NCBI GenBank assembly: GCA_004366385.1
Contig: ML178785.1
Location: 92,334-156,333, forward strand
Reading direction: 5' to 3'
DNA length: 64,000 bases
Source of the DNA: Actinomycetota bacterium
Lineage (GTDB): Bacteria > Actinomycetota > Thermoleophilia > Gaiellales > Gaiellaceae
Part shown: positions 1 through 64,000 of the stretch, piece after piece
How the letters are laid out: every line of letters begins with the position of its first letter
Numbering within the stretch: position 1 is the stretch's first letter
The notes under the pieces: generated by a model
Told to the model about the DNA's origin: nothing
What the model saw: only the letters and a program-made list of their open reading frames with translations
Database searches by the model: none
Translations under genes and position numbers: made by a program

Positions 1-292
1 TGAAGACGGCCGCGCCGAAGCCGGCGCCGGCGAGCGCGACCAGGGCGGCCGCCGTCCGGGAGAGCGAGCGCAGGAGCAGCGCCGCGCCGACCATCGCGCC
101 CGCGGCGGCCAGGATCGCGGCGACCGCGAGCCAGGCAGAGTCGGCGCCGTGCGCCGCGAGCGTGCTCACGTAGTCGCGCCGGTGCGAGTACGCGGGCTCG
201 GAAGCTGCGGCGACGAGGATCGCGATCCAGAAGCCGACTACGCCCACGAGCACCCCCGCCGCGACCCACGCGACTCGCGCTCCCGCGTGCAC
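1..292 (-). CDS. DUF998 family membrane protein (partial, 3' end outside window)
   Basis: Reading leftward from a GTG at 292-290 gives an open frame to the window edge (97 codons). It has a hydrophobic segment starting VAWVAAGVLVGVVGFWIAI, then the motif EPAYSHRRDYVSTLAAHG, then a second hydrophobic stretch rich in Ala and Leu. The segment-loop pattern with a YS..RDYVS..A motif resembles DUF998 integral membrane proteins, whose function is unknown. It follows the fdhA stop (298-300) by five bases, so it is probably the last known gene of the formate dehydrogenase operon. The family call rests on motif memory only. Confidence 0.6.
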   Translation of the reverse strand, partial: MHAGARVAWVAAGVLVGVVGFWIAILVAAASEPAYSHRRDYVSTLAAHGADSAWLAVAAILAAAGAMVGAALLLRSLSRTAAALVALAGAGFGAAVF

Positions 293-297
293 GGCCG

Positions 298-2988
298 CTA
301 CGCGACGGGCTCGACGCGCACCGCGGAGATCTTGAACTCCGGCGTGCCGATCAACGGGTCGCCGACGTCGTGCGTGAGCCAGTTCACCTTCTGCTCCGCG
401 AAGTGCAGCGCCATCCACACGAGCCCGGGGTAGACCCGCTCGGAGAGGTGCACGCGCGCCTCCAGGGCCCCGCGGCGGGAGAGGAGGCGGGCCCAGTCGC
501 CCTCCGCGAGCCCGAGGGCCGAGGCGTCCTCGGCCGAGATCTCGAAGAACGGGTCCTCCTGCTTCTCCGTGATCCCCGACTCGCGCATGGTCATCGTCGC
601 CGAGTTGTAGTGGTAGAGCGTTCTCCCGGTCGACAGGACGAGCGGGTACTCGGAGTCCGGCTCCTCGATCGGCCGCTGGTACTCGACCGGGTAGAACTTC
701 GCGCCACCCGGCCGGGCCGGTCGCGGCGCGTGCAGGAACTGCGTCCCGGGATGACCGAGCTCGGGGACGGGCCACTGGATCCCGTTCTCCTCGATCCGGT
801 CGTAGCGCAGGCCGTACCAGGCGGGTGCGAGATCGGCGAGCTCGTTCCAGACGGACTCCGCGTCCGGGTACTCGGGCCAGTGGGTGCCGAGCGCCCTGGC
901 GAGCAGGAGGACGATCTCGAGGTCGGTCTTCGCCTCGCCCGGGAGCGGCGCCGCCCTGCGCACGCGGCTGACGCGGCGCTCAGTGTTCGTGAAGGTGCCG
1001 TCCTTCTCCGCGAAGCTCGACGCCGGCAGCACGACGTGCGCGTGCTTGCTCGTCATGTCGTGGAGGAAGATGTCCTGCGAGAGCAGGAAGTCGAGTTTCC
1101 CGAGCCCCTCCTCGACGTGGCGCGCGTTCGGCTCCGTCTGGGCGGGGTTCTCGCCGATCAGGACGAGCGCGCGGACGCGCCCGTCGTGCAGCCCGCTCAT
1201 CATCTGGTCGAGGCGGTACCCCGGGGTCTCGGGCACCTCCGCGCCCCAGGCCTCGGAGAACTTGCGCCTGAGCTCGGGGTCGTCGACCGCCTGGTAGCCC
1301 GGCAGGTACATCGGGTTCGCGCCCGAGTCGTTCAGCCCCTGGACGTTGTTCTGGCCGCGGAGCGCGTTCAGGCCGGTCGACTCGTACCCGAGGTGGCCGG
1401 TCATGAGCACGAGGTTCGAGAGCGACCAGATGTTGTCGACGCCGCACGCGTGCTCGGTGATCCCGAGGGTGTAGAAGATCGCCGCGTGCCGCTCGGTCGC
1501 GTACTCGCGCGCGGTCGCGCGGATCGCCTCAGCGGGGACGCCGGTGACCTTCTCCGCGTCCTCCGGCGTGTAGCGCATGACGATCTCGCGGACGGCGTCG
1601 AAGTCCACGGTGTTGGCCCGGATGTACTCGTCGTCCTGCAGGCCCTCCTCCAGGATCACGTGCATCATCGCGTTGAGCAGCCAGACGTCGGTGCCGGGTC
1701 GGAGCTGGAGGTGGCGCTTCGCGAGCTTCGTCAGCCAGATCGCGCGCGGGTCGGCGACGACGAGCGTCGCGCCGTTCCGCACGGCCTTCTTGATCCTGAG
1801 CGCGAGGACCGGGTGAGCCTCCGTCGTGTTCGACCCGATGACGAACAGGAAGCGCGCGTTCTCGATCTCCGGGATGGAGTTGCTCGATGCTCCTCTGCCC
1901 AACGACCTGACCAGGCCGTAGAGAGTGGGACCGTGTCAGGTCGACTCGCACGAGTGAACCGAGTTCGTCCCGACCCCCGTGCGCGCGAGCTTCTGGATGA
2001 GGTAGTTCTCCTCGTTCGTCAGGCGCGCCGAGGAGAGGAAGCCGACCGCCTGCGGGCCGTGCTCGTCGATCACCTTGCGGAGCCCGGCCGCTGCGGTCTC
2101 GAGCGCGTGCTCCCACGTGGTGGGGTGCAGCTCGCCGTCCTCGCCGCGGACGAGGGGCCGGGTCAGGCGGTCCGGGTGGTGCACGAAGTTGAAGGCGAAG
2201 CGGCCCTTCACGCAGAGGTTGCCCTCGTTCGGCAGGTACTCGTCCTTCGACGTGACCTTCACGATGTGCTTCGTCCCGGGGTCGAGTTTGAGGTCGATCT
2301 GGCAGCCGACGCCGCAGTACGTGCACGTCGTCCGCACCTCCTCGAGCGCGGACTCGGGGCGCTCGGTGCCCTCCTCGAACTTCTCGTAGATCGCGCCCGT
2401 GGGGCACGTCGAGAGGCAGCCGCCGCAGAGCTCGCACTCGGTGTCGAGCCAGCTGAGGCCCCACGTCGGGACGATCCGCGAGTGGCCGCCGCGGCCCTCG
2501 AGGCTCAGGGCCGAGCACTGCATGACCTCCTGCGTGTAGCGGACGCAGCGCGCGCAGAGGATGCACGCGTCCGGGTCGTAGCCCATGAGCTGGTTGCGGT
2601 CGTCGTACTCCTCGCGCTTCGCGTCGGGGAGGATCACCGGCGCGTCGACGCCGAGCTCGGTCGCGAGGTCCCGGAGCTCGTTCGGCCGGCCGCCGGGCGA
2701 CGCGTTCAGGTGCTCGGAGAGGAGCATCTCGGTGAGGGTGCGCTGGTAGTCGGTGATCTGCCCGTTGGTGGAGATCGCCATCCCCTCGGCGACGCGCGTC
2801 GCGCACGCGGGCATGGGCCGCGGCGCGCCCTCGACGTCGACGACGCACATGCGGCAGCCGCCGTACGGGTCGAGCTTGTCGTCGTGGCAGAGGGTGGGGA
2901 TGAAGGTGCCGTGGCGCGCGGCCGCGTGGACGATCAGCTCGCCGTCCGAGGCGGTGACGGTACGCCCGTCGAGCGTGAACTCGACCAC
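298..2988 (-). CDS. fdhA: Selenocysteine-containing formate dehydrogenase alpha subunit (UGA at 1936-1938 read as Sec)
   Basis: Catalytic subunit of an NAD-linked molybdenum formate dehydrogenase (formate to CO2). The frame from GTG 2988 runs 350 codons to a TGA and then continues in the same frame for 545 more, giving 896 residues, a normal family length. Domains in order: plant-type 2Fe-2S (C34, C45, C48, C62), two 4Fe-4S ferredoxin motifs (CxxCxxC and CxxCxxCxxxCP), a Mo-bisMGD 4Fe-4S domain (TCTYCGVGC), then the molybdopterin domains. The TGA falls exactly where Sec or Cys ligates Mo: NSVHSCEST-U-HGPT, followed by IGSNTTEAHPV. A hairpin with a GGUC loop follows the UGA. The His/Cys cluster usual after the 2Fe-2S domain is missing: the aligned stretch SEHLNASPGG has no Cys. 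Weak RBS. The RAYT element lies 21 bp upstream. Confidence 0.9.
1902..1919 (-). promoter_or_regulatory. SECIS-like hairpin downstream of the fdhA UGA
   Basis: On the mRNA, 16 nt after the UGA codon, the sequence ACGGCCU-GGUC-AGGUCGU forms a 7-bp stem (one G-U pair) with a GGUC tetraloop at 1909-1912. A GGUC apical loop is what the E. coli fdhF SECIS presents to SelB. The UGA-to-loop distance here is 23 nt, within the range of bacterial SECIS elements. A CUCU/AGAG pairing could extend the lower stem. The coding sequence is preserved through it. Confidence 0.8.
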
Positions 2989-3008
2989 GGGGTCATCGTA
3001 CTGGCGTC

Positions 3009-3031
3009 TTAACCATCGGTGTCAGACACCG
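3009..3031 (+). repeat. Left terminal repeat of RAYT element (REP family A)
   Basis: TTAAC followed by two variable bases, TC, and the palindrome GGTGTCAGACACCG. It pairs with the inverted copy at 3657-3679. Confidence 0.75.
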
Positions 3032-3669
3032 ACCATGTCGTCGACGAAGGCGCGGTACACGGTCCTGGCTCGATCTGACGTGTCCCCGAAGTGCGACAGG
3101 ACGCGCTGGACGTCCAGAAACGAAGGCGGCCGCCCGAGCCCGGCCGACGCCCGGTAGCTGCTCCATGGCCACTGCTCTGGGCTGCCGCAGAGGCCGGCCT
3201 CGATCGGGTTCACGACCGTGTACCTGAGCGTCCACAGGAGTTGCGACTCTGTCTTCTGGTGAGTCGCTCCGAAGCGGTTCCTGAAGAGGTGCGCGTCGCG
3301 CCGGTGCCGGCGGTTGAACCGGAGGGCGTACCCGCCGTTGAGGGCTTGCATCGCGCGCGAGATCTGGCCGTCAATCGTCTCGACGACAAGGTGGTAGTGG
3401 TTCGACATGAGGCAGTATGCGAGGCAGCGAAGGTTCCACTTTCGAACCACGCGCGCAACGCAGTCGAGAAAGTCGACGCGGTCGGAGTCCAGGAGGAAGA
3501 TGGGCTGGCGGTTGCTGCCGCGCGTCCAGAGGTGGTACGCGGCTCCAGGAGCGAACTGTCGTGGCGCTCGACCCACTCGAGTGACGGTAGGCGCAATCCG
3601 CTCCGGCGCCGCTCGATGTGGATGAACTGGCGCTGAATTGTTGCGGTCGTTAAGACCGGTGTCTGACAC
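3022..3669 (-). CDS. REP-associated tyrosine transposase (RAYT, Y1/HUH family)
   Basis: A 215-residue single-strand DNA transposase of the IS200-like Y1 superfamily. It shows the HUH motif (LMSNHYHLVVET), the FNRRHRRDAHLFRNRF block, the catalytic tyrosine in LRYTVVNPIEAGL, and the RAYT signature WPWSSYRA near the C-terminus. RAYTs act on REP palindromes in trans rather than behaving like ordinary insertion sequences. The longest frame begins at a GTG inside the terminal palindrome. The conserved domain only begins around GRAPRQFAPGAAYHLWTRG (about residue 33), so translation may begin later. The catalytic core looks intact. Confidence 0.88.
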   Translation of the reverse strand: MSDTGLNDRNNSAPVHPHRAAPERIAPTVTRVGRAPRQFAPGAAYHLWTRGSNRQPIFLLDSDRVDFLDCVARVVRKWNLRCLAYCLMSNHYHLVVETIDGQISRAMQALNGGYALRFNRRHRRDAHLFRNRFGATHQKTESQLLWTLRYTVVNPIEAGLCGSPEQWPWSSYRASAGLGRPPSFLDVQRVLSHFGDTSDRARTVYRAFVDDMVGV

Positions 3670-3679
3670 CGACTGTTAA
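3657..3679 (-). repeat. Right terminal repeat of RAYT element (REP family A)
   Basis: Inverted copy of the left end. It contains the GTG start codon used by the longest transposase frame (3667-3669) and the fdhB stop codon. Confidence 0.75.
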
Positions 3680-5241
3680 CGCGCGATCTCCCCGAGCGGC
3701 TCGAAGAGCTCCGGCCAGTGCTGCATCGTGTTCCGCACCGGGAACGGCGCGGCCTGGCCGAGGCCGCAGATCGACGTCTTCTCCATCGCCAGCAGCCACT
3801 CGTCCACCTTCTCGCGGGACATCGTGGCGCGGCCGTGCTCGAGCTCCTCGCAGAGATGGTGGAGCGCGCGGTTCCCGATCCGGCACGGCGTGCACTTCTG
3901 GCACGACTCCTCGGCGAAGAAGCGCATGGTCTCGGTGAGCAGGCGGAGCGGGGAGTAGCTCGTCGGGAAGACCTGCACCGCGGCGGAGCCGGGGCCGGCG
4001 CCCCACTCGCTGAGGCCGTCGCGGGTCAGCGGGGCGTCGAGCGCGCCGGGCGGGAGGATGCCGCTCGCGGCGCCGCCGGGGACGATCGCGCCCGGCTCGT
4101 CGGAGAAGCCGCCGGCATGCTCCTCGATCAGCTCGCGGAGCGTGATCCCGTTCGGGGCCTCGTAGCAGCCCGGCTTCTCGACGGCACCCGAGACCGACCA
4201 CAGGCGCGTGCCCTTCGCATCGCGGGTGCCGAGGTGCGCCCACCACTCGCCCCCGTTCCGCAGGATCGCCGGGACGTGCGCGAGGGTCTCGACGTTGTTG
4301 ATCAGCGTCGGGCGACCGAGGTAGCCCACCTGCGCCGGGAAGGGCGGGCGCAGGCGCGGCATCGCGCGGCGCCCCTCCATCGACTCGAGCATCGCGGACT
4401 CCTCGCCCGCGATGTACGCGCCGGCACCGATCACGAGCTCGAGCGAGAGGCCGTCGAGCAGCCCGGCGGCGCGGTACTCGTCGAGCGCATGCTCGAGCCG
4501 TGCGCGTGAGGTCGCGTACTCCTCGCGCAGGTAGATCCAGCCCTCGCTCGCCTCCGCGAAGCGCATCGCGATCACGACGCCCTCGAGGAAGAGGTGCGGG
4601 CGGAGCTCCATCACATACCGGTCCTTGATCGTCCCCGGCTCGCCCTCGTCGGCGTTCACGACCACGCAGCGGGGAGGCGGCTCGCGCGCGACGGCCTCCC
4701 ACTTGATCCCGGTCGGGAACCCGGCGCCGCCGTAGCCGGTGAGGCCGGCCGCCTTCAGCTCGGACACGATGTGCTCGCGCGAGGGGAGGGAGGCGAGGAG
4801 CTCGAGCCCGCCGCGCGCGCGGTAGTCCTCGAGCGTGTCGTCCCGCTGCCCGAGGCCGAGCACTGGCCCGTCGTTCGTCTCGTGGGTGACCGCGGGGACG
4901 ACCTCGTCGCCGCGCGTCATGACCGGCGCGAGGTCACAGTGGCCGAGGCAGGCGACCTCGATCGCGCCGGGTGTGTCCGCGAGCAGGTCGCGGCCGCCGA
5001 AGCAGTCGCAGACGGGGCCGGTGCACACTCGCGGCGTCTCCACCGGCACCTGGAGGAACGAGTAGAACGAGACGACCTCGTGCACCTCGCCGCGGCAGAT
5101 GTTCATGTGGTCGGCGACGGCGTCCGAGAGCTCCATCGTGATCGGGCCGACCGCGCGGCGGACGCGGCCGAGGTTGTCGAGCAGGCGCGTCCGTTCGATC
5201 GGGAGCTGCGGGAGCAGCGTCGCGAGCCTGGTCACGTCCAC
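3676..5241 (-). CDS. fdhB: NAD-dependent formate dehydrogenase beta subunit, NuoE-NuoF fusion
   Basis: Diaphorase subunit passing electrons from FdhA to NAD+. Residues about 1-125 are a NuoE-like thioredoxin-fold 2Fe-2S domain (C73, C78, C98, C102). The remainder is NuoF-like: GYGGAGFPTGIKW and NADEGEPGTIKDR for FMN/NAD binding, GAGAYIAGEESAM, INNVETLAHVPAIL, and a C-terminal 4Fe-4S motif (ESCQKCTPCRIG...SICGLGQ). It heads the operon with fdhA downstream. A TAGGAT box 6 nt before the GTG at 5241 suggests a leaderless start. Its stop codon lies within the terminal repeat of the inserted RAYT element, so its extreme C-terminus may have been redefined by that insertion. Confidence 0.9.
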   Translation of the reverse strand: MDVTRLATLLPQLPIERTRLLDNLGRVRRAVGPITMELSDAVADHMNICRGEVHEVVSFYSFLQVPVETPRVCTGPVCDCFGGRDLLADTPGAIEVACLGHCDLAPVMTRGDEVVPAVTHETNDGPVLGLGQRDDTLEDYRARGGLELLASLPSREHIVSELKAAGLTGYGGAGFPTGIKWEAVAREPPPRCVVVNADEGEPGTIKDRYVMELRPHLFLEGVVIAMRFAEASEGWIYLREEYATSRARLEHALDEYRAAGLLDGLSLELVIGAGAYIAGEESAMLESMEGRRAMPRLRPPFPAQVGYLGRPTLINNVETLAHVPAILRNGGEWWAHLGTRDAKGTRLWSVSGAVEKPGCYEAPNGITLRELIEEHAGGFSDEPGAIVPGGAASGILPPGALDAPLTRDGLSEWGAGPGSAAVQVFPTSYSPLRLLTETMRFFAEESCQKCTPCRIGNRALHHLCEELEHGRATMSREKVDEWLLAMEKTSICGLGQAAPFPVRNTMQHWPELFEPLGEIAR

Positions 5242-5247
5242 GCCTCG

Positions 5248-5253
5248 ATCCTA
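5248..5253 (-). promoter_or_regulatory. Candidate -10 box for fdhB (leaderless)
   Basis: TAGGAT on the minus strand, 6 nt before the GTG start. This implies a transcript starting at or very near the start codon. Confidence 0.55.
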
Positions 5254-5328
5254 CGCAGCGCGCCACGGTCTCGTTCGGACGTCGACCTGGGTGGGAACGG
5301 CGAGACCGTGCCGGAGAGACGCCGGTGC

Positions 5329-5334
5329 TACGTT
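5329..5334 (+). promoter_or_regulatory. Candidate -10 box for META lipoprotein (leaderless)
   Basis: TACGTT, 6 nt before GTG 5341. No Shine-Dalgarno sequence is present. Confidence 0.5.
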
Positions 5335-5340
5335 CGAGCC

Positions 5341-6093
5341 GTGACGCCGGCCGTCGCCTCGCTCGCCCTTCTCCTCGCCGCCGCGCTCGCAGCCGGCTGT
5401 GGCGGGGACGGGGCGGACACCGGCGCGCCCAGGCTCGACGGCGTCTCCTGGATCCTCACGGGCGGGGTCGACGTGGAGGGCTGGGAGACAGCGACTCCGA
5501 GCATCGCCTTCGACGGGGCGAGACTGGGCGGTTTCACCGGCTGCAACTCGTACGGCGCCGACTACACGTTGGACGGCAGCAGCCTGGCGCTCGGCGAGGT
5601 CTCGATGACGCTCATCGGCTGCCCGTCGCCTGCGGCTGACGTCGAGCGTGCGTTCCTCGCGGCGCTCGAGCGCGTCGCCGCATGGCGCATCGACGACGAG
5701 CTCGTCCTCCTCTCCGCCGACGACGCGGAGCCGCTCCGCTTCGAGCCCGCGACGCCGGTCGGGTCGTGGCACGTGGTCGACAGCGGCGGGCTCGAGAACT
5801 TGATCCCGGGCGTGCGGATGACTGCGACGTTCACCGAGGGGGGTGACGTCCGGGGCGGCGCGGGCTGCAACACGTACCGGGCGACGTACACGACGGACGG
5901 AGGCGCGATCGAGATCTCGCCCCCGGCTGCGACGAGGAAGCACTGCGCCGAGCCCGAGGGGGTCATGGAGCAGGAGGCCGCGTTCCTCGCCGCGCTCGCG
6001 GGCGCCGAGCGCTTCCAGGTCCACGGCAATTCGCTCATGCTCACGCGCGCGGACGGGATCCCCCTCGTCTCGTTCGGGCGGCGCGGCTCGTAG
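5341..6093 (+). CDS. Lipoprotein with two META (DUF306) domains
   Basis: A 250-residue exported lipoprotein. A hydrophobic signal ends in the lipobox LAAGC (Cys20). Two homologous META repeats follow: LDGVSWILTG...GGFTGCNSYGADYT with a Cys pair, and VGSWHVVDSG...GGAGCNTYRATYT with a matching Cys pair. HslJ/META proteins are envelope proteins of poorly known function, linked to heat and antibiotic stress in E. coli. The frame is open further upstream, but the lipobox and the TACGTT box six bases ahead both favour the GTG at 5341. It is divergent from fdhB. Confidence 0.85.
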   Translation: MTPAVASLALLLAAALAAGCGGDGADTGAPRLDGVSWILTGGVDVEGWETATPSIAFDGARLGGFTGCNSYGADYTLDGSSLALGEVSMTLIGCPSPAADVERAFLAALERVAAWRIDDELVLLSADDAEPLRFEPATPVGSWHVVDSGGLENLIPGVRMTATFTEGGDVRGGAGCNTYRATYTTDGGAIEISPPAATRKHCAEPEGVMEQEAAFLAALAGAERFQVHGNSLMLTRADGIPLVSFGRRGS

Positions 6094-6094
6094 C

Positions 6095-6508
6095 TCAGTC
6101 GTCCGCCGGAGAGCGCCTGAGCCGCTTCTTCTCGCCCCGCCGCCTCTTCTCGGCGAGACGCCGCTCGCGCGAGGCTGGGCTGGGTTTCGTCGCCACCCGC
6201 CGCCGAGGCACCGCCAGCGCGGCCCGCAGCTTCTCCACCAGCCGCTCGACGGCGAGCTCCCGGTTCCGCGCCTGGCTCCGCTCGTCCTGCGCGACCGCCC
6301 TCAGCACCGGCCCGGCGCGCGTCACAACCCGCCGCTTCTGCGTGTCGGTCAGCGCGGACGAGGCCTCCACGTCGAAGACGGCCTCGACGCGCGTGGACGA
6401 CTTCTGCGCGTGCTGCCCGCCCGGGCCGCTCGAGCGCGATACGCGCAGCTTGATCTCGGAGAGCGGCAGCAGGACGGAGCGCGTGACACGAATAAGATCC
6501 CGCTCCAT
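6095..6508 (-). CDS. arfB: ArfB-type peptidyl-tRNA hydrolase (ribosome rescue factor)
   Basis: A 137-residue release-factor-like protein that would free stalled ribosomes by hydrolysing peptidyl-tRNA. The GGQ catalytic motif sits in RVSRSSGPGGQHAQKSST (GGQ about 30-32). A basic Arg/Lys-rich C-terminal tail (RRLAEKRRRGEKKRLRRS) matches the ArfB/YaeJ tail that enters the mRNA channel. The stop-codon-recognition domain of true release factors is absent. The ATG at 6508 is chosen because it places the catalytic domain at the N-terminus as in the family. That codon overlaps the ATG of the divergent HAD gene (CATGG). The gene is convergent with the lipoprotein gene. Confidence 0.88.
   Translation of the reverse strand: MERDLIRVTRSVLLPLSEIKLRVSRSSGPGGQHAQKSSTRVEAVFDVEASSALTDTQKRRVVTRAGPVLRAVAQDERSQARNRELAVERLVEKLRAALAVPRRRVATKPSPASRERRLAEKRRRGEKKRLRRSPADD
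6493..6498 (+). promoter_or_regulatory. Candidate -10 box for the HAD-acpS-nnr-alr operon
   Basis: TAAGAT, 8 nt before ATG 6507, lying inside the start of the divergent arfB gene. Confidence 0.5.
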
Positions 6509-7301
6509 GGCCTGCATTCTCCTCGACGTCGACGGCGTGCTGCACGTCTCCGGTGAGCCGATCCCTGGGGCGGCAGGCGCCGTCTCGGATCTCCGGCGCG
6601 CCGGCCACAAGCTCCGCTTCGTGACCAACAACTCGACGCGCCCGCGAGCCCGGCTGGCCGACGAGCTGCGCGCGATCGGCTTCGAGCTGGAGAACGAGGA
6701 GCTTCAGACCACTCCGGGCGCGGCCGCCCGCGAGCTCGCCGGGAAGCGCGTCCTCGCGCTCGTGATGTCGGACGTCGTGCCCGATCTCGACGGGCTCGAG
6801 CTCGTCGGTCACGACGCGGAGGCGGTGCTGATCGGCGGCTGTGACGAGACGCTGGAGCCGAACCAGGTCTTCAGCTACATGAACCTCGGCCGCGCGTTCT
6901 CCGAGATCCAGCTGGGTGCGTCGTTCTACTGCCTGCACAAGAACAAGTGGTGGCAGACGAGCCGGGGGCCGATGCTCGATGCGGGCGCGTTCGTCGCCGG
7001 GCTCGAGTACGCGACGGGCGTCGAGGCGACCGTGCTCGGCAAGCCGAGCCCGTCGTACTTCGCGGCCGCGCTCGACGCCCTCGACGCGGAGCCTGAGCTG
7101 ACGTGGCTCGTCACCGACGACGTCGAGGCGGACATCCGCGGCGCGCGGCTCTTCGGGATGAAGACCGCACTCGTGCGCACCGGGAAGTTCCGCCCCGAGA
7201 CGCTGGAGGTGGCGGAGGCGTCGCCCGACATCGTCGCCTCGTCGCTGGCCGTCTTCCCCGAGCTGCTCGAGGAGGATCTTCGCGGAGGGCTCTCGGCGTG
7301 A
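6507..7301 (+). CDS. HAD superfamily hydrolase, subfamily IIA
   Basis: A 264-residue phosphatase-like protein resembling LHPP/HDHD2/NagD-type HAD IIA enzymes. Motif I is LLDVDGVL (D7, D9), motif II FVTNNSTRPR, the motif III Lys is in GKPSPSYF, and motif IV is VTDDVEADIRGA. The substrate cannot be read from sequence. It is the first gene of a run of overlapping genes: its TGA overlaps the GTG of acpS. Confidence 0.85.
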   Translation: MACILLDVDGVLHVSGEPIPGAAGAVSDLRRAGHKLRFVTNNSTRPRARLADELRAIGFELENEELQTTPGAAARELAGKRVLALVMSDVVPDLDGLELVGHDAEAVLIGGCDETLEPNQVFSYMNLGRAFSEIQLGASFYCLHKNKWWQTSRGPMLDAGAFVAGLEYATGVEATVLGKPSPSYFAAALDALDAEPELTWLVTDDVEADIRGARLFGMKTALVRTGKFRPETLEVAEASPDIVASSLAVFPELLEEDLRGGLSA

Positions 7302-7657
7302 AGGTCGGCGTCGACCTGATCGAGATCGAGCGCGTGCGCCGCGCGCTCGAGCGTCCCGGCTTCCGTGACCGCTGCTTCACGAAGGCCGAGCAGGCGTACT
7401 GCGACTCGCGCGTGCGGCCGGAGGAGAGCTACGCGGGCCGCTTCGCCGCGAAGGAGGCAGTCGGGAAGGCGCTCGGCTGTGGCGTCCGGTTCACGTGGAG
7501 GGAGGTCGAGATCGTGGGTCGGCCGAAGCCGGGTGTGAAGCTCTCCGGGCGCACCGCTGCGTTCGCGGAGCGCGTCCGCGCGGGTGCGATCGACCTCTCG
7601 ATGACGCACTCGCGCGAGCTCGCGGCTGCGATCGCGGTCGTGTCGCCTCGAGCCTGA
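7298..7657 (+). CDS. acpS: Holo-[acyl-carrier-protein] synthase
   Basis: A 119-residue AcpS that transfers 4'-phosphopantetheine from CoA to the acyl carrier protein of fatty acid synthesis. The N-terminal GVDLIEIERVRR carries the Mg-binding Asp6. The second signature RFAAKEAVGKALG carries the metal Glu53 and the catalytic Lys. The GTG overlaps the preceding stop (GTGA), indicating translational coupling. The linkage acpS-nnr-alr is common in bacteria, which supports the call. Confidence 0.93.
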   Translation: MKVGVDLIEIERVRRALERPGFRDRCFTKAEQAYCDSRVRPEESYAGRFAAKEAVGKALGCGVRFTWREVEIVGRPKPGVKLSGRTAAFAERVRAGAIDLSMTHSRELAAAIAVVSPRA

Positions 7658-7662
7658 TCGCT

Positions 7663-9021
7663 GTGTACGAGCCGCTGTACACCGCGAGCGAGATGCGCGC
7701 CGCGGAGGAGCGGTATCCCGGCTATCCGGAGACCATCCCCGAGCTGATGGAGCGGGCGGGCGCGGCGGTGGCGCGCGAGGCCATGGCCGCGTACCCGGGC
7801 GCGCGGCGCTTCGCGTGCGTGTGCGGCGGCGGCTCGAACGGCGGCGACGGACGCGTGGCGGCGCGCATGCTCCGCGAGGCGGGGCTGGAGGCGGACGAGA
7901 CGACGGAGCCCGAGGGGTACGACGTCGTCGTCGACGCACTCTTCGGCACTGGGTTCCGCGGCGAGCCGCGTCCGGAAGCGGCGGAGCTGATCGCGCGGAT
8001 GAACGCGGCGTCGGCGCCGGTCGTCGCAGTCGATCTTCCCTCCGGCGTCGATGCCTCGACGGGGGAGGCTGCGGGCGCGGTGGTGGACGCGGAGCTCACG
8101 GTGACGTTCCACGCGCCGAAGGTCGGTCTCGTCGTGGGGCCGGGGCGGTTCCACGCGGGCCGTATCGTGGTCGCGGACATCGGGCTCGAGGACGTCGAGG
8201 TCGAGCACCGGCGCGCGACCGAGGCGCTTCTGGAGCTCGTCCCCCGGCGGGGCGCGCGCGACACGAAGTACTCGGCCGGGTCGGTGCTCGTCGTCGGCGG
8301 CTCGCCGGGGATGACGGGCGCCGCCGCGCTCACGGCGCTCGCAGCGCTGCGGGCCGACGCGGGCTACGTCGCGCTCGCGGTGCCCGAGGAGTCGCTCCCG
8401 GTCGTGGAGACGCTCGCGCTCGAGCCGGTCAAGCTCGGCTGGCGCGAGGACGACGCGGTCGCGCGGATCTCCGAGGCCGCCGAGCGGGCGGGCGCGCTCG
8501 CGCTCGGCCCGGGGCTCGGCCGCGGCGAGGGGCGGCGTGAGCTCGTGCGTGAGCTGCTCGAGCGCCTGTCCCTGCCCGTGGTCCTGGACGCGGACGCGCT
8601 CTTCGGGCTCGAGCCGGTCGCGCGCGAGGCGTCGACGGTGCTGACGCCGCACGCGGGCGAGCTCGCGCGCCTTCTCGACACCGACTCCGCGTGGGTCGGT
8701 GCGCACCGGCTCGCAGTCGCGCGCGACGCCGCGGAGCGCTTCGGCGCCGTCGTGTTGTTGAAGGGCCCGGACACGATCGTGGCCGCTCCGGGCTCGGGTG
8801 TGGTCGTCTGCGACCTCGGCCCGCCGTCGCTCGCGACCGCGGGCACCGGGGACGTGCTCACGGGCGTCGTGGCGTCCTTCCTCGCGAAGGGCCCCGCGCC
8901 CCCGCCCGCGGCGGCGGCGGGGGCGGTCGCGCACGCGCGGGCAGCCGCCCTCGTGGACCCGCAGGCGGGTCTCGTCGCGGGTGACCTGCTCGACACCCTT
9001 CCGGCCGCGCTCGACGCGTGA
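7663..9021 (+). CDS. nnr: Bifunctional NAD(P)H-hydrate epimerase/dehydratase
   Basis: A 452-residue repair enzyme for damaged NAD(P)HX. The N-terminal YjeF_N epimerase domain has MERAGAAVAREAM, GGGSNGGDG, VVDALFGTGFRG and AVDLPSGVDASTG. The C-terminal ribokinase-like dehydratase domain has GSPGMTGAAALTALAALRAGAGY-type sequence, GPGLGRGEG, LDADAL and the ADP-binding TAGTGDVLTG. The GTG at 7663 lies five bases after the acpS stop and begins the expected LYTASEMRAAE helix. The stop overlaps the next gene's GTG. Confidence 0.92.
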   Translation: MYEPLYTASEMRAAEERYPGYPETIPELMERAGAAVAREAMAAYPGARRFACVCGGGSNGGDGRVAARMLREAGLEADETTEPEGYDVVVDALFGTGFRGEPRPEAAELIARMNAASAPVVAVDLPSGVDASTGEAAGAVVDAELTVTFHAPKVGLVVGPGRFHAGRIVVADIGLEDVEVEHRRATEALLELVPRRGARDTKYSAGSVLVVGGSPGMTGAAALTALAALRADAGYVALAVPEESLPVVETLALEPVKLGWREDDAVARISEAAERAGALALGPGLGRGEGRRELVRELLERLSLPVVLDADALFGLEPVAREASTVLTPHAGELARLLDTDSAWVGAHRLAVARDAAERFGAVVLLKGPDTIVAAPGSGVVVCDLGPPSLATAGTGDVLTGVVASFLAKGPAPPPAAAAGAVAHARAAALVDPQAGLVAGDLLDTLPAALDA

Positions 9022-9884
9022 AGGTCGAGATCCTGGGCTCCGGCGGCGCCACGACGACCCCGCGGCCGGGCTGCGAGTGTCGCGTGTGCGTCGAGGCGAG
9101 GGAGCACGGCGGCCGCCACGCGCGCACGGGCCCGAGCACGTTCGTCCACGGGCCGAACCTGCTCTTCGACACGCCCGAGGAGGCGCGGCTCCAGCTGGAG
9201 CGCGCCGGGATCTCCGAGATCGCGGCGTGCTTCTACTCGCACTGGCACCCCGACCACACGATGGGCCGCCGCGTCTGGGAGACGATGAATGCGGATTGGC
9301 GCGGCTGGCCGCCGGAGGCGAAGCGGCAGACCGCGACCGACGTCTTCCTCCCTGCGCAGGTCGCCGAGGATCTGAGGGTTTACCTCGGTGGGTGGGAGCA
9401 CCTGGCGTTCATGGAGTCGCGCGGGTGGATCCGCGTGCACGTCGTGCCGGATGGGGAGCGCGTGGAGGTCGGCGGCGTCGAGGTGCGCCCGTTCCGGCTG
9501 GCGGAGGACTACGTGTACGCGTTCGAACTGCGCGACGTCGATGGGAGCCGGCTGCTCGTCGCACCCGACGAGCTGAACGGCTGGCGGCCGCCGGTCGAGC
9601 TGCGCGGCTGCGACCTCGCCGTGCTCCCGATGGGGGTCTGCGAGCACCACCCGCTCACCGGCGAGCGCCGCATACACCCCGAGCACGTGGTCCTCCGCGT
9701 CGAGGCGACGTTCGCGGAGACGCTCGCGATCGTCGACGAGCTTGCCGCGGAGCGCGTTGTCCTCTCGCACATCGAGGAGCTGGACGGGCTGACGGTCGAC
9801 GAGCTCGGCGAGCTGGAGAGGCGCCTGCGTGCTCAGGGGCGACCGGTCACGTTCGCGTGGGACGGGCTCACCGTCGACGTTTGA
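9018..9884 (+). CDS. MBL-fold metal-dependent hydrolase (PhnP-like)
   Basis: A 288-residue metallo-beta-lactamase-fold protein with the metal motif SHWHPDH (H75, H77, D79, H80). An N-terminal Cys cluster (C19, C21, C24 in GCECRVC) resembles the structural zinc site of PhnP-like phosphodiesterases. Further candidate ligands lie in APDELNGW and VVLSHIEEL. The substrate is unknown; a cyclic phosphodiester is plausible by family. It is coupled to nnr by a 4-nt GTGA overlap. Confidence 0.8.
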   Translation: MKVEILGSGGATTTPRPGCECRVCVEAREHGGRHARTGPSTFVHGPNLLFDTPEEARLQLERAGISEIAACFYSHWHPDHTMGRRVWETMNADWRGWPPEAKRQTATDVFLPAQVAEDLRVYLGGWEHLAFMESRGWIRVHVVPDGERVEVGGVEVRPFRLAEDYVYAFELRDVDGSRLLVAPDELNGWRPPVELRGCDLAVLPMGVCEHHPLTGERRIHPEHVVLRVEATFAETLAIVDELAAERVVLSHIEELDGLTVDELGELERRLRAQGRPVTFAWDGLTVDV

Positions 9885-9892
9885 CGGGGAGA

Positions 9893-10978
9893 ATGCGGCG
9901 CGTGGCGCGCTCCACCTTCACCATCGACCTCGGCGCGATCCGGCGGAATGCCGAGACGCTCGCGCGGGCGGCGGGCGGCGCCGAGCTGTGGGCCGTGGTC
10001 AAGGCGGACGGCTACGGGCACGGCGCCGTGGACGCGGCGTGGGCGGCGCTCGCGGGTGGTGCGTCCGCGCTCTGCGTGGCGACGCTCGCGGAGGCGCTCG
10101 AGCTGCGCGAGGCCTTCCGCGAGGAGCGCATCCTGGTCCTGGGGCCGGTGGAGGATCTCGCGGCCGCGCGCGAGGCGGGGCTGGAGCTCGTCGCGGCGGA
10201 CGGCTGCGTCCCGGAGGGCGTGCGGGTGCATCTCAAGCTCGACACGGGCATGGGCCGCTGGGGCCTCTCCGAGCTGCCCGCGCCGGGCCGCGAGGTCGTC
10301 GGCGTGATGAGCCACCTCGCCTCGGCGGAGGCGGACGAAGCGTTCACGAGGTCGCAGATCGAGCGCTTCCGTGTCGCAACGCGACATGTCTCGGGTCGAC
10401 ATGTCCAGGGTCTGACCCCGCGCCATGTCGCGGATCGACATAGCAGGGGTAGCAGGGGTCTGACCCTCCACCTCGCGAACAGCGCCGCGACCCTGCGCTA
10501 CGAGGACGCGCGCTTCGATGCGGTCCGCTGCGGGATCGCGCTCTACGGCATCTCGCCGTTCGGCACCGACCCGGCGGACGACGGGCTGGAGCCGGCGCTC
10601 CGCTGGGAGTCGGAGCTCGCGCATGTGAAGCTGCTCCAGCCGGGAGAGAGCACGGGCTACGGGCGGCGCTTCGTCGCCGAAGAGCCGACCTGGATCGGCA
10701 TCGTGCCGGTCGGGTACGCGGACGGCTTCCGGCGCGACCTGACCGGGACGGATGTCGTCGTCGACGGAGAGCGGCGGCCGGTGGTGGGGACGGTGTCGAT
10801 GGACGCGCTCGCCGTTGCGTTGCCGCGCGAGCTCCCGCGAGGGACGGCGGTCACGCTCGTGGGCGACGGCGTCCTGATCGAGGACCACGCGCGGGTGGCC
10901 GGCACGATCGGGTACGAGATCGCGACGGGGCTCCTCACGCGCCCGGCGCGCGCGCAGAGGGTGGTGCGCGATGGATGA
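9893..10978 (+). CDS. alr: Alanine racemase with an in-frame REP-derived insertion
   Basis: A PLP enzyme making D-alanine for peptidoglycan. The N-terminal barrel has the PLP lysine in AVVKADGYGHG. The C-terminal domain has GYADGFRRDL with the catalytic Tyr, and VGTVSMDALAV. A GGGGAG ribosome-binding site precedes ATG 9893. Between SQIERFRVA and LHLANSAATL, where the family has a short loop, about 29 residues (163-191) are encoded by REP-type DNA with CGACATGTC and GGGTCTGACCC motifs. The reading frame continues intact. The stop overlaps the next gene's ATG. Activity cannot be judged, but the active-site motifs are unaffected. Confidence 0.9.
   Translation: MRRVARSTFTIDLGAIRRNAETLARAAGGAELWAVVKADGYGHGAVDAAWAALAGGASALCVATLAEALELREAFREERILVLGPVEDLAAAREAGLELVAADGCVPEGVRVHLKLDTGMGRWGLSELPAPGREVVGVMSHLASAEADEAFTRSQIERFRVATRHVSGRHVQGLTPRHVADRHSRGSRGLTLHLANSAATLRYEDARFDAVRCGIALYGISPFGTDPADDGLEPALRWESELAHVKLLQPGESTGYGRRFVAEEPTWIGIVPVGYADGFRRDLTGTDVVVDGERRPVVGTVSMDALAVALPRELPRGTAVTLVGDGVLIEDHARVAGTIGYEIATGLLTRPARAQRVVRDG
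10382..10467 (+). repeat. REP-family B sequence inside the alr coding region
   Basis: Contains two CGACATGTC motifs, CAGGGTCTGACCCC, a CCATGTCG motif and a second AGGGGTCTGACCCT. These are the cores found in intergenic REPs at 13201, 16742, 16804, 26134, 29232 and 29270. Here the DNA is translated within alanine racemase. Confidence 0.75.
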
Positions 10979-12008
10979 TGCGCGCTTCCTTTCCGTCTTC
11001 AGCGACGGCGAGGACGCGTGGATCGTGGGCGGCGCGATCCGGGACGAGCTGCTCGGCCGGCCCGTGGTCGACGTCGACGTCGCGTGCCGCGACCCGCGCG
11101 CGGCCGCTCATCGGTTCGCGACCGAGCACGGCGGTGCGCCGTTCCCGCTCTCCGAGCGGCACGGCGCGTGGCGGGTCGTAGCTCACGGGTCGGAGGAGAC
11201 GGTCGACTTCACGCCGCTGCCGGCCGGGATCGAGGACGACCTCGCGACGCGCGACTTCACGATCAACGCGATCGCCGTGCCGGTCGGGGGCGGCGAGCCC
11301 GTCGATCCGCACGGCGGGCTTCGCGACCTCGAGGAGCGCGTCGTGCGTGCCGTCTCGGACTCCGTGTTCGCCGACGACCCGCTGCGGCTGCTCCGCGCTG
11401 TGCGGTTCGAGGAGGAGCTCGGCTTCCGGATGGACGAGCGCACCGAGGAGCTCGTGCGCGCGGCGGCGGTGCACGTGACCGCGCCGGCGGGCGAGCGCAT
11501 CCTCACGGAGCTGCAGCGGATGGGTGCGGCCGCCTTCCGGCGGCTCGACGAGCTCGGGCTGCTCGCCGGGCTCGGCGGATCCCTGGACGGGCCGTACGAG
11601 GCGCTCGACGACCCGGGCTTCCGGCTCGTCGCGGTCTTCGGCGCGGAGCTCGCGCGTCTCCCGATCTCGAACGAGCTCCGGAGGTACGCGCGGACGCTGC
11701 TCGAGGCTCGGCCTCCCGCGGGCGGCTCGCCGCGCGCTGTGCACCGCTTCCGCCGGGCGACCGAGCCGTGGGCGCTCGATGCGCTCGCGTTCGTGGGTGC
11801 GTGGGACCTCGCGGGAGCCGTGGAGGCGGCGCGGGAGGCGGAGCCGGAGGAGCCGCTCGTGCGCGGTGACGAGTTGGGTCTGCCGCCCGGCCCGGAGATC
11901 GGGCGTATCCTCGCGCGCATCGACGAGGAGCGGGCAGCCGGGACGATCTCGACGCGCGAGCAGGCGCTCGACCTCGCGCGCATGCTCGCCGGGGAGGCGC
12001 GGGCGTGA
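10971..12008 (+). CDS. cca: CCA tRNA nucleotidyltransferase/poly(A) polymerase family protein
   Basis: A 345-residue class II nucleotidyltransferase that would add or repair CCA at tRNA 3' ends. Motif A is WIVGGAIRDELLGRPVVDVDVA, with the metal-binding DVD at 34-36. ATRDFTINAIAV, DPHGGLRDLEERVVRA and DDPLRLLRAVRF follow in the canonical order. The C-terminal region is helical and no HD phosphohydrolase motif is visible. The ATG overlaps the end of alr. Distinction from poly(A) polymerase is not possible by eye. Confidence 0.85.
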   Translation: MDDARFLSVFSDGEDAWIVGGAIRDELLGRPVVDVDVACRDPRAAAHRFATEHGGAPFPLSERHGAWRVVAHGSEETVDFTPLPAGIEDDLATRDFTINAIAVPVGGGEPVDPHGGLRDLEERVVRAVSDSVFADDPLRLLRAVRFEEELGFRMDERTEELVRAAAVHVTAPAGERILTELQRMGAAAFRRLDELGLLAGLGGSLDGPYEALDDPGFRLVAVFGAELARLPISNELRRYARTLLEARPPAGGSPRAVHRFRRATEPWALDALAFVGAWDLAGAVEAAREAEPEEPLVRGDELGLPPGPEIGRILARIDEERAAGTISTREQALDLARMLAGEARA

Positions 12009-12682
12009 GCGTCGCGCTCAGGCTCGCGTTGCAGCAGGAGCGCGCGGCGGATCTCTCCGAGCGCGTCCGGCGCCTGCTGGGGCCGTTCACGGGCAACGAA
12101 GCCGTGCTCGACGTCGGCTGCGGCACGGGGTCGCTCGCGTTCGCGATCGCCCCGCACGTCGCGGAGGTTGTGGGGCTCGACCTGGAGGGCGAGTACCTCG
12201 ATGCGGCCCGCGCGAGCGCTCCCGAGAACGTCCGCTTCGTGGAGGGCGACGCGATGGCGCTCCCGTTCGCGTACGCCCAGTTCGACATCGCGGCCTGCCA
12301 CCGGGTCCTGCATCACGTGCGGAGGCCGGAGCTTGCGGTGTCCGAGCTCGCGCGCGTGACGCGGCCGGGAGGGCGCGTGCTCATCGTCGATCAACTCGGT
12401 TCCATCGACCCGCTCCGCAGCCTCGAGATGGATCGCTTCGAACGGTTGCGGGACCCGTCCCACCAGCGGCTCCTCCCGGAGGCGGACATCCGCGGCTACC
12501 TCGACGCGAACGACCTCGTGCTGCTGACGTCGGAGGTCACGCGCGAGCGCGTCGACCTCGAGCGGCGGCTCGATCTCCGCGGGCTGCCGGACGACGAGCG
12601 CGAGCGGATCCGTGGGCCGGCGCCGGCGGCACCGTACGAGGTCGAGGTCGGCTGGTACGTCTCGCGCAAGCCGGGGCCGTAG
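12005..12682 (+). CDS. Class I SAM-dependent methyltransferase (UbiE/MenG-like)
   Basis: A 225-residue methyltransferase with motif I VLDVGCGTGSL (D36-G42), an acidic VVGLDLEGEY strand, motif II VEGDAMALPFAYAQFDIAA and the HRVLHHV segment typical of UbiE-type enzymes. The acceptor is unknown. The GTG start overlaps the preceding stop (GTGA), making it the last gene of the 6507-12682 run. A RAYT gene abuts it convergently. Confidence 0.82.
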   Translation: MSVALRLALQQERAADLSERVRRLLGPFTGNEAVLDVGCGTGSLAFAIAPHVAEVVGLDLEGEYLDAARASAPENVRFVEGDAMALPFAYAQFDIAACHRVLHHVRRPELAVSELARVTRPGGRVLIVDQLGSIDPLRSLEMDRFERLRDPSHQRLLPEADIRGYLDANDLVLLTSEVTRERVDLERRLDLRGLPDDERERIRGPAPAAPYEVEVGWYVSRKPGP

Positions 12683-12683
12683 G

Positions 12684-13177
12684 TCGGAAGCGCTACGGAG
12701 GTACGACCACGGCCAGTCCTCGGGTGACTTGCACAGCCCGGCGCGCACCGGGTTCGCGACGACATAGGCGCAGACCCCGGCGAGGTAGTCCTCGTCGTCG
12801 ACGACCCGGCACGAGAAGCGATCTGCGAAGAGATGACCGAACCGGTCGTGCTTCGCGTTGAACTCCTGCGCGTAGCGGCCGTTCAGGAGCTGCATCCCGC
12901 GGGAGAGCGCGTCCCGCGTGGCGTGGAGGACGAGGTGGTAGTGCGTGGTCATGAGGCACAGCGCGTGCATCGTCCACTCGAACCGCTCGACCGTGCGGTG
13001 GAGGCGCCTCAGGAAGTCTCTGCGGTCGTCGTCGTCGCGGTAGACGTCGCAGCCGCCGACTCCGCGCGCATAGGCGTGGAAGTAGCCGTCCGGAAGCGTG
13101 GTTCGGAGCACGCGTGGCACAACGTCGATGAAAGCGCACGTCCGGAGGCGAGCGGCCCGCTGTGGACACATCGGCAC
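12684..13177 (-). CDS. REP-associated tyrosine transposase, 3' end undefined
   Basis: A Y1/HUH transposase of the RAYT type. The HUH motif is LMTTHYHLVLHA, the DRFGHLFADRF block is present, the catalytic Tyr is in YVVANPVRAGLC, and SPEDWPWSYLRS is the RAYT C-terminal signature. The catalytic core is complete. After that the frame has no stop of its own: it stays open into the antisense of the methyltransferase and nucleotidyltransferase genes as far as 11183. I therefore end the supported region just past the methyltransferase stop and regard the tail as lost or redefined. The start at ATG 13177 is tentative. A 45-nt perfect palindrome lies just upstream. Confidence 0.7.
13158..13177 (-). repeat. 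20-nt repeat shared with 21274-21293
   Basis: The minus-strand sequence GTGCCGATGTGTCCACAGCG at the 5' end of the second RAYT gene is identical to 21274-21293 on the plus strand. It encodes PMCPQ in the transposase frame. Confidence 0.6.
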
Positions 13178-13200
13178 GCTCTTGTTGCACTCTCACCGTC

Positions 13201-13245
13201 CGCGCAGGACATGTCCAGGGTCTGACCCTGGACATGTCCTGCGCG
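13201..13245. repeat. 45-nt perfect palindrome, paired REP (REPIN-like, family B)
   Basis: Two 22-bp arms (13201-13222 and 13224-13245) are exact inverted copies around one central T. Each arm reads CGCGCAGGACATGTCCAGGG plus TC. Within each arm GGACATGTCC is itself a palindrome, and the centre is GGGTCTGACCC. It sits between the RAYT gene and the SDR gene. Such paired inverted REPs are the form RAYTs are thought to mobilise. Confidence 0.85.
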
Positions 13246-13280
13246 CACGGGCTGCGGTTCGCAGCCCACGGTTCAGGCCG

Positions 13281-14066
13281 TCAGCGCTGCTCGCCCTTGT
13301 GGTACCCCGCCCGCCCGGCGAAGACCGCGAAGAGCCCGGGCACGACCGCCTGGGCAATCGAGACGAAGCGGTACGGGAACCACGGAACGGTGATCTCGCC
13401 CTTCCCCCTCTCGACCGCGTTCGCGATCGACTCCGCCACACGATCGGCCTCGACCACGAATCGTTTGAGCATTCGGCTTCGCAACGCCGTTCGCTGGGGG
13501 AAGCCCTCGGTCTCGACGAACCCGGGCATGACCGTGTGCACCCGGATCCCGCTTCCCCGCAGCAGCGCTGCCGTCGACCTCGAGAATGCCAGCTGCGCGT
13601 GCTTCGACGCCGAGTAGGCCCCGGCGGGCGCGAACGCCACCGTCCCCGCTACCGACACGACGTTGACGACGTGCGCGCCTCCGGCGGCAGCCGCTGCGCG
13701 CAGCCCGGGCTCGAATGCCCGCAGGCACCACACGCCACCGAGGTAGTTGCACGCGATCACCTGCTCGATCCGCTCCGCCTCGATGTCGAGATACGACCCG
13801 CGCGCAGGGATCCCGGCGTTGTTCACGAGCAACGCCACGGCCGGATGGCGCTCGAGGATGCGCGCCGCGACGGCGTCCACCGACGCCTGATCCGACACGT
13901 CGCACATCTCCCACTCCGCCCCGATCTCCTCCGCGACCGCCGCCAGGCGCTCCTCCCGCCGCGCCAGCAGTACGAGGCTCCACCCACGCCGAGCGAGCGC
14001 GCGCGCGGTGGCCTCTCCGATGCCCGAGGATGCCCCGGTGACGACCGCTACGCGCCCTCCGCTCAT
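13281..14066 (-). CDS. Short-chain dehydrogenase/reductase
   Basis: A 261-residue classical SDR. The Rossmann motif is VVTGASSGIGEAT (11-20), the structural motif VNNAGIP follows, and the catalytic set is S138, Y151, K155 (GAYSASKHA). C-terminal hydrophobic residues (FVSIAQAVVPGLFAVFAG) may form a membrane-associating helix, as in some lipid-active SDRs. It is divergent from fabI with 32 bp between the start codons. The substrate is unknown. Confidence 0.87.
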   Translation of the reverse strand: MSGGRVAVVTGASSGIGEATARALARRGWSLVLLARREERLAAVAEEIGAEWEMCDVSDQASVDAVAARILERHPAVALLVNNAGIPARGSYLDIEAERIEQVIACNYLGGVWCLRAFEPGLRAAAAAGGAHVVNVVSVAGTVAFAPAGAYSASKHAQLAFSRSTAALLRGSGIRVHTVMPGFVETEGFPQRTALRSRMLKRFVVEADRVAESIANAVERGKGEITVPWFPYRFVSIAQAVVPGLFAVFAGRAGYHKGEQR

Positions 14067-14075
14067 CGAGCGGCG

Positions 14076-14081
14076 AGCCTA
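14076..14081 (-). promoter_or_regulatory. Candidate -10 box for the SDR gene
   Basis: TAGGCT on the minus strand, 9 nt before ATG 14066, within the 32-bp divergent gap. Confidence 0.5.
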
Positions 14082-14086
14082 CCGTC

Positions 14087-14092
14087 TAGGAT
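14087..14092 (+). promoter_or_regulatory. Candidate -10 box for fabI
   Basis: TAGGAT, 6 nt before GTG 14099, five bases from the opposing SDR box. Confidence 0.55.
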
Positions 14093-14098
14093 CGCCCG

Positions 14099-14878
14099 GT
14101 GGCCGGCAGGTTCGACGGAAAGCAGGCGCTCGTCCTCGGCGTCGCCAACCGCAGGTCGATCGCGTGGGCGATCGCGAAGCGCCTCGCCGACGAGGGCGCG
14201 CAGGTCGCCTTCACATACCAGGGCGAGCGCATCGAGAAGAGCGTGCGCGACCTGGCCGCCACGGTCGACAGCCCGCTCGTGATCGAGTGCGACGTCCGCT
14301 CGGACGAGGACGTCGCGCGGGTCTTCGGCGAAGTCGCGACGACCTTCGGCGGCGGCCTCGACATCCTCGTCCACTCCGTTGCCTTCGCCGCGGCCGAGGA
14401 CCTCGAGGGGCGCTTCACCGACACCCCGCGCGACCGCTTCTGGCTCGCGCTCGACGTGAGCGCGTACTCGCTCGTCGTCTGCGCACGCGAAGCGGAGCCG
14501 CTGATGGAGACCCGTGGCGGCGGCTCGATCCTGACGATGACCTACCTCGGCGGCGAGCGTGCAGTCCCGCACTACAACGTCATGGGCGTCGCGAAGTCGG
14601 CGCTCGACTCGTCCGTTCGCTACCTCGCCTGGGATCTCGGCTTCAAGAACATCCGCGTGAACGCGATCTCCGCCGGCCCCGTGCGCACGCTCGCGGCGCG
14701 CTCGATCGCGGGCTTCACGACGATGGAGTCGATGTTCGAGGAACGTGCACCGCTCCACCGCCAGGTCGACGCCGAGGACTGCGGCGCCGCGGCCGCATAC
14801 CTCCTCTCCGAGGACGCCGCGAACGTGACCGGCACGACGCTCTACGTCGACGCCGGGTATCACGCCATGGGCATGTAG
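14099..14878 (+). CDS. fabI: Enoyl-[acyl-carrier-protein] reductase (NADH)
   Basis: A 259-residue FabI that reduces trans-2-enoyl-ACP in the last step of fatty acid elongation. The NADH-binding segment has the FabI-specific LGVANRRSIAWAIAK. The active site is the atypical SDR triad: MTYLGGERAVPHYNVMGVAKSAL, with Tyr149, Tyr159 and Lys166 in FabI spacing. It ends with LYVDAGYHAMGM, as in the family. The length is typical. The leaderless GTG start is supported by the TAGGAT box. Confidence 0.95.
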   Translation: MAGRFDGKQALVLGVANRRSIAWAIAKRLADEGAQVAFTYQGERIEKSVRDLAATVDSPLVIECDVRSDEDVARVFGEVATTFGGGLDILVHSVAFAAAEDLEGRFTDTPRDRFWLALDVSAYSLVVCAREAEPLMETRGGGSILTMTYLGGERAVPHYNVMGVAKSALDSSVRYLAWDLGFKNIRVNAISAGPVRTLAARSIAGFTTMESMFEERAPLHRQVDAEDCGAAAAYLLSEDAANVTGTTLYVDAGYHAMGM

Positions 14879-15003
14879 ACCGGGAGCCGGCCGAGCCGGT
14901 GACAGGCGATCCCGGGAGCATCCCCACGGGTCGTGGTGACCCCGCGTCGCGCGCGCCGTCCACGCCCGATGTCGGCCAGGGCGTCGCCCGGGCCGAGGCT
15001 CGG

Positions 15004-16140
15004 TCACGGAGCACAGCACCAGCCTTCGACTCGAGGGACCGTTCGCGAGCGGAACTGCTCGGAGACGTTCGAGACCGCGTGAATGGCGCCGCCGTCGGCG
15101 CGCAGGAAGACCCACTGGTTCGCGGTGCTCCAGGACGCGAGCATCCACCGGCCGTCCGGTGACCACGCGACCTGGTCGAACGTCCCGGCGCCTCCGAGCA
15201 GCCTGCGCGCAGCGCTTCGATCCGGCCGGATCCGTGGGGCGATCCAGAGCTCGCTCCGGCCGAGAGCCTCCCGCGCGTACACGAGCCTGCGGCCGCTCGG
15301 CGCCAGGGCAGTGTCGGTCACGGGAGCTGCGCCCGGGCCGAGCTCGAAGTGGACGGCACCGCGCTGGTCGTGCACTCGGACCGTGCGAGCGTCGGCGACG
15401 AGCAGCCGCTGCCCGTCGCTCGACCACGCGAGCTCCGTCGGTGCCGCCCCGGTGCGAGCCCGCTGCCACAGCGTCCGTCCGCTGACCGACTCGATCGTCC
15501 GCACCTCTTGCGGGGTGGCAAGGGCCAGGACGAACCCGTCGCCGGGCTGCCAGGCGAACGCCCCGTCGAAGCCCCGCACGAGCAGCCGATCGCCGGTGCC
15601 GTCGCCCGCGACGATCCGGAGGCCGCTCTCGTCGACGTAGGCGATCCGCGTGTCCGTCTCCGTCCCGGCCCAGCGGGGCGTGCGCGCTCCGCGCCGCGCG
15701 AGCGTCCAGCGCACGTCGCCGTCCGGCTCGAGCGCGGCGAGCTCGTTGACGCTCGCCGCGACGACGTAGCGCCCGAACGGCGACCAGCTCGCCTCCCGGT
15801 AACTGCCGAGGCGTCGTTTCGACCCGTTCTCGTTCACGACCCAGACGCCCGCGTCGGACGCGACGAGGAGGCGACCCGGCGCGGGCAGCGAGAAGAGCGC
15901 AGGCTGGGCTCGCTCGACCCCGACCACCTCGCGGATCTCGTCGAGCACCGCGCGGCCGGGCGAGCTGAACGCAGCTGCGCCGAGGATCGCGAGCACGAGC
16001 GCGACGGCCGCCACGCGTGGCCAGTGCGAGGGGCGCAACGCGGGCTCGCGCTCGGCGAACGCCTCGAGTGCGACCGACCAGGCCCGATCGCGCGCGTCCT
16101 GCTCGCCCGCGATCTCGACGCGTTCGAGCTCGTCTCTCAC
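15004..16140 (-). CDS. Membrane-anchored beta-propeller protein paired with an ECF sigma factor
   Basis: A 378-residue protein. The N-terminal 40 residues are cytosolic and acidic, followed by one membrane helix (VAAVALVLAILGAAAF), then TolB/PD40-like propeller repeats with recurring WSPDG/WSSDG/APSGRR motifs. It overlaps the sigma factor gene by 4 nt and is co-transcribed after it. By position and topology it may be the cognate anti-sigma factor, sensing with an extracytoplasmic propeller. No zinc-binding anti-sigma motif (HxxxCxxC) is present, so that role is inference. Confidence 0.7.
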   Translation of the reverse strand: MRDELERVEIAGEQDARDRAWSVALEAFAEREPALRPSHWPRVAAVALVLAILGAAAFSSPGRAVLDEIREVVGVERAQPALFSLPAPGRLLVASDAGVWVVNENGSKRRLGSYREASWSPFGRYVVAASVNELAALEPDGDVRWTLARRGARTPRWAGTETDTRIAYVDESGLRIVAGDGTGDRLLVRGFDGAFAWQPGDGFVLALATPQEVRTIESVSGRTLWQRARTGAAPTELAWSSDGQRLLVADARTVRVHDQRGAVHFELGPGAAPVTDTALAPSGRRLVYAREALGRSELWIAPRIRPDRSAARRLLGGAGTFDQVAWSPDGRWMLASWSTANQWVFLRADGGAIHAVSNVSEQFRSRTVPRVEGWCCAP

Positions 16141-16646
16141 AGCTCGTCCGCCAGGGAGTCGAGACCCCGCCGGAGCCGCGAGTTGACGGTGCCACGGGGG
16201 AGGCCGAGCGCTTCGGCGATCTCGCCCGGCGTGAACTCGAGCAGATGGCGCATGACGATCACGGCGCGGTGCTCCGGGGGGAGGCGCGCGAGCGCGGCGA
16301 GGACGTCGTCGCGCGGCGGGCGCGCGGGCTCGGGTGCGCGCAGGGAGTCGTGCAGCTCGACCTCGGCGCGGAGCTGTCGGGCGCGCGTCCAGTCGATCGC
16401 GCGATTGACGGTGATGCGGTGGAGCCAGGGTCCGAACGGCCGGCGCCGGTCGAAGCGGTCGAGTGCGCGGATGGCCGCGAGGAAGGACTCCTGCGCGATG
16501 TCTTCGGCCGCGGCCGAGTCATGGGTGACGAGGAACGCGGCCCGGTAGGCGCGTGGCCAGTGCGTGCGGAAGAGCTCCTCGAGGTCGGAGGCCGAGCCCC
16601 GCTGCGCGGCGCGCACGCGGGCGCGCTCGTCACGGCCGGCGCGCAT
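16137..16646 (-). CDS. ECF-type RNA polymerase sigma factor
   Basis: A 169-residue sigma-70 family protein with only regions 2 and 4. Region 2 includes AAEDIAQESFLAAIRALDRFD and FGPWLHRITVNRAIDWTRAR. Region 4 includes LARLPPEHRAVIVMRHLLEFTPGEIAEALGLPRGTVNSRLRRG with the HTH. It directs transcription of a small regulon, possibly its own operon. A TAGTGT box lies 6 nt before the ATG. Confidence 0.92.
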   Translation of the reverse strand: MRAGRDERARVRAAQRGSASDLEELFRTHWPRAYRAAFLVTHDSAAAEDIAQESFLAAIRALDRFDRRRPFGPWLHRITVNRAIDWTRARQLRAEVELHDSLRAPEPARPPRDDVLAALARLPPEHRAVIVMRHLLEFTPGEIAEALGLPRGTVNSRLRRGLDSLADEL

Positions 16647-16652
16647 CCGCCC

Positions 16653-16658
16653 ACACTA
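16653..16658 (-). promoter_or_regulatory. Candidate -10 box for the ECF sigma gene
   Basis: TAGTGT on the minus strand, 6 nt from ATG 16646. Confidence 0.45.
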
Positions 16659-16741
16659 CGGCGGAACCTGGCCGGGAGGTCCATGCCGGAGATACGGCCG
16701 ACGCGTCGCGGGAGGTCCGTCCGCGCCGGGGGCGCACCACC

Positions 16742-16764
16742 AGGGTCAGACCCAGGACATGTCC
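16742..16764 (+). repeat. REP family B copy
   Basis: AGGGTCAGACCCAGGACATGTCC: GGGTCAGACCC core followed by the GGACATGTCC palindrome. Intergenic, between the sigma factor and the Tat-signal protein. Confidence 0.8.
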
Positions 16765-16803
16765 AGTACGGGCGCGGCGACAGCAGGGCCGGCCGTCGAC
16801 GAC

Positions 16804-16827
16804 CGGGGTCAGACCCTGGTCATGTCC
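16804..16827 (+). repeat. REP family B copy
   Basis: GGGGTCAGACCCTGG followed by TCATGTCC, in the same orientation as the copy 40 bp upstream. Confidence 0.8.
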
Positions 16828-16900
16828 GCAACCGACAGGTCTGGATCAGACGAGACTGCACCTCGGGACCTCTCGCGGGCGGGCGAGCGTAGTGACCGTG

Positions 16901-17887
16901 ATGAACAGGCGACGCTTCCTCCTCACGGCCACCTCTGGGGCCGTGGCGCTCGGGGTCGACCCGCTCGCGCTCGCGTCTCGGCTCGGCGGCCCGTCTGTTG
17001 CCCTGGTCACGGCCGACCTCGAGAGCCACATCGCCGTCGTCGACCTGAGCACCGGCGAGGTCGTCCGCCGCATTCGCACAGCGCCCGGCCCGCGGAGCAT
17101 CGAGAGCGTCCCGGATCCAGTCGCGCTCCTCGGGCAGCTCGCCGTCGTCGGCCACTCCGAGCACGGCGTGGTGACGGTCGTGAGCTCGGCGAGGAGCCGC
17201 GTCCGCGCCGAGCTGGACCGCTTCGACCAGCCCCGCTACGCGGCCGTGCATCCGCGCCGCCCGCTCGCCTACATGACCGATTCCGGCGCCGAGGCGGTCG
17301 TCGTCGTCGACGTCGAGCACGGTCGCATTCGCGGTCGTACGCGCGTCGCCGGACCCGCCCGCCACGTCTCGCTGAGCCCGGACGGCGCCACACTATGGAC
17401 CGTCCTCGGCAACGCGTCGCCTCGCATCGCGGTGCTCGACACGAGCGACCCGCTCCGCCCGCGACCCGTCCGCACGATCGCGCCGCCGTTTCTCGCCCAC
17501 GACGTCGTCTTCTCCCCGGACGGGCGCACGGTCTGGGTCACCTCGGGCGACGAGCGACGCATTGCGATCTACTCACGTGAGCGACGCCCACGCCGCGTCC
17601 TCGCCGCCGGCTCTCCGCCGCAGCACGTCGCGTTCGCGCGCGAGAAGGCGTTCGTCGCGAGCGGCGACGATGGCACCATCCGCCGCCATCGGCTCGACGG
17701 CGTCCTCGTTCGGGAGGCCCGCGTCCCGGCCGGCTCGTACAACGTCGCCTTCGGCGGGGATCGCCTGATCTCGCCGTCGCTCGCCGCGGGCACGCTCAGC
17801 GTGCTCGGCCGCGACGGCCGCATCCACGTCGTGAGTCGCGTCGCCCGTGCCGCGCACGACGCCTGCATCGTCGTCGGCCGCCCCTGA
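16901..17887 (+). CDS. Tat-exported YncE-like beta-propeller protein
   Basis: A 328-residue protein starting MNRRRFLLTATSGAVALG, a Tat signal with the NRRRFLL motif. The mature part contains repeated propeller strands of the YVTN/YncE kind: ESHIAVVDLSTGEVVRRI, AEAVVVVDVEHGRIRGRT, VSLSPDGATLWTVLG, VVFSPDGRTVWVTSGDERRIAIYS. Function is unknown; these proteins often bind ligands or partners outside the cell. GTG 16892 is an alternative start. It probably forms a unit with the following secreted protein. Confidence 0.8.
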   Translation: MNRRRFLLTATSGAVALGVDPLALASRLGGPSVALVTADLESHIAVVDLSTGEVVRRIRTAPGPRSIESVPDPVALLGQLAVVGHSEHGVVTVVSSARSRVRAELDRFDQPRYAAVHPRRPLAYMTDSGAEAVVVVDVEHGRIRGRTRVAGPARHVSLSPDGATLWTVLGNASPRIAVLDTSDPLRPRPVRTIAPPFLAHDVVFSPDGRTVWVTSGDERRIAIYSRERRPRRVLAAGSPPQHVAFAREKAFVASGDDGTIRRHRLDGVLVREARVPAGSYNVAFGGDRLISPSLAAGTLSVLGRDGRIHVVSRVARAAHDACIVVGRP

Positions 17888-17901
17888 AAGGAGAAGCGGA
17901 G

Positions 17902-18744
17902 ATGAAGTCCACCCCTGTCCTGCTCGCTGCCGTTCTGCTTGCCGGCGCCGTCCTGGCCGCGACCGCCGGCGCGAACGGCTCCCCGTACTCGCCCGGACTC
18001 GTGTACGGCTGGGGCGGCGTCCCGACCGGCGACGGTGTCCGCTTCGTCGCGTTCGGCATGCCGAAGTCCACGATCGTCGCGGCGGTCCGCGCGCGCGACG
18101 GGCGCGTCCTCCGCAGTGCCGTCGTGAAGCGCTCCTACGGCGTGCCGCTGGTCGCGTACGACGGAACCGCCGGAGGCCTCTCGGGCGACCGGCGCCGCCT
18201 CGTCCTCGCCTCGTACGGCCCGCTCCCGGGCGCACGGGGTCAGACCCGCTTCCTCGTCCTGCGCGCGAGCACGCTTCGCCCGCGCTCCCGCGTCGTCCTC
18301 CGCGGCTCGTGGTCGTTCGACGCCGTCTCGCCCGACGGAGCCACGCTCTACCTCACGCAGCACCTGCGCGCCGGAGAGCACCCGCTCTACCGCGTCCGCA
18401 CCTTCGACCTCGAGACCCGGGAGCTCGGCCCAGCCCTCGTCGACCGCCTCGAGGCGGAGCGCGACATGGGCGGCGAGCCGGTGTCGCGCGCATCGAGCAG
18501 GGACGGCCGCTGGGCGTACACGCTGTACGCGCGGAAGGATCACGAGCCGTTCGTGCACGCCCTCGACACCGAGAAGCGCGAGGCATTCTGCGTCGACCTC
18601 CCGCTCGCGCTCACGCACAATACGCAGTGGGAGCTCCGCCTGAAGCTGAACGAGCGGACGCGCAGCCTTCGCGTCACGCGCGGCCGGACCACCTGGGCGA
18701 GCGTGGACACGAGCTCGTGGAAGGTGACCCGCGAGACGGGCTAG
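17902..18744 (+). CDS. Secreted protein of unknown function
   Basis: A 280-residue protein with a Sec signal peptide (MKSTPVLLAAVLLAGAVLAATAGA, cleavage near residue 24). A strong ribosome-binding site (AAGGAGA) precedes the ATG. The mature protein has propeller-like phrases (FDAVSPDGATLYLTQ, ASSRDGRWAYTLYAR) and may be a degenerate propeller like its upstream neighbour. I do not recognise the family. A GGGGTCAGACCC sequence at 18237-18248 is coding (Arg-Gly-Gln-Thr) and matches the REP core. Its stop overlaps the stop of the convergent ligase gene. Confidence 0.7.
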   Translation: MKSTPVLLAAVLLAGAVLAATAGANGSPYSPGLVYGWGGVPTGDGVRFVAFGMPKSTIVAAVRARDGRVLRSAVVKRSYGVPLVAYDGTAGGLSGDRRRLVLASYGPLPGARGQTRFLVLRASTLRPRSRVVLRGSWSFDAVSPDGATLYLTQHLRAGEHPLYRVRTFDLETRELGPALVDRLEAERDMGGEPVSRASSRDGRWAYTLYARKDHEPFVHALDTEKREAFCVDLPLALTHNTQWELRLKLNERTRSLRVTRGRTTWASVDTSSWKVTRETG

Positions 18745-19949
18745 GCCGAGACGGGCAGCGCCTCGGTCGCGTTCGCGATCTCGCGCGCGACCTCGACGAT
18801 GTCGCGGTTCGCGTTGTAGATGCGGAGTTGTCCGTCGGCGCTCGACCCGCGCGCGAGGATGGTCTCGATCCCCTCGAGCTCGCGCTCGCAGCCGAGCTCC
18901 CGCGCGTGCGGCTGGATCTCGCCGAGCGTCCGTCGTACGAGCCGTGCGATCGGGACGCGGTTCCTGCGCCCAGTCTGGAGATCCATGATCGGCGCCTCGA
19001 GGCCGTAGCGCGCAGCCAGCCACTTGTTCTCGCTCGTGAGGATGCGGTGGTAGGACGGGATCTCCTCGCCCGCCTCGTACTGCTCCGAGAGCCGCTTCAC
19101 GAGCGACTGGCAGAACGCCGCGATCGCGACCGCGTCCTCCACCCGCGTGACCGCGTCGCAGATGCGGATCTCGACAGTCCCGAGCCGCGGGTGCAGCCGG
19201 ATGTCCCACCAGATGTGCGTGTAGTCCGCGATGCAGCCCGAGCGCTCGAGCTGACCGACGACGTCGGCGAAGTCCGAGTAGTCGCGGAAGCGCGGCGGCG
19301 GCCCCGACCGCGGGAACGCCGAGAAGACCATCTGCCGGCTCGACGCGAGACCGGTCGGCTCGCCGCGCCAGAAGGGCGAGCTCGCCGACATCGCGAGCAG
19401 CGGCCCGAGCTGCGGGAGGAGCCCGTTCACGACCTTGACGGCCTTCTCGGGGTCGTCGACCGCGACGTGCACGTGCATCCCGAAGATGAGCTCGCGCCGC
19501 GCCACGTACTGCATCTGGTCGATCAGCGCGCGATACCGGTCCTTCGCCGTGATGCGCTGCCGCTCGAAGAGCGAGAACGGGTGCGTCCCTGCGGACCCCA
19601 CGCGGAACCCGTTCGTGCGCGCCACCTGCGTCACGTACCCGCGGAGCTTCGTCAGCTCGCGCATGACGTCGCCAGCGGTCCTGCACACCGGCGTCGCGAT
19701 CTCGATCACCGACTGCATCAGCTCGCGGTTGATCCGGTCCTCGAGCTCGTGCCCTGCGACCGCGTCCAGCATCGTCTCGATGTGCTGGACGAGGTCGAAC
19801 GTCGTCTCGTCGAGCAGCTGGTACTCCTCCTCGACCCCGAGCGTGTACGGGTCGCTCTGTCCGAACGCGTGGTCGAGGACGCTGCCGGTGCTCTCGGCGC
19901 CCTTGCCCGTGATCGAGGGCGGGAACGCCTGCTTCCCGGTGATGCTCAC
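18741..19949 (-). CDS. Carboxylate-amine ligase, YbdK/GCS2 family
   Basis: A 402-residue member of the glutamate-cysteine ligase type 2 family. It has the signature YTLGVEEEYQLLDETT, then ELMQSVIEIATP, GSAGTHPFS, FGMHVHVAVDD, IWWDIRLHPRLGTVEIRICDAV and HRILTSENKWLAARYGLEAPI. YbdK has weak gamma-glutamyl-cysteine ligase activity in E. coli; the physiological substrates here are unknown. The GTG at 19949 overlaps the stop of the upstream rid gene, so the two are coupled. Confidence 0.88.
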   Translation of the reverse strand: MSITGKQAFPPSITGKGAESTGSVLDHAFGQSDPYTLGVEEEYQLLDETTFDLVQHIETMLDAVAGHELEDRINRELMQSVIEIATPVCRTAGDVMRELTKLRGYVTQVARTNGFRVGSAGTHPFSLFERQRITAKDRYRALIDQMQYVARRELIFGMHVHVAVDDPEKAVKVVNGLLPQLGPLLAMSASSPFWRGEPTGLASSRQMVFSAFPRSGPPPRFRDYSDFADVVGQLERSGCIADYTHIWWDIRLHPRLGTVEIRICDAVTRVEDAVAIAAFCQSLVKRLSEQYEAGEEIPSYHRILTSENKWLAARYGLEAPIMDLQTGRRNRVPIARLVRRTLGEIQPHARELGCERELEGIETILARGSSADGQLRIYNANRDIVEVAREIANATEALPVSA

Positions 19950-20329
19950 GAGAGCACCGCGTCGACGTCGATCTCGACCGTCCATGCTGGGTCGAAGAGC
20001 TGCGTGAACACGGTCGTGTTCACCGGGCGGATCGGCTCGAACACCTCACCGTGCGCGCGCGCGACCTCGTGGAAGTGCGCCTGGTCGGTGATGTAGATCC
20101 GCGTGCGCACCACGTCCTCGATACGGGAGCCCGCCTTCTCGAGCGCCGCTCGGATGAGGTCGAGGCAGAGCTTCGCCTGCTCGTACGCGTCCTCCGGGGG
20201 CGGCGAGCCGTCCGGCGGGATCGGCGCTGTGCCCGCGACCCACACGCGGTCGCCGACGACGACCACGCGGCAGTAGCCCATGACGTCCTCGAACGGAGAG
20301 GTCCCTCGGATGTTCCGTCGCTCGGCCAG
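19946..20329 (-). CDS. Rid family (RidA/YjgF) protein, probable CTG start
   Basis: A small trimeric-type enamine/imine deaminase homologue. The core is VVVVGDRVWVAGTAPI, AYEQAKLCLDLIRAALEKAGSRIEDVVRTRIYITD, VARAHGEVFEPIRPVNTTVF and VEIDVDAVL. The conserved Arg (in VVRTRIYITD) is present. The family's first strand (RRNIRGTSPFEDVMGY) lies upstream of the only nearby ATG (20281), and no GTG or TTG precedes it. A CTG at 20329 gives a normal 127-residue protein and sits exactly 6 nt after a GATACT box. I take CTG as the start, with moderate confidence. Confidence 0.75.
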   Translation of the reverse strand: MAERRNIRGTSPFEDVMGYCRVVVVGDRVWVAGTAPIPPDGSPPPEDAYEQAKLCLDLIRAALEKAGSRIEDVVRTRIYITDQAHFHEVARAHGEVFEPIRPVNTTVFTQLFDPAWTVEIDVDAVLS

Positions 20330-20334
20330 GGGGC

Positions 20335-20340
20335 TAGTAT
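20335..20340 (+). promoter_or_regulatory. Candidate -10 box for the serine hydrolase
   Basis: TAGTAT, 8 nt before GTG 20349. It overlaps the -10 box of the divergent rid gene. Confidence 0.55.
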
Positions 20341-20341
20341 C
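20336..20341 (-). promoter_or_regulatory. Candidate -10 box for rid-ybdK
   Basis: GATACT on the minus strand, 6 nt before the proposed CTG start at 20329. It shares five bases with the opposing TAGTAT. Confidence 0.45.
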
Positions 20342-20348
20342 GCGCCGC

Positions 20349-21176
20349 GTGCAGGCCCTTCGCCAGATCGACGGTTGGCCTGTGTCGTTCGCGGCGGCCG
20401 GCGTCGTGCTCCCGGGCGGGAGGGTCGAGACCCACGGGGACGCCGCGAGAGCCGTCCGGCTCGCCTCGGTCTCGAAGCCGGTGGCGGCGCTCGCGACGAT
20501 GGTCACGGCCGAGGAGGGCGTCGTCGACCTCGACGAGGCTGCCGGCCCACCGGGGTCGACGGTGCGCCACCTCCTCGCGCACGCGTCCGGCCTTCCGTTC
20601 GAGGGGGCGGAGCCGATCGCTCCGCCGGAGAAGCGCAGGATCTACTCGAACACGGGCTTCCGCGTCCTGGCAGCGCACCTCGAGGAGCGGGCGGAGATGC
20701 CATTCGCGGAGTACGTGCGCGCGGCCGTGTGCGAGCCGCTCGGCCTCGACCTCGACCCGAGCGGCGACCCGGGCTCGGGGATGCACGCGTCGCTCGACGA
20801 CGTGCTCGCGCTCGCGCGCGACCTCCTCGTGCCCACGCTCGTCGCGCCGGAGACGCTCGTGGAGATGACCTCGGTGCAGTTCCCAGGCCTCACCGGCGTC
20901 CTCCCCGACTACGGTCGCTTCGAGCCGCTCGACTGGGGCCTCGGCGTCCAGCTTCACACGCGCCCGCCGAGCTGGATGGGAACGAGGGTCTCGTCGCGGG
21001 CGTTCGGCCACTTCGGCGGCTCGGGCACGTTCCTCTGGGTCGACCCCGAGCGCGGCGTCGCGTGCGTCGCACTCACCGACCGCGAGTTCGGCGAGTGGGC
21101 GAAGGAAGCGTGGCCTGCGCTCTCGGACGCGATCATCGACGAACTGACGCGAGCACCGCGAGCCACACCATCGTGA
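20349..21176 (+). CDS. Serine hydrolase, class C beta-lactamase/D-Ala-D-Ala peptidase fold
   Basis: A 275-residue penicillin-recognising-fold protein. The SxxK motif is ASVSKPVAAL, the YxN motif is YSNTGF, and HFGGSGTF fits the KTG-like third motif (HxG form). It lacks an obvious signal peptide, suggesting a cytoplasmic esterase or peptidase rather than a resistance enzyme. The GTG start follows a TAGTAT box. A strong inverted repeat follows the stop. Confidence 0.83.
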   Translation: MQALRQIDGWPVSFAAAGVVLPGGRVETHGDAARAVRLASVSKPVAALATMVTAEEGVVDLDEAAGPPGSTVRHLLAHASGLPFEGAEPIAPPEKRRIYSNTGFRVLAAHLEERAEMPFAEYVRAAVCEPLGLDLDPSGDPGSGMHASLDDVLALARDLLVPTLVAPETLVEMTSVQFPGLTGVLPDYGRFEPLDWGLGVQLHTRPPSWMGTRVSSRAFGHFGGSGTFLWVDPERGVACVALTDREFGEWAKEAWPALSDAIIDELTRAPRATPS

Positions 21177-21181
21177 AGTAG

Positions 21182-21202
21182 CTCCCCACCCTGGGTGGGG
21201 AG
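21182..21202 (+). terminator. Inverted repeat after the serine hydrolase gene
   Basis: CTCCCCACCC-T-GGGTGGGGAG, a perfect 10-bp stem five bases after the stop codon. No T tract follows, so it is a terminator-like hairpin rather than a classical terminator. Confidence 0.5.
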
Positions 21203-21273
21203 TTCCACCCACCACCCGCCGCGAGCGTACCGTCGAGGTGCACACGCGTGGTGAACGGCTCAGCGCCAAGTGT

Positions 21274-21293
21274 GTGCCGATGTGTCCACAGCG
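21274..21293 (+). repeat. 20-nt repeat shared with the RAYT 5' region
   Basis: GTGCCGATGTGTCCACAGCG, identical to the minus strand of 13158-13177. The surrounding 21203-21415 region has no supportable gene. It is probably a decayed fragment of a RAYT-associated unit. Confidence 0.5.
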
Positions 21294-21415
21294 CACACGG
21301 CGCCGCTCCCCTCGCCGACTCGTCTTCCCAGCAGGTCCTCGCTCGCCTCACCGTGTGGCACACGCCGGCCGCATCCTCGCGCGTGCGGCTCGAGGAAGCG
21401 GTCGCCGCACGACCC

Positions 21416-21793
21416 CTACTCGTCGTCTACGAAGAGCGGCCTCACGAGCTCGTCGAACGTCGCGGCGTCGCAGCTAGCGACGACGCACGGCGTCATCGCC
21501 GTGACGGTCGCCGTCCGCGGCACGCGCATCGTGAGCGCGACCTCGCCGAAGAACTCGCCTGCGCGCAGGATGCGCCGCTCGCCGAGTGCCGATTGCGACA
21601 CGCCCGCGACGCCCGAGAGCAGGACGTAGAAGCGGTCGCCCGGCTCGCCCTCGCGGACGATCACCGTGCCCGCCGCCACCTCGTCCCGCAGCATCCGTCC
21701 CGCGAGCTTGGTGAGCGTCTCGCCGGGCAGCGAGCCAAAGAGCCCGATGCGCGCGAGCTCGGTCACCGATGCCGGTAGCTCGCGCGGGGACAC
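21416..21793 (-). CDS. Cyclic nucleotide-binding domain protein
   Basis: A 125-residue stand-alone cNMP-binding domain. It has the phosphate-binding cassette GEFFGEVALTMRVPRTATVTA and the upstream strand pattern GTVIVREGEPGDRFYVLLSGVAGV. No DNA-binding HTH or enzymatic domain is attached, so it may act by binding a partner. An N-terminal helix (ARIGLFGSLPGETLTKLAG) is typical. The GTG start is preceded by TAGCGT at 6 nt. Confidence 0.85.
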   Translation of the reverse strand: MSPRELPASVTELARIGLFGSLPGETLTKLAGRMLRDEVAAGTVIVREGEPGDRFYVLLSGVAGVSQSALGERRILRAGEFFGEVALTMRVPRTATVTAMTPCVVASCDAATFDELVRPLFVDDE

Positions 21794-21799
21794 GCCGGA

Positions 21800-21805
21800 A
21801 CGCTA
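21800..21805 (-). promoter_or_regulatory. Candidate -10 box for the cNMP-binding protein
   Basis: TAGCGT on the minus strand, 6 nt before GTG 21793. Confidence 0.45.
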
Positions 21806-21816
21806 GCCGCAGATTC

Positions 21817-21849
21817 CCGAAGGGCCGGGCAAGAGACCCGGCCCTTCGG
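21817..21849 (-). terminator. Hairpin downstream of trxA
   Basis: Perfect 13-bp stem CCGAAGGGCCGGG / CCCGGCCCTTCGG with a 7-nt loop, between the trxA stop and the next gene on the same strand. There is no T run. Confidence 0.6.
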
Positions 21850-21956
21850 TCAGGGGAGGGGAGGGGGAAGCTTCGCGAAGGTCGAAACGACGTTCTTATC
21901 AGGATTCGCCGCTCGACGGAAGTCGCGCGATCTGGGCGGGGGCCTCGGGAGACGGG

Positions 21957-22295
21957 CTACGAGGAGATCCCGGCCTCCTGCGACGTCAGGCCGAGCTGAC
22001 GCTCGATCGTGCCCTTCGGGTGTGCGCCGACCGCAGCCGCCGCCGGCTCGCCGTTCTTGAAGAGGATCATCGTCGGGATCGACATGACGCCGAAGCGCTG
22101 GGCGAGCCCCTGCTCGTCGTCGATGTTGACCTTCACGAGCTTCAGCTCGTCCTTGCGCTCGTCTGCGATCTTCTCCAGCACGGGCGCGACGGCGTGGCAC
22201 GGGCCGCACCAGACCGCCCAGAAGTCGACGAGGACGAGGGTGTCGCTGTTGAGGACCTCCTGCTCGAAGGTCGCCTCTGTGACGTCGATTGCCAT
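21957..22295 (-). CDS. trxA: Thioredoxin
   Basis: A 112-residue thioredoxin reducing cytoplasmic disulfides. The active site is FWAVWCGPC (C30, C33). KVNIDDEQGLAQRFGVMSIPTMILFKNGE contains the cis-Pro loop, and the C-terminal helix is present. ATG 22295 is chosen because the family begins there. An AAGGAA ribosome-binding site lies about 11 nt upstream, so unlike most neighbours it has a leader. A hairpin follows the gene. Confidence 0.95.
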   Translation of the reverse strand: MAIDVTEATFEQEVLNSDTLVLVDFWAVWCGPCHAVAPVLEKIADERKDELKLVKVNIDDEQGLAQRFGVMSIPTMILFKNGEPAAAAVGAHPKGTIERQLGLTSQEAGISS

Positions 22296-22368
22296 TGAGT
22301 CTTCGGTTCCTTTCTTCGAGTGTTCCAAACGCCTACCCGAGAACGCCCAGGCCGCCCAAACCCTTCCC

Positions 22369-22374
22369 TAGACT
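22369..22374 (+). promoter_or_regulatory. Candidate -10 box for ileS (leaderless)
   Basis: TAGACT, 9 nt before ATG 22384. This leaves no room for a T-box leader. Confidence 0.5.
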
Positions 22375-22383
22375 GACCTCGCG

Positions 22384-25300
22384 ATGCCGGCGCCCATCTT
22401 CTCATCGCTCCCGGACAAGCCCGACCACGACGCGCTCGAGCGCGAGCTGCTCGAGACCTGGGAGCGCGCGGGCACGTTCGGGAAGCTGCGCGAGCAGAAC
22501 CGCGGTGGCCCGAAGTTCAGCTTCGTCGACGGGCCGGTCACGGCGAACCGCATGGTGCTGGGTGTCCATACCGCCTGGGGTCGCACGCTGAAGGACGTCT
22601 TCCAGCGCTACAAGGCGTTACGCGGGTTCGACCAGCGGTACCAGAACGGCTTCGACTGCCAGGGGCTGTGGATCGAGGTCGGGGTGGAGCGCGAGCTCGG
22701 GCTCAACTCCAAGCGCGAGATCGAGGAGTTCGGCCTGGCCGAGTTCGCGCGCCGCTGCCGCGACGTGGTCGTGCGCTCGTCGCGCGCTCTCACCGACGGG
22801 TCGATCCGGCTCGGGCAATGGATGGACTGGGGCCGCGACTACTTCACGTTCTCCGACACGAACATCGAGTACATCTGGAAGTTCCTGAAGATCGTCCACG
22901 AGCGCGGCTGGCTCCTGCTCGGCCACCGCTCGACCGAGTGGTGCCCCCGCTGCGGCACCTCGATCTCGGCGCACGAGCTCCACGGGAGCTACGAGGAGCG
23001 CATCGACCCGTCGCTCTTCGTACGCTTCCCGCTGCTCGAGCGCGAGAACGAGGCGCTCGTCGTCTGGACGACGACCCCGTGGACGCTCCCGGCCAACGTC
23101 GCCGCCGCGGTGAAACCGGACGCCGAGTACGGGCTCCTCGAGACCGGCGACTGGGTCGCCGTCTCGCTCGCTCCCGACGGGGCCGTCTTCACGAAGCGCG
23201 CGCGAGGCGACGACCTCGTCGGGCTCCGCTACCGGGGGCCGTTCGACACGCTGGGCCCGGGCGCGGCGGTCGACCATCGCGTCATCCCGTGGGACGACGT
23301 CGATCTCGCGACGGGCACTGGGATCGTCCATATCGCGCCGGGCTGCGGCGCGGAGGACTTCGACCTCTCGCGCGTGCACGACCTCCCAGTGCTGACGCCG
23401 GTCGACGAGTCGGGCCGCTTCTACGAGGAGTACGGCTGGCTGCACGACAGCTCCACGGTCGAGGCCGCCGAGCAGATCGTCTCGGACCTCGGCGACCGCG
23501 GGCTCCTCATGCGCGCGGAAACCTACGAGCACTCGTACCCCTTCTGCTGGCGCTGTCACACGCCGCTCATCTTCCGGATCTCGGACGACTGGTTCATCGC
23601 GGCCGACGAGCTGCGACCTCAGCTCCTCGCCGCGAATGCCGAGGTCGAGTGGACACCCGCGTACATGGGCAAGCTCATGGACGACTGGCTCCGCAACCTC
23701 GGCGACTGGAACATCTCGCGCCGCCGCTACTACGGGCTCCCTCTGCCGATCTACCCGTGTGCGTGCGGCCACCTGAACGTCGTCGGCTCGCGCGCCGAGC
23801 TCGAGGCACGGGCCACGCGCGGGCTCGAGCAGCTCGAGGAGCTGCGCCGCCCGTGGATCGACGAGGTCCGCATCCGCTGCGAGCAGTGCGACGGGGAGGT
23901 CGAGCGCATCTCCGAAGTCGGCGACGTGTGGCTCGACGCCGGGATCGTCCCGTTCTCGACCCTCGGCTGGGAGAGCTCGGAGTGGGTTCCCGAGGGGTAC
24001 GCGACCGGCGCGGCGAAGGGGCTCACGACGGCCGACCTGCCCGACCACGCCTACTGGGAGCAGTGGTTTCCGGCGCACTGGGTCTCGGAGATGCGCGAGC
24101 AGATCCGGCTGTGGTTCTACTCGCAGCTCTTCATGTCGGTCGTGCTCGTCGGCCGGGCGCCGTTCGAGCGCGTGCTCGGGTACGAGAAGATGCTGGACGA
24201 GGCCGGCCGCGAGATGCACAGCTCGTGGGGGAACACGATCGACGCGCCGGATGCCTTCAAGCGCATGGGCGCCGACGTGATGCGGTGGCAGTACTGCGCA
24301 CAACCTCCGGACCGCAACCTCCTCTTCGGGTTCGGCCCCGCTCACGAGATCCAACGCAAGCTGCTCACGCTGTGGAACTCCTGCAGGTTCCTGGTCGACT
24401 ACGCGAACATCGCGGGCTGGGCCCCGTCCTGGAGCGACCTCGAGGGCGGCCCGCGCGGCGAGCTCCAGCCGCTCGACCGCTGGCTCGTCGCGCGCACGCA
24501 CGCGCTCGTCGCGGACGCGACGGCGGCGTACGCTAGCTGTCTGACCGTCGACATCGTGCGCGCGTTCGAGGCCTTCGTCGAGGACGTCTCGAACTGGTAC
24601 ATCCGCCGCTCCAGGCGGCGGTTCTGGGACGGGGACGCGGTCGCGCTCGCCTCGCTCTGGTACGCGCTCGTCCAGGGTCTGCGTGTGGTGGCCCCTGTGA
24701 TGCCGTTCCTCTCCGACCACCTCTGGCGGGTGCTGACCGGGCCGGTTGCGGAGGCGCCCGAGTCGGTGCACCTCGCCGGCTGGCCCGACCCGACGGTGCC
24801 GAACGGGGCGCTGCTGGCCGAGGTGGCGGAGCTCCGGCGCATCGTCGAGCTCGGCCGGCAAGCGCGGTCGGCGGCGGGGGTAAGGCTGCGCCAGCCGCTT
24901 CGCACGCTGGTCGTCGAGGGCGCGACGGTCGCGCACACGCACGCGGAGGAGATCGCGGACGAGCTCCGCGTGCGGGAGGTCTCCTTTGGCCCGGTCGACG
25001 CGAGTGAGCTCGTCGTGAAGCCGAATCTTCCGCTGCTCGGGCCGAAGCTCGGCGCCGAGCTGGGCGCGATCCGGCAGGCGCTCGAGGCGGGCGAGTTCGA
25101 GGAGCTTCCAGGCGGGGGCTTCCGCGTGGGCGATCACGAGCTGACTGCCGAGGAGGTGCTCGTGGAGCGGAGGGGGAAGGAGGGCTGGGCGCTCGCCTCC
25201 TCCGACGGGCTCACGGTCGCGCTCGACACCCATCTCGACGACGAGCTGCGGCTGTTCGGCCGCGTCCTCGACCTCACGCACGCCGTGAACACGATGCGCA

Positions 25301-25455
25301 AGGAGGCGGGCCTGGAGCTCACCGACCGCATCGCGCTCACGATCCCGGAGGCCGACGCCGACCTGCTCGCGCACGAGGAGCGGATCGCCGCCGAGACGCT
25401 GGCCGTGTCGGTCGTGGCGGAGGGTGCCGAGCTCACGATCTCGAAGGTCTCGTAG
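22384..25455 (+). CDS. ileS: Isoleucyl-tRNA synthetase-like protein with non-canonical HIGH and KMSKS motifs
   Basis: A 1023-residue class I aminoacyl-tRNA synthetase with the IleRS layout: catalytic domain, Cys pair WCPRCGTS, CP1 editing domain (VVWTTTPWTLPANVA), second Cys pair CWRCHTPLIF, WNISRRRYYGLPLPIY, and an anticodon-binding domain with SNWYIRRSRRRFW. The ATP-binding signature aligned to HIGH is GVHT (60-63, in VLGVHTAWGRTLKD). The KMSKS position reads MHSSWGN (611-617). I recall related actinobacterial and chloroflexal proteins with GVHHAWG-type motifs, so this is probably a family variant rather than decay. Whether it charges tRNA-Ile, and whether a normal IleRS exists elsewhere, cannot be seen here. 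Confidence 0.8.
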   Translation: MPAPIFSSLPDKPDHDALERELLETWERAGTFGKLREQNRGGPKFSFVDGPVTANRMVLGVHTAWGRTLKDVFQRYKALRGFDQRYQNGFDCQGLWIEVGVERELGLNSKREIEEFGLAEFARRCRDVVVRSSRALTDGSIRLGQWMDWGRDYFTFSDTNIEYIWKFLKIVHERGWLLLGHRSTEWCPRCGTSISAHELHGSYEERIDPSLFVRFPLLERENEALVVWTTTPWTLPANVAAAVKPDAEYGLLETGDWVAVSLAPDGAVFTKRARGDDLVGLRYRGPFDTLGPGAAVDHRVIPWDDVDLATGTGIVHIAPGCGAEDFDLSRVHDLPVLTPVDESGRFYEEYGWLHDSSTVEAAEQIVSDLGDRGLLMRAETYEHSYPFCWRCHTPLIFRISDDWFIAADELRPQLLAANAEVEWTPAYMGKLMDDWLRNLGDWNISRRRYYGLPLPIYPCACGHLNVVGSRAELEARATRGLEQLEELRRPWIDEVRIRCEQCDGEVERISEVGDVWLDAGIVPFSTLGWESSEWVPEGYATGAAKGLTTADLPDHAYWEQWFPAHWVSEMREQIRLWFYSQLFMSVVLVGRAPFERVLGYEKMLDEAGREMHSSWGNTIDAPDAFKRMGADVMRWQYCAQPPDRNLLFGFGPAHEIQRKLLTLWNSCRFLVDYANIAGWAPSWSDLEGGPRGELQPLDRWLVARTHALVADATAAYASCLTVDIVRAFEAFVEDVSNWYIRRSRRRFWDGDAVALASLWYALVQGLRVVAPVMPFLSDHLWRVLTGPVAEAPESVHLAGWPDPTVPNGALLAEVAELRRIVELGRQARSAAGVRLRQPLRTLVVEGATVAHTHAEEIADELRVREVSFGPVDASELVVKPNLPLLGPKLGAELGAIRQALEAGEFEELPGGGFRVGDHELTAEEVLVERRGKEGWALASSDGLTVALDTHLDDELRLFGRVLDLTHAVNTMRKEAGLELTDRIALTIPEADADLLAHEERIAAETLAVSVVAEGAELTISKVS

Positions 25456-25768
25456 CGGACGGCCGCGGCTCGGGTGCCGGCGCGCCCGGGACGGGCCGCG
25501 AACAAGAGGAACCTGCGCCGATCATCCGGGCCAGGCACGGCCGCCGGTCGCGCGACTCGGGTGACATGAGCCGGGGTACTACGAGAGCCGTCGACCCGCT
25601 GTGCACCAATCGGCGAAGAATCGTGACCCGCGCGCGAGCGAATCCTCGATAGCGTGCGTGTAGGGACACGGGAGTGCCCCTGGGGGCGGTTGGGGTCTCG
25701 TCAGGCGTACCTCGCGAGCGATGGGTGCCCCGCTTCGCTCGCTGCGTCGGACGGCGTATCCTCAGTCG
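25456..25768. other. 313-bp intergenic region without a supportable gene
   Basis: Lies between ileS and the zinc-ribbon gene. The first 60 bases are extremely GC-rich and self-complementary and may end the ileS transcript. I find no tRNA, REP core or coding frame with recognisable content. A TATCCT box occupies its last bases. Confidence 0.5.
25757..25762 (+). promoter_or_regulatory. Candidate -10 box for the zinc-ribbon protein
   Basis: TATCCT, 6 nt before ATG 25769. Confidence 0.45.
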
Positions 25769-26083
25769 ATGGTGCGCTGCTCGACATGCGATCGCGAGCT
25801 CGAGGCAGCCCACCGCTACTGCCCGTGGTGCGCGGCTCCGCAGCGGCGGAAGCTCGTCGAGTTCTTCCGCGGAGCCGACCCCACCGCCGGCCGCGCGCTC
25901 CGCGTCTCGCGCTACCTGCCCGAGCGGCTCGTTCGCTTCAGCGTCTGGGACGAGACCGGCACCGTGCGAGCGGCCGTCTCGCTCGACGAGGACGAGGCCG
26001 CCCGCCTCGCTGAGTTCGTCGCCGATCCGCCGGCCGCCAGGCCGAGCCTGCTCGACGAGCTGCGCACGCTCGTGCGCCGCTGA
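25769..26083 (+). CDS. Small zinc-ribbon protein of unknown function
   Basis: A 104-residue protein opening with a four-Cys zinc ribbon, MVRCSTCDRELEAAHRYCPWC, then a basic linker and an acidic region (VSLDEDEAARLAEFVADPP). No enzyme motif is visible. The start is set by the first Cys pair and the TATCCT box. It might bind nucleic acid or a partner protein; I do not recognise a named family. Confidence 0.7.
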   Translation: MVRCSTCDRELEAAHRYCPWCAAPQRRKLVEFFRGADPTAGRALRVSRYLPERLVRFSVWDETGTVRAAVSLDEDEAARLAEFVADPPAARPSLLDELRTLVRR

Positions 26084-26133
26084 TCGCGGTCGCCGCCGAC
26101 GGCCTCTCTCGAGGGACGGGTCCTGTCTACTCT

Positions 26134-26161
26134 GGACATGACCCGGGTCTGACCCTTGTCC
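26134..26161 (+). repeat. REP family B copy
   Basis: GGACATGACCC then GGGTCTGACCC then TTGTCC: the same motifs as other family B copies but imperfect. It lies in the 152-bp gap between convergent genes. Confidence 0.7.
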
Positions 26162-26235
26162 GCTCGTTGCGACATTTCGCCGCGGCTACCGCACCGCATG
26201 AGCGCGGTTTTCCACAGGCGCAGCAGCCCACTTCG

Positions 26236-26796
26236 TCAGTCGCCGGCCACGTAGAAGACCCAGGTCCCGTCCGGCGAGATGCCCGCGCGCCAGCCGAGGT
26301 AGCCGGTGCCCCCGACGAACAGCCGCGCCGGCGGCCCGAGCGGCGCCAGCAGCTCGCGCTCGTGCTCGGAGAGGTCTGCCGCCTTCTCGACCGTGTACGC
26401 CCACGGCCAGACGTAGATCCCGCGGGTCAGGACCGGCGGCATCTCGAGGATCGCCGCGAGCGTCTCGAGCGGGCTCTCGTTCGTGTCCCGGCGGAGCTGC
26501 TGCCAGTAGGCGACGGCGCCGCCCTCGACCGGGCCGCCGAACGTGTACGTGAACCCGCTGTCGGGGACGAGTGGCGCGAGGGCCTCGAAGCTGTTCGACC
26601 GAGCCGCGTCGAGCAGCGCCGACCGCGTCGCCTCGACCGCAACCGGGAGCCCTGACCCGGACTCGACGGTCGCCGTCTCCGTGGTCGTCTCCACCACCGT
26701 CTCCGTCTGGCCGAGCTCCTCCGCCGCATACCACCCGGCCACTGCTCCGGCGCCGAGCAGGCTCGCCGCGCCGAGAACGAGGAGCGCCCTGATCAC
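26236..26796 (-). CDS. Membrane-anchored protein of unknown function
   Basis: A 186-residue protein with an N-terminal signal anchor (VIRALLVLGAASLLGAGAVAGWYAA), a Thr/Glu-rich linker (TETVVETTTETATVE) and an extracytoplasmic domain. Phrases such as FEALAPLVPDSGFTYTFGG and YWQQL suggest an NTF2-like fold, but that is a guess. Its GTG overlaps the ispH stop by 4 nt, so it is co-expressed with ispH. No link to isoprenoid synthesis is evident. Confidence 0.65.
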   Translation of the reverse strand: MIRALLVLGAASLLGAGAVAGWYAAEELGQTETVVETTTETATVESGSGLPVAVEATRSALLDAARSNSFEALAPLVPDSGFTYTFGGPVEGGAVAYWQQLRRDTNESPLETLAAILEMPPVLTRGIYVWPWAYTVEKAADLSEHERELLAPLGPPARLFVGGTGYLGWRAGISPDGTWVFYVAGD

Positions 26797-27749
26797 GGAG
26801 CCTGCGCCGCGAGCTCGAGCTCGCGGCGGAGCTCGACCGGGAGCCGGAACGTGACGTCCTCCTCGACGAGCCGGTACGCCTGGATGTCGGTGACGCCGCG
26901 CGCGCGGAACCAGTCGCAGACGCGCGCGACCAGCTTCTCGGGCGCCGAGGCGCCGGACGTGATGCCGACCGTCTCGACGCCGTCGAGCCAGCGCTCGTCG
27001 ATCTCGGTCTCGTCGTCGATCAGGTGCGCAGGCGTCCCGGCGGCGCGCGCGGTCTCGACGAGCCGGTTCGAGTTCGAGGAGTTCCGCGACCCGATCACGA
27101 GCAGCAGGTCGATCTCGGGGAGCATCTCCTTCACCGCCCACTGCCGGTTGGAGGTCGCGTAGCAGATGTCCTCCTTGCGCGGCGCCCGGATGTCCGGGAA
27201 GCGCCGGCGCAGCGCCTGGATGATCTCGCCGGTCTCGTCCACCGAGAGCGTCGTCTGCGTCACGTACGCGAGCTTCGCGCCGGCAGGAAGCTCGAGCGCG
27301 TCCACCTCGTCGACAGTCTGGACGAGCACGGTCGCGTCGGGCGCCTCGCCCATCGTCCCCACGACCTCCTCGTGCCCCGCGTGCCCGATGAGCACGATCG
27401 TGTACCCCTCGTCCGCGTACCGCCGCGCCTGCACGTGCACCTTGGTCACGAGCGGGCAGACGGCGTCGATGACGTTGTGCCCCAGCCGGGCGGAGTTCTC
27501 GAACACCGTCGGCGCGACGCCGTGCGCCGAGTAGACGACGGTCGCGCCCTCAGGCACCTCGGTCTCCTCCTCGACGAAGATCGCGCCGCGCGCCTCGAGG
27601 TCGCGGACGACGTGGATGTTGTGGACGATCTGCTTGCGCACGTAGACCGGCGCGCCGTAGTGCTCGAGCGCTCGCTCGACCGTCTCCACGGCGCGCTCGA
27701 CGCCGGCGCAGTACCCACGCGGCGACGCGAGGAGGATGCGCTTCACCAT
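26793..27749 (-). CDS. ispH: 4-hydroxy-3-methylbut-2-enyl diphosphate reductase
   Basis: A 318-residue iron-sulfur enzyme making IPP and DMAPP in the last MEP-pathway step. The three cluster cysteines are C14 (SPRGYCAGV), C98 (VIDAVCPLVTKVH) and C196 (EDICYATSNRQ). IGHAGHEEVVGTMGE, TQTTLSVDET, VIGSRNSSNSNRLVE and GITSGASAPE complete the family pattern. The length is normal. A TACCCT box lies 8 nt before the ATG. Confidence 0.96.
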   Translation of the reverse strand: MVKRILLASPRGYCAGVERAVETVERALEHYGAPVYVRKQIVHNIHVVRDLEARGAIFVEEETEVPEGATVVYSAHGVAPTVFENSARLGHNVIDAVCPLVTKVHVQARRYADEGYTIVLIGHAGHEEVVGTMGEAPDATVLVQTVDEVDALELPAGAKLAYVTQTTLSVDETGEIIQALRRRFPDIRAPRKEDICYATSNRQWAVKEMLPEIDLLLVIGSRNSSNSNRLVETARAAGTPAHLIDDETEIDERWLDGVETVGITSGASAPEKLVARVCDWFRARGVTDIQAYRLVEEDVTFRLPVELRRELELAAQAP

Positions 27750-27757
27750 CGCGCGAC

Positions 27758-27763
27758 AGGGTA
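27758..27763 (-). promoter_or_regulatory. Candidate -10 box for ispH
   Basis: TACCCT on the minus strand, 8 nt before ATG 27749. Confidence 0.5.
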
Positions 27764-27786
27764 CCGCCCGACCCGTTTCTGGCCGG

Positions 27787-28230
27787 TCACGATGCGGCGA
27801 GGTCGAGCCGCATCCGCAGCTCGCCCTCGTCGACGTCGCCCGTCTCCTCGAATCCGAGGCTGCGGTAGAACGCGAGCGCAGAGTGCTCCCCTGGCACGAC
27901 GCTCAGCGTCACCTCCTCGACGCCGGCGCGCCGAGCCTCGTCGAGCAGGAGCTCCATCGCGCGCCGCCCGTACCCGCGGCCCTGGAAGCGCGCGTCGAGC
28001 ATGAACCGCCACACGTAGAACTGCCGCGCGTCCGAGTCGCGGTACGCCATGGCAAAGCCGACGAGCACGTCGCCCGCCGCGATCGCCCGGAACCACGCGT
28101 GCGGCTCGAAGCTCGCCTGCGCGAGCGACTTCGCGTTCGTCGCGACGTACGACGCCTGCTCGGGAGCGACCTCGAGCGCGAGGACGTCGTCCACGTTCTC
28201 GCGGGTGACCTCGACGAGCGAGACGTCCAT
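27787..28230 (-). CDS. GNAT family N-acetyltransferase
   Basis: A 147-residue GCN5-related acetyltransferase. The acetyl-CoA-binding signature is DARFQGRGYGRRAMELLLDEARR, followed by VTLSVVPGEHSALAFYRSLGFEETG. The composition resembles spermidine or small-molecule acetyltransferases, but the substrate is unassigned. The ATG at 28230 overlaps the stop of the upstream transporter gene (ATGA), so the two are co-translated. Confidence 0.87.
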   Translation of the reverse strand: MDVSLVEVTRENVDDVLALEVAPEQASYVATNAKSLAQASFEPHAWFRAIAAGDVLVGFAMAYRDSDARQFYVWRFMLDARFQGRGYGRRAMELLLDEARRAGVEEVTLSVVPGEHSALAFYRSLGFEETGDVDEGELRMRLDLAAS

Positions 28231-29183
28231 CACCGTGCAGTCTGCGCGAGCAGGATCCCGAAGAGCACCACGCCGCCCCCGACGAGCTGCGCGACCGACA
28301 GTGTCTCGCCGAGCCACGCCCACGCCACCACGGTGGCCGCGACGGGCTCGAACGTCATCGTGATCCCCACGCGCGTTGCGGCCAGGTGCCTGAGCGCGCC
28401 GATCGTCAGCGCGAACGGCGCGATCGTGCCGAGGACGATCGTCCAGAGCGCGAACGCCCACACGGGCGCGCTCAGGTCGTCCAGGTTGCCGAGGAACGAC
28501 GTCTCCTCGGTCAGCTCGCCGAAGGGGTACGTCCACCACGGCTGTACGACCGACCACACGATCGCCGCGAAGAGGAGCGAGAAGCAGAGCACGGTGAGGG
28601 GATCACGTGTCGCGACGGCGCGCTCGCCTGCGAGGAGGTACACCGCGAGCGCGATCGCGCCGCCGGCGGCCGCGAGCACGCCGACCGTGTCGAGCGTCCA
28701 GCCCAGCCAGAGCTCCGACACGAGGGCGAGGCCGACGAGCGTCAGGCTCAGCGCCGCCCACACCCGTGGGCGCACGTCCGCGTTCCAGACCAGTCGGGCC
28801 CAGAGCGCGACGAGCACGATCCCCGTGAACTGGATGAGGAGCGCGATACCGATGGGGAGGTGCTGGATCGCGACGAAGTACAGCCACTGGACGAGTGCGA
28901 ACGAGAACATCCCGTAGAAGACGAAGAACGGGATGTCGGCGAGCCTGATCCGGAGTTTCGGGCGCGCGAAGAGCGCGAGGCCGAGCGCGAGCCCGAGGAA
29001 GCCGCCTGCTGTGCGCAGCTGCGTGTAGTCGACGGCGCTCAGGTCGCTGCCGGTGAGCGCGACCTTCGACACCGTCCCGTTGACGGCGAACAGCACCGCG
29101 CCGCCGAGCGCCATCGCGTAGCCGGTGCCGGCGCGCTGGTCGCGCTGGACGGCACCGGGGATCGGGACGGGCGCGTCGACCAT
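28230..29183 (-). CDS. EamA/DMT superfamily transporter
   Basis: A 317-residue inner-membrane protein with about ten hydrophobic helices arranged as two EamA repeats (MALGGAVLFAVNGTVSKVAL...; GVLAAAGGAIALAVYLLAGERAV...). It probably exports small metabolites, amino acids by family analogy. It is coupled to the GNAT gene downstream, so the acetylated product or its precursor could be the cargo; that is inference. A TAGCCT box lies 9 nt upstream of the ATG. Confidence 0.87.
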   Translation of the reverse strand: MVDAPVPIPGAVQRDQRAGTGYAMALGGAVLFAVNGTVSKVALTGSDLSAVDYTQLRTAGGFLGLALGLALFARPKLRIRLADIPFFVFYGMFSFALVQWLYFVAIQHLPIGIALLIQFTGIVLVALWARLVWNADVRPRVWAALSLTLVGLALVSELWLGWTLDTVGVLAAAGGAIALAVYLLAGERAVATRDPLTVLCFSLLFAAIVWSVVQPWWTYPFGELTEETSFLGNLDDLSAPVWAFALWTIVLGTIAPFALTIGALRHLAATRVGITMTFEPVAATVVAWAWLGETLSVAQLVGGGVVLFGILLAQTAR

Positions 29184-29192
29184 CGGGGCGGC

Positions 29193-29198
29193 AGGCTA
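29193..29198 (-). promoter_or_regulatory. Candidate -10 box for the EamA transporter
   Basis: TAGCCT on the minus strand, 9 nt before ATG 29183. Confidence 0.45.
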
Positions 29199-29231
29199 GA
29201 CGGTCGACGTGGTGCCGAGGGCGCGTACGGC

Positions 29232-29253
29232 AGGGTCAGACCCTGGACATGTC
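29232..29253 (+). repeat. REP family B copy
   Basis: AGGGTCAGACCCTGGACATGTC, intergenic between the EamA gene and tRNA-Pro. Confidence 0.85.
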
Positions 29254-29269
29254 TGTTGCGGACGCGGCC

Positions 29270-29292
29270 GGGGTCAGACCCTGGACATGTCC
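29270..29292 (+). repeat. REP family B copy
   Basis: GGGGTCAGACCCTGGACATG followed by TCC. It is a direct repeat of the copy at 29232 with a 16-bp spacer. Confidence 0.85.
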
Positions 29293-29367
29293 GGCGCGGA
29301 CGTGTCTGGTGAGATGAGAGTGTGTCGATCGCTCGACAGCGACCATCCGCCCTACACTTCGGAGCCT

Positions 29368-29441
29368 CGGGGCGTAGCTCAGCCTGGTAGAGCGCCTGCT
29401 TTGGGAGCAGGAGGCCGGCAGTTCAAGTCTGCCCGCCCCGA
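29368..29441 (+). tRNA. tRNA-Pro(UGG)
   Basis: Acceptor arms CGGGGCG/CGCCCCG pair fully. The anticodon arm is CCTGC-TTTGGGA-GCAGG with anticodon TGG, and the T arm has TTCAAGT. CCA is not encoded. A protein-coding gene begins three bases downstream. Confidence 0.95.
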
Positions 29442-29444
29442 CTC

Positions 29445-30101
29445 GTGAGTCGCGCCTCGCTCGCCGCCCTCGGGATCGTGGTCGCCCTGCTCGTCGTGCC
29501 GGCCGGCTCGGGCGCGCCGGGCCAGAGCGCGTTCCGCGGGACGATCTCGCGGATCGACGCCGCGCAGGCGAAGCGGATGACGGGCGTCTCGTGGCGACCG
29601 GGCTGCCCGGTGCACCTCCGCGATCTCCGGCTCCTGCGGCTGACGCACCGGACGTTCCGCGGCGGCGTGGGGATCGGCCGGCTCATCGTGCACCGCGACG
29701 TCGCGCGCGACGTCGTCTCGGTCTTCCGCCGGCTGTACGCGGCCGGCTTCCCGATCCGGCGGATGGTTCCCGTGGACGCCTACGGCGGCTCGGACTTCCG
29801 CTCGATCGAGGCCGACAACACCTCGGCGTTCAACTGTCGCTACGTGGACGGAACCACGCGCTGGTCCGAGCATGCGTACGGGCGCGCGCTCGACGTGAAC
29901 CCGATCGAGAACCCGTACGTCTCGGGCGGCCGGACGTCGCACGCGAAGAGCGTCCCCTACCTGGATCGCACCAGGCGCCGCCCCGGGATGGCCTTCGAGG
30001 GCGGCGCCTTGGTGCGTGCGTTCGACGTGATCGGCTGGGGGTGGGGAGGCCGCTGGTCGTCCGTCAAGGACTACCAGCACTTCTCCGCGAGCGGCCGCTA
30101 G
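29445..30101 (+). CDS. Exported M15-family peptidase (VanY-like)
   Basis: A 218-residue protein with a signal sequence (ASLAALGIVVALLVVPAGSGA) and a D-Ala-D-Ala carboxypeptidase/VanY-type domain. The zinc motif is RWSEHAYGRALDVNP (SxHxxGxAxD) and the second ligand set is in DYQHFSA. It probably trims peptidoglycan stem peptides outside the membrane. The GTG follows tRNA-Pro by only three bases, so it may be co-transcribed with the tRNA. It overlaps the convergent aquaporin stop. Confidence 0.85.
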   Translation: MSRASLAALGIVVALLVVPAGSGAPGQSAFRGTISRIDAAQAKRMTGVSWRPGCPVHLRDLRLLRLTHRTFRGGVGIGRLIVHRDVARDVVSVFRRLYAAGFPIRRMVPVDAYGGSDFRSIEADNTSAFNCRYVDGTTRWSEHAYGRALDVNPIENPYVSGGRTSHAKSVPYLDRTRRRPGMAFEGGALVRAFDVIGWGWGGRWSSVKDYQHFSASGR

Positions 30102-30829
30102 CTCGCTGCGGGCTCGTCTACCTTCGTCTCGCCGCCGCCGGCCGGAGCCGTCGGCTCGCGCAGCAGCAGGTACGCCCAGATCGCTCCTCCGAGGATGCCG
30201 CCTGCGAGCGGCCCGACGATGTAGATCCAGACGTCGCCCCACTCCTGGTTCCAGAGCACCGGGTCGAGCGAGCGCGCCGGGTTGAACGAGCCGCCCGAGG
30301 CGGGGCCGACCGTTGCCGCGGCCGTGAAGATGAAGAGGCCGATGAGGAGCGGCGCCATGACGCCGTTCCAGGGTGCGCGCGCATCGGTCGCGACGGTGAG
30401 GATCACCATCACGAAGAGCGCGGTCGCGACGATCTCCAGCACGAGTGCGGCCCAGCTGTCGATGCCGCTGCCGGGCACGGTGTGCAGCGAGTCTGTGACC
30501 TCGCTCGAGTACACGATCGCCATCACGACGACGGCGCCGAACCCGCCGACGAGCTGCGCGACCCAGTACGGGACGATCTCGCGCGTCGGGAACCGCCCCG
30601 CGACCGCGAGCCCGGTCGTGACGGCCGGGTTGAAGTGGCCTCCCGAGACGTGCCCGAAGGCCGTGATCGCGAGCGCGAGCCCGAACCCGAACCCGGCCGC
30701 GACCCCGAGCGGCGTGATCGCGTCCGCGCCGATGTCCACGACGATCGCGATCCCGCTGAAGCCCAGGAAGAAGAAGAGGAACGTGCCGAGCGCCTCGGCG
30801 GCGAGACGCGTGGTGAGCGGATGAGCCAT
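30098..30829 (-). CDS. Aquaporin family (MIP) channel
   Basis: A 243-residue six-helix channel for water or glycerol. Both NPA loops are present: SGGHFNPAVT and SGGSFNPARS. The arginine after the second NPA is conserved. The C-terminal tail is hydrophilic. A GGGAGGT ribosome-binding site precedes the ATG, so unlike many neighbours it has a leader. Selectivity (water against glycerol) is not assigned. Confidence 0.92.
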   Translation of the reverse strand: MAHPLTTRLAAEALGTFLFFFLGFSGIAIVVDIGADAITPLGVAAGFGFGLALAITAFGHVSGGHFNPAVTTGLAVAGRFPTREIVPYWVAQLVGGFGAVVVMAIVYSSEVTDSLHTVPGSGIDSWAALVLEIVATALFVMVILTVATDARAPWNGVMAPLLIGLFIFTAAATVGPASGGSFNPARSLDPVLWNQEWGDVWIYIVGPLAGGILGGAIWAYLLLREPTAPAGGGETKVDEPAAS

Positions 30830-31067
30830 GTCGACCTCCCGTGAGACGGAGTGCCCCGCCAGGGTTTCGTCGCTCTCGTCCGGTTTCCTGGCTCATCGGA
30901 GCCACTCGGGCCGCTCGAGCCCCGCGTGCTCCGGGATCGCGCCGTAGCTGCTCTGGACGATCGCGGTGCGGTGGACGCACACGCGCGCCGTGCCGAACCG
31001 GAGGCGGTTCGTCCGCCCCTGCTCGCGACCGATGCAGAGGGAGTACGCGCGAAGAAGAGGGAGAGAG

Positions 31068-31140
31068 AGCGGGCGACCGGGCTCGAACCGGCGACATCCA
31101 GCTTGGAAGGCTGGCGCTCTACCAACTGAGCTACACCCGC
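31068..31140 (-). tRNA. tRNA-Gly(UCC)
   Basis: The minus strand folds as GCGGGTG...CGCCCGC (one G-U pair), with anticodon arm CCAGC-CTTCCAA-GCTGG (anticodon TCC) and T loop TTCGAGC. The discriminator is U, as expected for glycine. Confidence 0.95.
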
Positions 31141-31148
31141 GTGGCGTC

Positions 31149-31154
31149 TAGCGT
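31149..31154 (+). promoter_or_regulatory. Candidate -10 box for the CtaG-like gene
   Basis: TAGCGT, 6 nt before GTG 31161. Confidence 0.45.
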
Positions 31155-31160
31155 AGCGCC

Positions 31161-31931
31161 GTGGGCCCGTACCGGTGGTCGTGGAATGCCGAGGCGCTCG
31201 TCGTCGTCCCCGCGCTGGTCGTCGCGTACGTCTACGCCGTCCGTCGGTACCCCGCCCCCGCCTGGCGCGTCGCCTGCTTCGCCGCGGCGATGGCGCTCGT
31301 GCTCGCGGTGACGATCACGCCGCTCGAGACGCTCGCCGTCAACTACCTGCTCGTCGTCCACCTGCTCCAGAACGTCGTGCTCGCGGAGTGGGCGCCGCTG
31401 CTCGCCGTACTCGGGCTCCCGCCCGCGCTCGCCGGCCGCCTCCCGCGCCCGCGCGCCGTTCGCGTCGCGACGCACCCCGCGGTCGCGCTCCCCGTCTGGC
31501 TCGCGAACTACATGCTCTGGCACCTGCCCTGGGCGTACGACACGGCGCTCGAGAACCCGCACACGCTCCTCCATCTCGAGCACGCGCTCTACTTCGTCAC
31601 CGGCGTCGCGATGTGGTGGAGCATCGTCCACGACGCTCCGCACCGGCTGGGCACGGGGACGCGGGCGGGGCTCGTGTTCGCCGCCTTCGTCCTCGGGAGC
31701 CCGATCGGCCTCGTCATCGCGCTCGTCCCGGAGGCGATCTACGACTTCTACGTGAACGCGCCCGAGCGGCTCTGGGGCCTCGACCCGCTGGAGGACCAGC
31801 AGCTCGGCGGCATCCTCATGTCCGTGGAGCAGGCGATCGTCTTCTTCGCCGTGTTCGCGTACTTCTTCCTGCGTTTCCTCGCCGAGGAGGAGCGGAGGGA
31901 GGAGCTCCACGAGGAGGGGCTGGCTGAGTAG
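31161..31931 (+). CDS. ctaG: Cytochrome c oxidase assembly protein, caa3_CtaG family
   Basis: A 256-residue polytopic membrane protein with the caa3_CtaG pattern: VHLLQNVVLAEWAPLLAVLGLP, ANYMLWHLPWAYDTALENP, LHLEHALYFVTGVAMWWSIV and several conserved His residues. Members help assemble the copper site of heme-copper oxidases. The acidic C-terminal tail (EEERREELHEEG) is cytosolic. No oxidase genes are in the window. Confidence 0.8.
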   Translation: MGPYRWSWNAEALVVVPALVVAYVYAVRRYPAPAWRVACFAAAMALVLAVTITPLETLAVNYLLVVHLLQNVVLAEWAPLLAVLGLPPALAGRLPRPRAVRVATHPAVALPVWLANYMLWHLPWAYDTALENPHTLLHLEHALYFVTGVAMWWSIVHDAPHRLGTGTRAGLVFAAFVLGSPIGLVIALVPEAIYDFYVNAPERLWGLDPLEDQQLGGILMSVEQAIVFFAVFAYFFLRFLAEEERREELHEEGLAE

Positions 31932-31977
31932 ACGCGCTACCGTTTGCCCTCGGCGTACGCCGGGAAGGGGGTAGAGC

Positions 31978-32667
31978 ATGAAGGTGCAGGAGGTCATGAC
32001 CCGCGAGGTGACGACCGTCGCGCCCGAGGCGTCGCTCCGAGAGGTCGCGGAGACGCTCGTCCGCCACGGGATCTCGGGACTGCCGGTCGTGGACGAGTCC
32101 GGCGGCGTCGTCGGCGTCGTGTCGGAGGGCGACATCGTCGGCAAGGAGGCGGGGCCCGAGCCCGAGCGGAGCCTGCTCGCCCGGCTCCTGCACGGAAGCC
32201 CGCCGTCGAAGCTCGAGGCCCGGAACGCGGCCGAGGCGATGACGTCTCCGGCGGTCACGATCGCGCCGAGCCGCGAGGTCGCCGAGGCGGCGCGGCTGAT
32301 GACCGAGCAGCGGTTCAACCGGCTTCCCGTCGTCGACGACGACGGCCGGCTCGCCGGCATAGTCACCCGCGCCGATCTGGTGCGGGCGTTCCTGCGGACG
32401 GACGCCGAGATCGAGCGGGAGCTGCGCGAGGACGTCGTCGAGCGCACGCTCTGGATCGACCCGTCCAACCTCCGGATCACCGTCGAGAACGGCGAGGTCG
32501 CGCTCAGAGGGAGGGTCGAGAGCAAGGCGGACGCGGACCTGCTCGAGCACTTCGCGGCGCGCGTGCCGGGCGTCGTGTCGGTGCACTCGACGCTGCGCTG
32601 GAAGATCGAGGACCCGGGCGTCCCCGAGTCCGACCCGCGCGTCCCCGCGCCTCCGCGCAGCCGCTGA
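31978..32667 (+). CDS. CBS-pair and BON domain protein
   Basis: A 229-residue cytoplasmic protein. Two CBS motifs (VMTREVTTVAPEASL...GLPVVDESGGVVGVVSEGDIV; AMTSPAVTIAP...RLPVVDDDGRLAGIVTRADLV) form a Bateman module likely to bind adenine nucleotides. Residues about 150-210 are a BON domain (RITVENGEVALRGRVESKADADLL). The combination is common in stress regulation, but the partner is unknown. It has a GGGGG-type ribosome-binding site. tRNA-Arg lies just downstream. Confidence 0.87.
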   Translation: MKVQEVMTREVTTVAPEASLREVAETLVRHGISGLPVVDESGGVVGVVSEGDIVGKEAGPEPERSLLARLLHGSPPSKLEARNAAEAMTSPAVTIAPSREVAEAARLMTEQRFNRLPVVDDDGRLAGIVTRADLVRAFLRTDAEIERELREDVVERTLWIDPSNLRITVENGEVALRGRVESKADADLLEHFAARVPGVVSVHSTLRWKIEDPGVPESDPRVPAPPRSR

Positions 32668-32704
32668 CGGGAGACCTCCTCGCGGGCGTCTACTCTGCCC
32701 GTGC

Positions 32705-32777
32705 GCGCCCGTAGCTCAGTGGACAGAGCGGCGGACTTCTAATCCGCGGGTCGGAGGTTCGAATCCTCCCGGGCGCA
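32705..32777 (+). tRNA. tRNA-Arg(UCU)
   Basis: Acceptor GCGCCCG/CGGGCGC, anticodon arm GCGGA-CTTCTAA-TCCGC (anticodon TCT), T arm GGAGG-TTCGAAT-CCTCC. A complete cloverleaf of 73 nt. Confidence 0.95.
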
Positions 32778-32790
32778 TCGCAGGCCGCGG

Positions 32791-34425
32791 TCAGAGGCCG
32801 CGGTACGCGTGACCCGCCATCGCGTCCGGGTCGAGCATTACGTTCACGATGGCCGGCTCTCCGGCCGCGAGCGCGCGCTCGAGGGCGGGCCGGAGCTCGT
32901 CTGCGCGCTCGACGTGCTCCGCATGGCCGCCGAACACGTCGCACAGCCGCTCGTAGCGGCTCGGGGCGAGGCGCGTGGCGACCTCGCCCTCGGCGCCGTA
33001 CCGCCCGACCTGCGGGATGCGGATCTCTCCCCACGCCGCGTCGTTTCCCACGACGAGGACTGCCGGGATCGAGAAGCGGACGAGCGTGTCGAAGTCGAGC
33101 CCGTTCAGCCCGAACGCTCCGTCGCCCATGACGCAGACGAGACCGGAGCCGAAGCCGGCGGTTCCGACGCCGACGGCATAGCCGGGCCCGACGCCGAGGC
33201 AGCCGAACGGCCCCGGGTCGAGCCAGTGTCCCGGCCGGTGCACGCGGAGGACGCGCGACACGGCCGCGACCACGTCGCCGCCGTCGCCGACGACCACCGT
33301 GCCCGGGTCGAGCACGCGGTCGAGCTCGCGGCCGAGGCGGTAGTGATGGATCGGGGCGGCGTCGGACTCGATCTCGGCGCGGTGCTCGTCCCACCACGCG
33401 CTGTCGGCCGCTCGCAGGCGCTCGAGCCAGGCTCGGCGCCCGTCCGGGGGTGCCTCGACCGCGTCGGCGAGGGCGCCGAGCACCCCGGCGCAGTCGCCGA
33501 CGATCGCGGCGTCGGGGACTCGGTTCCGGCCGAGCTCGCGCGGATCGCCGTGGACGTGGACGAGCTTCTCGGCGCCGAAGTGGCCGAAGCGGAGCCGGAA
33601 GTCGAGCGGCGTCCCGACCACGCACACGACGTCCGCCTCGTCCAGCGCCGCGCCTCGCGCGTGCTGGACGAAGAGCTCGTGCTCGGGCGGCAGCGACCCC
33701 CGGCCCGAGCCGTTCAGGAAGGTCGGGAGGCGGCCGCTCTCGACGAACGAGGCGAGCTGCTCCGCCGCGTCGTCCCACCAGATCCCGCTGCCGGCGACGA
33801 CCACCGGCCGCTCGGCCCGGTCGATGAGCTCCGCGGCCTTCGCCAGCTCGCGTGGGTCGCCGTAGGCGCGCGGCGCCGGCGCCGCGCGCGCAGGGGCAGG
33901 CGGGCGCTCCAGCGCCGCCGTCGCGAAGAGTAGGTCGGCCGGGAGCTCCAGGTAGACGGGCCCTCGCGGCGGGGCGAGCGCATGCCGGAAGGCGGTGGCG
34001 ACGTACTCCGGGATGCGGTCGGTGCCCGGGCAGACGGCTGCCCACTTCGTGATCGGCTCGAGCAGCGAGAGCTGGTCGAGCTCCTGGAGCGCCCCCCGCT
34101 CCGACAGCCCGAGCGGTCGCGCGCCGCCGAGCACGACGAGCGGCGTCTGCGAGACGTGGCAGTTGGCGACGGCGGTCACGGTGCCGGTCACCCCCGGGCC
34201 TGCCGTGACCAGGGCGACGCCGGCGGCCCGCCGCACCCGCCCCCAGGCCTCGGCCGCGTGCGCCGCCGACTGCTCGTGCCGGAGGTCGACGACTCGGATC
34301 CCCTCGAGGCGGCAGCCCTCGTAGACGGGCATGACGTGGCCGCCCGAGAGCGTGAAGACGGCATCGACGCCCTCGGCGGCGATCGCCTGCGCCGCCAGCC
34401 TGCCACCCTCGAGCGGCTCGCCCAT
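32791..34425 (-). CDS. Thiamine diphosphate-dependent enzyme, acetolactate synthase-like
   Basis: A 544-residue ThDP enzyme with N-terminal Pyr, central and C-terminal PP domains. The catalytic Glu is in DLRHEQSAAHAAEAWGR. GPGVTGTVTAVANC and GGARP follow. The PP-domain GDG...N motif reads VMGDGAFGLNGLDFDTLVRF. The C-terminus (PDAMAGHAYRGL) resembles acetolactate synthase-like and 2-hydroxyacyl-CoA lyase (HACL/oxalyl-CoA decarboxylase) proteins. It is not beside ilvN or ilvC, so a biosynthetic ALS role is doubtful. A TACATT box lies 8 nt upstream. Confidence 0.83.
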   Translation of the reverse strand: MGEPLEGGRLAAQAIAAEGVDAVFTLSGGHVMPVYEGCRLEGIRVVDLRHEQSAAHAAEAWGRVRRAAGVALVTAGPGVTGTVTAVANCHVSQTPLVVLGGARPLGLSERGALQELDQLSLLEPITKWAAVCPGTDRIPEYVATAFRHALAPPRGPVYLELPADLLFATAALERPPAPARAAPAPRAYGDPRELAKAAELIDRAERPVVVAGSGIWWDDAAEQLASFVESGRLPTFLNGSGRGSLPPEHELFVQHARGAALDEADVVCVVGTPLDFRLRFGHFGAEKLVHVHGDPRELGRNRVPDAAIVGDCAGVLGALADAVEAPPDGRRAWLERLRAADSAWWDEHRAEIESDAAPIHHYRLGRELDRVLDPGTVVVGDGGDVVAAVSRVLRVHRPGHWLDPGPFGCLGVGPGYAVGVGTAGFGSGLVCVMGDGAFGLNGLDFDTLVRFSIPAVLVVGNDAAWGEIRIPQVGRYGAEGEVATRLAPSRYERLCDVFGGHAEHVERADELRPALERALAAGEPAIVNVMLDPDAMAGHAYRGL

Positions 34426-34433
34426 CGCAGGCG

Positions 34434-34439
34434 AATGTA
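34434..34439 (-). promoter_or_regulatory. Candidate -10 box for the ThDP enzyme
   Basis: TACATT on the minus strand, 8 nt before ATG 34425. Confidence 0.5.
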
Positions 34440-34508
34440 CCGCGCTGTCGGCGCCGGGCGGGACGCCACTCGACGTTTGCGCTTCGCGCAGGCGGGAACC
34501 CGGCTGGG

Positions 34509-34763
34509 ATGCAGCTGCTCGGGCTCACGGGCTCCGCGAAGGAGCTGCTCGCGATCGTGCTCATCGTGCTCGTGCCGACCGTGCCGGCGGCGCTGTACGC
34601 GCGGGCGGTGCTCGGGCGGCGCCGCGGGCGGGCGCACGGGGTCGAGTCCGGCCGGGCGCCGGAGACGCCGTTCGTCGTGATCGCGTACGTCAGCACGGTC
34701 GCCGCGGTCGTCGCGGTCCTGGCGCTGCTGCTCGCCGTCGCCGTGCGCGCGGCGGCGACGTAG
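34509..34763 (+). CDS. Small membrane protein of unknown function
   Basis: An 84-residue protein with two predicted transmembrane segments (ELLAIVLIVLVPTVPAALYA and FVVIAYVSTVAAVVAVLALLLAVAVRA) joined by a basic loop. No family is recognised. It fits between the divergent ThDP enzyme and the convergent dehydrogenase. Confidence 0.55.
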   Translation: MQLLGLTGSAKELLAIVLIVLVPTVPAALYARAVLGRRRGRAHGVESGRAPETPFVVIAYVSTVAAVVAVLALLLAVAVRAAAT

Positions 34764-34766
34764 CGC

Positions 34767-35807
34767 TCAGGCGACGCGGGCGCGCGCGAGTCGCTCGGCG
34801 GCCTCGTGTGTGGAGACGCCCTCCGTCTCGGCGCGCTCGTAGATCTCGAGCAGCGTGTCGCCGATCGCGCGATGGCGCTCGGCGATCGTCTCCGCCGGCC
34901 AGCCGAGGAGCTCGCCGCCCCAGGCGTGCAGCACGCCGCCCGCGTTGATCACGAAGTCGGGCGCGTACAGGATCCCCGCCGCGCGCAGGCGGTCGGCGTC
35001 GGCCGGCTCCGCGAGCTGGTTGTTCGCGCAGCCCGCGACCACGCGGCAGCGGAGCAGCGGGATGCTCGCCGCGTTCAGGGTTCCGCCGACCGCGCACGGC
35101 GCGTAGACGTCGCACTCGGCGCCGATCGCGTCCTCGGGAGCCACGACGACCGCGTGGAGTCGCTCGGCGGCGGCTGTGGCGCGCCCGGCGTCGATGTCGC
35201 TGACGAGCAGCCGCGCGCCCGCGTCGGCGACCTGCTCCGCGAGCCGCTCGCCGACGTCGCCGAGGCCCTGGACGAGGACGGAGCGGCCTTCGAGGCCGTC
35301 CGAGCCGAAGGCGTGCGCGACGCTCGCCCGGAGCCCGTGGAAGACGCCGGTCGCGGTCGCCGGGCCGGGGTCGCCGGAGCCGCCGCGCTCGACGCTCCGG
35401 CAGCAGACGTACGGCGTCCGCTCGCCGATCACGTCCATGTCGGTAACCGACGTGTTCATGTCCGGGCCGGTCTGGTACGTCCCGCCGAGCGAGCCCACCA
35501 GGTCGCCGTAGCGCTCGAAGAGCTCGCGCCGGTCGCCCGCGTCGAGCGGTGCGGGGACGGCGAGCACTGCCTTCCCGCCGCCGAAGGGCATGTCCGCGGC
35601 GGCCATCTTCAGCGTCATGGCGCCCGCCAGGTTCATTGCGTCGGCGAGCGCGTCGGCCGGCGTCTCGTACGTTCGCAACCGCGTCCCGCCGCCCGCAGGC
35701 CCGAGGTCGGTCGAGTGGATGCAGACGAACATCCAGGTCTCCGTGGGCCGGTCGAAGCGGGTGACGACCTGCTCGCCGTCCCAGGAGCGGATCAGCCCCT
35801 CGAGCAC
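34767..35807 (-). CDS. Leucine/valine/phenylalanine-type amino acid dehydrogenase
   Basis: A 346-residue Glu/Leu/Phe/Val dehydrogenase that would interconvert a branched or aromatic amino acid and its 2-oxo acid with NAD+. The catalytic region has LGPAGGGTRLR, the lysines in AMTLKMAAADMPFGGGKAVL, and TGPDMNTSVTDMDVI. The NAD domain has VLVQGLGDVGERLAEQ. GCANNQLAEPADADRL and FVINAGGVLHA are typical of leucine dehydrogenase. TAGGGT lies 7 nt before the GTG. Confidence 0.88.
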   Translation of the reverse strand: MLEGLIRSWDGEQVVTRFDRPTETWMFVCIHSTDLGPAGGGTRLRTYETPADALADAMNLAGAMTLKMAAADMPFGGGKAVLAVPAPLDAGDRRELFERYGDLVGSLGGTYQTGPDMNTSVTDMDVIGERTPYVCCRSVERGGSGDPGPATATGVFHGLRASVAHAFGSDGLEGRSVLVQGLGDVGERLAEQVADAGARLLVSDIDAGRATAAAERLHAVVVAPEDAIGAECDVYAPCAVGGTLNAASIPLLRCRVVAGCANNQLAEPADADRLRAAGILYAPDFVINAGGVLHAWGGELLGWPAETIAERHRAIGDTLLEIYERAETEGVSTHEAAERLARARVA

Positions 35808-35814
35808 GGCCGGA

Positions 35815-35820
35815 ACCCTA
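35815..35820 (-). promoter_or_regulatory. Candidate -10 box for the amino acid dehydrogenase
   Basis: TAGGGT on the minus strand, 7 nt before GTG 35807. Confidence 0.45.
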
Positions 35821-35835
35821 CTCCGCGGCCCGGCG

Positions 35836-36567
35836 TTACGGGACGATCTCGATCGGCGTCCCGATCGGGACGCGAGTCTTCAGGTAGTTGATGTCGCTGT
35901 TGTGGAGGCGCACGCACCCGTGCGACACCGCCTGGCCGAGGAGGTGCGGGGCGTGCGTCCCGTGCACGCCGACGATCCCGCCGCCGGGCCAGTCCGAGAG
36001 GTTCGAGTACGCGCTCGTCTCGAACGCGTAGTCGCCGAGGCCGCCCTTCCCTCCGGGGGCGAACTTCCACGTGACGTAGAAGAGGCCGAGGGGCGTCTCG
36101 GCTCCCGGTTTGCCCACCGCGACCCGGCCGCTCCGGAGCAGCTTGCCGCCCTGCCAGAACTGGAACGTGCGCGCGCCCCGGTCGATGACGAGCCGCTTGT
36201 TCACCGGCCCGATCTCGAGCGACGACGCGCGCACCCAGCCGGTGCGCCCGTTCGGCCTGCCCGGGACGCTCACGCGGTACCACGCGGGCCGGCCTTTGCG
36301 GTCCTTCACGACCGCGAGGGCCAGCACGTACTGGGGGCGGTAGTCGGGGCGGAACTCCCGGAGGGCGCCGACGCGGGCCGCGCCGGCGCGCGGCTTCGCG
36401 TGCACGGGGACGACCGACTTCGTCAGCGTGCCGGCGCCGACCACCGATGCGGCCGCGGACGTCGTCCCGGCGCCTGCGTGTGGGCTGAGCGCCACGCCGG
36501 TCGCGAGCGCGAGCAGCGCTGCGACTGCGCCGGCTCGGCTCCGCCCCGGGGGCACCGCGCTCGCCAT
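35836..36567 (-). CDS. L,D-transpeptidase (YkuD domain), exported
   Basis: A 243-residue cell-wall enzyme forming 3-3 cross-links or attaching proteins to peptidoglycan. The N-terminal signal sequence (AGAVAALLALATGVALSPHAGA) is followed by a linker and SH3-like segment, then a YkuD catalytic domain with GVHGTHAPHLLGQAVSHGCVRLHN. The nucleophile is Cys218. It starts at ATG 36567, behind a TAAGGT box. Confidence 0.92.
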   Translation of the reverse strand: MASAVPPGRSRAGAVAALLALATGVALSPHAGAGTTSAAASVVGAGTLTKSVVPVHAKPRAGAARVGALREFRPDYRPQYVLALAVVKDRKGRPAWYRVSVPGRPNGRTGWVRASSLEIGPVNKRLVIDRGARTFQFWQGGKLLRSGRVAVGKPGAETPLGLFYVTWKFAPGGKGGLGDYAFETSAYSNLSDWPGGGIVGVHGTHAPHLLGQAVSHGCVRLHNSDINYLKTRVPIGTPIEIVP

Positions 36568-36575
36568 GCCCGCTG

Positions 36576-36581
36576 ACCTTA
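36576..36581 (-). promoter_or_regulatory. Candidate -10 box for the L,D-transpeptidase
   Basis: TAAGGT on the minus strand, 8 nt before ATG 36567. Confidence 0.45.
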
Positions 36582-36598
36582 CCGCGTCTCCCTGACGC

Positions 36599-37975
36599 CT
36601 ACCGCGGCAGCCGCAGGCCCAGACGTCGCGGCAGGGAGGCGACGAGGCGGGTGGCGGGGCCGGGGCGGCGGCCCGCGTCCTCGGCCGCGTCCTTCGCCAC
36701 CAGCGCCCGGCGGATGAGCGAGCCGCCCAGGTAGCGGAACGGCTCAGGCGGAAAGAGCTTTCGCGGCGGGTCGACGATCGCGAGCGCGGTGAGCTCGTCG
36801 CGGCGGTCGAGCGCGAGCCGCGCGAGGATCTGCCCGCCCAGGTACGACGGCCCGACCCCGTTCCCGGTGAACCCGAAGCCGTGGTGCGTCCGGCCGCGGC
36901 TCCCGAAGATCGGCGTGTGCGTGGGCGAGACGTCGATCGGCCCGCCCCACGCGTGCGTCACCTCGCGGCCCTCGAGCTGCGGGAAGAAGCGCGTGAGCGA
37001 CCCGCGCGCCCGCGCGACGACGTCCGCGTCGCGCTCGAGCCGCGTGGACAGCCGCGCGCCTGAGCCCATCCGCCCGCCGCCCCAGCCGAAGACGATGCGC
37101 CCGTCGCGGGTCGTCCGCATGTAATGGACGAGCGTCCGCGAGTCGACGATCGCCTCGCCGCCCGTCCAGCCCAGCTCCTCGATCACGTCCGGGACGGGCT
37201 CGGTGAGGACGATGTGGCTGGACGCGACCGCGAGCGAGCGGCCGTAGCCGGGGAAGCCGACCGCCGCCGAGTTCACGGCGAGGACGGTCGCGCCTGCGCG
37301 CACGCGTCCCGCCCGCGTCTCGATGCCTCCGTCCGGGTGCAGCTCCGTGACCTGCGTGCGCTCGTGGATCCGGACGCCGCGCTCCAGGAGCACGTGGCGG
37401 AGGCCGAGCGAGAGCCGCGCAGGCTGGACGGTGGCGTTCAGCCGGTACACGGCGCCGCCGAGGAAGAGGGGGGAGTCGCAGCGCGCGCGGATCTCGTCGG
37501 CGCCGGCCTCGGCGATCTCGGCCGCGTCGAGGGCCGCGGCCGCGCGCACGGTCTCCTCCCACGCGCCGATCTGCGACTCCGCGGTCGCGACCTGGAGCAT
37601 CGGCGCCTCGCGGAACCAGGCGTCGACGCCGTTCGCCTCGCACCAGGCGCCGATCCCGCGGACGGCCTCCTCGGAGGCGCGGCAGACGGCGAGCGCGGCG
37701 GCGTCCCCCGCCTGCTCGCGGAGGCGGTGCGCGTCGCCCCAGAGCGTCTCGCAGAAGCCGCCGTTCCGCCCGCTCGGCCCGTGGCCGCAGAGCTCGGCGT
37801 CGAGCAGGAGGACGTCGAGCGACGGCTCGAGCTCGCGGAGGTGCCACGCCGTCCACAGCCCGAGGTAGCCGCCGCCCACGACGACGACGTCCGCCGACGT
37901 GTCGCCCTCGAGCGGCCGTTCGGGGACGACCTCGCCCGCCTCCTCGAGCCACCACCCGTGCCGCGTGTGCAGCAC
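36599..37975 (-). CDS. FAD-dependent oxidoreductase, DAO/PuuB-like
   Basis: A 458-residue flavoprotein of the D-amino-acid-oxidase superfamily. The FAD motif is DVVVVGGGYLGLWTAWHL with acidic LLLDAELCGHGPSGRNGG, a PuuB-like signature. The C-terminal motifs are HAWGGPIDVSPTHTPIFG and FGFTGNGVGPSYLGGQILA. It may oxidise a gamma-glutamylated or secondary amine; the substrate is unknown. It follows the small membrane gene on the same strand by five bases, so the two probably form an operon. Confidence 0.87.
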   Translation of the reverse strand: MLHTRHGWWLEEAGEVVPERPLEGDTSADVVVVGGGYLGLWTAWHLRELEPSLDVLLLDAELCGHGPSGRNGGFCETLWGDAHRLREQAGDAAALAVCRASEEAVRGIGAWCEANGVDAWFREAPMLQVATAESQIGAWEETVRAAAALDAAEIAEAGADEIRARCDSPLFLGGAVYRLNATVQPARLSLGLRHVLLERGVRIHERTQVTELHPDGGIETRAGRVRAGATVLAVNSAAVGFPGYGRSLAVASSHIVLTEPVPDVIEELGWTGGEAIVDSRTLVHYMRTTRDGRIVFGWGGGRMGSGARLSTRLERDADVVARARGSLTRFFPQLEGREVTHAWGGPIDVSPTHTPIFGSRGRTHHGFGFTGNGVGPSYLGGQILARLALDRRDELTALAIVDPPRKLFPPEPFRYLGGSLIRRALVAKDAAEDAGRRPGPATRLVASLPRRLGLRLPR

Positions 37976-37979
37976 GGCG

Positions 37980-38312
37980 CTACGCCGCGGCCGCGGACTG
38001 GCGCGCGATCGCGACGCTCAGGGCGATCACGGCAGCGGAGGCGACCGGCACGATCAGCGTCCAGTAGAGCGGCAGCGCCCCGGCCACGACCCCGATCGAG
38101 ACGAGGGCCGCCGCGAGCGTGGCGGAAGAGCGGAACGCGTGCTGCCCGAGCAGGACGAGGACGGCGCCTCCTCCGAGAAACGAGACCCAGAGCACGGTGT
38201 CGCGTGTCCGGTCGAACTCCGCGAGGATCCCTGCGATTGCCGCGACGGTGTAGATCCCGGCGAGCGCGAGGCCCGTCAGCTTCCAGATCTGGACGGCGCG
38301 CGCGAACGACAT
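37980..38312 (-). CDS. Small integral membrane protein
   Basis: A 110-residue protein with four hydrophobic segments (LTGLALAGIYTVAAIAGIL, TVLWVSFLGGGAVLVLLG, LAAALVSIGVVAGALPLYW, LIVPVASAAVIALSVAIA). The start at MSFARAVQIW is chosen because upstream sequence is non-hydrophobic and GC-biased. No family is recognised. It is co-directional with the oxidoreductase downstream. Confidence 0.6.
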   Translation of the reverse strand: MSFARAVQIWKLTGLALAGIYTVAAIAGILAEFDRTRDTVLWVSFLGGGAVLVLLGQHAFRSSATLAAALVSIGVVAGALPLYWTLIVPVASAAVIALSVAIARQSAAAA

Positions 38313-38420
38313 CGAGGGAACCCTACGCGCGCCTGAAGCCCGGTGCGACCTCGCGCACGACGCGTCACCTCCGCCGTGTGTGTGGTGCGCTGCGGCCTGG
38401 GGCCGCGTTCGGGGGCTCGG

Positions 38421-38461
38421 GCGCGGTGGGGGACTCGCGTTCGCGGATCTCCCCACCGCGC
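38421..38461 (-). terminator. Hairpin downstream of tRNA-His
   Basis: GCGCGGTGGGG pairs with CCCCACCGCGC over 11 bp around a 19-nt loop, just beyond the 3' end of the minus-strand tRNA. It probably ends the tRNA transcript, but no T tract is present. Confidence 0.5.
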
Positions 38462-38471
38462 GCACCAACGA

Positions 38472-38545
38472 GGTGGCGGACGGGACTCGAACCCGCGACC
38501 ACCGGGACCACAACCCGGGGCTCTACCAACTGAGCTACCGCCACC
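38472..38545 (-). tRNA. tRNA-His(GUG)
   Basis: The minus strand folds with acceptor GTGGCGG/CCGCCAC, an extra 5' G facing the discriminator C (a histidine identity feature), anticodon arm CCGGG-TTGTGGT-CCCGG (anticodon GTG) and T loop TTCGAGT. Confidence 0.95.
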
Positions 38546-38595
38546 GCGGAGGGCACAGGATAGCCGCGGCCCGGGCCGCACTCTCGCCCGCCGCG

Positions 38596-38624
38596 TTGAC
38601 ACTTCTGCGCCCGCGGCGTACCCT
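38596..38624 (+). promoter_or_regulatory. Sigma-70-type promoter for the rsgA leader transcript
   Basis: A consensus -35 TTGACA (38596-38601), 17-bp spacer and -10 TACCCT (38619-38624). It predicts a transcript beginning about 38631, with a leader of some 145 nt ahead of rsgA. This is the only promoter noticed in the window with a full -35 consensus and a long leader. Confidence 0.7.
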
Positions 38625-38654
38625 GGCTCGGTCGTCGAGCGAGAGGAGGACGTG

Positions 38655-38702
38655 ATGAAAGCCAGCTGCTGCATCGCCTTCCGGCTCGACGCCGCCCGCT
38701 AG
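38655..38702 (+). CDS. 15-codon leader peptide upstream of rsgA
   Basis: MKASCCIAFRLDAAR, with an AGGAGG Shine-Dalgarno (38644-38649) five bases before the ATG, the strongest ribosome-binding site in the window. Tandem Cys codons occupy positions 5-6 (38667-38672). It lies between a consensus promoter and the rsgA-proximal hairpin. The last three codons can base-pair with the left arm of that hairpin, suggesting a regulatory leader peptide rather than a functional protein. Too short for homology-based calling. Confidence 0.65.
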   Translation: MKASCCIAFRLDAAR

Positions 38703-38772
38703 CGCTTCACGATCAGGCGCTTCGTTCGGGCGGTGCGGGCCGTGGCCCGGTTCACCCATCCGAACGAAGGAG
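38692..38772 (+). promoter_or_regulatory. Candidate attenuator: alternative hairpins covering the rsgA ribosome-binding site
   Basis: Structure 1: CTTCGTTCGG (38720-38729) pairs perfectly with CCGAACGAAG (38760-38769). Further pairing inside is GGTG/CACC and CGGGCC/GGCCCG. The right arm runs into the rsgA Shine-Dalgarno AAGGAG (38767-38772). Structure 2: CCGCCCG (38692-38698, end of the leader ORF) pairs with CGGGCGG (38727-38733), which would disrupt structure 1. The two are mutually exclusive, which is the layout of leader-peptide translational attenuators. Confidence 0.55.
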
Positions 38773-38778
38773 ATCACG

Positions 38779-39846
38779 TTGTTCGATGAAGTCCTGGCCG
38801 CGCTCGGCTGGACCGACGAGCTCGAGGCGGCCTTCACGACTCATGCCGAGCGCGGCTTCGAGCCGGCTCGGGTCGTCGCGGAGCACCGCGGCGGCTACTA
38901 CGTCCGCAGCGCGCGCGGCGACCACCTCGCCCACGCGCGCGGGCGTCTGCGCGACCAGGAGCTCTGGGGCGCGATGCCCACGGTCGGCGACTGGGTCGCG
39001 ATCGTCGACGCGCCTGGCAACCACCGTGCGATCGAGGCCGTGCTCCCGCGGCGCACGAAGGTCTCGCGCAAGACGCCGTGGCTGAAGGCGGAGGAGCACG
39101 TCCTCGTCGCCAACGTCGACACGCTGTTCATCGTCACGGGGCTCGACGGCGACTTCAACGTGCGCCGGCTGGAGCGCTACCTCGTGGCCGCGTGGGACTC
39201 GGGCGCGGATCCCGTGCTCGTGCTCACGAAGCTCGACGTGTGCAACGACGACGGGGTTCTGCTGGAAGCAGAGGCCGCCGCGATCGGCGTCCCGGTCCTT
39301 GCCGTCTCGAACGTCACGGGGGAGGGGGTCGAGGAGCTGCGGGCGCTGCTGCGCCCCGCGCGCACGTTCGCGCTCCTCGGCTCGTCGGGCGTCGGGAAGT
39401 CCACGCTGATCAACCGTCTCGCCGGGCGCGAGCTCATGCCGACGGGCGGGCTGCGGAAGGACGGCCGCGGGCGGCACACGACGCGCCACCGACAGCTGCT
39501 CGTGCTCCCGGGAGGCGCGATCGTGATCGACACGCCCGGCCTCCGCGAGCTCCAGGTGTGGGAGGGCGACGTCGAGGAGGCCTTCTCCGACATCGCCGAG
39601 CTCGCAGCGCAATGCCGCTTCAACGACTGCGCGCACGTGACGGAGCCCGGCTGCGCGGTGCAGGAGGCACTCGAGACCGGCGAGCTCGACGACGGCCGCT
39701 GGGCGAGCTACCTCAAGCTCCAGCGCGAGCTGCAGTCGGTGAGGCGGAGGCGGGGCTCGCGCGAGCACCGCGAGCTCAAGCGGCGGTGGAAGGCGAGGGC
39801 GCGCGAGGTGCGGGCGATGCGCCGCTACAAGAACCGGATGGAGTGA
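38779..39846 (+). CDS. rsgA: Ribosome small subunit-dependent GTPase A (circularly permuted GTPase)
   Basis: A 355-residue RsgA/YjeQ-type GTPase acting in 30S maturation. Residues about 1-100 are the OB-fold region. The GTPase motifs appear in permuted order: G4 LTKLD (149-153), then G1 GSSGVGKSTL (201-210), then G3 DTPG (251-254). The C-terminal zinc motif is C279-C284-H286-C292. A basic C-terminal tail (RRRRGSREHRELKRRWKAR) fits rRNA binding. The start is TTG at 38779, preceded by AAGGAG. It sits behind a leader peptide and hairpin. Confidence 0.92.
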   Translation: MFDEVLAALGWTDELEAAFTTHAERGFEPARVVAEHRGGYYVRSARGDHLAHARGRLRDQELWGAMPTVGDWVAIVDAPGNHRAIEAVLPRRTKVSRKTPWLKAEEHVLVANVDTLFIVTGLDGDFNVRRLERYLVAAWDSGADPVLVLTKLDVCNDDGVLLEAEAAAIGVPVLAVSNVTGEGVEELRALLRPARTFALLGSSGVGKSTLINRLAGRELMPTGGLRKDGRGRHTTRHRQLLVLPGGAIVIDTPGLRELQVWEGDVEEAFSDIAELAAQCRFNDCAHVTEPGCAVQEALETGELDDGRWASYLKLQRELQSVRRRRGSREHRELKRRWKARAREVRAMRRYKNRME

Positions 39847-39847
39847 G

Positions 39848-40534
39848 TCACCACGGGCCCGCGACCCGCGGCCGCCGGTTCACGGCCGCGATCCGCGCGG
39901 CGAGCACGCCGAACACGAACCCGCCGATGTGGGCGAAGAACGCCACGCCGCCGCCGGCCTGCGGCTCCACGAGCGAGAAGCCGCCGTACCAGAGCTGGAA
40001 CAGGAACCACCAGACGAGGAAGAACGCGGCCGGGATCCGGACGAGGAGGAAGCCGACGAGCGTGACGACGCGCGCGCGTGGGTAGAGGACGAGGTACGCG
40101 CCGAGCACGCCGGCGATCGCCCCGCTCGCGCCGACGGTGGGGATCTCGGCGTCCCCCGGCGCTCCGTACGCGAGCGTGACGACGGCCTGGAGCCCGACGG
40201 CCGCGACGCCCGCGAGGACGTAGAAGAGCGGGAAGCGCACGCGGCCCAGCGCGTCCTCGACGTTGTTGCCGAAGATCCAGAGGAAGAGCATGTTCCCGAG
40301 CAGGTGCATCCAGCTCCCGTGCGCGAACATGGACGTGAGCACGTCGAGCGGGAACGCGACGCCCTGGTCGGGGCAGGACCGGTCGGCCTCGCACGGGAAG
40401 AAGCCGAGCTCGTACACCGATCCTTCGAGGTCGGGGAGCTGGTACAGCACCCAGACCGCGAGGTTCGCCCCGATCAGCGCGAGCGTGACGAGCGGGAACG
40501 TGCGCGTGGGGACGTTGTCGGAGAGCGGGAGCAC
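39848..40534 (-). CDS. Rhomboid family intramembrane serine protease
   Basis: A 228-residue rhomboid with about six helices. The catalytic Ser137 is in VGASGAIAG and His202 in FAHIGGFVFG. The L1-loop region has HGSWMHLLGNMLFLWIFGNNVED. It cleaves substrates within the membrane; targets are unknown. It lies next to an M50 intramembrane metalloprotease on the same strand, 24 bp downstream of it. Confidence 0.92.
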   Translation of the reverse strand: MLPLSDNVPTRTFPLVTLALIGANLAVWVLYQLPDLEGSVYELGFFPCEADRSCPDQGVAFPLDVLTSMFAHGSWMHLLGNMLFLWIFGNNVEDALGRVRFPLFYVLAGVAAVGLQAVVTLAYGAPGDAEIPTVGASGAIAGVLGAYLVLYPRARVVTLVGFLLVRIPAAFFLVWWFLFQLWYGGFSLVEPQAGGGVAFFAHIGGFVFGVLAARIAAVNRRPRVAGPW

Positions 40535-40558
40535 GCGAGCGGGAGCGCCGCGGCGCTC

Positions 40559-41713
40559 TCAGAGACGACCGCCGCCGGCAACTTCGTCGGGCGCGGCGGA
40601 GTCTCGTCTCCGCGGCGCGGCCTCCAGGGCGCGCGCCAGATCGGTGATCGAGAGCAGGCCCGCGAGCCGCCCGTCCTCGAGGACGAGCCCGCGGCGGACG
40701 CTCGACTGGCTGACGAGAGCGAGCGCGTCGATCGCCTCCTCGTCCGGCTGGAGGAGCGGGACCTCGTCGAGGCCGAGCATGCAGTCGCGAACGAGGCGCA
40801 CGTCCCACTCCGCCCGCGGCACCTCGGCGACGCACCGGAACGGGAGCAGCCCGACCGCGCGGCCGCCCTCGACCACCGGGTAGGTCGTGTGCCGGCGGCG
40901 CCAGACGACGTCGTCCATGAACCTCCCGAGCGTCAGGTCCGGCGGCACGGTGACCGGCTCGGGCTCCATCACGTCGCGGACGCGGAGGCCGGCGAGCGCC
41001 TGCTGGGCGGCCCCGTAGCGGCCCTCCGCCGCAGCGGCGGCGAGCAGGAACCAGCCGATGAACGCCAGCCACACGCCGCTGAACGAGCTGCCGCCGATGA
41101 AGAGCGCGATCCCTCCTCCGATCAGGAGGAAGCCGAACCCGCGGCCGGCGGCCGACGCGATCCTCGTCGCCTTGCCGAAGTCGCCCGTGAGCTGCCAGAG
41201 CGCTGCGTGGAGGATGCGCCCGCCGTCGAGCGGCGCCGCCGGGACGAGGTTGAAGACGAGCAGCAGCAGGTTCACGTACCCGAGCCAAGCGGCGACCCCG
41301 TCGGCGGCCTGCGGCAGCCCGGCGCCGAGCGCGAGCGCGACGAAGACGACGCCGAGCGCGAGCGAGACGAGCGGCCCGGCGACCGCGACGCGGAACTCCG
41401 CCCCGGCGGTCTCGAAGCGGCCGCGCAGCGTCGCCACGCCGCCGAAGAGCCAGAGAGTGATCCCCTCGATCTCGATCCGCTCGCGCCTGGCCTGGAACGC
41501 GTGCCCGAGCTCGTGCAGGAGCACCGAGGCGAAGAAGAGCGTCGCTGCGACGAGCGCCATCCCTAGGTGCGTGCCGTCGTCCAGAGCGGGGTTCGTCCGC
41601 GGGAAGACGGCCGTCGAGAGCGTCCACGCGATGAGCACGAACACGACCGCGAGGCTCCAGTGCACGCCGACGCGGATCCCCCGGATCGTCCCCAGGCTCA
41701 GGCTCGCTCCCAC
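40559..41713 (-). CDS. Site-2-type (M50) zinc metalloprotease with CBS domains
   Basis: A 384-residue intramembrane protease. The zinc motif HELGH is at 67-71 and the third ligand is in VFNLVPAAPLDGGRI. Residues about 245-370 are two CBS motifs (VRDVMEPEPVTVPPDLTL...; PLLQPDEEAIDALALV...GLLSITDLARALE) that probably sense adenine nucleotides. Such M50-CBS proteins may process membrane-bound regulators. It is adjacent to the rhomboid gene and divergent from the CBS-Mrp cluster. Confidence 0.9.
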   Translation of the reverse strand: MGASLSLGTIRGIRVGVHWSLAVVFVLIAWTLSTAVFPRTNPALDDGTHLGMALVAATLFFASVLLHELGHAFQARRERIEIEGITLWLFGGVATLRGRFETAGAEFRVAVAGPLVSLALGVVFVALALGAGLPQAADGVAAWLGYVNLLLLVFNLVPAAPLDGGRILHAALWQLTGDFGKATRIASAAGRGFGFLLIGGGIALFIGGSSFSGVWLAFIGWFLLAAAAAEGRYGAAQQALAGLRVRDVMEPEPVTVPPDLTLGRFMDDVVWRRRHTTYPVVEGGRAVGLLPFRCVAEVPRAEWDVRLVRDCMLGLDEVPLLQPDEEAIDALALVSQSSVRRGLVLEDGRLAGLLSITDLARALEAAPRRRDSAAPDEVAGGGRL

Positions 41714-41817
41714 GGGTCGAGGATTGCAGAACGCACGCCGCTCCCGGGGGAGCCGGCCAGGGCACCGGCGGGCTGCACCGCCTCGGCCTCCCGTGCAACC
41801 ATCGCCTCGAGGACGCG

Positions 41818-42291
41818 GTGAGAGTCAGCGACATCATGACCAGGGAGGTCGTGACCGCGCCCGAGTCGGCCACGCTCGGGGAGCTCGCCGCGCTGCTGCT
41901 CGAGCGAGATGTCGGCTCGGTCGTGATCGTCGACCCGGCCGGCGGCGACGTGCCGGTCGGGATCGTGACCGAGTCCGACTTCGTGCCCCACGAGCACACC
42001 GTCCCCCGGGCCTTCCCGCTCGCGAGGGCCGCGAAGGTCTTCGACGAATGGGTGCAGTCCTCCGAGGACCTGGAGGACGCCTACGCGCGGTGGCGTTCCC
42101 GTCCCGCGCGCGACGTCATGAGCGCGCCGGTGCACGTGATCGCGGACGACGCCGAGGTCTGGGAGGCGGCGCACGCGATGTGCGAGCGGCGTGTGGACCA
42201 CGTTCCGGTCGTGCGCGACGGCCGGCTCGTGGGCATCGTGGCCAAGCGCGACCTCCTCCGCCACGTCGCCGCCACCCTGCGCGCCTCGTAG
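41818..42291 (+). CDS. Stand-alone CBS-pair protein
   Basis: A 157-residue protein made of one Bateman module: VSDIMTREVVTAPESATLGELAALLLERDVGSVVIVDP and ARDVMSAPVHVIADDAEVWEAAHAMCERRVDHVPVVRDGRLVGIVAKRDLLRHV. It probably binds an adenine nucleotide. It lies 38 bp before mrpA and resembles the N-terminal half of the CBS-Usp-Usp protein at the other end of the Mrp operon, suggesting shared control of ion homeostasis (inference). Confidence 0.85.
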   Translation: MRVSDIMTREVVTAPESATLGELAALLLERDVGSVVIVDPAGGDVPVGIVTESDFVPHEHTVPRAFPLARAAKVFDEWVQSSEDLEDAYARWRSRPARDVMSAPVHVIADDAEVWEAAHAMCERRVDHVPVVRDGRLVGIVAKRDLLRHVAATLRAS

Positions 42292-42315
42292 CGCCGACGC
42301 TCCTGCACGCGCCCC

Positions 42316-42321
42316 TAGGCT
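42316..42321 (+). promoter_or_regulatory. Candidate -10 box for the mrp operon
   Basis: TAGGCT, 8 nt before ATG 42330 of mrpA. Confidence 0.45.
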
Positions 42322-42329
42322 TCCTCGGG

Positions 42330-44677
42330 ATGAGCCGTCTCGCCCTTCTCGGCGCCGCCGTCTCGGCCGTGCTCTTCGGGGCGACGCTCTGGGGCTGGCA
42401 GGCGGGCTGGGAGGGCGTCGACCTGCCGTGGGCGCCGACGCTCGGGATCCGGCTCGCGTTCGAGCTCGACGGGCTGGCCGTCCTCTACTCGCTGATCGCG
42501 ACCGGCGTCGGCCTCGCCGTCTTCGTCTACTCCGGCCGCTACGTGCCGCTCCACCTCGAGCACCAGGGGCGGCCCCGGCGCGACGAGGCCCGCTTCCACG
42601 GCTTCCTGCTCCTGTTCATGGTGTCGATGGTCGGGCTGGCGACCGCCCAGGACCTGATCCTGCTCTTCGTCTTCTGGGACCTGACCGCGGTCGCGTCCTA
42701 CTTCCTGATCGGGTACGACCGGCACCTGCGCGAGGCGCGCTCGGCCGCGCTCATGGCGTTCCTGGTGACCGGCGTCACGGCCGTGCTGCTCCTCATCGGG
42801 ACGCTGATGCTGTACGCGGAGTACGGCACGTTCTCGCTCCCCGAGCTGATCGGCGTCGCCGAGCCGGGCGCGGTCGTCACCGGGGCCGGCGTGCTGATCG
42901 CGCTCGCGGGCCTGGCGAAGAGCGCGCAGGTCCCCTTCCAGTTCTGGCTCCCGCGTGCGATGGCCGCGCCGACGCCGGTCTCCGCGTACCTGCACGCGGC
43001 GGCGATGGTCGCCGCGGGTGTGCTCCTCCTCGGGCGCGTCTACCCGCTGCTCCAGCTGAGCGAGCTCGTGCTCGACGGGCTGCTCGTGGTCGGGCTCGTC
43101 TCGATGGCCGTCGGCGGCGTGCTCGCGCTCACGCGCGACCGGCTGAAGCAGCTCCTCGCGTACTCCACCGTGTCGCAGTACGGGTACGTGGTCACGATGT
43201 ACGGGCTCGGAGGGCCGCTCGGCGCGATCGCCGCGTCGTTCTACGTCCTCGCCCACGCCCTGGCGAAGAGCGCGCTCTTCCTCACCGCGGGCGCGGTGAC
43301 CGAGGCGACGGGCGAGGAGCGGCTCACGCGGATCGGCGGGCTCGCGCGCCCGCTGCCCGCGCTGGCGCTCGGGAGCGGTGCGGCCGCGGCCGGGCTCGCG
43401 GCGCTCCCGCTCACGATCGGCTTCTTCAAGGACGAGCTCTTCTTCAAGGCCGCGCTCGAGCGAGGGTGGCTCTTCGGCGTGCTCGCGGTGCTCGGCGCGG
43501 CCCTCACGTTCGCGTACATCGGGCGCTTCTGGGCGGGAATCTTCCTCGGGCCGCTGCGCGCGGCGCCGCACGCCGTGCCCGCGGCCCTCGTCGCGCCGGT
43601 CGTCGGGCTCGGGCTCGTCGTCGTGGCCGGCGGGATCGCGGTGGAGCCGTTCGCGCGGCTGGCGGAGGAGGCCGGGAGCGTGAGCGTCGGCAGGCCCGTC
43701 TCCGCCGACGTCTCGTACCACCTCGACCTGCGAGCGGAGAACCTCATGGCGCTCGCCGTCTACGGTCTCGGCGCGCTCGCTCTGCTCGTCCCGATGCTCT
43801 GGCGGCGACCGGCGCACGCGGTCGCGCGACTCGGCGAGCAGGTGGGGCCGGAGCGCTTCTACTTCTGGAGCATCGCGTTCCTCAACCGCTTCTCGGACCT
43901 GATCCACGGGATCGAGGTGCGCGACCTGCGCACGCGGATCGCGGACGCGGCGAGCAGGTGGGGCCGGAGCGCTTCTACTTCTGGAGCATCGCGTTCCTCA
44001 ACCGCTTCTCGGACCTGATCCACGGGATCGAGGTGCGCGACCTGCGCACGCGGATCGCGGCCGTCCTCGTCCCCGGCGGGCTCCTCATCGTCGCCGGGCT
44101 GCTCGCGACGCCGGCCAGGGACGCGTACACGCTCGGGGTGATCGGGCGCGACGACGTCGCCCTCGCGCTCGTGCTCGCGGTGGCCGCCGTCGCCGCGCTC
44201 GGGACGACCCTGCCGCGCCACCATCTCACGCTCCTGCTCATCGCCTCCGCGGCGGGATTCAGCCTCGCCGTCGTCTACGCGTTCATGGGCGGGCCGGACG
44301 TGGCGCTCGTGGCCGCCCTCGTGGAGACGACCTTCGCCCTCCTCTTCATCGGCGTCTTCGCCCTGCTCCCGCGCGCGTCGCTCCGCCGGCTCTCGGCCAT
44401 CGGGACGCCGCGCTCGCGCCGGCTCCGCGACCCGGTCCTCGGCGTCGCGGCCGGGCTCGGCGCATTCCTCGTCGTGTGGGGGGCGCTGTCGCGGCCCGTG
44501 GTCGGGGAGGGCGTGGCGGAGGAGCACCTCCGGCTCGCGCCCGAGGCACACGCGAAGGACGTGGTGACGGCGATCCTCGCCGACTTCCGCGGTCTCGACA
44601 CCGCCGGCGAGATCACGGTCGTGGCGGTCGCGTTCGTCGGCCTGGCGGCGCTCCTGCGGCGGGGGAGGCTGCGGTGA
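42330..44677 (+). pseudogene. mrpA: mrpA, Na+/H+ antiporter subunit A, frameshifted by a 116-bp tandem duplication
   Basis: Large NuoL-like subunit of the Mrp antiporter. The N-terminal proton-antiporter domain has FELDGLAVLYSLIATGVG, FVFWDLTAVASYFLIGYD, GLAKSAQVPFQFWLPRAMAAPTPVSAYLHAAAMV and GFFKDELFFKAALE. The C-terminal part carries MbhD- and MbhE-like segments (GGPDVALVAALVETTFALLFIGVFALLPR; KDVVTAILADFRGLDTAGEITVVAVA). A perfect 113-nt repeat with period 116 (43832-43944 and 43948-44060) shifts the frame, so translation from 42330 ends at 44018. Removing one copy restores one continuous reading frame. It could be a recent mutation, phase variation or an assembly artefact. Confidence 0.88.
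43832..44060 (+). repeat. Perfect tandem duplication (113 identical nt, period 116) in mrpA
   Basis: Copies 43832-43944 and 43948-44060 are identical, separated by ACG. 116 is not a multiple of three, so the downstream part of mrpA falls out of frame. Confidence 0.95.
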
Positions 44678-45111
44678 CGAGCGCGCTCACCCGGACGGTC
44701 GCGCGGCTGATCCTCGCGCCGACGTTCGTGATCGCGCTCGCGATCCTCGTCCGCGGCTACGTCGACGTGGGTGACGGCTTCGCCGCCGGGATGATCGCGG
44801 CGCTCGGGATCCTCACCCAGTACGTCGCGTTCGGGTCGGCGGAGACCGAGCGGCTCCTCCCCGTGCGCCTGGCGCCGCAGACGGCGGTGGCGGGGCTGAC
44901 CGTCGCGCTCGTCGTCACCTTCGCGCCGCTGGCCTGGGGCGACCCGCCGCTGAGCCACCTCCCTGCGCCGGGGGACGACGTCGTCCGTCTCGGGACGCTC
45001 GAGCTCCTGACCGCGGTCGCGTTCGACGTCGGCGTCTTCCTGCTCGTGCTCGGCGCGGTCGTGGGGATCATCCGCACGCTCGCGCTGGCGGCCGAGGAGC
45101 GGCCCCAGTGA
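44674..45111 (+). CDS. mrpB: Na+/H+ antiporter subunit B
   Basis: A 145-residue MrpB/MnhB membrane protein with four helices: VARLILAPTFVIALAILVRG, DVGDGFAAGMIAALGILTQYVAFG, LAPQTAVAGLTVALVVTFAPLAW, TAVAFDVGVFLLVLGAVVGIIRTL. It overlaps the mrpA stop by GTGA, so it is translationally coupled to the intact 3' frame of mrpA. Confidence 0.92.
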   Translation: MTSALTRTVARLILAPTFVIALAILVRGYVDVGDGFAAGMIAALGILTQYVAFGSAETERLLPVRLAPQTAVAGLTVALVVTFAPLAWGDPPLSHLPAPGDDVVRLGTLELLTAVAFDVGVFLLVLGAVVGIIRTLALAAEERPQ

Positions 45112-45479
45112 TCGTCCTCTTCGCCGCCGCCATCGGGATCCTGTTCGGGGCAGGGACCTTCCTCATGCTCAAGACGGACCTGCTGCGCGTGGTCGTCGGC
45201 ATGGTCCTGATCTCGCACGCGGCCAACCTCACGCTGATGGCGAGCGGCCTGACGCGCGGGCGCGCGCCCATCCACCCGCTACCGGAGGAGACCGTCTCCG
45301 ACCCCGTCGTGCAGGCGCTCACCTTGACGGCGCTGGTGATCGGGTTCGCGGTGACCGCGCTCCTGCTCGGGATCGCCTACCGCGTGTACACGACGCACTT
45401 CGCCGTCGACTTCGACCGCCTCGCCGCCGAGGAGGCGCGTCGCGAGGCCGAGCTGGAACGGGAGGAGGTGTCGGTCTGA
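45108..45479 (+). CDS. mrpC: Na+/H+ antiporter subunit C
   Basis: A 123-residue NuoK-like subunit with three helices (IVLFAAAIGILFGAGTFLML; RVVVGMVLISHAANLTLMASG; PVVQALTLTALVIGFAVTALLLGIAYRVY). The intramembrane Glu usual in NuoK is not evident, as is common in MrpC. An acidic C-terminal tail follows. It overlaps mrpB by 4 nt. Confidence 0.92.
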   Translation: MIVLFAAAIGILFGAGTFLMLKTDLLRVVVGMVLISHAANLTLMASGLTRGRAPIHPLPEETVSDPVVQALTLTALVIGFAVTALLLGIAYRVYTTHFAVDFDRLAAEEARREAELEREEVSV

Positions 45480-46858
45480 CGCTCGTCCTCCCGCTCGCGA
45501 TCGCGTGGTTCGGCGCCGTCGGCCTCGTCCTCCTCGACGGGCGCCGCCTCTGGGTCGGCTGGCTCGCGGTCGGCCTGCTCGGCGCGAGCTTCGGCGCCGT
45601 CGCGGTGCTCGCCGCGCTCGTCTGGACCGACGGGCCGCGCGAGCTCACGACCGGCGGCTGGCCCTCGGGCGTCGGGATCACGCTGCGCGCCGACGCGCTG
45701 AGCGTCGTGTTCGCGCTCCTCACGAGCGGCGTCCTGCTGGTGTCGCTGGCGCACGAGGTCCTCGACGGCGTCCGCTCCTCGCGCTTCCCCGCACTCGTGC
45801 TGTTCATGGCGACCGGGCTGACCGGGCTCTTCCTCACCGGCGACATCTTCAACTTCTACGTCTTCTTCGAGCTGGCGATGATCGCCGCGTACGTGATCAC
45901 GGGCTACGGCGGCGAGGCACGCCAGCTCGGGGCCGCGTTCGTCTTCGCCGTGGTCAACCTCTTCGGCTCGTTCCTGTTCCTGATCGCGGTCGCGGCGATC
46001 TACCACGTCACCGGCACGCTGGAGATGGAGGAGGTCGCCGCCCGGATCGGCGACGTCGAGCCGGGCACCGTGATCCTGATCGCGGTCACCGTCTTCGTGG
46101 CGTTCGGCGTCAAGCTCGGCCTCTTCCCGTTCCACTTCTGGCTGCCCCTCGTGTACGCGAGCGTCCGCCCGGCGATCGCGGCCATCCTGAGCGGCGCGCT
46201 CGCGAACATCGGCACCTACGGCGTGCTGCGCTTCGGGGCGGACATCCTCCCCCGCGAGCTCGAGCTCGGCGCGCCCGCCCTCGTCACGCTCGGGGTGGTC
46301 ACGATCGTGTACGGCGCCCTCCAGGCGATGTCGCGGAGGACGGCGTCGGAGGTGATCGCGTACTCGTCCATCGGCCAGGTGGGCTACGTGCTGATCGCGC
46401 TCGCGATCGGCGGCCCGGTCGGCTACGCGGCCGCCGTGCTGTACGCGGTGGTCAACGCCGTCAACAAGGCGCTCCTCTTCCTCGCCACCGGGCTCCGCGG
46501 CTGGCTCGTGGGCGCGGCGTTCTTCGTGGGCGCCATCAGCGTGGCGGGGATCCCGCCGGCGGCGGGCTTCTTCGGCAAGCTGGAGGTGTTCCGGGCGGCG
46601 GTCGAGGCCGACCGCGTCGCGCTCGTCGCGCTCGTGTTCGTCGGCGGCGCCCTCTCCGTCGTCTACCTGCTCCAGATCTACCAGCACGACCACTGGCGCC
46701 CGGGCTCGGACGGCGCCTCGCGCGAGGCGAGCCCACTCGCACTGCGCGCGCTCACCGTCGCTCTCGCCGCGCTCGTGGTCGGGCTCGGCCTGTGGCCTGA
46801 GCCGATCCTGGCTGCGAGCCGCGAGGCCGCGGACGCGCTCCTGCGAGGCGCGCCGTGA
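45476..46858 (+). CDS. mrpD: Na+/H+ antiporter subunit D, probable CTG start
   Basis: A 460-residue NuoM/N-like antiporter subunit: FFELAMIAAYVITGYGG, GTVILIAVTVFVAFGVKLGLFPFHFWLPLVY, SSIGQVGYVLIALAIGGP, ISVAGIPPAAGFFGKLEVFRAAVE. The first in-frame ATG/GTG (45605) would remove the N-terminal helices (LTLVLPLAIAWFGAVGLVLL; VGWLAVGLLGASFGAVAVLA). A CTG at 45476 overlaps the mrpC stop as CTGA, exactly like the ATGA/GTGA overlaps elsewhere in the operon. I take CTG as the likely start. Confidence 0.88.
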   Translation: MTLVLPLAIAWFGAVGLVLLDGRRLWVGWLAVGLLGASFGAVAVLAALVWTDGPRELTTGGWPSGVGITLRADALSVVFALLTSGVLLVSLAHEVLDGVRSSRFPALVLFMATGLTGLFLTGDIFNFYVFFELAMIAAYVITGYGGEARQLGAAFVFAVVNLFGSFLFLIAVAAIYHVTGTLEMEEVAARIGDVEPGTVILIAVTVFVAFGVKLGLFPFHFWLPLVYASVRPAIAAILSGALANIGTYGVLRFGADILPRELELGAPALVTLGVVTIVYGALQAMSRRTASEVIAYSSIGQVGYVLIALAIGGPVGYAAAVLYAVVNAVNKALLFLATGLRGWLVGAAFFVGAISVAGIPPAAGFFGKLEVFRAAVEADRVALVALVFVGGALSVVYLLQIYQHDHWRPGSDGASREASPLALRALTVALAALVVGLGLWPEPILAASREAADALLRGAP

Positions 46859-47349
46859 ACCGCGCGCTCCTCTCGCTCGGGGCCCTCACGCTCGTCTACG
46901 TGCTCGTGCTCGCGAGCGTCGACCCGTGGGACCTCCTCCTCGGGGCGGTGCTCTCGGCCGGGGTGCTCGTCGCTTTCCGGGGCTTCCTCGTCGGCGGCCG
47001 GCCCAGCTCGATCTCGGGCCTCGGCGGCCGTGTCCGCGGCATCCCGCGCCTCGTCTCGGCGGTGCTGCGCGACATGACGGTCGGGACGTGGCGCGTCACC
47101 GCCGTCGTCCTCCACCTGCGCCCGCTCGCGAGCCCGGGGATCGTCGTCGTGCCGTTCGGGGAGCGCACGGACCTCGGGGTGGTGGCGAGCGCGTTCGCGG
47201 CCACGCTCGCCCCGGGCGAGTACCTCGTGGACATCGACTGGGAGGGCCGCCGCGTCCTCGTGCACGTGCTCGACGCGCGCGACCCCGACGCCGTCCGCGC
47301 GCAGTTCTCCGCCTTCTACGAGCGCTACCAGCGGAGGGTCGTCCCGTAG
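46855..47349 (+). CDS. mrpE: Na+/H+ antiporter subunit E
   Basis: A 164-residue MrpE. Two N-terminal helices are followed by a soluble domain with the typical RVTAVVLHLRPLASPGIVVVPFGERTDLGVVASAFAATLAPGEYLVDIDWEGRRVLVHVLDARDP. It promotes assembly of the Mrp complex. The GTG overlaps the mrpD stop. Confidence 0.92.
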   Translation: MNRALLSLGALTLVYVLVLASVDPWDLLLGAVLSAGVLVAFRGFLVGGRPSSISGLGGRVRGIPRLVSAVLRDMTVGTWRVTAVVLHLRPLASPGIVVVPFGERTDLGVVASAFAATLAPGEYLVDIDWEGRRVLVHVLDARDPDAVRAQFSAFYERYQRRVVP

Positions 47350-47619
47350 ATGCACACCGTCGTCTTCTACGTGGCCGTGCTCTGGATGACCGTGCTGCTC
47401 GCCGCCAGCACGCTGCTCGTGATCCGGGCCCGGTCGATCCTGAGCCGGATCCTCGCCCTCGACATGCTCGTCCTCATCCTCGTCGCCCTGCTCGCGCTCC
47501 TCTCCGACCTCCTCGGCGTCCCGTACTTCCTCGACGCAGGGCTCGTCCTCGCGCTCCTCTCGTTCACGGCCACGGTCGCCGCGACCCGGTACCACCGGGA
47601 GGGGAAGGTCTTCTCGTGA
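47350..47619 (+). CDS. mrpF: Na+/H+ antiporter subunit F
   Basis: An 89-residue MrpF with three helices (VVFYVAVLWMTVLLAASTLLVI; RILALDMLVLILVALLALLSD; FLDAGLVLALLSFTATVAATRY). The ATG directly abuts the mrpE stop codon. Confidence 0.92.
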   Translation: MHTVVFYVAVLWMTVLLAASTLLVIRARSILSRILALDMLVLILVALLALLSDLLGVPYFLDAGLVLALLSFTATVAATRYHREGKVFS

Positions 47620-48410
47620 GCGTCCGCGACGTGCTCCCGTGGGTTGCCGACGCGCTCGTCGTGCTCGCGCTCGCGGTGATGACGATCGGCGTCTACGGGC
47701 TACGCCGTATGCCGGACGTGTACACGCAGCTCCACGCCACGAGCAAGGCCGTGTTCCTCGGCGTCATCGCCATCCTCGTCGCCTCCATGGCCACGCTCGA
47801 GCCGGCCGTGATCACGCGGGTCGCGCTCATCACGGTCTTCCTCGTCCTGACCACCCCCGTCGCGGCGCACGCGATCGCCCTCGCCGCCTATCGTCTGCGC
47901 GAGCCGATGCGGACACCGGGAGCGATCGACGAGTCGGGCCGCGGCCTCGCCGGAGCGGCCCGGGACGAGGAGCGGAGACGCCGCGCCGCGGGGGTGGAGC
48001 CGGGGTGGAGGGTCGTCGTCGGCTACGACGGGTCGGAGCAGGCCAACCGCGCGCTCGAGCGCGTCGCGATGCTGGCCGGCGAGGATGCGGCCATCACCGT
48101 CGTCACCGCCGGCGCCATCCTCCCGGAGTCGCCCGTGGCCCCCGACCGTGCCGTCGTGGAGGAGGGCGAGGAGCGGCAGCGCGTGCTCGAGGAGGGCCGC
48201 GCGCGCCTGGCGGAGCTGGGCCTGCGCGCGGAGGCGGTGGAGGCTTTCGGCGACCCCGCCGACGCGCTCATGGACGTTGCGCGCGAGATCGGCGCCGACC
48301 TCATCGTCGTGGGCACGCGCGGCCGGACCGTCACCACGCGGGTGCTGCTGGGGTCGGTGAGCGCGAAGATCGCGAGCCAGGCCCCGTGCGACGTGCTCGT
48401 CGTCCGGTAG
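47616..48410 (+). CDS. mrpG: Na+/H+ antiporter subunit G fused to a universal stress protein domain
   Basis: A 264-residue fusion. Residues 1-100 are MrpG (three helices; MTIGVYGLRRMPDVYTQLHATSKAVFLGVIAI). A charged linker (SGRGLAGAARDEERRRRAAG) leads to a UspA domain at about 128-264: WRVVVGYDGSEQANRALE, EIGADLIVVGTRGRTVTTRVLLGSVSAKIASQAPCDVLVVR. The G-2x-G-9x-G-S/T nucleotide-binding signature is present. A cytosolic Usp on the antiporter could couple ion transport to ATP or cAMP level or stress; that is inference. The GTG overlaps the mrpF stop. Confidence 0.9.
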   Translation: MSVRDVLPWVADALVVLALAVMTIGVYGLRRMPDVYTQLHATSKAVFLGVIAILVASMATLEPAVITRVALITVFLVLTTPVAAHAIALAAYRLREPMRTPGAIDESGRGLAGAARDEERRRRAAGVEPGWRVVVGYDGSEQANRALERVAMLAGEDAAITVVTAGAILPESPVAPDRAVVEEGEERQRVLEEGRARLAELGLRAEAVEAFGDPADALMDVAREIGADLIVVGTRGRTVTTRVLLGSVSAKIASQAPCDVLVVR

Positions 48411-48425
48411 CGCGCGACGCGCTCT

Positions 48426-49718
48426 CTACTCGCCGTCTTCCCGCTCGGGCCTCCGCACGACGAGCACCGAGCACGCGGCCCCGTGCGCGATCGCCTCGCT
48501 CACGCTGCCGAGCGCGCGAACACCGTGCAGGCCGCGGCCGCCGACGACCACCAGGTCGGCCTGCTCCGACACGGAGACGAGCGCGTCCGCCGGCTTGCGG
48601 CCGTCCTCCTCGAGCTCGGGCACGTCCTCGAGGAGCTGCTCGTCGAGCGGCTTCCCTCCCGTCGCCGCGAGCACGCGGAGCGGCGTGTCGAACCGGCGCG
48701 CGATCGCGGAGGCGACCGTGAGCGCCTGACGGGAGAGCGGCGACCCGTCGAACCCGACGACGAGCGACTGCGGGAACCCGCCGTTCCAGGGCGGCTTGCG
48801 CGCGACGAGGACCGAGCAGGGAGCGTCCCGGAGGAGGGTCGTCGTCATGCTGCCGAGCACGAGCCCCGCGGCCCGGCTGTGCCCCTGCGGGCCGACGGAG
48901 AGGAGGTCGGCCTCCTCCGACGCCGCGAGCTCGAGCATCACGTTCAGCGGCCGGCCGTCGATCACGCGCGTCTCGACGCCCGGCGCGTCTCCGACGACCT
49001 CCTGCGCGGCCTCGAGCGCCGCCGCGACGTCCTCGTCCAGCTTCGCGCTCGCGTGGCCCGCGAGGAACCCCGTCTGAGCCGTCACGCCGGTGTCCCGGAT
49101 GGTCGCGACGACCAGGCGGCCGCCGTCGGACAGCAGCCGCAGCGCCTGCGCGAGCGACTCCAGGCTCCCCGGCGAGCCGTCGACCCCGCAGACGATCCGG
49201 TCGAAGAGCTCCGCGTCGCCGGGCGCCGGCCTCGGCGGCCGGGAGGGCTCGGCTGACGCCGCCTCGGCGATGCACTTCAGCAGGTCGTGGCGGGAGACGA
49301 CCCCGACGAGACGGTCGTCGCGCACGACGGGGAGGTGCTTCACCTCGTTCTTCAGCATCGTGGTGACCGCCTCCCAGAGCTCGACGTCGTCGGAGACGGT
49401 CAGGACCGGTGTGCTCATGATCGAGGACGCCGGCTTCGTCCTGCGTTCCGCGTACGCCTCCTCGAGAGACGTCTCCGACCAGATCGAGCGCTCGAACACG
49501 TGCGGCGAGCGGAAGTACGTGAACGGGATCGGGTCGTCGCTCACGTCGAAGTCGGTCTCGGTGACGATGCCGACGATGCGCTCCGCGTCGTCCGGGTCGA
49601 CGATGACCACGGAGCCGACCCGGCGCTCGAGCATCAACTCGGCGAGCTCCGCGAGCGTCGTGCCCGGCATTGCGGTCGCCACCGGGCTCGTCATCACCTC
49701 GCGCACCTTGCGCCGCAT
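48426..49718 (-). CDS. CBS-pair protein with two tandem universal stress protein domains
   Basis: A 430-residue protein: Bateman module at 1-145 (VREVMTSPVATAMPGTTLAELAELMLERRVGSVVIVDP; SSIMSTPVLTVSDDVELWEAV), then two Usp domains (FDRIVCGVDGSPGSLESLAQAL...LLSVGPQGHSRAAGLVLGSMTT; QSLVVGFDGSPLSRQALTVA...VVGGRGLHGVRALGSVSEAIAHGAACSVLVV). A good Shine-Dalgarno (AAGGAGG) lies 10 nt before the ATG. It is convergent with mrpG. Its CBS half resembles the 41818 protein and its Usp half the mrpG tail. Confidence 0.9.
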   Translation of the reverse strand: MRRKVREVMTSPVATAMPGTTLAELAELMLERRVGSVVIVDPDDAERIVGIVTETDFDVSDDPIPFTYFRSPHVFERSIWSETSLEEAYAERRTKPASSIMSTPVLTVSDDVELWEAVTTMLKNEVKHLPVVRDDRLVGVVSRHDLLKCIAEAASAEPSRPPRPAPGDAELFDRIVCGVDGSPGSLESLAQALRLLSDGGRLVVATIRDTGVTAQTGFLAGHASAKLDEDVAAALEAAQEVVGDAPGVETRVIDGRPLNVMLELAASEEADLLSVGPQGHSRAAGLVLGSMTTTLLRDAPCSVLVARKPPWNGGFPQSLVVGFDGSPLSRQALTVASAIARRFDTPLRVLAATGGKPLDEQLLEDVPELEEDGRKPADALVSVSEQADLVVVGGRGLHGVRALGSVSEAIAHGAACSVLVVRRPEREDGE

Positions 49719-49812
49719 CGCGTCGCTGCCTCCTTCGGGTCGTCCGGACTCCGGGCTTCACGTCCATTCTGCCCGGAGGCGCCTTCGCGAACCTCGGGTG
49801 CGGAGGTGGAGG

Positions 49813-49884
49813 TGGCCCCGGGAGGAGTCGAACCTCCGCACGCAGATTCGAAGTCTGCCGCTCTATCCGCTGAGCTACGGGGCC
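49813..49884 (-). tRNA. tRNA-Arg(UCG)
   Basis: The minus strand folds with acceptor GGCCCCG/CGGGGCC, anticodon arm GCAGA-CTTCGAA-TCTGC (anticodon TCG) and T arm GGAGG-TTCGACT-CCTCC. Its 5' end is overlapped by the last codons of the upstream coding sequence. Confidence 0.94.
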
Positions 49885-50810
49885 TCGTCGCGCACGGTAG
49901 CGCGCCGGCGGAGACGTCGCCGCGGGCGGTGCGGGCGTGGCGCCTCGCGCAGGAGGTCGCGCACGGACGCCGAGCGTCCCTTCGCGAACGCGAGCACGGC
50001 GACCGCGCCGTAGAACCCCAGCCGCGGCCGCATCGAGCAGCAGCCCGGGCAGCGGCAGGCCGGGGCCGCCGACGCCTGGTTCAGGTCGCGCGCGTAGATC
50101 CTCGGCACCCAGCGCGGGCCGCCCCAGCGCAGGTCGAACGCGAACGAGCGGACGACGTGCGCCCAGATCAGCCACGCCGTCCAGCGGGCGATCCCGTAGA
50201 AGAAGGACGCGCGGTAGAGCGCGACGAGCATCGTCTCCGAGACGTAGCGCCCGGCCCAGCGCCAGAAGGGGTCCGCGGCCAGCACCGTCTCCCGGAAGTA
50301 GCCGCGCGTGAGCACGCGCCAGCTCAGGATCGCCCACACGACGAAGATCCCGTCCCACACGAACCCGAGCCCGCTGAAGTACGCGCCCGCGTCCACGTAG
50401 CGCCCGGTCTGCCCCGCGTACGCCCAGGCGCCGACCGCGAACAGGTGGTCGGTGAACGGGAAGAACAGCATCGAGCCGACCGTGTCGCCCATGTCCGTGA
50501 GCGCGTGCGCCCACTGGCCGATCGTGAAGCTGTACGCCACGACCTTGTTCCGGCCGACGAGGTAGATGAGCAGGCCGACGAGGACGCCGAAGGTCAGTGA
50601 GTGCGTGAAGCCTGCGCCCGGCCAGCCGCGGTGGAACTGCGCGGGGTTGTCGGCCTTCAGCTCGAAGCCCGCGAGCCCGACGCCGTACACGAACCACTTC
50701 GACATCAGGTCGGGCGCGTACGAGCCGATCAGCAGCGGGACGAAGGCGACCTTCTTCCCCAGGTGCTTCTGGATGACGTACGGCTCGAGGTCGTGCGCCG
50801 CCCAGCTCAT
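49875..50810 (-). CDS. Membrane-bound metal-dependent hydrolase-like protein
   Basis: A 311-residue polytopic membrane protein. The N-terminal part (HDLEPYVIQKHLGKK...GSYAPDLMSKW, then FHRGWPGAGFTHSL, FTIGQWAHALTDMGD) carries the spaced His/Asp pattern of YdjM-type membrane hydrolases. The C-terminus has a CRCPGCC cluster and a long Arg-rich tail. The reading frame ends 10 bp inside tRNA-Arg, with the TAG made of tRNA acceptor-region bases. It overlaps the upstream small membrane gene by ATGA. Confidence 0.7.
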   Translation of the reverse strand: MSWAAHDLEPYVIQKHLGKKVAFVPLLIGSYAPDLMSKWFVYGVGLAGFELKADNPAQFHRGWPGAGFTHSLTFGVLVGLLIYLVGRNKVVAYSFTIGQWAHALTDMGDTVGSMLFFPFTDHLFAVGAWAYAGQTGRYVDAGAYFSGLGFVWDGIFVVWAILSWRVLTRGYFRETVLAADPFWRWAGRYVSETMLVALYRASFFYGIARWTAWLIWAHVVRSFAFDLRWGGPRWVPRIYARDLNQASAAPACRCPGCCSMRPRLGFYGAVAVLAFAKGRSASVRDLLREAPRPHRPRRRLRRRATVRDEAP

Positions 50811-51028
50811 CTGCGCTCCGTGCGGACGCGGACGAAGCGGACGAGCGCCGGGAGCAGCACGACGCAGGTGACGAGGTAGCCGGCGGCGACCGGCCAGGAG
50901 AACAGAAACTCGGGGAAGGCGACCCCGATCGCGACGTAGACGACCCCGGCGCCGACGTAGAGGGCGAGCTCGCGCCAGCCGGCGGCCAGTGCGTCACGGA
51001 GAGAGGACGGCGATCCGTCGGGGCGCAC
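50807..51028 (-). CDS. Small two-helix membrane protein
   Basis: A 73-residue protein with two hydrophobic segments (LALYVGAGVVYVAIGVAFPE and VAAGYLVTCVVLLPALVRFV). The GTG at 51028 is preceded by CATACT at 7 nt. It is coupled to the downstream membrane hydrolase gene. Family unknown. Confidence 0.6.
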   Translation of the reverse strand: MRPDGSPSSLRDALAAGWRELALYVGAGVVYVAIGVAFPEFLFSWPVAAGYLVTCVVLLPALVRFVRVRTERR

Positions 51029-51035
51029 GGGCGCG

Positions 51036-51041
51036 AGTATG
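51036..51041 (-). promoter_or_regulatory. Candidate -10 box for the small membrane protein operon
   Basis: CATACT on the minus strand, 7 nt before GTG 51028. Confidence 0.4.
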
Positions 51042-51078
51042 AACCGTCGCTGGGGTCCGGTCCATCCGACGGCGGTCC

Positions 51079-51084
51079 TACCCT
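51079..51084 (+). promoter_or_regulatory. Candidate -10 box for the 79-residue membrane protein
   Basis: TACCCT, 6 nt before ATG 51091. Confidence 0.45.
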
Positions 51085-51090
51085 CGCCAC

Positions 51091-51330
51091 ATGACGCTCG
51101 GAATCGTGGTGTTCGGCGCCGCGTTCCTCGTCGGGCTCGGGCTCGGCACCTATACCCGCCGGCCCCTCTCGACCGCGTTCTTCGTCCTCGGCAGCTTCTC
51201 GGCACTGCTCGCGCTGTCGACGACGGGGGACCCGCTGGCCGCGGCCTCGATCCTCGCCATCGTGTTCCTGCTCGGCCTCGTCGCAGACAGCGTGCGCGAG
51301 ACGTTCGCGCTGCTCGTCGGCGGGCGTTAG
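51091..51330 (+). CDS. Small membrane protein of unknown function
   Basis: A 79-residue protein with two to three hydrophobic stretches (LGIVVFGAAFLVGLGLGTY; TAFFVLGSFSALLALSTT; LAAASILAIVFLLGLVADS). It is divergent from the 50807 gene. No family is recognised. Confidence 0.6.
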   Translation: MTLGIVVFGAAFLVGLGLGTYTRRPLSTAFFVLGSFSALLALSTTGDPLAAASILAIVFLLGLVADSVRETFALLVGGR

Positions 51331-51396
51331 CCCGGGCTGTCATCCGATCCGTGCCCGGCCGCCACGCGGTCGCGGCGGAGGATCGCCTCGGGACGA

Positions 51397-51482
51397 TGCG
51401 GGCGGGAGGACTCGAACCTCCAAGGGCCTTGCGGCCCACCGGGACCTAAACCCGGCGCGTCTGCCAGTTCCGCCACGCCCGC
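51397..51482 (-). tRNA. tRNA-Leu(UAG)
   Basis: An 86-nt class II tRNA on the minus strand. Acceptor GCGGGCG/CGCCCGC, anticodon loop TTTAGGT (anticodon TAG), a long variable arm (GGGCCGCAAGGCCC) and T loop TTCGAGT. Discriminator A. Confidence 0.95.
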
Positions 51483-51506
51483 GCGCGGTCGAAGGATACG
51501 GCCGCC

Positions 51507-52628
51507 TCAGGCGAAGCGGTCGAGCCGCAGGAAGCCGACGTCGTGGCTCGTGTCGCCGTCGAGGGCGAGGTCGGCGAGGATCTCGCCGACGACCGAGCAG
51601 AACTTGAAGCCGTGGCCGGAGAAGCCGGCGCCCAGCACCGCCAGCTCCGTCTCCGGATGGCGGTCGATGAGGAAGTGCTCGTCGGGGCTCGGCTCGAAGA
51701 GGCAGGTCTTGAGCGCGATCGTCGGGCCGGCGCCGTCCGGGAAGTAGCGCGCGGCGAACTCGCGCAGGGGCTCCTCGTCGTCCCGAGTGGGCTCGCGGTC
51801 GATCTCGTCCGGGTCGCCGCCGGCGCCGAAGTGGTCGTAGCGGCCGAGCTTGAAGCCCGGGATCCCGTACGCGGGGAAGCCGTAGAAGTGCTCGCCGTCG
51901 AGCGCGAGGTTGAAGACCGGGAACGCGTTCGGGTCGAAGAGCTCGGGCCGCGACGGCTGGAGCCACGCGAGCGACTGCCGCACTCCGCGCACGAGCCCCT
52001 CGGGGAGCCGCGCCACGTCCTGCGACCAGGCGCCGGCGGTGAGCACCAGCCGCTCCGCCTCGATGACGCCGCGGTCGGTCGTGACGCGGACGCCGTTCTC
52101 GCGCGTCTCCCACTCGAGCACGCGCTCGCGTGCCCGCACGACCGCCCCGCGCGCCAGCGCGCCCTGCACGTGCGCGACGATGCAGCGCTCCGGGACGACG
52201 AAGCCGCCGTCCGGCTGGAAGAGGAGCTGCATCTCCGGCGGCAGCCGGTAGGCGGGGAAGCGGCGCGCGACCTCGTCTCCCGTCAGCACCTCGTGCGGGA
52301 GGTCGTGATCCGCGCAGGAGCGGAGCGCGCCCTCGAGGATCCGCTCGCCGCCCTCGACGATGCCGGTGATGCGGAGGAGCTCCTCGCCCGCCTCGGCCTC
52401 GAGCTCGCGCCAGAGCTCGTACGCGCGGCGGAGCAGCGGGACGTAGGACGAATGCTCGAAGTACGCCAGCCGGATGATCCGCGTGTGCCCGTGCGAGGAG
52501 CCGTGCTCGTGCGGCACGTCGAATCGCTCGAGCCCGAGGACGCGCTGCCCGCGGCGGGCGAGGTGGTACAGCGCGGCGCTCCCCATCCCGCCGACGCCGG
52601 CGACCACGACGTCGTAGCGCTCGCTCAC
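51507..52628 (-). CDS. Sarcosine oxidase/N-methyl-amino acid oxidase-like flavoprotein
   Basis: A 373-residue flavoenzyme of the monomeric sarcosine oxidase/SolA family. The FAD motif is DVVVAGVGGMGSAALYHLARRG, with GLERFDVPHEHGSSHGHTRIIRLAYFE. The C-terminal segment ALKTCLFEPSPDEHFLID places Cys309 where MSOX links FAD covalently, followed by GAGFSGHGFKF. It probably oxidises N-methylated or cyclic amino acids, producing H2O2. TAGGAT lies 7 nt before the GTG. Confidence 0.9.
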   Translation of the reverse strand: MSERYDVVVAGVGGMGSAALYHLARRGQRVLGLERFDVPHEHGSSHGHTRIIRLAYFEHSSYVPLLRRAYELWRELEAEAGEELLRITGIVEGGERILEGALRSCADHDLPHEVLTGDEVARRFPAYRLPPEMQLLFQPDGGFVVPERCIVAHVQGALARGAVVRARERVLEWETRENGVRVTTDRGVIEAERLVLTAGAWSQDVARLPEGLVRGVRQSLAWLQPSRPELFDPNAFPVFNLALDGEHFYGFPAYGIPGFKLGRYDHFGAGGDPDEIDREPTRDDEEPLREFAARYFPDGAGPTIALKTCLFEPSPDEHFLIDRHPETELAVLGAGFSGHGFKFCSVVGEILADLALDGDTSHDVGFLRLDRFA

Positions 52629-52635
52629 GGGCGCG

Positions 52636-52641
52636 ATCCTA
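52636..52641 (-). promoter_or_regulatory. Candidate -10 box for the sarcosine oxidase-like gene
   Basis: TAGGAT on the minus strand, 7 nt before GTG 52628. Confidence 0.5.
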
Positions 52642-52662
52642 CGCCGCGCCCGGGGGACGGCT

Positions 52663-52693
52663 CGCCCCTTCCCCCGGCGGGAGGGGAGGGGCG
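52663..52693. other. GC hairpin in the divergent promoter region ahead of tig
   Basis: A 13-bp stem (one G-T pair, one bulged A) with a GGCG loop, between two divergent start codons. It lies upstream of both genes, so it is not a terminator for either and may be a protein-binding or structural site. Confidence 0.4.
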
Positions 52694-52711
52694 GTCTGGT
52701 TGAATGGCCCG

Positions 52712-54067
52712 GTGGCCACCCAGGTCGAAGAGGTCGGCGAGAACCGCGTTCGCCTGACCGTCGAGGTTCCTCCCGAGCAGGTCAAGCACGCGGTCGAGCA
52801 CGCGCTCCACGACCTCTCCGAGACCGCCAAGATCCCGGGCTTCCGGCAGGGCAAGGTCCCGCAGCCGATCCTCGTCTCGCGCCTGGGCAAGGAGCGGATC
52901 TACGCCGAGGCGGTCGACAGCCACATCGGCGGCTGGTTCTGGAGCGCGGCCTCGCGCAGCCGCATCCGCCCCGTGACCGAGCCCGAGTACGAGTTCGAGC
53001 TCCCTGCGAGCGCGGACGACGGCTGGAGCTTCGCCGCCACCGTGGACGTGCAGCCGCTGCCGGAGATAGTCGACTGGACGGAGCTCGAGGTGCCGCGGCC
53101 GGAGATCGACGTGCCCGAGGACGCGATCGACGCCGAGCTCGAGGCGCTGCGCGAGTCGGTCGCGGAGCTCGCGCCCGCGAACGGCCGCCCGGCGCAGGAC
53201 GGCGACACGCTCGTCGTCGACCTCGTCGACTCCGAGGGCGAGGCGCAGCGCGACACCGTCGTCGAGCTCGGCGCCGGGACGCTGACCCCCGAGCTGGAGC
53301 AGGCGCTGATCGGCGCCGCCGCGGGTGACACGAGGGAGGTCACCTTCGCGCGAGGCGACGGCTCCTCCGGCACGGTCGAAGTCACGGTGCGGGAGGTGCA
53401 GGAGAAGGTCCTCCCGCCGCTCGACGACGAGCTGGCGCGCGCCGCGAGCGAGTTCGACACGCTCGCCGAGCTGCGCGAGTCCATCGCCGCCACCCTGCGC
53501 GAGCAGCTCGACGACGAGATCGACGCCGCGTACCGCGTGGCCGCGGTCGACGCGCTCGTGCAAGCCTCGGAGGTGCAGCCCGCGCTGCCCCTCGTCCGCA
53601 CGCGCGCCACCGACCTCCTCACCGGCTTCGTCCGCTCGCTCGAGCGGCGCGGGGTCACCCTCGAGACCTACCTCGCCGCCAGCGGCACGCCCGCCGAGGA
53701 GCTCCAGCGCCAGTTCGTCCTCGAGGCGGCCGTCTCGGTCGCCCGCGAGCTCGCGCTCGAGGCGCTCGCCGCGAAGGCGGGCATCGACGTCTCGGACGAC
53801 GACGTGAAGGCGTACCTGCGCGAGGAGGCCGAGAGCGCAGGCGAGGAGGACGTCGACGGCCTGATCGAGGACGTGTGGGCGCACGGCCAGCAGGAGACGA
53901 TCCGCGAGGACCTGCGGCTGCGCGACGCGCTCGACCGGCTCGTCGCCGACGTGAAGCCGATCGCGCCCGACCTCGCCGTCGCGCGAGACAAGCTCTGGAC
54001 CCCCGACAAGGAGAAGGCCGAGGCGGGCACGAAGTTGTGGACCCCCGGCGACAAGGAGAGTGCATGA
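52712..54067 (+). CDS. tig: Trigger factor (ribosome-associated peptidyl-prolyl isomerase chaperone)
   Basis: A 451-residue trigger factor. The N-terminal ribosome-binding domain has the signature [15 protein letters not shown] (canonical GFRxGKxP). The PPIase domain spans about 150-235 and a C-terminal helical arm domain follows, with an acidic [18 protein letters not shown] tail. I prefer GTG 52712, because a TTGAAT hexamer ends 6 nt before it, over the in-frame TTG at 52700 inside that hexamer. It overlaps clpP (ATGA), the classical tig-clpP-clpX order. Confidence 0.93.
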
Positions 54068-54648
54068 GCCCGTTGATTCCGATGGTGATCGAGCAGACCT
54101 CGCGCGGCGAGCGCTCGTTCGACATCTACTCCCGCCTGCTCAACGAGCGGATCATCTTCCTCGGCACGCCGATCGACGACCAGATCGCGAACCTCGTCGT
54201 CGCGCAGCTCCTCCACCTCGAGTCGGAGGACCCCGACAAGGACATCTCGATCTACATCAACTCGCCCGGCGGGATCGTGTACGCGGGCCTCGCGATCTAC
54301 GACACGATGCAGTACATCAAGCCGGACGTGCAGACGATCTGCGTCGGCATGGCGATGTCGATGGGCGCGGTCGTGCTCGCCGGAGGCACGCCCGGGAAGC
54401 GCTCGGCGCTGCCGCACTCGAAGATCCTCATCCACCAGGGCTCGGCCGGGTTCCACGGCCAGCCCACCGACATCGAGATCCAGGCGCGGGAGGTGATCAA
54501 CCTCAAACGGCTAATGGAGGAGATCATGTCCAGGCACACCGGCCAGGAGATCGACAAGGTGCAGAAGGACATGGATCGCGACTACTACATGACGGCTCAG
54601 GAAGCGAAGGACTACGGGATCATCGACCGTGTCATCGAGCACCACTGA
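54064..54648 (+). CDS. clpP: ATP-dependent Clp protease proteolytic subunit
   Basis: A 194-residue serine protease subunit. The triad is Ser99 ([15 protein letters not shown]), His124 (SKILIHQ) and Asp173 (MDRDYYM). The oligomerisation region [21 protein letters not shown] is conserved. The segment around Ser99 is GMAMSMG rather than the more usual GQAASMG. It forms the degradative chamber with ClpX from the next gene. Confidence 0.96.
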
Positions 54649-54695
54649 GCGAGCCCCCCTGGCAATGACGAGGGAATCGGAGTAAAAGGAGACAC

Positions 54696-55970
54696 GTGGC
54701 TCGGGCGAGCGAAGGAAACGAGCAGCTCCTCTGCAGCTTCTGCGGAAAGAGCCAGCGCCAGGTCAAGAAGCTGATCGCAGGCCCTGGCGTCTACATCTGC
54801 GACGAGTGCATCGATCTCTGTAACGAGATCATCGACGAGGAGCTGACGACCCCGACCCAGCTCGATCTCGACAACCTCCCGCGCCCGCTCGACATCTACA
54901 GCGTCCTCAACGACTACGTCGTCTCCCAGGAGGAGTCGAAGCGCACGCTCGCGGTGGCGGTCTACAACCACTACAAGCGCGTGCGCATGGGCCTGGACGA
55001 CGGCGACGTCGAGCTCCAGAAGTCGAACATCCTCCTCCTCGGGCCGACCGGCTGCGGGAAGACGCTCCTGGCGCAGACGCTCGCGCGCATCCTCAACGTC
55101 CCGTTCGCGATCGCGGACGCGACGGCGCTGACCGAGGCCGGTTACGTCGGAGAGGACGTCGAGAACATCCTGCTGAAGCTCATCCAGGCCGCGGACTTCG
55201 ACATCAAGAAGGCGGAGACCGGGATCATCTACATCGACGAGGTGGACAAGATCGCGCGCAAGGCGGACAACCCGTCGATCACGCGCGACGTGTCCGGCGA
55301 GGGCGTCCAGCAGGCGCTCCTCAAGATCCTCGAGGGGACGGTCGCCTCGGTGCCGCCGCAGGGTGGGCGCAAGCACCCGCACCAGGAGTTCCTCTCGATC
55401 GACACGACGAACATCCTCTTCATCTGCGGCGGCGCGTTCGCCGGGCTGGACAAGATCATCGAGCGGCGGATCGGGAAGAACACCGTGGGCTTCGGCGCCG
55501 ACATCCGCTCGCGCGCGTCGGAGGAGAGCGCGGAGCTGCTGACCCAGGTGATGCCGGAGGACCTGATGGCGTTCGGGCTCATCCCCGAGTTCGTCGGCCG
55601 CCTGCCCGTGATCAGCGCCGTGCACCAGCTCACGCGCGAGGATCTCGTCGAGATCCTCGTCGAGCCGAAGAACGCGCTCACGAAGCAGTACCAGCGCTTC
55701 TTCGGGTACGACTCGATCGAGCTCGTCTTCACCGACGACGCGCTCTGGGAGATCGCCGACCACGCGCTCATGCGCGAGACGGGCGCCCGCGGGCTGCGCT
55801 CGATCATCGAGCTCGCGCTGCTCGACGTCATGTTCGAGCTGCCGTCGCGAACCGATGTGACGAAGTGCGTCATCACCAAGGAGACGATCTCGAAAGGCCA
55901 GCGGCCGACCCTCGTCACGAGTGCGGGCGCCTCGGACGACGAGCTCGAGCTCACGGAAGAGTCCGCGTAG
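54696..55970 (+). CDS. clpX: ATP-dependent Clp protease ATP-binding subunit ClpX
   Basis: A 424-residue unfoldase. The N-terminal zinc finger LCSFCGKS...[11 protein letters not shown] is followed by Walker [18 protein letters not shown], Walker [13 protein letters not shown], the pore loop GYVGEDVEN, the [27 protein letters not shown] segment, and sensor 2 in [10 protein letters not shown]. The GTG has an AAAAGGAG ribosome-binding site. It completes the tig-clpP-clpX operon. Confidence 0.97.
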
Positions 55971-55996
55971 TCCTACGCGCAGGCGGGGAGGCAGCG

Positions 55997-56281
55997 ATGC
56001 CGAGGTACATCATCGAGCGGCGGTTCAGCGTTACCGAGGAGGGTATGCCGGAGCTCGGCCAGAAGTCCAACACCGTGATTCGCGATGATGAGCCCGCGAT
56101 CACGTGGGAGCACAGCCACGTCACCGTCGGCGAGGACGGGCTCGTGCGCACGTTCTGCATCTACGACGCGCCGCACGAGGCCGCCGTGCTTCGTCACGCC
56201 GACCTGCTTGGCGCGCACGTGGTCGCGAGCATCAGCGAGATCGTCGCGGACGTGACGCCCGAAGACTTCCCGATCGACTAG
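55997..56281 (+). CDS. DUF4242 family small protein
   Basis: A 94-residue protein: MPRYIIERRFSVTEEGMPELG, ITWEHSHVTVGEDGLVRTFCIYDAPHEAAVLRHADLLGAHVV. The pattern YIIER...W.HS.V..DG....C.Y.AP.....R.HA matches DUF4242 ferredoxin-fold proteins, some annotated as nickel-binding; function unknown. It lies just after clpX and is convergent with the cyclase gene, overlapping it by 4 nt. Confidence 0.78.
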   Translation: MPRYIIERRFSVTEEGMPELGQKSNTVIRDDEPAITWEHSHVTVGEDGLVRTFCIYDAPHEAAVLRHADLLGAHVVASISEIVADVTPEDFPID

Positions 56282-58355
56282 CCGGTCGTCTCGTCGCGCG
56301 TCGTGTGCCGCAGCGCGCGGGCGTCCGTGACGTGATAGCGGCTGACCTCCGCGACGGCGACGCGCCGGCGCAGCTCGCTGCGCAGTTCCTCGTCCTCGGG
56401 CGCAGCGAGCGTGAGCGCAGCCTTGTAGAGCGCGAGCGCGTGCTCCTTCGCCCAGCCTCGGCCGGCCTGCTCGGCCGCGGCGACGAGGCAGTCGAGTGCG
56501 CGCCTGCTCTCTCCGGCCTCGCGCCAGTGCTCCGCGATCGCCTCGTTCGCCTGGCCGACGTCCCCGGTGCGCTCCTCGAGGAACGCAGCGACCGCAGCGT
56601 GGCGCTCGCGTCGTGCCGCCCGCGGGAGCCGCTCATACGCGACCTCGCGGATGACGGCGTGCTTGAACGCGAACTGCTGCTCGCCGGTGATGCGCGACAC
56701 GGCCTCGCGGCGGACGAAGTCCCGCTCCTCGAGCGTCCCGAGCGCGCTCGCGAGGTCGGCGTCCGGTGAGATGCGCGCAAGGGCGCCGCGCCAGAAGACG
56801 CGCCCCACGACGGAGGCGTCCACCAGCACGCCGCGTTCGGCAGGGGGCAGCGCGTCGAGTCGCGCGGCGACGATCGCCCGCACGCTCGTCGGCAGCCCCG
56901 CGTCCACGATCGAGCGCTCGACGACGGACGCCGCGAGCTCCTCGATGAAGAGCGGGTTACCCTCGGCGGTCCGCGCCACGACGTCGGCCTGCTCGGGCGA
57001 CGCGCCGGCGCGGTCGAGCAGCAGCTCGGCGAGCTCCTGCGCGTTCTCCTCCGAGAGGCGGTCGAGCGGCAGCGCCGTGTACGCGGGCAGCCCGCCGCCC
57101 CAGGTCGGCCGCTCCGTGAGCAGCTCGGGGCGTGCGAGCGCGACGAGGAGCAGCGGCACGTCGCGAACGCGTGCGGAGAGCGTCTCGATCAGGTCGAGGA
57201 GGCTGGAGTCGGCCCAGTGGATGTCCTCGAAGAGGAGCATCGTCGGCTCCCGCGCGGCGAGCAGCTCGACGAGCACGCGCGCGGAGAAGAACAGCGTCTC
57301 GCGGTCGGTCGCCTCGCCCGAGCCGCCGAGGCCCACGAGCATCGCCAGGTGCTCCGCATGCCCTCCGCCTCCTCGAGGCCGTCGACGAGGTCGGAGACCG
57401 ACGCGCGCAGCTTCCGCCGCGCCTCGTCGAGCTCGTCGTTGTCGAAGACGCCGGCGATCTGCTTCACGTGCTGGCCGAAGGCGCTGTACGGGCTGCTCGC
57501 GCCGTACGGCGTCGAGCGGCCGCGGAGCGCGAGCCCACCCCGTGCGGTGACGTGCTCCGCGAGCTCGAGCGCGAGCCTCGACTTCCCGATCCCGGAGGGC
57601 CCGAAGACGGTCACGAGCGCGGGCCGCCGTTCCGTCGAGACGTCCTCCCAGATCCTGCGCAGCTGCTCCAGCTCGCGCTCCCGGCCGACGACGGGGATCG
57701 CGGTGAGCGGCCGCTCGCCCGCGGGAGCGGTCGCCCGCAGCGCGAGCCACGCGCGGACGGGCTCCGACTTCCCCTTCGCGGCGATGGGCGGCGCGGGCCG
57801 GTACTCGATGGACGAGCGCGTCGCGGCGTACGTCTCGTGGCCGACGAGCACGCCGCCGACGGGCGCCGAGGTCTGGAGCCTGGCCGCCGTGTTCACGACG
57901 TCGCCTGCGATCATCGCCTCGCCCTGCTCCGTCCGCGCCTCGAGCTCGACGATCGCCTCGCCCGTGTTCACCGCGACCCGAATCTCGAGCCCGTCGGCCG
58001 TCGCCCACTCCTGCACCGCGAGCGCGGCCCGCACCGCGCGCTCGTGGTCGTCGCCGTACGCGACCGGCGCGCCGAAGACGCCCATGACCGCGTCGCCGAT
58101 GAACTTCTCGACGCGGCCGCCGTACGACTCGAGCTCGGAGCGCACGCGCTCGTAGTACGGGACGAGGAACGCGCGCACGTCCTCGGGGTCGAGTTGCTCC
58201 GCGCGGGTCGTGAAGCCGACGAGGTCGACGAAGACCACGGAGACGATCCGCCGCTCCTCGACCGGGGTCGCGCGCTCGCCCAGCGTAGCTCCGCAGGCGC
58301 TGCAGAAGCGCGCGGTGTCGGCGTTCTCCTCGCCACAGCGTGCACAGATCCCCAC
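56278..58355 (-). pseudogene. Adenylate/guanylate cyclase with AAA-type ATPase domain, frameshifted near 57360
   Basis: From GTG 58355: an N-terminal zinc ribbon (CARCGEENADTARFCSACG), a class III cyclase domain (VVFVDLVGFTTRAEQLDPED; RVEKFIGDAVMGVFGAP; AGDVVNTAARLQTSAPVGG), then an NTPase domain with Walker A VFGPSGIGKSRLALELAEH. The frame ends early at 57189. The expected continuation (AEHLAMLVGLGGSGEA..., Walker B TMLLFEDIHWAD, ending at 56278) is in another frame from about 57360. A single missing base in the GGAGGGC run would explain this. Intact, it would be an LAL/BTAD-like signalling ATPase of about 690 residues. Confidence 0.82.
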
Positions 58356-58362
58356 GGCGAGA

Positions 58363-58368
58363 ACACTA
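58363..58368 (-). promoter_or_regulatory. Candidate -10 box for the cyclase gene
   Basis: TAGTGT on the minus strand, 7 nt before GTG 58355. It overlaps the -10 box of the divergent gene by two bases. Confidence 0.5.
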
Positions 58369-58372
58369 GAGT
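58367..58372 (+). promoter_or_regulatory. Candidate -10 box for the gamma-glutamyltransferase gene
   Basis: TAGAGT, 7 nt before GTG 58380. Confidence 0.5.
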
Positions 58373-58379
58373 CCCTCCG

Positions 58380-60053
58380 GTGTTCACGACGAGGCCGGAG
58401 CTGCGCGGGACGTTCGGGATGGTCGCGTCCACGCACTGGCTCGCATCGCAGGCCGGGATGGCGGTGCTCGAGCGCGGCGGGAACGCGTTCGACGCCGCGG
58501 TCGCGACCGGCTTCACGCTCCAGGTCGTCGAGCCGCACCTGAACGGGCCCGGCGGCGAGGTGCCCGCGATCTTCTACTCGGCGGAGCGCGACGCGGTGCA
58601 GGTGCTCTGCGGCCAGGGTGTCGCACCGGCGCGCGCGACGATCGAGGCGTTCCGCGACCTCGGCCACGAGCTCGTGCCGGGGACGGGCGTGCTCGCCGCG
58701 TGCGTGCCGGGGTCGTTCGGCGCCTGGCTGCTGCTGCTGCGCGAGCACGGGACGTGGCGGCTCGAGGACGTGCTCGAGCACGCGATCGGGTACGCGGAGC
58801 ACGGGTTCCCGCTCGTCGCCGGGATCCGCGCCACGATCGACCGGACGGAGGCGTTGCTCGCGACGTGGCCCGGCTCGCGCGATCTCTACCTGCCCCCGCC
58901 CGAGGTGGGCGCGCTCTTCAGGAACCGCCCGCTCGCGGCGACGTACCGGCGCATCGTGGAGGAGAGCCGCGGCGGGTCGCGGGAGGAGGAGGTCGAGCGC
59001 GCGCGCAGCCTCTTCTACGGGGGCTTCGTCGCGGAGGAGATCGACCGCTTCGTCGCGGCCGAGGGCGGCTTCCTCTCCGCGGACGATCTCGCCGCGTGGG
59101 ACGCGACCTTCGAGGAGGCGGCGGCGATCGAGTATCGCGGGCTCACCGTGTGCAAGACCGGCGCGTGGGGCACGGGCCCGGCCGGGCTCCAGCAGCTCGC
59201 GCTGCTGCGCGGCTACGACCTCGCGGAGCTCTCCGAGCCCGAGCTGCTCCACGTCGTCACGGAGTGCGCCAAGCTTGCGTTCGCGGACCGCGACGCGCTC
59301 TACGGCGACGCGTCCGAGATCCGGCTCGACATCCTGCTCTCCGAGGAGTACGCGGGCGAGCGCCGCGCGCTCCTAGGCGAGGAGGCCTCGGCGGAGTACC
59401 GCCCGGGCTTCGGGCGGCTGCCGCGCGTCCACGCGGGCGCCGAGGCAACGGTCGGCTCGGGCGAACCGAGCCGCGGCACCTGCCACTTCGACATCGCGGA
59501 CCGGCACGGCAACGTGATCTCCGCGACGCCGAGCGGCGGCTGGCTCCAGAGCTCCCCCGTGATCCCGGCCCTCGGCTGGCCCCTCGGGACGCGCGCGCAG
59601 ATGTTCTGGCTCGAGGAGGGGCTGCCCTCGTCGCTCGTGCCGGGGACGCGCCCGCGGACGACGCTCTCGCCCGGCCTCGCGCTCCGCCACGGGCGGCCGT
59701 ACCTCGCGTGGGGGACGCCGGGCGGCGACCAGCAGGAGCAGTGGGCGCTACACGCGTTCCTCCGCCACGTCGACCTCGGCCTCGACGTCCAGGCGGCGAT
59801 CGACGCGCCGGAGTTCCACACCGACCATCTGATCTCGTCCTTCTACCCGCGCGGGTTCCAGGAGCGCTCGCTCGCGCTCGAGGCGCGCGTGGGGTCGCGG
59901 ACGGTCGCGGATCTCCAGCGGCGCGGGCACGAGGTGACGCTGTGGCCGCCGTGGTCGCTCGGCCGCGTGACGATGGTCGCGCGCGAGCCCGACGGGTTGC
60001 TGAAGGCGGGGGCGAACCCGCGCGGGATGCAGGGCTACGCGGTCGGGCGCTGA
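58380..60053 (+). CDS. Gamma-glutamyltransferase family protein
   Basis: A 557-residue Ntn-hydrolase precursor of the GGT family. The N-terminal half has GMVASTHWLASQAGMAVLERGGNAFDAAVATGFTLQVVEPHLNGPGG. The autoprocessing/nucleophile Thr is in SRGTCHFDIADRHGNVISATPSGGW, and the small-subunit region has RTTLSPGLALRHGRPYLAWGTPGGD. There is no signal peptide, so it may be a cytoplasmic acylase-like member rather than a glutathione-degrading GGT. The substrate is unknown. It is followed at three bases by a thioesterase gene. Confidence 0.88.
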   Translation: MFTTRPELRGTFGMVASTHWLASQAGMAVLERGGNAFDAAVATGFTLQVVEPHLNGPGGEVPAIFYSAERDAVQVLCGQGVAPARATIEAFRDLGHELVPGTGVLAACVPGSFGAWLLLLREHGTWRLEDVLEHAIGYAEHGFPLVAGIRATIDRTEALLATWPGSRDLYLPPPEVGALFRNRPLAATYRRIVEESRGGSREEEVERARSLFYGGFVAEEIDRFVAAEGGFLSADDLAAWDATFEEAAAIEYRGLTVCKTGAWGTGPAGLQQLALLRGYDLAELSEPELLHVVTECAKLAFADRDALYGDASEIRLDILLSEEYAGERRALLGEEASAEYRPGFGRLPRVHAGAEATVGSGEPSRGTCHFDIADRHGNVISATPSGGWLQSSPVIPALGWPLGTRAQMFWLEEGLPSSLVPGTRPRTTLSPGLALRHGRPYLAWGTPGGDQQEQWALHAFLRHVDLGLDVQAAIDAPEFHTDHLISSFYPRGFQERSLALEARVGSRTVADLQRRGHEVTLWPPWSLGRVTMVAREPDGLLKAGANPRGMQGYAVGR

Positions 60054-60055
60054 GC

Positions 60056-60538
60056 GTGGCCGACCGCACGCGCACCTACTCCTGGGACGATCCCTTCGCG
60101 CTCAGCGAGCACCTCGCCGGCCGCTCGGGGCTCGAGCTCATGCAGGCGATGGCCTCGGGCGAGCTGCCCGCGCCCCCGATCGCGCACACCCTCGGGTTCC
60201 GGCTCGTCGAGGTCGAGCGCGGCCGCGCCGTGTTCGAGTGCCAGCCGGCGGAGTTCCACTACAACCCGATCGGCACGGTCCACGCCGGGCTCCCGACGAC
60301 CCTGATGGACTCCGCGATGGGTCTCGCGTTCGTGACGACGCTCGAGCAGCCGGTCCCGTGGACGACGCTCGAGCTGAAGGCGAACTTCACGCGCGCGCTC
60401 ACGGTCGAGACAGGCCTCGTCCGCTGCACCGGCACCGTGATCCACGCGGGCCGGCGGGTAGCGACGACCGAGGCGCGGGTCGAGGATGCCGAGGGGCGCC
60501 TCTACGCCCACGGCACGAGCACGATCCTGGTGCTCTGA
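60056..60538 (+). CDS. PaaI-type hotdog thioesterase
   Basis: A 160-residue hotdog-fold protein: HTLGFRLVEVERGRAVFECQPAEFHYNPIGTVHAGLPTTLMDSAMGLAF contains the HxGxxxTLxDxAxG-like PaaI signature (here HAGLPTTLMDSAMG). It would hydrolyse an acyl- or aryl-CoA. The GTG lies two bases after the preceding stop, so it is co-transcribed with the GGT-family gene. Confidence 0.87.
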   Translation: MADRTRTYSWDDPFALSEHLAGRSGLELMQAMASGELPAPPIAHTLGFRLVEVERGRAVFECQPAEFHYNPIGTVHAGLPTTLMDSAMGLAFVTTLEQPVPWTTLELKANFTRALTVETGLVRCTGTVIHAGRRVATTEARVEDAEGRLYAHGTSTILVL

Positions 60539-60539
60539 G

Positions 60540-61043
60540 CTACGTCTCGTCGCGCGGCGCGCGTAGCAAGTCGGAGATCGCTCGCAGCTCTCCAGCTACC
60601 ACCTTGTCGTGAGGGCGACCAGCGGCTTCCTTCATGCCGATCAAGTGATCGAGCGAGGCAATGCGGATCGTGCGGCCCTCGAGTGTCGACTCGAACGCCT
60701 CGGCGCGTAGCGCCTCGTATGCCGGTGCGCCGTCTGGATACGCGCGGATGTCGAGCTTCCCGACGTCGGTGTCGAACGTGAAGTTGCCGCCGGCGGCCGG
60801 CGATCTCGCGTCGAGGACGAACGGTACGTCCTGCGGAGCTCCACGCATCGTGGCGCTGAGGTCGTTCAGAACCGCCGCGAGCCGTTCGAGGTTCTCAGCG
60901 GTGCGCGAGTACGCGACGTCGACGTCGTAGGTCGGGTAGGCAGAGCCATGCGCTCCGGCCGCCAGACCTCCGGTCAGAACGAAGTCGACACCCGCGTCCG
61001 CGAGCCGGATGAGCGCCGGCGTGGGGTCGAACTCATCGGCCAA
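60540..61043 (-). CDS. Nucleotidyltransferase-fold protein paired with an XRE regulator
   Basis: A 167-residue protein with the minimal nucleotidyltransferase signature FVLTGGLAAGAHGSAYPTYDVDVAYSRTAEN (GG...T.DVD), then LDARSPAAGG, KLDIRAYPDG and IASLDHLIGMKEAAGRPHDK. It resembles AbiEii/MNT-like proteins found in toxin-antitoxin and defence loci. It starts with TTG at 61043, inside the end of the reconstructed upstream XRE frame. Whether it is a toxin is inference. Confidence 0.72.
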   Translation of the reverse strand: MADEFDPTPALIRLADAGVDFVLTGGLAAGAHGSAYPTYDVDVAYSRTAENLERLAAVLNDLSATMRGAPQDVPFVLDARSPAAGGNFTFDTDVGKLDIRAYPDGAPAYEALRAEAFESTLEGRTIRIASLDHLIGMKEAAGRPHDKVVAGELRAISDLLRAPRDET

Positions 61044-61115
61044 CGGCAGCCTGGAAACGTTGGAGTCCCTGCGTGAATGCGACTTGCTGGCGCATGCGCG
61101 TCTCGGGCTCGAGCC

Positions 61116-61349
61116 TCAGCTTCGGCTCGTTGAGCGTCGTGTCGAATCCCGGTCCACAGGCTCGGCGGCGAGCTCGAGCCGCTCGTTCATGAGCCAGAGG
61201 AGCTCGGCGAGCGTGTCGACCGAGGGCGATACGAGCTCGCGCTCGATCCGCGAGATCGCCGCCTGCGACGTCCGTGCGCGCATGGCGAGCTGTTTCTGGG
61301 TGAGCCCGTGGCGCCTTCTCGCATCACGGAGCAGCTCACCTGCGGTCAT
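61116..61349 (-). CDS. XRE-family HTH regulator, C-terminus lost by frameshift
   Basis: A 77-residue protein with a Cro/CI-type HTH: GELLRDARRRHGLTQKQLAMRARTSQAAISRIERELVSPSVDTLAELLWLMNERLEL. After PVDR the frame runs into DSTRRSTSRS and stops. The alternative frame reads GFDTTLNEPKLRLEPETRM and continues to a stop at 61033-61035, overlapping the nucleotidyltransferase start. One missing base near 61157 (CCGGGATT) would restore a protein of about 106 residues. A palindromic operator overlaps its promoter. Confidence 0.78.
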   Translation of the reverse strand: MTAGELLRDARRRHGLTQKQLAMRARTSQAAISRIERELVSPSVDTLAELLWLMNERLELAAEPVDRDSTRRSTSRS

Positions 61350-61355
61350 GCGGCG

Positions 61356-61361
61356 AAGATA
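61356..61361 (-). promoter_or_regulatory. Candidate -10 box for the XRE gene
   Basis: TATCTT on the minus strand, 6 nt before ATG 61349, overlapped by the palindromic operator. Confidence 0.5.
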
Positions 61362-61376
61362 TCAGATCAGATATCT
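61357..61376. promoter_or_regulatory. Palindromic operator at the XRE promoter
   Basis: AGATATC-AGATCA-GATATCT: 7-bp inverted arms with a 6-nt spacer, unusually AT-rich for this region. It overlaps the -10 box and probably binds the XRE protein for autoregulation. Confidence 0.65.
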
Positions 61377-61481
61377 GCTACCCTCAGGCCCGTGCGCCGC
61401 GACGAGCAAGGCACCGCACTGTCCCCGGTAACCCGGCGGCGCCCGCACGCGTAAGCGCCGAGCGCCGCGACGCAGCCTTTC

Positions 61482-61487
61482 TAGACT
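61482..61487 (+). promoter_or_regulatory. Candidate -10 box for valS (leaderless)
   Basis: TAGACT, 8 nt before ATG 61496. The same hexamer precedes ileS. Confidence 0.5.
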
Positions 61488-61495
61488 CCCCGCGG

Positions 61496-63913
61496 ATGGA
61501 TCCGCTGTACAAGCCCGAGGGCGTCGAGACGCGCTGGCAGGAGACGTGGGAGGCGGAGGGCCTGTACGAGGCCGAGCCCGATGCCGCGGGGCCCACGTTC
61601 GTGATCGCGATCCCGCCGCCGAACGTCACCGGCGAGCTGCACATGGGGCACGCGTTGAACGCCTCGATTCAGGATCTGTTGATCCGCTGGCATCGCATGC
61701 GCGGCTTCTCGACGCTCTGGCAGCCGGGCTACGACCACGCGGGGATCGCGACCCAGAACGTCGTCGAGCGCGACCTCGCGAAGGAGGGGATGACCCGCCA
61801 CGACCTCGGCCGTGAGGCGTTCGTCGAGCGCACGTGGGCCTGGCTCGAGCACTACGGGAAGGTCATCTACTCGCAGTTCCGCCGGCTCGGCGCCTCGCTC
61901 GACTATCGCCGCGAGCGGTTCACGATGGACGAGGGCTACGTGCGCGCGGTGCTCAAGTACTTCGTGCACCTGTACGACCGCGGCCTGATGTACCGCGACA
62001 ACCGGATCGTGAACTGGTGCCCGCGCTGCGCGAGCGCGATCTCCGACCTCGAGGTGAACCACACGGACGAGGACGACACGCTGTACCGGATCCGCTACCC
62101 GCTCGCCGACGGGGCCGGCCACGTGACGATTGCGACGGTGCGCCCGCCGACGATGCTCGCGGACGTCGCGGTCGCGGTGCACCCCGACGACGACCGCTAC
62201 CGCGAGCTCGTGGGGAAGGAGGCGATCCTCCCCGTCGCGGAGCGGCGGATCCCGATCGTCGCGGACGACCGCGTCGACCCCGAGTTCGGCACCGGCGCCG
62301 TGAAGATCACGCCCGGGCACGATCCGATGGACTTCGAGATCGGCCGTACGCACGGGCTCCCCGAGCTCACGGTCATCGGCCTCGACGGGAACATGAACGA
62401 GGAGTCCGGCGAGTTCGCGGGGCTGGAGCAGAAGGAGGCCGAGAAGCGCATCGTCGCGCGGCTCGAGGAGCAGGGTCTCCTCGAGTCCGCCGAGCCCTAC
62501 CGCCACTCCGTCGGGCACTGCGACCGTTGCGGCTCGCGCATCGAGCCGCTCATCACCTTGCAGTGGTGGTGCGAGATGACCGAGCTCGCGCGCCCTGCGA
62601 TCGACGTCGTGAAGGAGGGCCGCGTGGTCTTCCGCCCGGAGCGCTACGCGAAGATCTACCTCGACTGGATGGAGTCCATCCGACCCTGGTGCGTGTCCCG
62701 CCAGCTCTGGTGGGGGCACCGGATCCCTGTCTGGTACTGCCCCGACGGGCATCTCACGGTCGTGGAGACGGAGCCCGACGCGTGCGCCGAGTGCGGGTCG
62801 GCGGAGCTCACGCAGGACGAGGACGTCATGGACACGTGGTTCTCGTCGCAGCTCTGGCCGTTCGCCACGCTCGGCTGGCCGGACGACACTCCTGAGCTCC
62901 GCCGCTGGTACCCGAACGACGCCAGCTCGACCGACCGCGGGATCATCTTCCTCTGGGAGGCGCGGATGATCATGGCCGGGCTCGAGCTGATGGGCGAGAT
63001 CCCGTTCCACACGGTCAACATCCACTCCACGATCAACGCGCCGGACGGCCGGCGGATGTCGAAGAGCCTCGGAACCGGGATCGACCCGATGGGGCCGATC
63101 GAGCAGTTCGGCGCCGACGCGACTCGCTACGGGCTGCTGAAGAACTCCTCGACGCAGGACGTCCGCTTCTCCTACGGGACGATCGAGGAGGGGCGGAAGC
63201 TCGCGAACAAGCTCTGGAACGTCTCGCGCCTGATCCTCCAGCATGCGGAGGGCGTCACGCCGGAGGCGCGGCCGCGCGAGCTCGAGGAGCGCTGGATCCT
63301 GGCACGGATCGACGCGACTCGGAACGAAGTAGAGGAGGCGTGGGGGCTCTACGAGTTCGCGCCGTCGATGAGCGCGGTGTACCGCCTCGTCTTCGACGAC
63401 TTCTGCGACTGGTACGCGGAAGCGGTCAAGCCGCGGCTGTACGAGCGCGACCCGGACACCGCCGCGACCGCGCTCGCGGCGCTCGAGCGCGTGCTCACGT
63501 TGCTGCACCCGGTGATGCCGCACGTCACGGAGGAGATCTGGACGGCGCTGCCGGCGCGCGAGAGGCGGCTGATCGTCTCGCCGTGGCCGGAGCCGGACGA
63601 GCGCTTCGCGGCGGACGCGGGCGCGCTCGACCGCGTGCAGGAGGCCGCGCAGATCTTCCGCCGGAGCGGGGTCGAGGTCGAGCTCTCGTCGGACGACGAG
63701 CGGCGGATCTTCGCGGCTGTCGTGCGCCCCGAGCGAGCGCGCGTCGACGGCAACCGCGAGGCCGAGCTCGAGCGCCTGCGCAAGGAAGTCGCGCGCGGCG
63801 AGGGCATGCTCGCGAACGAGCGCTTCACACGGAACGCACCGGCCGAGGTGGTGGAGGCCGAGCGCGAGAAGCTCGAGCGCTACCGCCGCGAGCTCGCAGC
63901 GCTCGAGGGTTGA
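61496..63913 (+). CDS. valS: Valyl-tRNA synthetase
   Basis: An 805-residue class I synthetase charging tRNA-Val. The HIGH motif is HMGH (49-52, in PPPNVTGELHMGHALN). The editing domain has MLADVAVAVHPDDDRY and GTGAVKITPGHDPMDFEIG. CVSRQLWWGHRIPVWYCPDG, EDVMDTWFSSQLWPFATLGWP and the KMSKS motif in GRRMSKSLGTG follow. A C-terminal coiled coil (ERLRKEVARGEGMLANERFTRNAP...EREKLERYRREL) is present. In contrast to ileS, both signatures are canonical. Somewhat shorter than E. coli ValRS. Confidence 0.97.
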   Translation: MDPLYKPEGVETRWQETWEAEGLYEAEPDAAGPTFVIAIPPPNVTGELHMGHALNASIQDLLIRWHRMRGFSTLWQPGYDHAGIATQNVVERDLAKEGMTRHDLGREAFVERTWAWLEHYGKVIYSQFRRLGASLDYRRERFTMDEGYVRAVLKYFVHLYDRGLMYRDNRIVNWCPRCASAISDLEVNHTDEDDTLYRIRYPLADGAGHVTIATVRPPTMLADVAVAVHPDDDRYRELVGKEAILPVAERRIPIVADDRVDPEFGTGAVKITPGHDPMDFEIGRTHGLPELTVIGLDGNMNEESGEFAGLEQKEAEKRIVARLEEQGLLESAEPYRHSVGHCDRCGSRIEPLITLQWWCEMTELARPAIDVVKEGRVVFRPERYAKIYLDWMESIRPWCVSRQLWWGHRIPVWYCPDGHLTVVETEPDACAECGSAELTQDEDVMDTWFSSQLWPFATLGWPDDTPELRRWYPNDASSTDRGIIFLWEARMIMAGLELMGEIPFHTVNIHSTINAPDGRRMSKSLGTGIDPMGPIEQFGADATRYGLLKNSSTQDVRFSYGTIEEGRKLANKLWNVSRLILQHAEGVTPEARPRELEERWILARIDATRNEVEEAWGLYEFAPSMSAVYRLVFDDFCDWYAEAVKPRLYERDPDTAATALAALERVLTLLHPVMPHVTEEIWTALPARERRLIVSPWPEPDERFAADAGALDRVQEAAQIFRRSGVEVELSSDDERRIFAAVVRPERARVDGNREAELERLRKEVARGEGMLANERFTRNAPAEVVEAEREKLERYRRELAALEG

Positions 63914-63972
63914 GCGAGGAGAACGACGGTCTGCCGCTGGACGGGTGAGCGCGGGCGTCGCATGATGCCAGG

Positions 63973-64000
63973 GTGCGTGACGACCTCCCCCGCGGAACGG
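63973..64000 (+). CDS. Possible start of the next gene (partial)
   Basis: A GTG at 63973 begins an open frame (MRDDLPRGT) running off the window. Too little is visible to assign a product. In other genomes folC often follows valS, but nothing here shows that. Confidence 0.2.

Follow-up and report, generated by a model that had tools for sequence, protein, structure and literature searches.

Does the DNA upstream of an rsgA paralogue in a bacterium of the Gaiellaceae form a leader that controls this gene, and if so, to what does it respond? The gene lies in the window, the whole stretch of 64,000 nucleotides that was analysed and to which all positions refer, in a genome of 2.73 Mb in 63 contigs (G000). 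An initial annotation of the window had proposed that a ribosome stalled on tandem Cys codons of a short upstream ORF would free an RNA segment for an alternative pairing and in this way open the ribosome-binding site (RBS) of rsgA.

A short ORF and three predicted pairings precede rsgA

All elements of the putative leader lie on the forward strand. A consensus promoter had been claimed upstream of the ORF, and the sequence shows a corresponding promoter-like site: TTGACA (38596-38601) is followed, after a spacer of 17 nt, by TACCCT (38619-38624), and transcription would start at about 38631. The ORF of 15 codons with a near-perfect Shine-Dalgarno (SD) sequence is also as annotated, AGGAGG being found at 38644-38649 and the ORF itself, MKASCCIAFRLDAAR, extending from an ATG at 38655 to a TAG that ends at 38702. 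Further downstream, the SD of rsgA, AAGGAG, occupies 38767-38772 and the gene, which starts with TTG and encodes 355 amino acids, occupies 38779-39846. Its product matches the RsgA_GTPase domain (PF03193, E = 1.3e-50) and scores above the cut-off of TIGR00157. A second RsgA copy in the same genome (L031, G000:C5:15559-16566) is 48% identical to it and is without a leader according to the script rule given below. Divergent from the leader promoter is a tRNA-His (GTG) on the minus strand (38470-38545); a tRNA is also found upstream at one of the related loci (L003).

Four segments of this region, termed arms 1 to 4, can pair. Arm 1 (38633-38649) consists of CGTCGAGC and the core of the leader SD, GGAGG, and arm 2 (38678-38691), which is inside the ORF, is complementary to it. 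In the predicted fold these two arms form a helix that the initial annotation had not named (1:2; 38633-38640 with 38684-38691 and 38645-38649 with 38678-38682) and that closes the leader's own SD. Arm 2' (38690-38698) is located at the ORF's end and can form a helix with 38727-38735 (2:3). The annotation was right about 38692-38698 and 38727-38733 but gave a shorter version of this helix, which has 9 bp, one of them G-U. Arm 3 (38722-38735) has as its partner either arm 2' or arm 4 (38753-38767), which lies immediately upstream of the rsgA SD and contacts it; the resulting hairpin (3:4) consists of 38722-38730 with 38759-38767 and 38732-38735 with 38753-38756. Because the pairing of 38690-38698 with 38727-38735 overlaps this hairpin, 2:3 and 3:4 exclude each other in the window, as had been proposed. 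That the hairpin sequesters the RBS of rsgA is true in part: it contacts the SD but does not bury it, since the first A of the SD alone is paired, and 38770-38776 remains unpaired when the leader is folded over its whole length. The region 38628-38800 folds with -82.9 kcal/mol (z = -2.83), and 1 of 200 shuffled sequences folded equally well.

The leader ORF and its promoter recur in Thermoleophilia

We collected the DNA upstream of RsgA homologues from 61 genomes in a search of relatives and from 399 genomes in a search of the class. Leader ORFs were called by a script that requires an SD match of at least 5, a length of 8-30 codons and an end at least 25 nt before rsgA. Left out before counting were L006, L093 and L095 (no start found), L028 (late start), the duplicates L051 and L052, L007 (the same locus, used as L049) and L053-L059 (other phyla or distant). 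One of the latter, from a Sideroxydans MAG (L053), has an unrelated Lys-rich ORF of 24 codons and a terminator-like hairpin before rsgA.

The rule recovered a leader ORF in 63 of 93 upstream stretches, compared to 10 of 93 on the reverse complement, and in 78 of the 118 upstream stretches of the class, short stretches included. These 78 leaders and two found by eye (L002 and L041) make up the set of 80 leaders used below. All nine loci that have at least 60% identity and usable upstream DNA carry a leader ORF, eight by script and L002 by eye. Forty of the 118 stretches, L002 among them, are without a leader by rule, including several within the window's family (e.g., L081, L082, L106 and L111), and a few of the 80 leaders (L087, L094, L131) may be chance ORFs. 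Nine genomes with two RsgA copies have at least one leader; the other copy is leaderless in seven of the nine, including the window's genome, and two genomes (G017 and G297) have leaders before both copies.

Of the 80 leaders, 78 start with ATG and 54 stop with TAG; the median length is 16 codons and the median gap to rsgA 73 nt. The mean length of the longest match to AAGGAGGT is 6.85 nt for the leader SDs, which were chosen partly by this feature, compared to 5.55 nt for rsgA. The best promoter-like site upstream of the leader has a mean score of 8.37 at the 80 loci and of 6.39 in 79 control stretches further upstream, and a score of at least 6.5 is reached by 97.5% of the leader loci compared to 58% of the controls. 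The promoter-like sites sit at a fairly steady distance upstream of the leader, and transcripts therefore probably start near arm 1. Judged from the promoter position, the leader ORF and rsgA would be part of one transcript.

The arms fit the partners of their own locus best

The leader peptide varies, yet the ORF often retains a segment that is complementary to its own SD. In the window's genus the arms of 1:2 read GTCGAGC..GGAGG and CTTCC.GCTCGAC, and at other loci CGACG..GGAGG and CCTCC.CGTCG. We analysed the pairings with an alignment-free swap test, in which each arm's own partner is compared to partners from other loci (80 loci, 20,000 permutations). Own partners paired more strongly in 1:2 (-24.75 vs. 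-21.93 kcal/mol for permuted partners, z = -8.1, 0 of 20,000), in 2:3 (-31.66 vs. -29.76 kcal/mol, z = -4.1, 1 of 20,000) and in 3:4 (-19.43 vs. -17.65 kcal/mol, z = -5.8, 0 of 20,000). The control pairings 1:3 (z = +2.0), 1:4 (z = -0.6) and 2:4 (z = +1.3) showed no advantage of own partners at these 80 loci. When the window's genus and its near kin were removed, 1:2 and 3:4 held in the remaining 71 loci (0 of 20,000 each) and 2:3 was weaker (z = -2.8, 68 of 20,000). A first run with 34-35 loci agreed with the 80-locus result.

Other tests gave less. Shuffling codons yielded a modest signal for 1:2 (12 of 80 loci at p ≤ 0.05, combined p = 8e-5), under a null that left the stop region, where some groups seem to put arm 2, unshuffled. 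When 22 leaders from Thermoleophilia were folded as a consensus of their plain alignment, no pair emerged, which we think is due to the register of the arms shifting between groups. A search of the window against Rfam 15 returned tRNAs only, with no family match at gathering score, and a search of 11 loci down to E = 5 returned tRNAs and one chance miRNA match below gathering score. In a pattern search of its own genome the window site was the sole exact match to the arm-1 motif. With up to three mismatches the pattern was too loose for naming further targets (658 matches on both strands vs. 373 for a reversed control).

Comparison between loci shows that the ORF, the promoter and the three pairings are conserved. 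The annotated picture of a leader ORF with its own promoter, SD and linked pairings before rsgA is supported in relatives, which keep the ORF and the pairings and vary in the peptide sequence itself.

The leader extends to other actinobacteria

A search of 396 genomes of the phylum recovered leader ORFs in other families at 15 of 28 loci, including two doubtful cases, and, with a looser rule, at 15 of 20 further loci of other families; no control was run for either count. The leader is best represented in one genus with genomes of 5-12 Mb, which we label streptomycete-like on the basis of this size alone. There, 85 of 91 genomes carry this RsgA, and 29 of 30 loci have a leader, most of whose peptides follow the pattern M[AT]V...GAAR...TSV..G. 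An alignment of 28 of these leaders excludes L190, whose leader is unlike the others, and L192, which has none. All 27 gaps within the ORF in the 28 rows are multiples of three, compared to 24 of 99 in the spacer, and on this evidence the leader ORF appears to be kept as an ORF. A rough pairwise count of in-frame indels gave a much weaker signal, with 35% vs. 18% for the streptomycete-like leaders and 25% vs. 20% for those of Thermoleophilia.

RNAalifold applied to the 28 leaders recovered, unprompted, 1:2 as GGAGGUG:CACCUCC (six pairs) and 2:3 as GUGGUC.CCGG:CCGGGGCCAC. It paired the GGG of the rsgA SD with a downstream CCC, not with the upstream CCC designated as part of 3:4. Moreover, 2:3 and 3:4 share about one base in these leaders and are hence scarcely exclusive. 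In alignment A2, in which 3:4 was specified, 98.2% of cells pair, compared to 40-57% when the arms are slid. A covariance model built from the 28 leaders had matches in 39 of 41 genomes (two matches each in five of these) and, across the order, in 124 of 147. Among 84 distinct matches 97.4% of cells pair. Two-sided changes occur in 14 of 24 pairs (39 cells; 0 of 500 shuffles), in an alignment that leans to the model, and two of the three 3:4 pairs are among those changing on both sides. Alignment A3 contains two antisense chance rows (L237 and L255) and was fitted to the structure under test. A small GGGC-loop-GCCC hairpin was also seen inside the streptomycete-like leader ORF (L182-L211). An Ala codon there, GCT, is kept in 21 of the 24 rows in which the motif was found; its wobble T is unusual, at 8% in the gene.

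The leader also precedes other genes

Around extra, doubled or weak matches of the covariance model we read 8 and a further 17 stretches. Nine leaders (L223-L226 and L270-L274) stand before a methyltransferase-GNAT fusion of 414-426 amino acids, identified by Pfam on L223 and L224 and by eye in the rest, and one (L227) stands before a lone GNAT. In most other such stretches an RsgA-like frame was seen by eye downstream of the leader. The SD arm and the ORF arm of the leaders in these stretches vary jointly, for example with GGAGCUG:CAGCUCC replacing GGAGGUG:CACCUCC. The occurrence of the leader before the methyltransferase-GNAT fusion or GNAT suggests a small regulon in streptomycete-like genomes. 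Two matches (L269 and L276) were set aside, as the script found no leader ORF. Four genomes have second leader-bearing rsgA-like copies (L261, L263, L266, L268) with 124-179 amino acids to the stop in the examined frame, which may be broken or short forms.

Which RsgA copy bears the leader can be addressed through its neighbours. In G546 and G516 the other RsgA adjoins an EPSP synthase gene (aroA), and in G516 the leader-bearing RsgA adjoins a gene with Ada and AlkA domains. We take the aroA-linked copy to be SCO5211 of Streptomyces coelicolor. According to the available text of one study, SCO6149, a member of the RsgA/EngC paralogue pair of this species, depends on WblC and tetracycline and SCO5211 does not (PMC7157823). 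By elimination only, the leader-bearing streptomycete-like rsgA would be SCO6149.

How ribosomes on the leader may set access to rsgA

The reading we prefer, and consider somewhat probable, is that this region acts in cis as a leader through which the output of the RsgA paralogue is adjusted to the state of translation. It is likely to be a translation-sensing leader; we infer the sign of its response more weakly. The strong leader SD could pair with the segment inside the ORF (1:2), and the spacer could pair with the ORF end (2:3) or with the flank of the rsgA SD (3:4). Ribosomes on the leader would select which of these helices stand and thereby set the accessibility of the rsgA site. In the most likely scenario, ribosomes that reach the leader stop unhindered would remove arm 2', upon which 3:4 would close rsgA. 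Failed initiation or an early stall, caused by antibiotics or by any shortage, would leave 2:3 in place and raise rsgA. No specific amino acid would be sensed, and much of the leader peptide looks like a by-product of pairing.

We modelled these states by blocking the ribosome footprint at each stage and computing the cost of opening the rsgA SD. In the window the cost is 1.6 kcal/mol with the ribosome at the start compared to 4.2 kcal/mol at the end. Codon by codon it is uneven, being 4.6 kcal/mol with the first Cys codon in the P-site, 0.8 with the second and 0.3 one codon on, and for the free RNA it is 2.1 or 4.5 kcal/mol, varying with the length folded. Four relatives of the same genus differ from the window: start and end are about equal in L002, L003 and L004 and reversed in L049. 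The streptomycete-like leaders (n = 28) have costs of 5.7 kcal/mol at the start, 6.8 at the end and 5.9 when free. Thus, the claim that an early stall opens rsgA and full translation closes it agrees with the window and weakly with the streptomycete-like leaders, but not with the genus relatives nor with the Thermoleophilia leaders, whose mean is reversed.

This reversal is what would be expected from positive coupling, in which translation of the leader would be required for opening rsgA, the ribosome at the leader stop disturbing 3:4. At 76 Thermoleophilia loci the mean cost of opening the rsgA SD is 5.15 kcal/mol with a ribosome at the start and lowest, at 4.75 kcal/mol, with one at the stop, compared to 5.30 kcal/mol for free RNA (p = 0.02). 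The cost at the stop is lower in 33 loci and higher in 16, and the effect is clear in L049. However, the window and the streptomycete-like leaders show the reverse, and the median distance from the leader stop to the rsgA start is 73 nt. We consider positive coupling rather unlikely.

Over 79 loci no general switch was seen, the rsgA SD being unpaired with a probability of 0.359 in free RNA, 0.367 with the ribosome at the start and 0.396 at the stop. Shuffled spacers in the same states gave 0.417, 0.413 and 0.434, and mean accessibility thus responds alike. The native spacers leave the rsgA SD less accessible (unpaired probability 0.359) than shuffled ones do (0.406-0.438), a difference in support of 3:4 acting as a lock. 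In these models a ribosome-driven switch appears possible in the window and weak in the streptomycete-like leaders, and was not seen as a general effect. Clades may differ in the sign of control, or the sign may depend on how the RNA folds as it is transcribed.

Other explanations of the leader

Control could instead be exerted by transcription attenuation, through an intrinsic terminator or Rho, with read-through set by translation of the leader. A precedent is wblC, which operates by a terminator according to the available text of PMC11550727, and at L021, L027 and L080 a GC hairpin followed by five T lies between the leader and rsgA. A wblC-type intrinsic terminator with a T run was, however, found neither in the window nor in the 28 streptomycete-like spacers, in which the longest T runs are 2 and at most 3, respectively, and a T run of 5 occurs in just 4 of the 80 spacers of the Thermoleophilia set. 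We consider transcription attenuation improbable. L021, L027 and L080 look as if it had been added on.

A more speculative proposal, to which we give little credence, is that the leader gauges the supply of initiation-competent 30S subunits. The near-perfect leader SD would be locked by the anti-SD in its own ORF, and plentiful mature 30S subunits alone would open it. Under a shortage of such subunits the leader would remain untranslated, leading to increased synthesis of RsgA, which acts in 30S maturation. If true, 30S assembly and the mRNA of one of its factors would be linked in a closed loop, phylum-wide and borrowed by other genes.

It is very unlikely that the stretch is a fixed structured 5' UTR with an ORF that loads ribosomes and no regulation. 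Equilibrium folds that barely respond to ribosome position would fit this explanation, but the arms of 2:3 and 3:4 fit best within their own locus, and other genes too are preceded by the complete unit. Finally, the cysteine-responsive attenuator, in which a shortage of Cys-tRNA would make ribosomes stall at the two adjacent Cys codons, is hardly credible. Adjacent TGC codons are indeed present in the leaders of the window and L003, but of the 80 leaders only 20 contain any Cys and 3 contain Cys-Cys, and close relatives have KVAYRIS or KATHFIL at this position. We know of no tie of RsgA to cysteine supply, and cysteine as the signal is largely refuted because the codons are lost in relatives of the same layout.

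Relation to known leaders and significance

The translation-sensing leader that we prefer resembles several known systems. Erm-type translational attenuators combine a leader ORF and a masked RBS with 1:2, 2:3 and 3:4 helices, and the helix logic is the same here. In erm, however, the peptide matters and arm 1 is in the ORF, whereas here arm 1 is the leader SD and the peptide varies. In kind, the element would be a leader-ORF (uORF) attenuator whose logic is closest to that of toiL. In the available text on toiL, the uORF of E. coli topAI, the authors propose that the RBS is unmasked wherever in the uORF the ribosome stalls, and the peptide need not be specific (PMC12121999). Both are short ORFs that precede a gene whose RBS is masked; they differ in gene, host and sequence, and toiL is defined experimentally, whereas the rsgA leader is defined by comparison only.

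The uORFs of whiB7/wblC, as described in the accessible parts of two papers (PMC11550727, PMC7157823), are likewise actinobacterial leader ORFs that read translation failure. They differ in that wblC uses a terminator and an antiterminator, whereas the rsgA leaders of the window and the streptomycete-like genomes are without a long T run. The streptomycete-like rsgA promoters have an A/T-rich tract before the -35 element, with a mean A+T of 0.60 (23 of 28 loci with a promoter called; no background was measured), which was not found at the window promoter, and the strict WblC motif GAAAWY occurs within 260 nt upstream at 7 of 28 streptomycete-like loci. In the are5sc and tiaA leaders of Streptomyces ABC-F genes, according to the available text, the RBS of the uORF also overlaps a regulatory hairpin and stalling occurs at the start codon, but control is transcriptional, responds to one drug group and serves resistance genes (PMC12421871). 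A list of eight S. lividans leaders describes them, in the part available, as leaders of amino-acid genes (PMC8079986). No description of an rsgA leader was found among the literature matches listed, a set that mostly leaves subscription papers outside its scope. In the two papers that contain both "rsgA" and "leader peptide", the latter term appears, as far as their text is available, in reference lists only.

The comparison points to an apparently undescribed regulatory leader on the RsgA paralogue, which is found from Thermoleophilia to streptomycete-like genomes and also before methyltransferase-GNAT. Peptide motifs of leader ORFs can be by-products of RNA pairing, which is a warning against calling stall codons from one sequence. 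In S. coelicolor, in which antibiotics are reported to induce one of the two RsgA genes through WblC, a leader would provide this response with a second sensor that reads translation directly. It would also make the regulation of a ribosome-assembly GTPase testable with one reporter.
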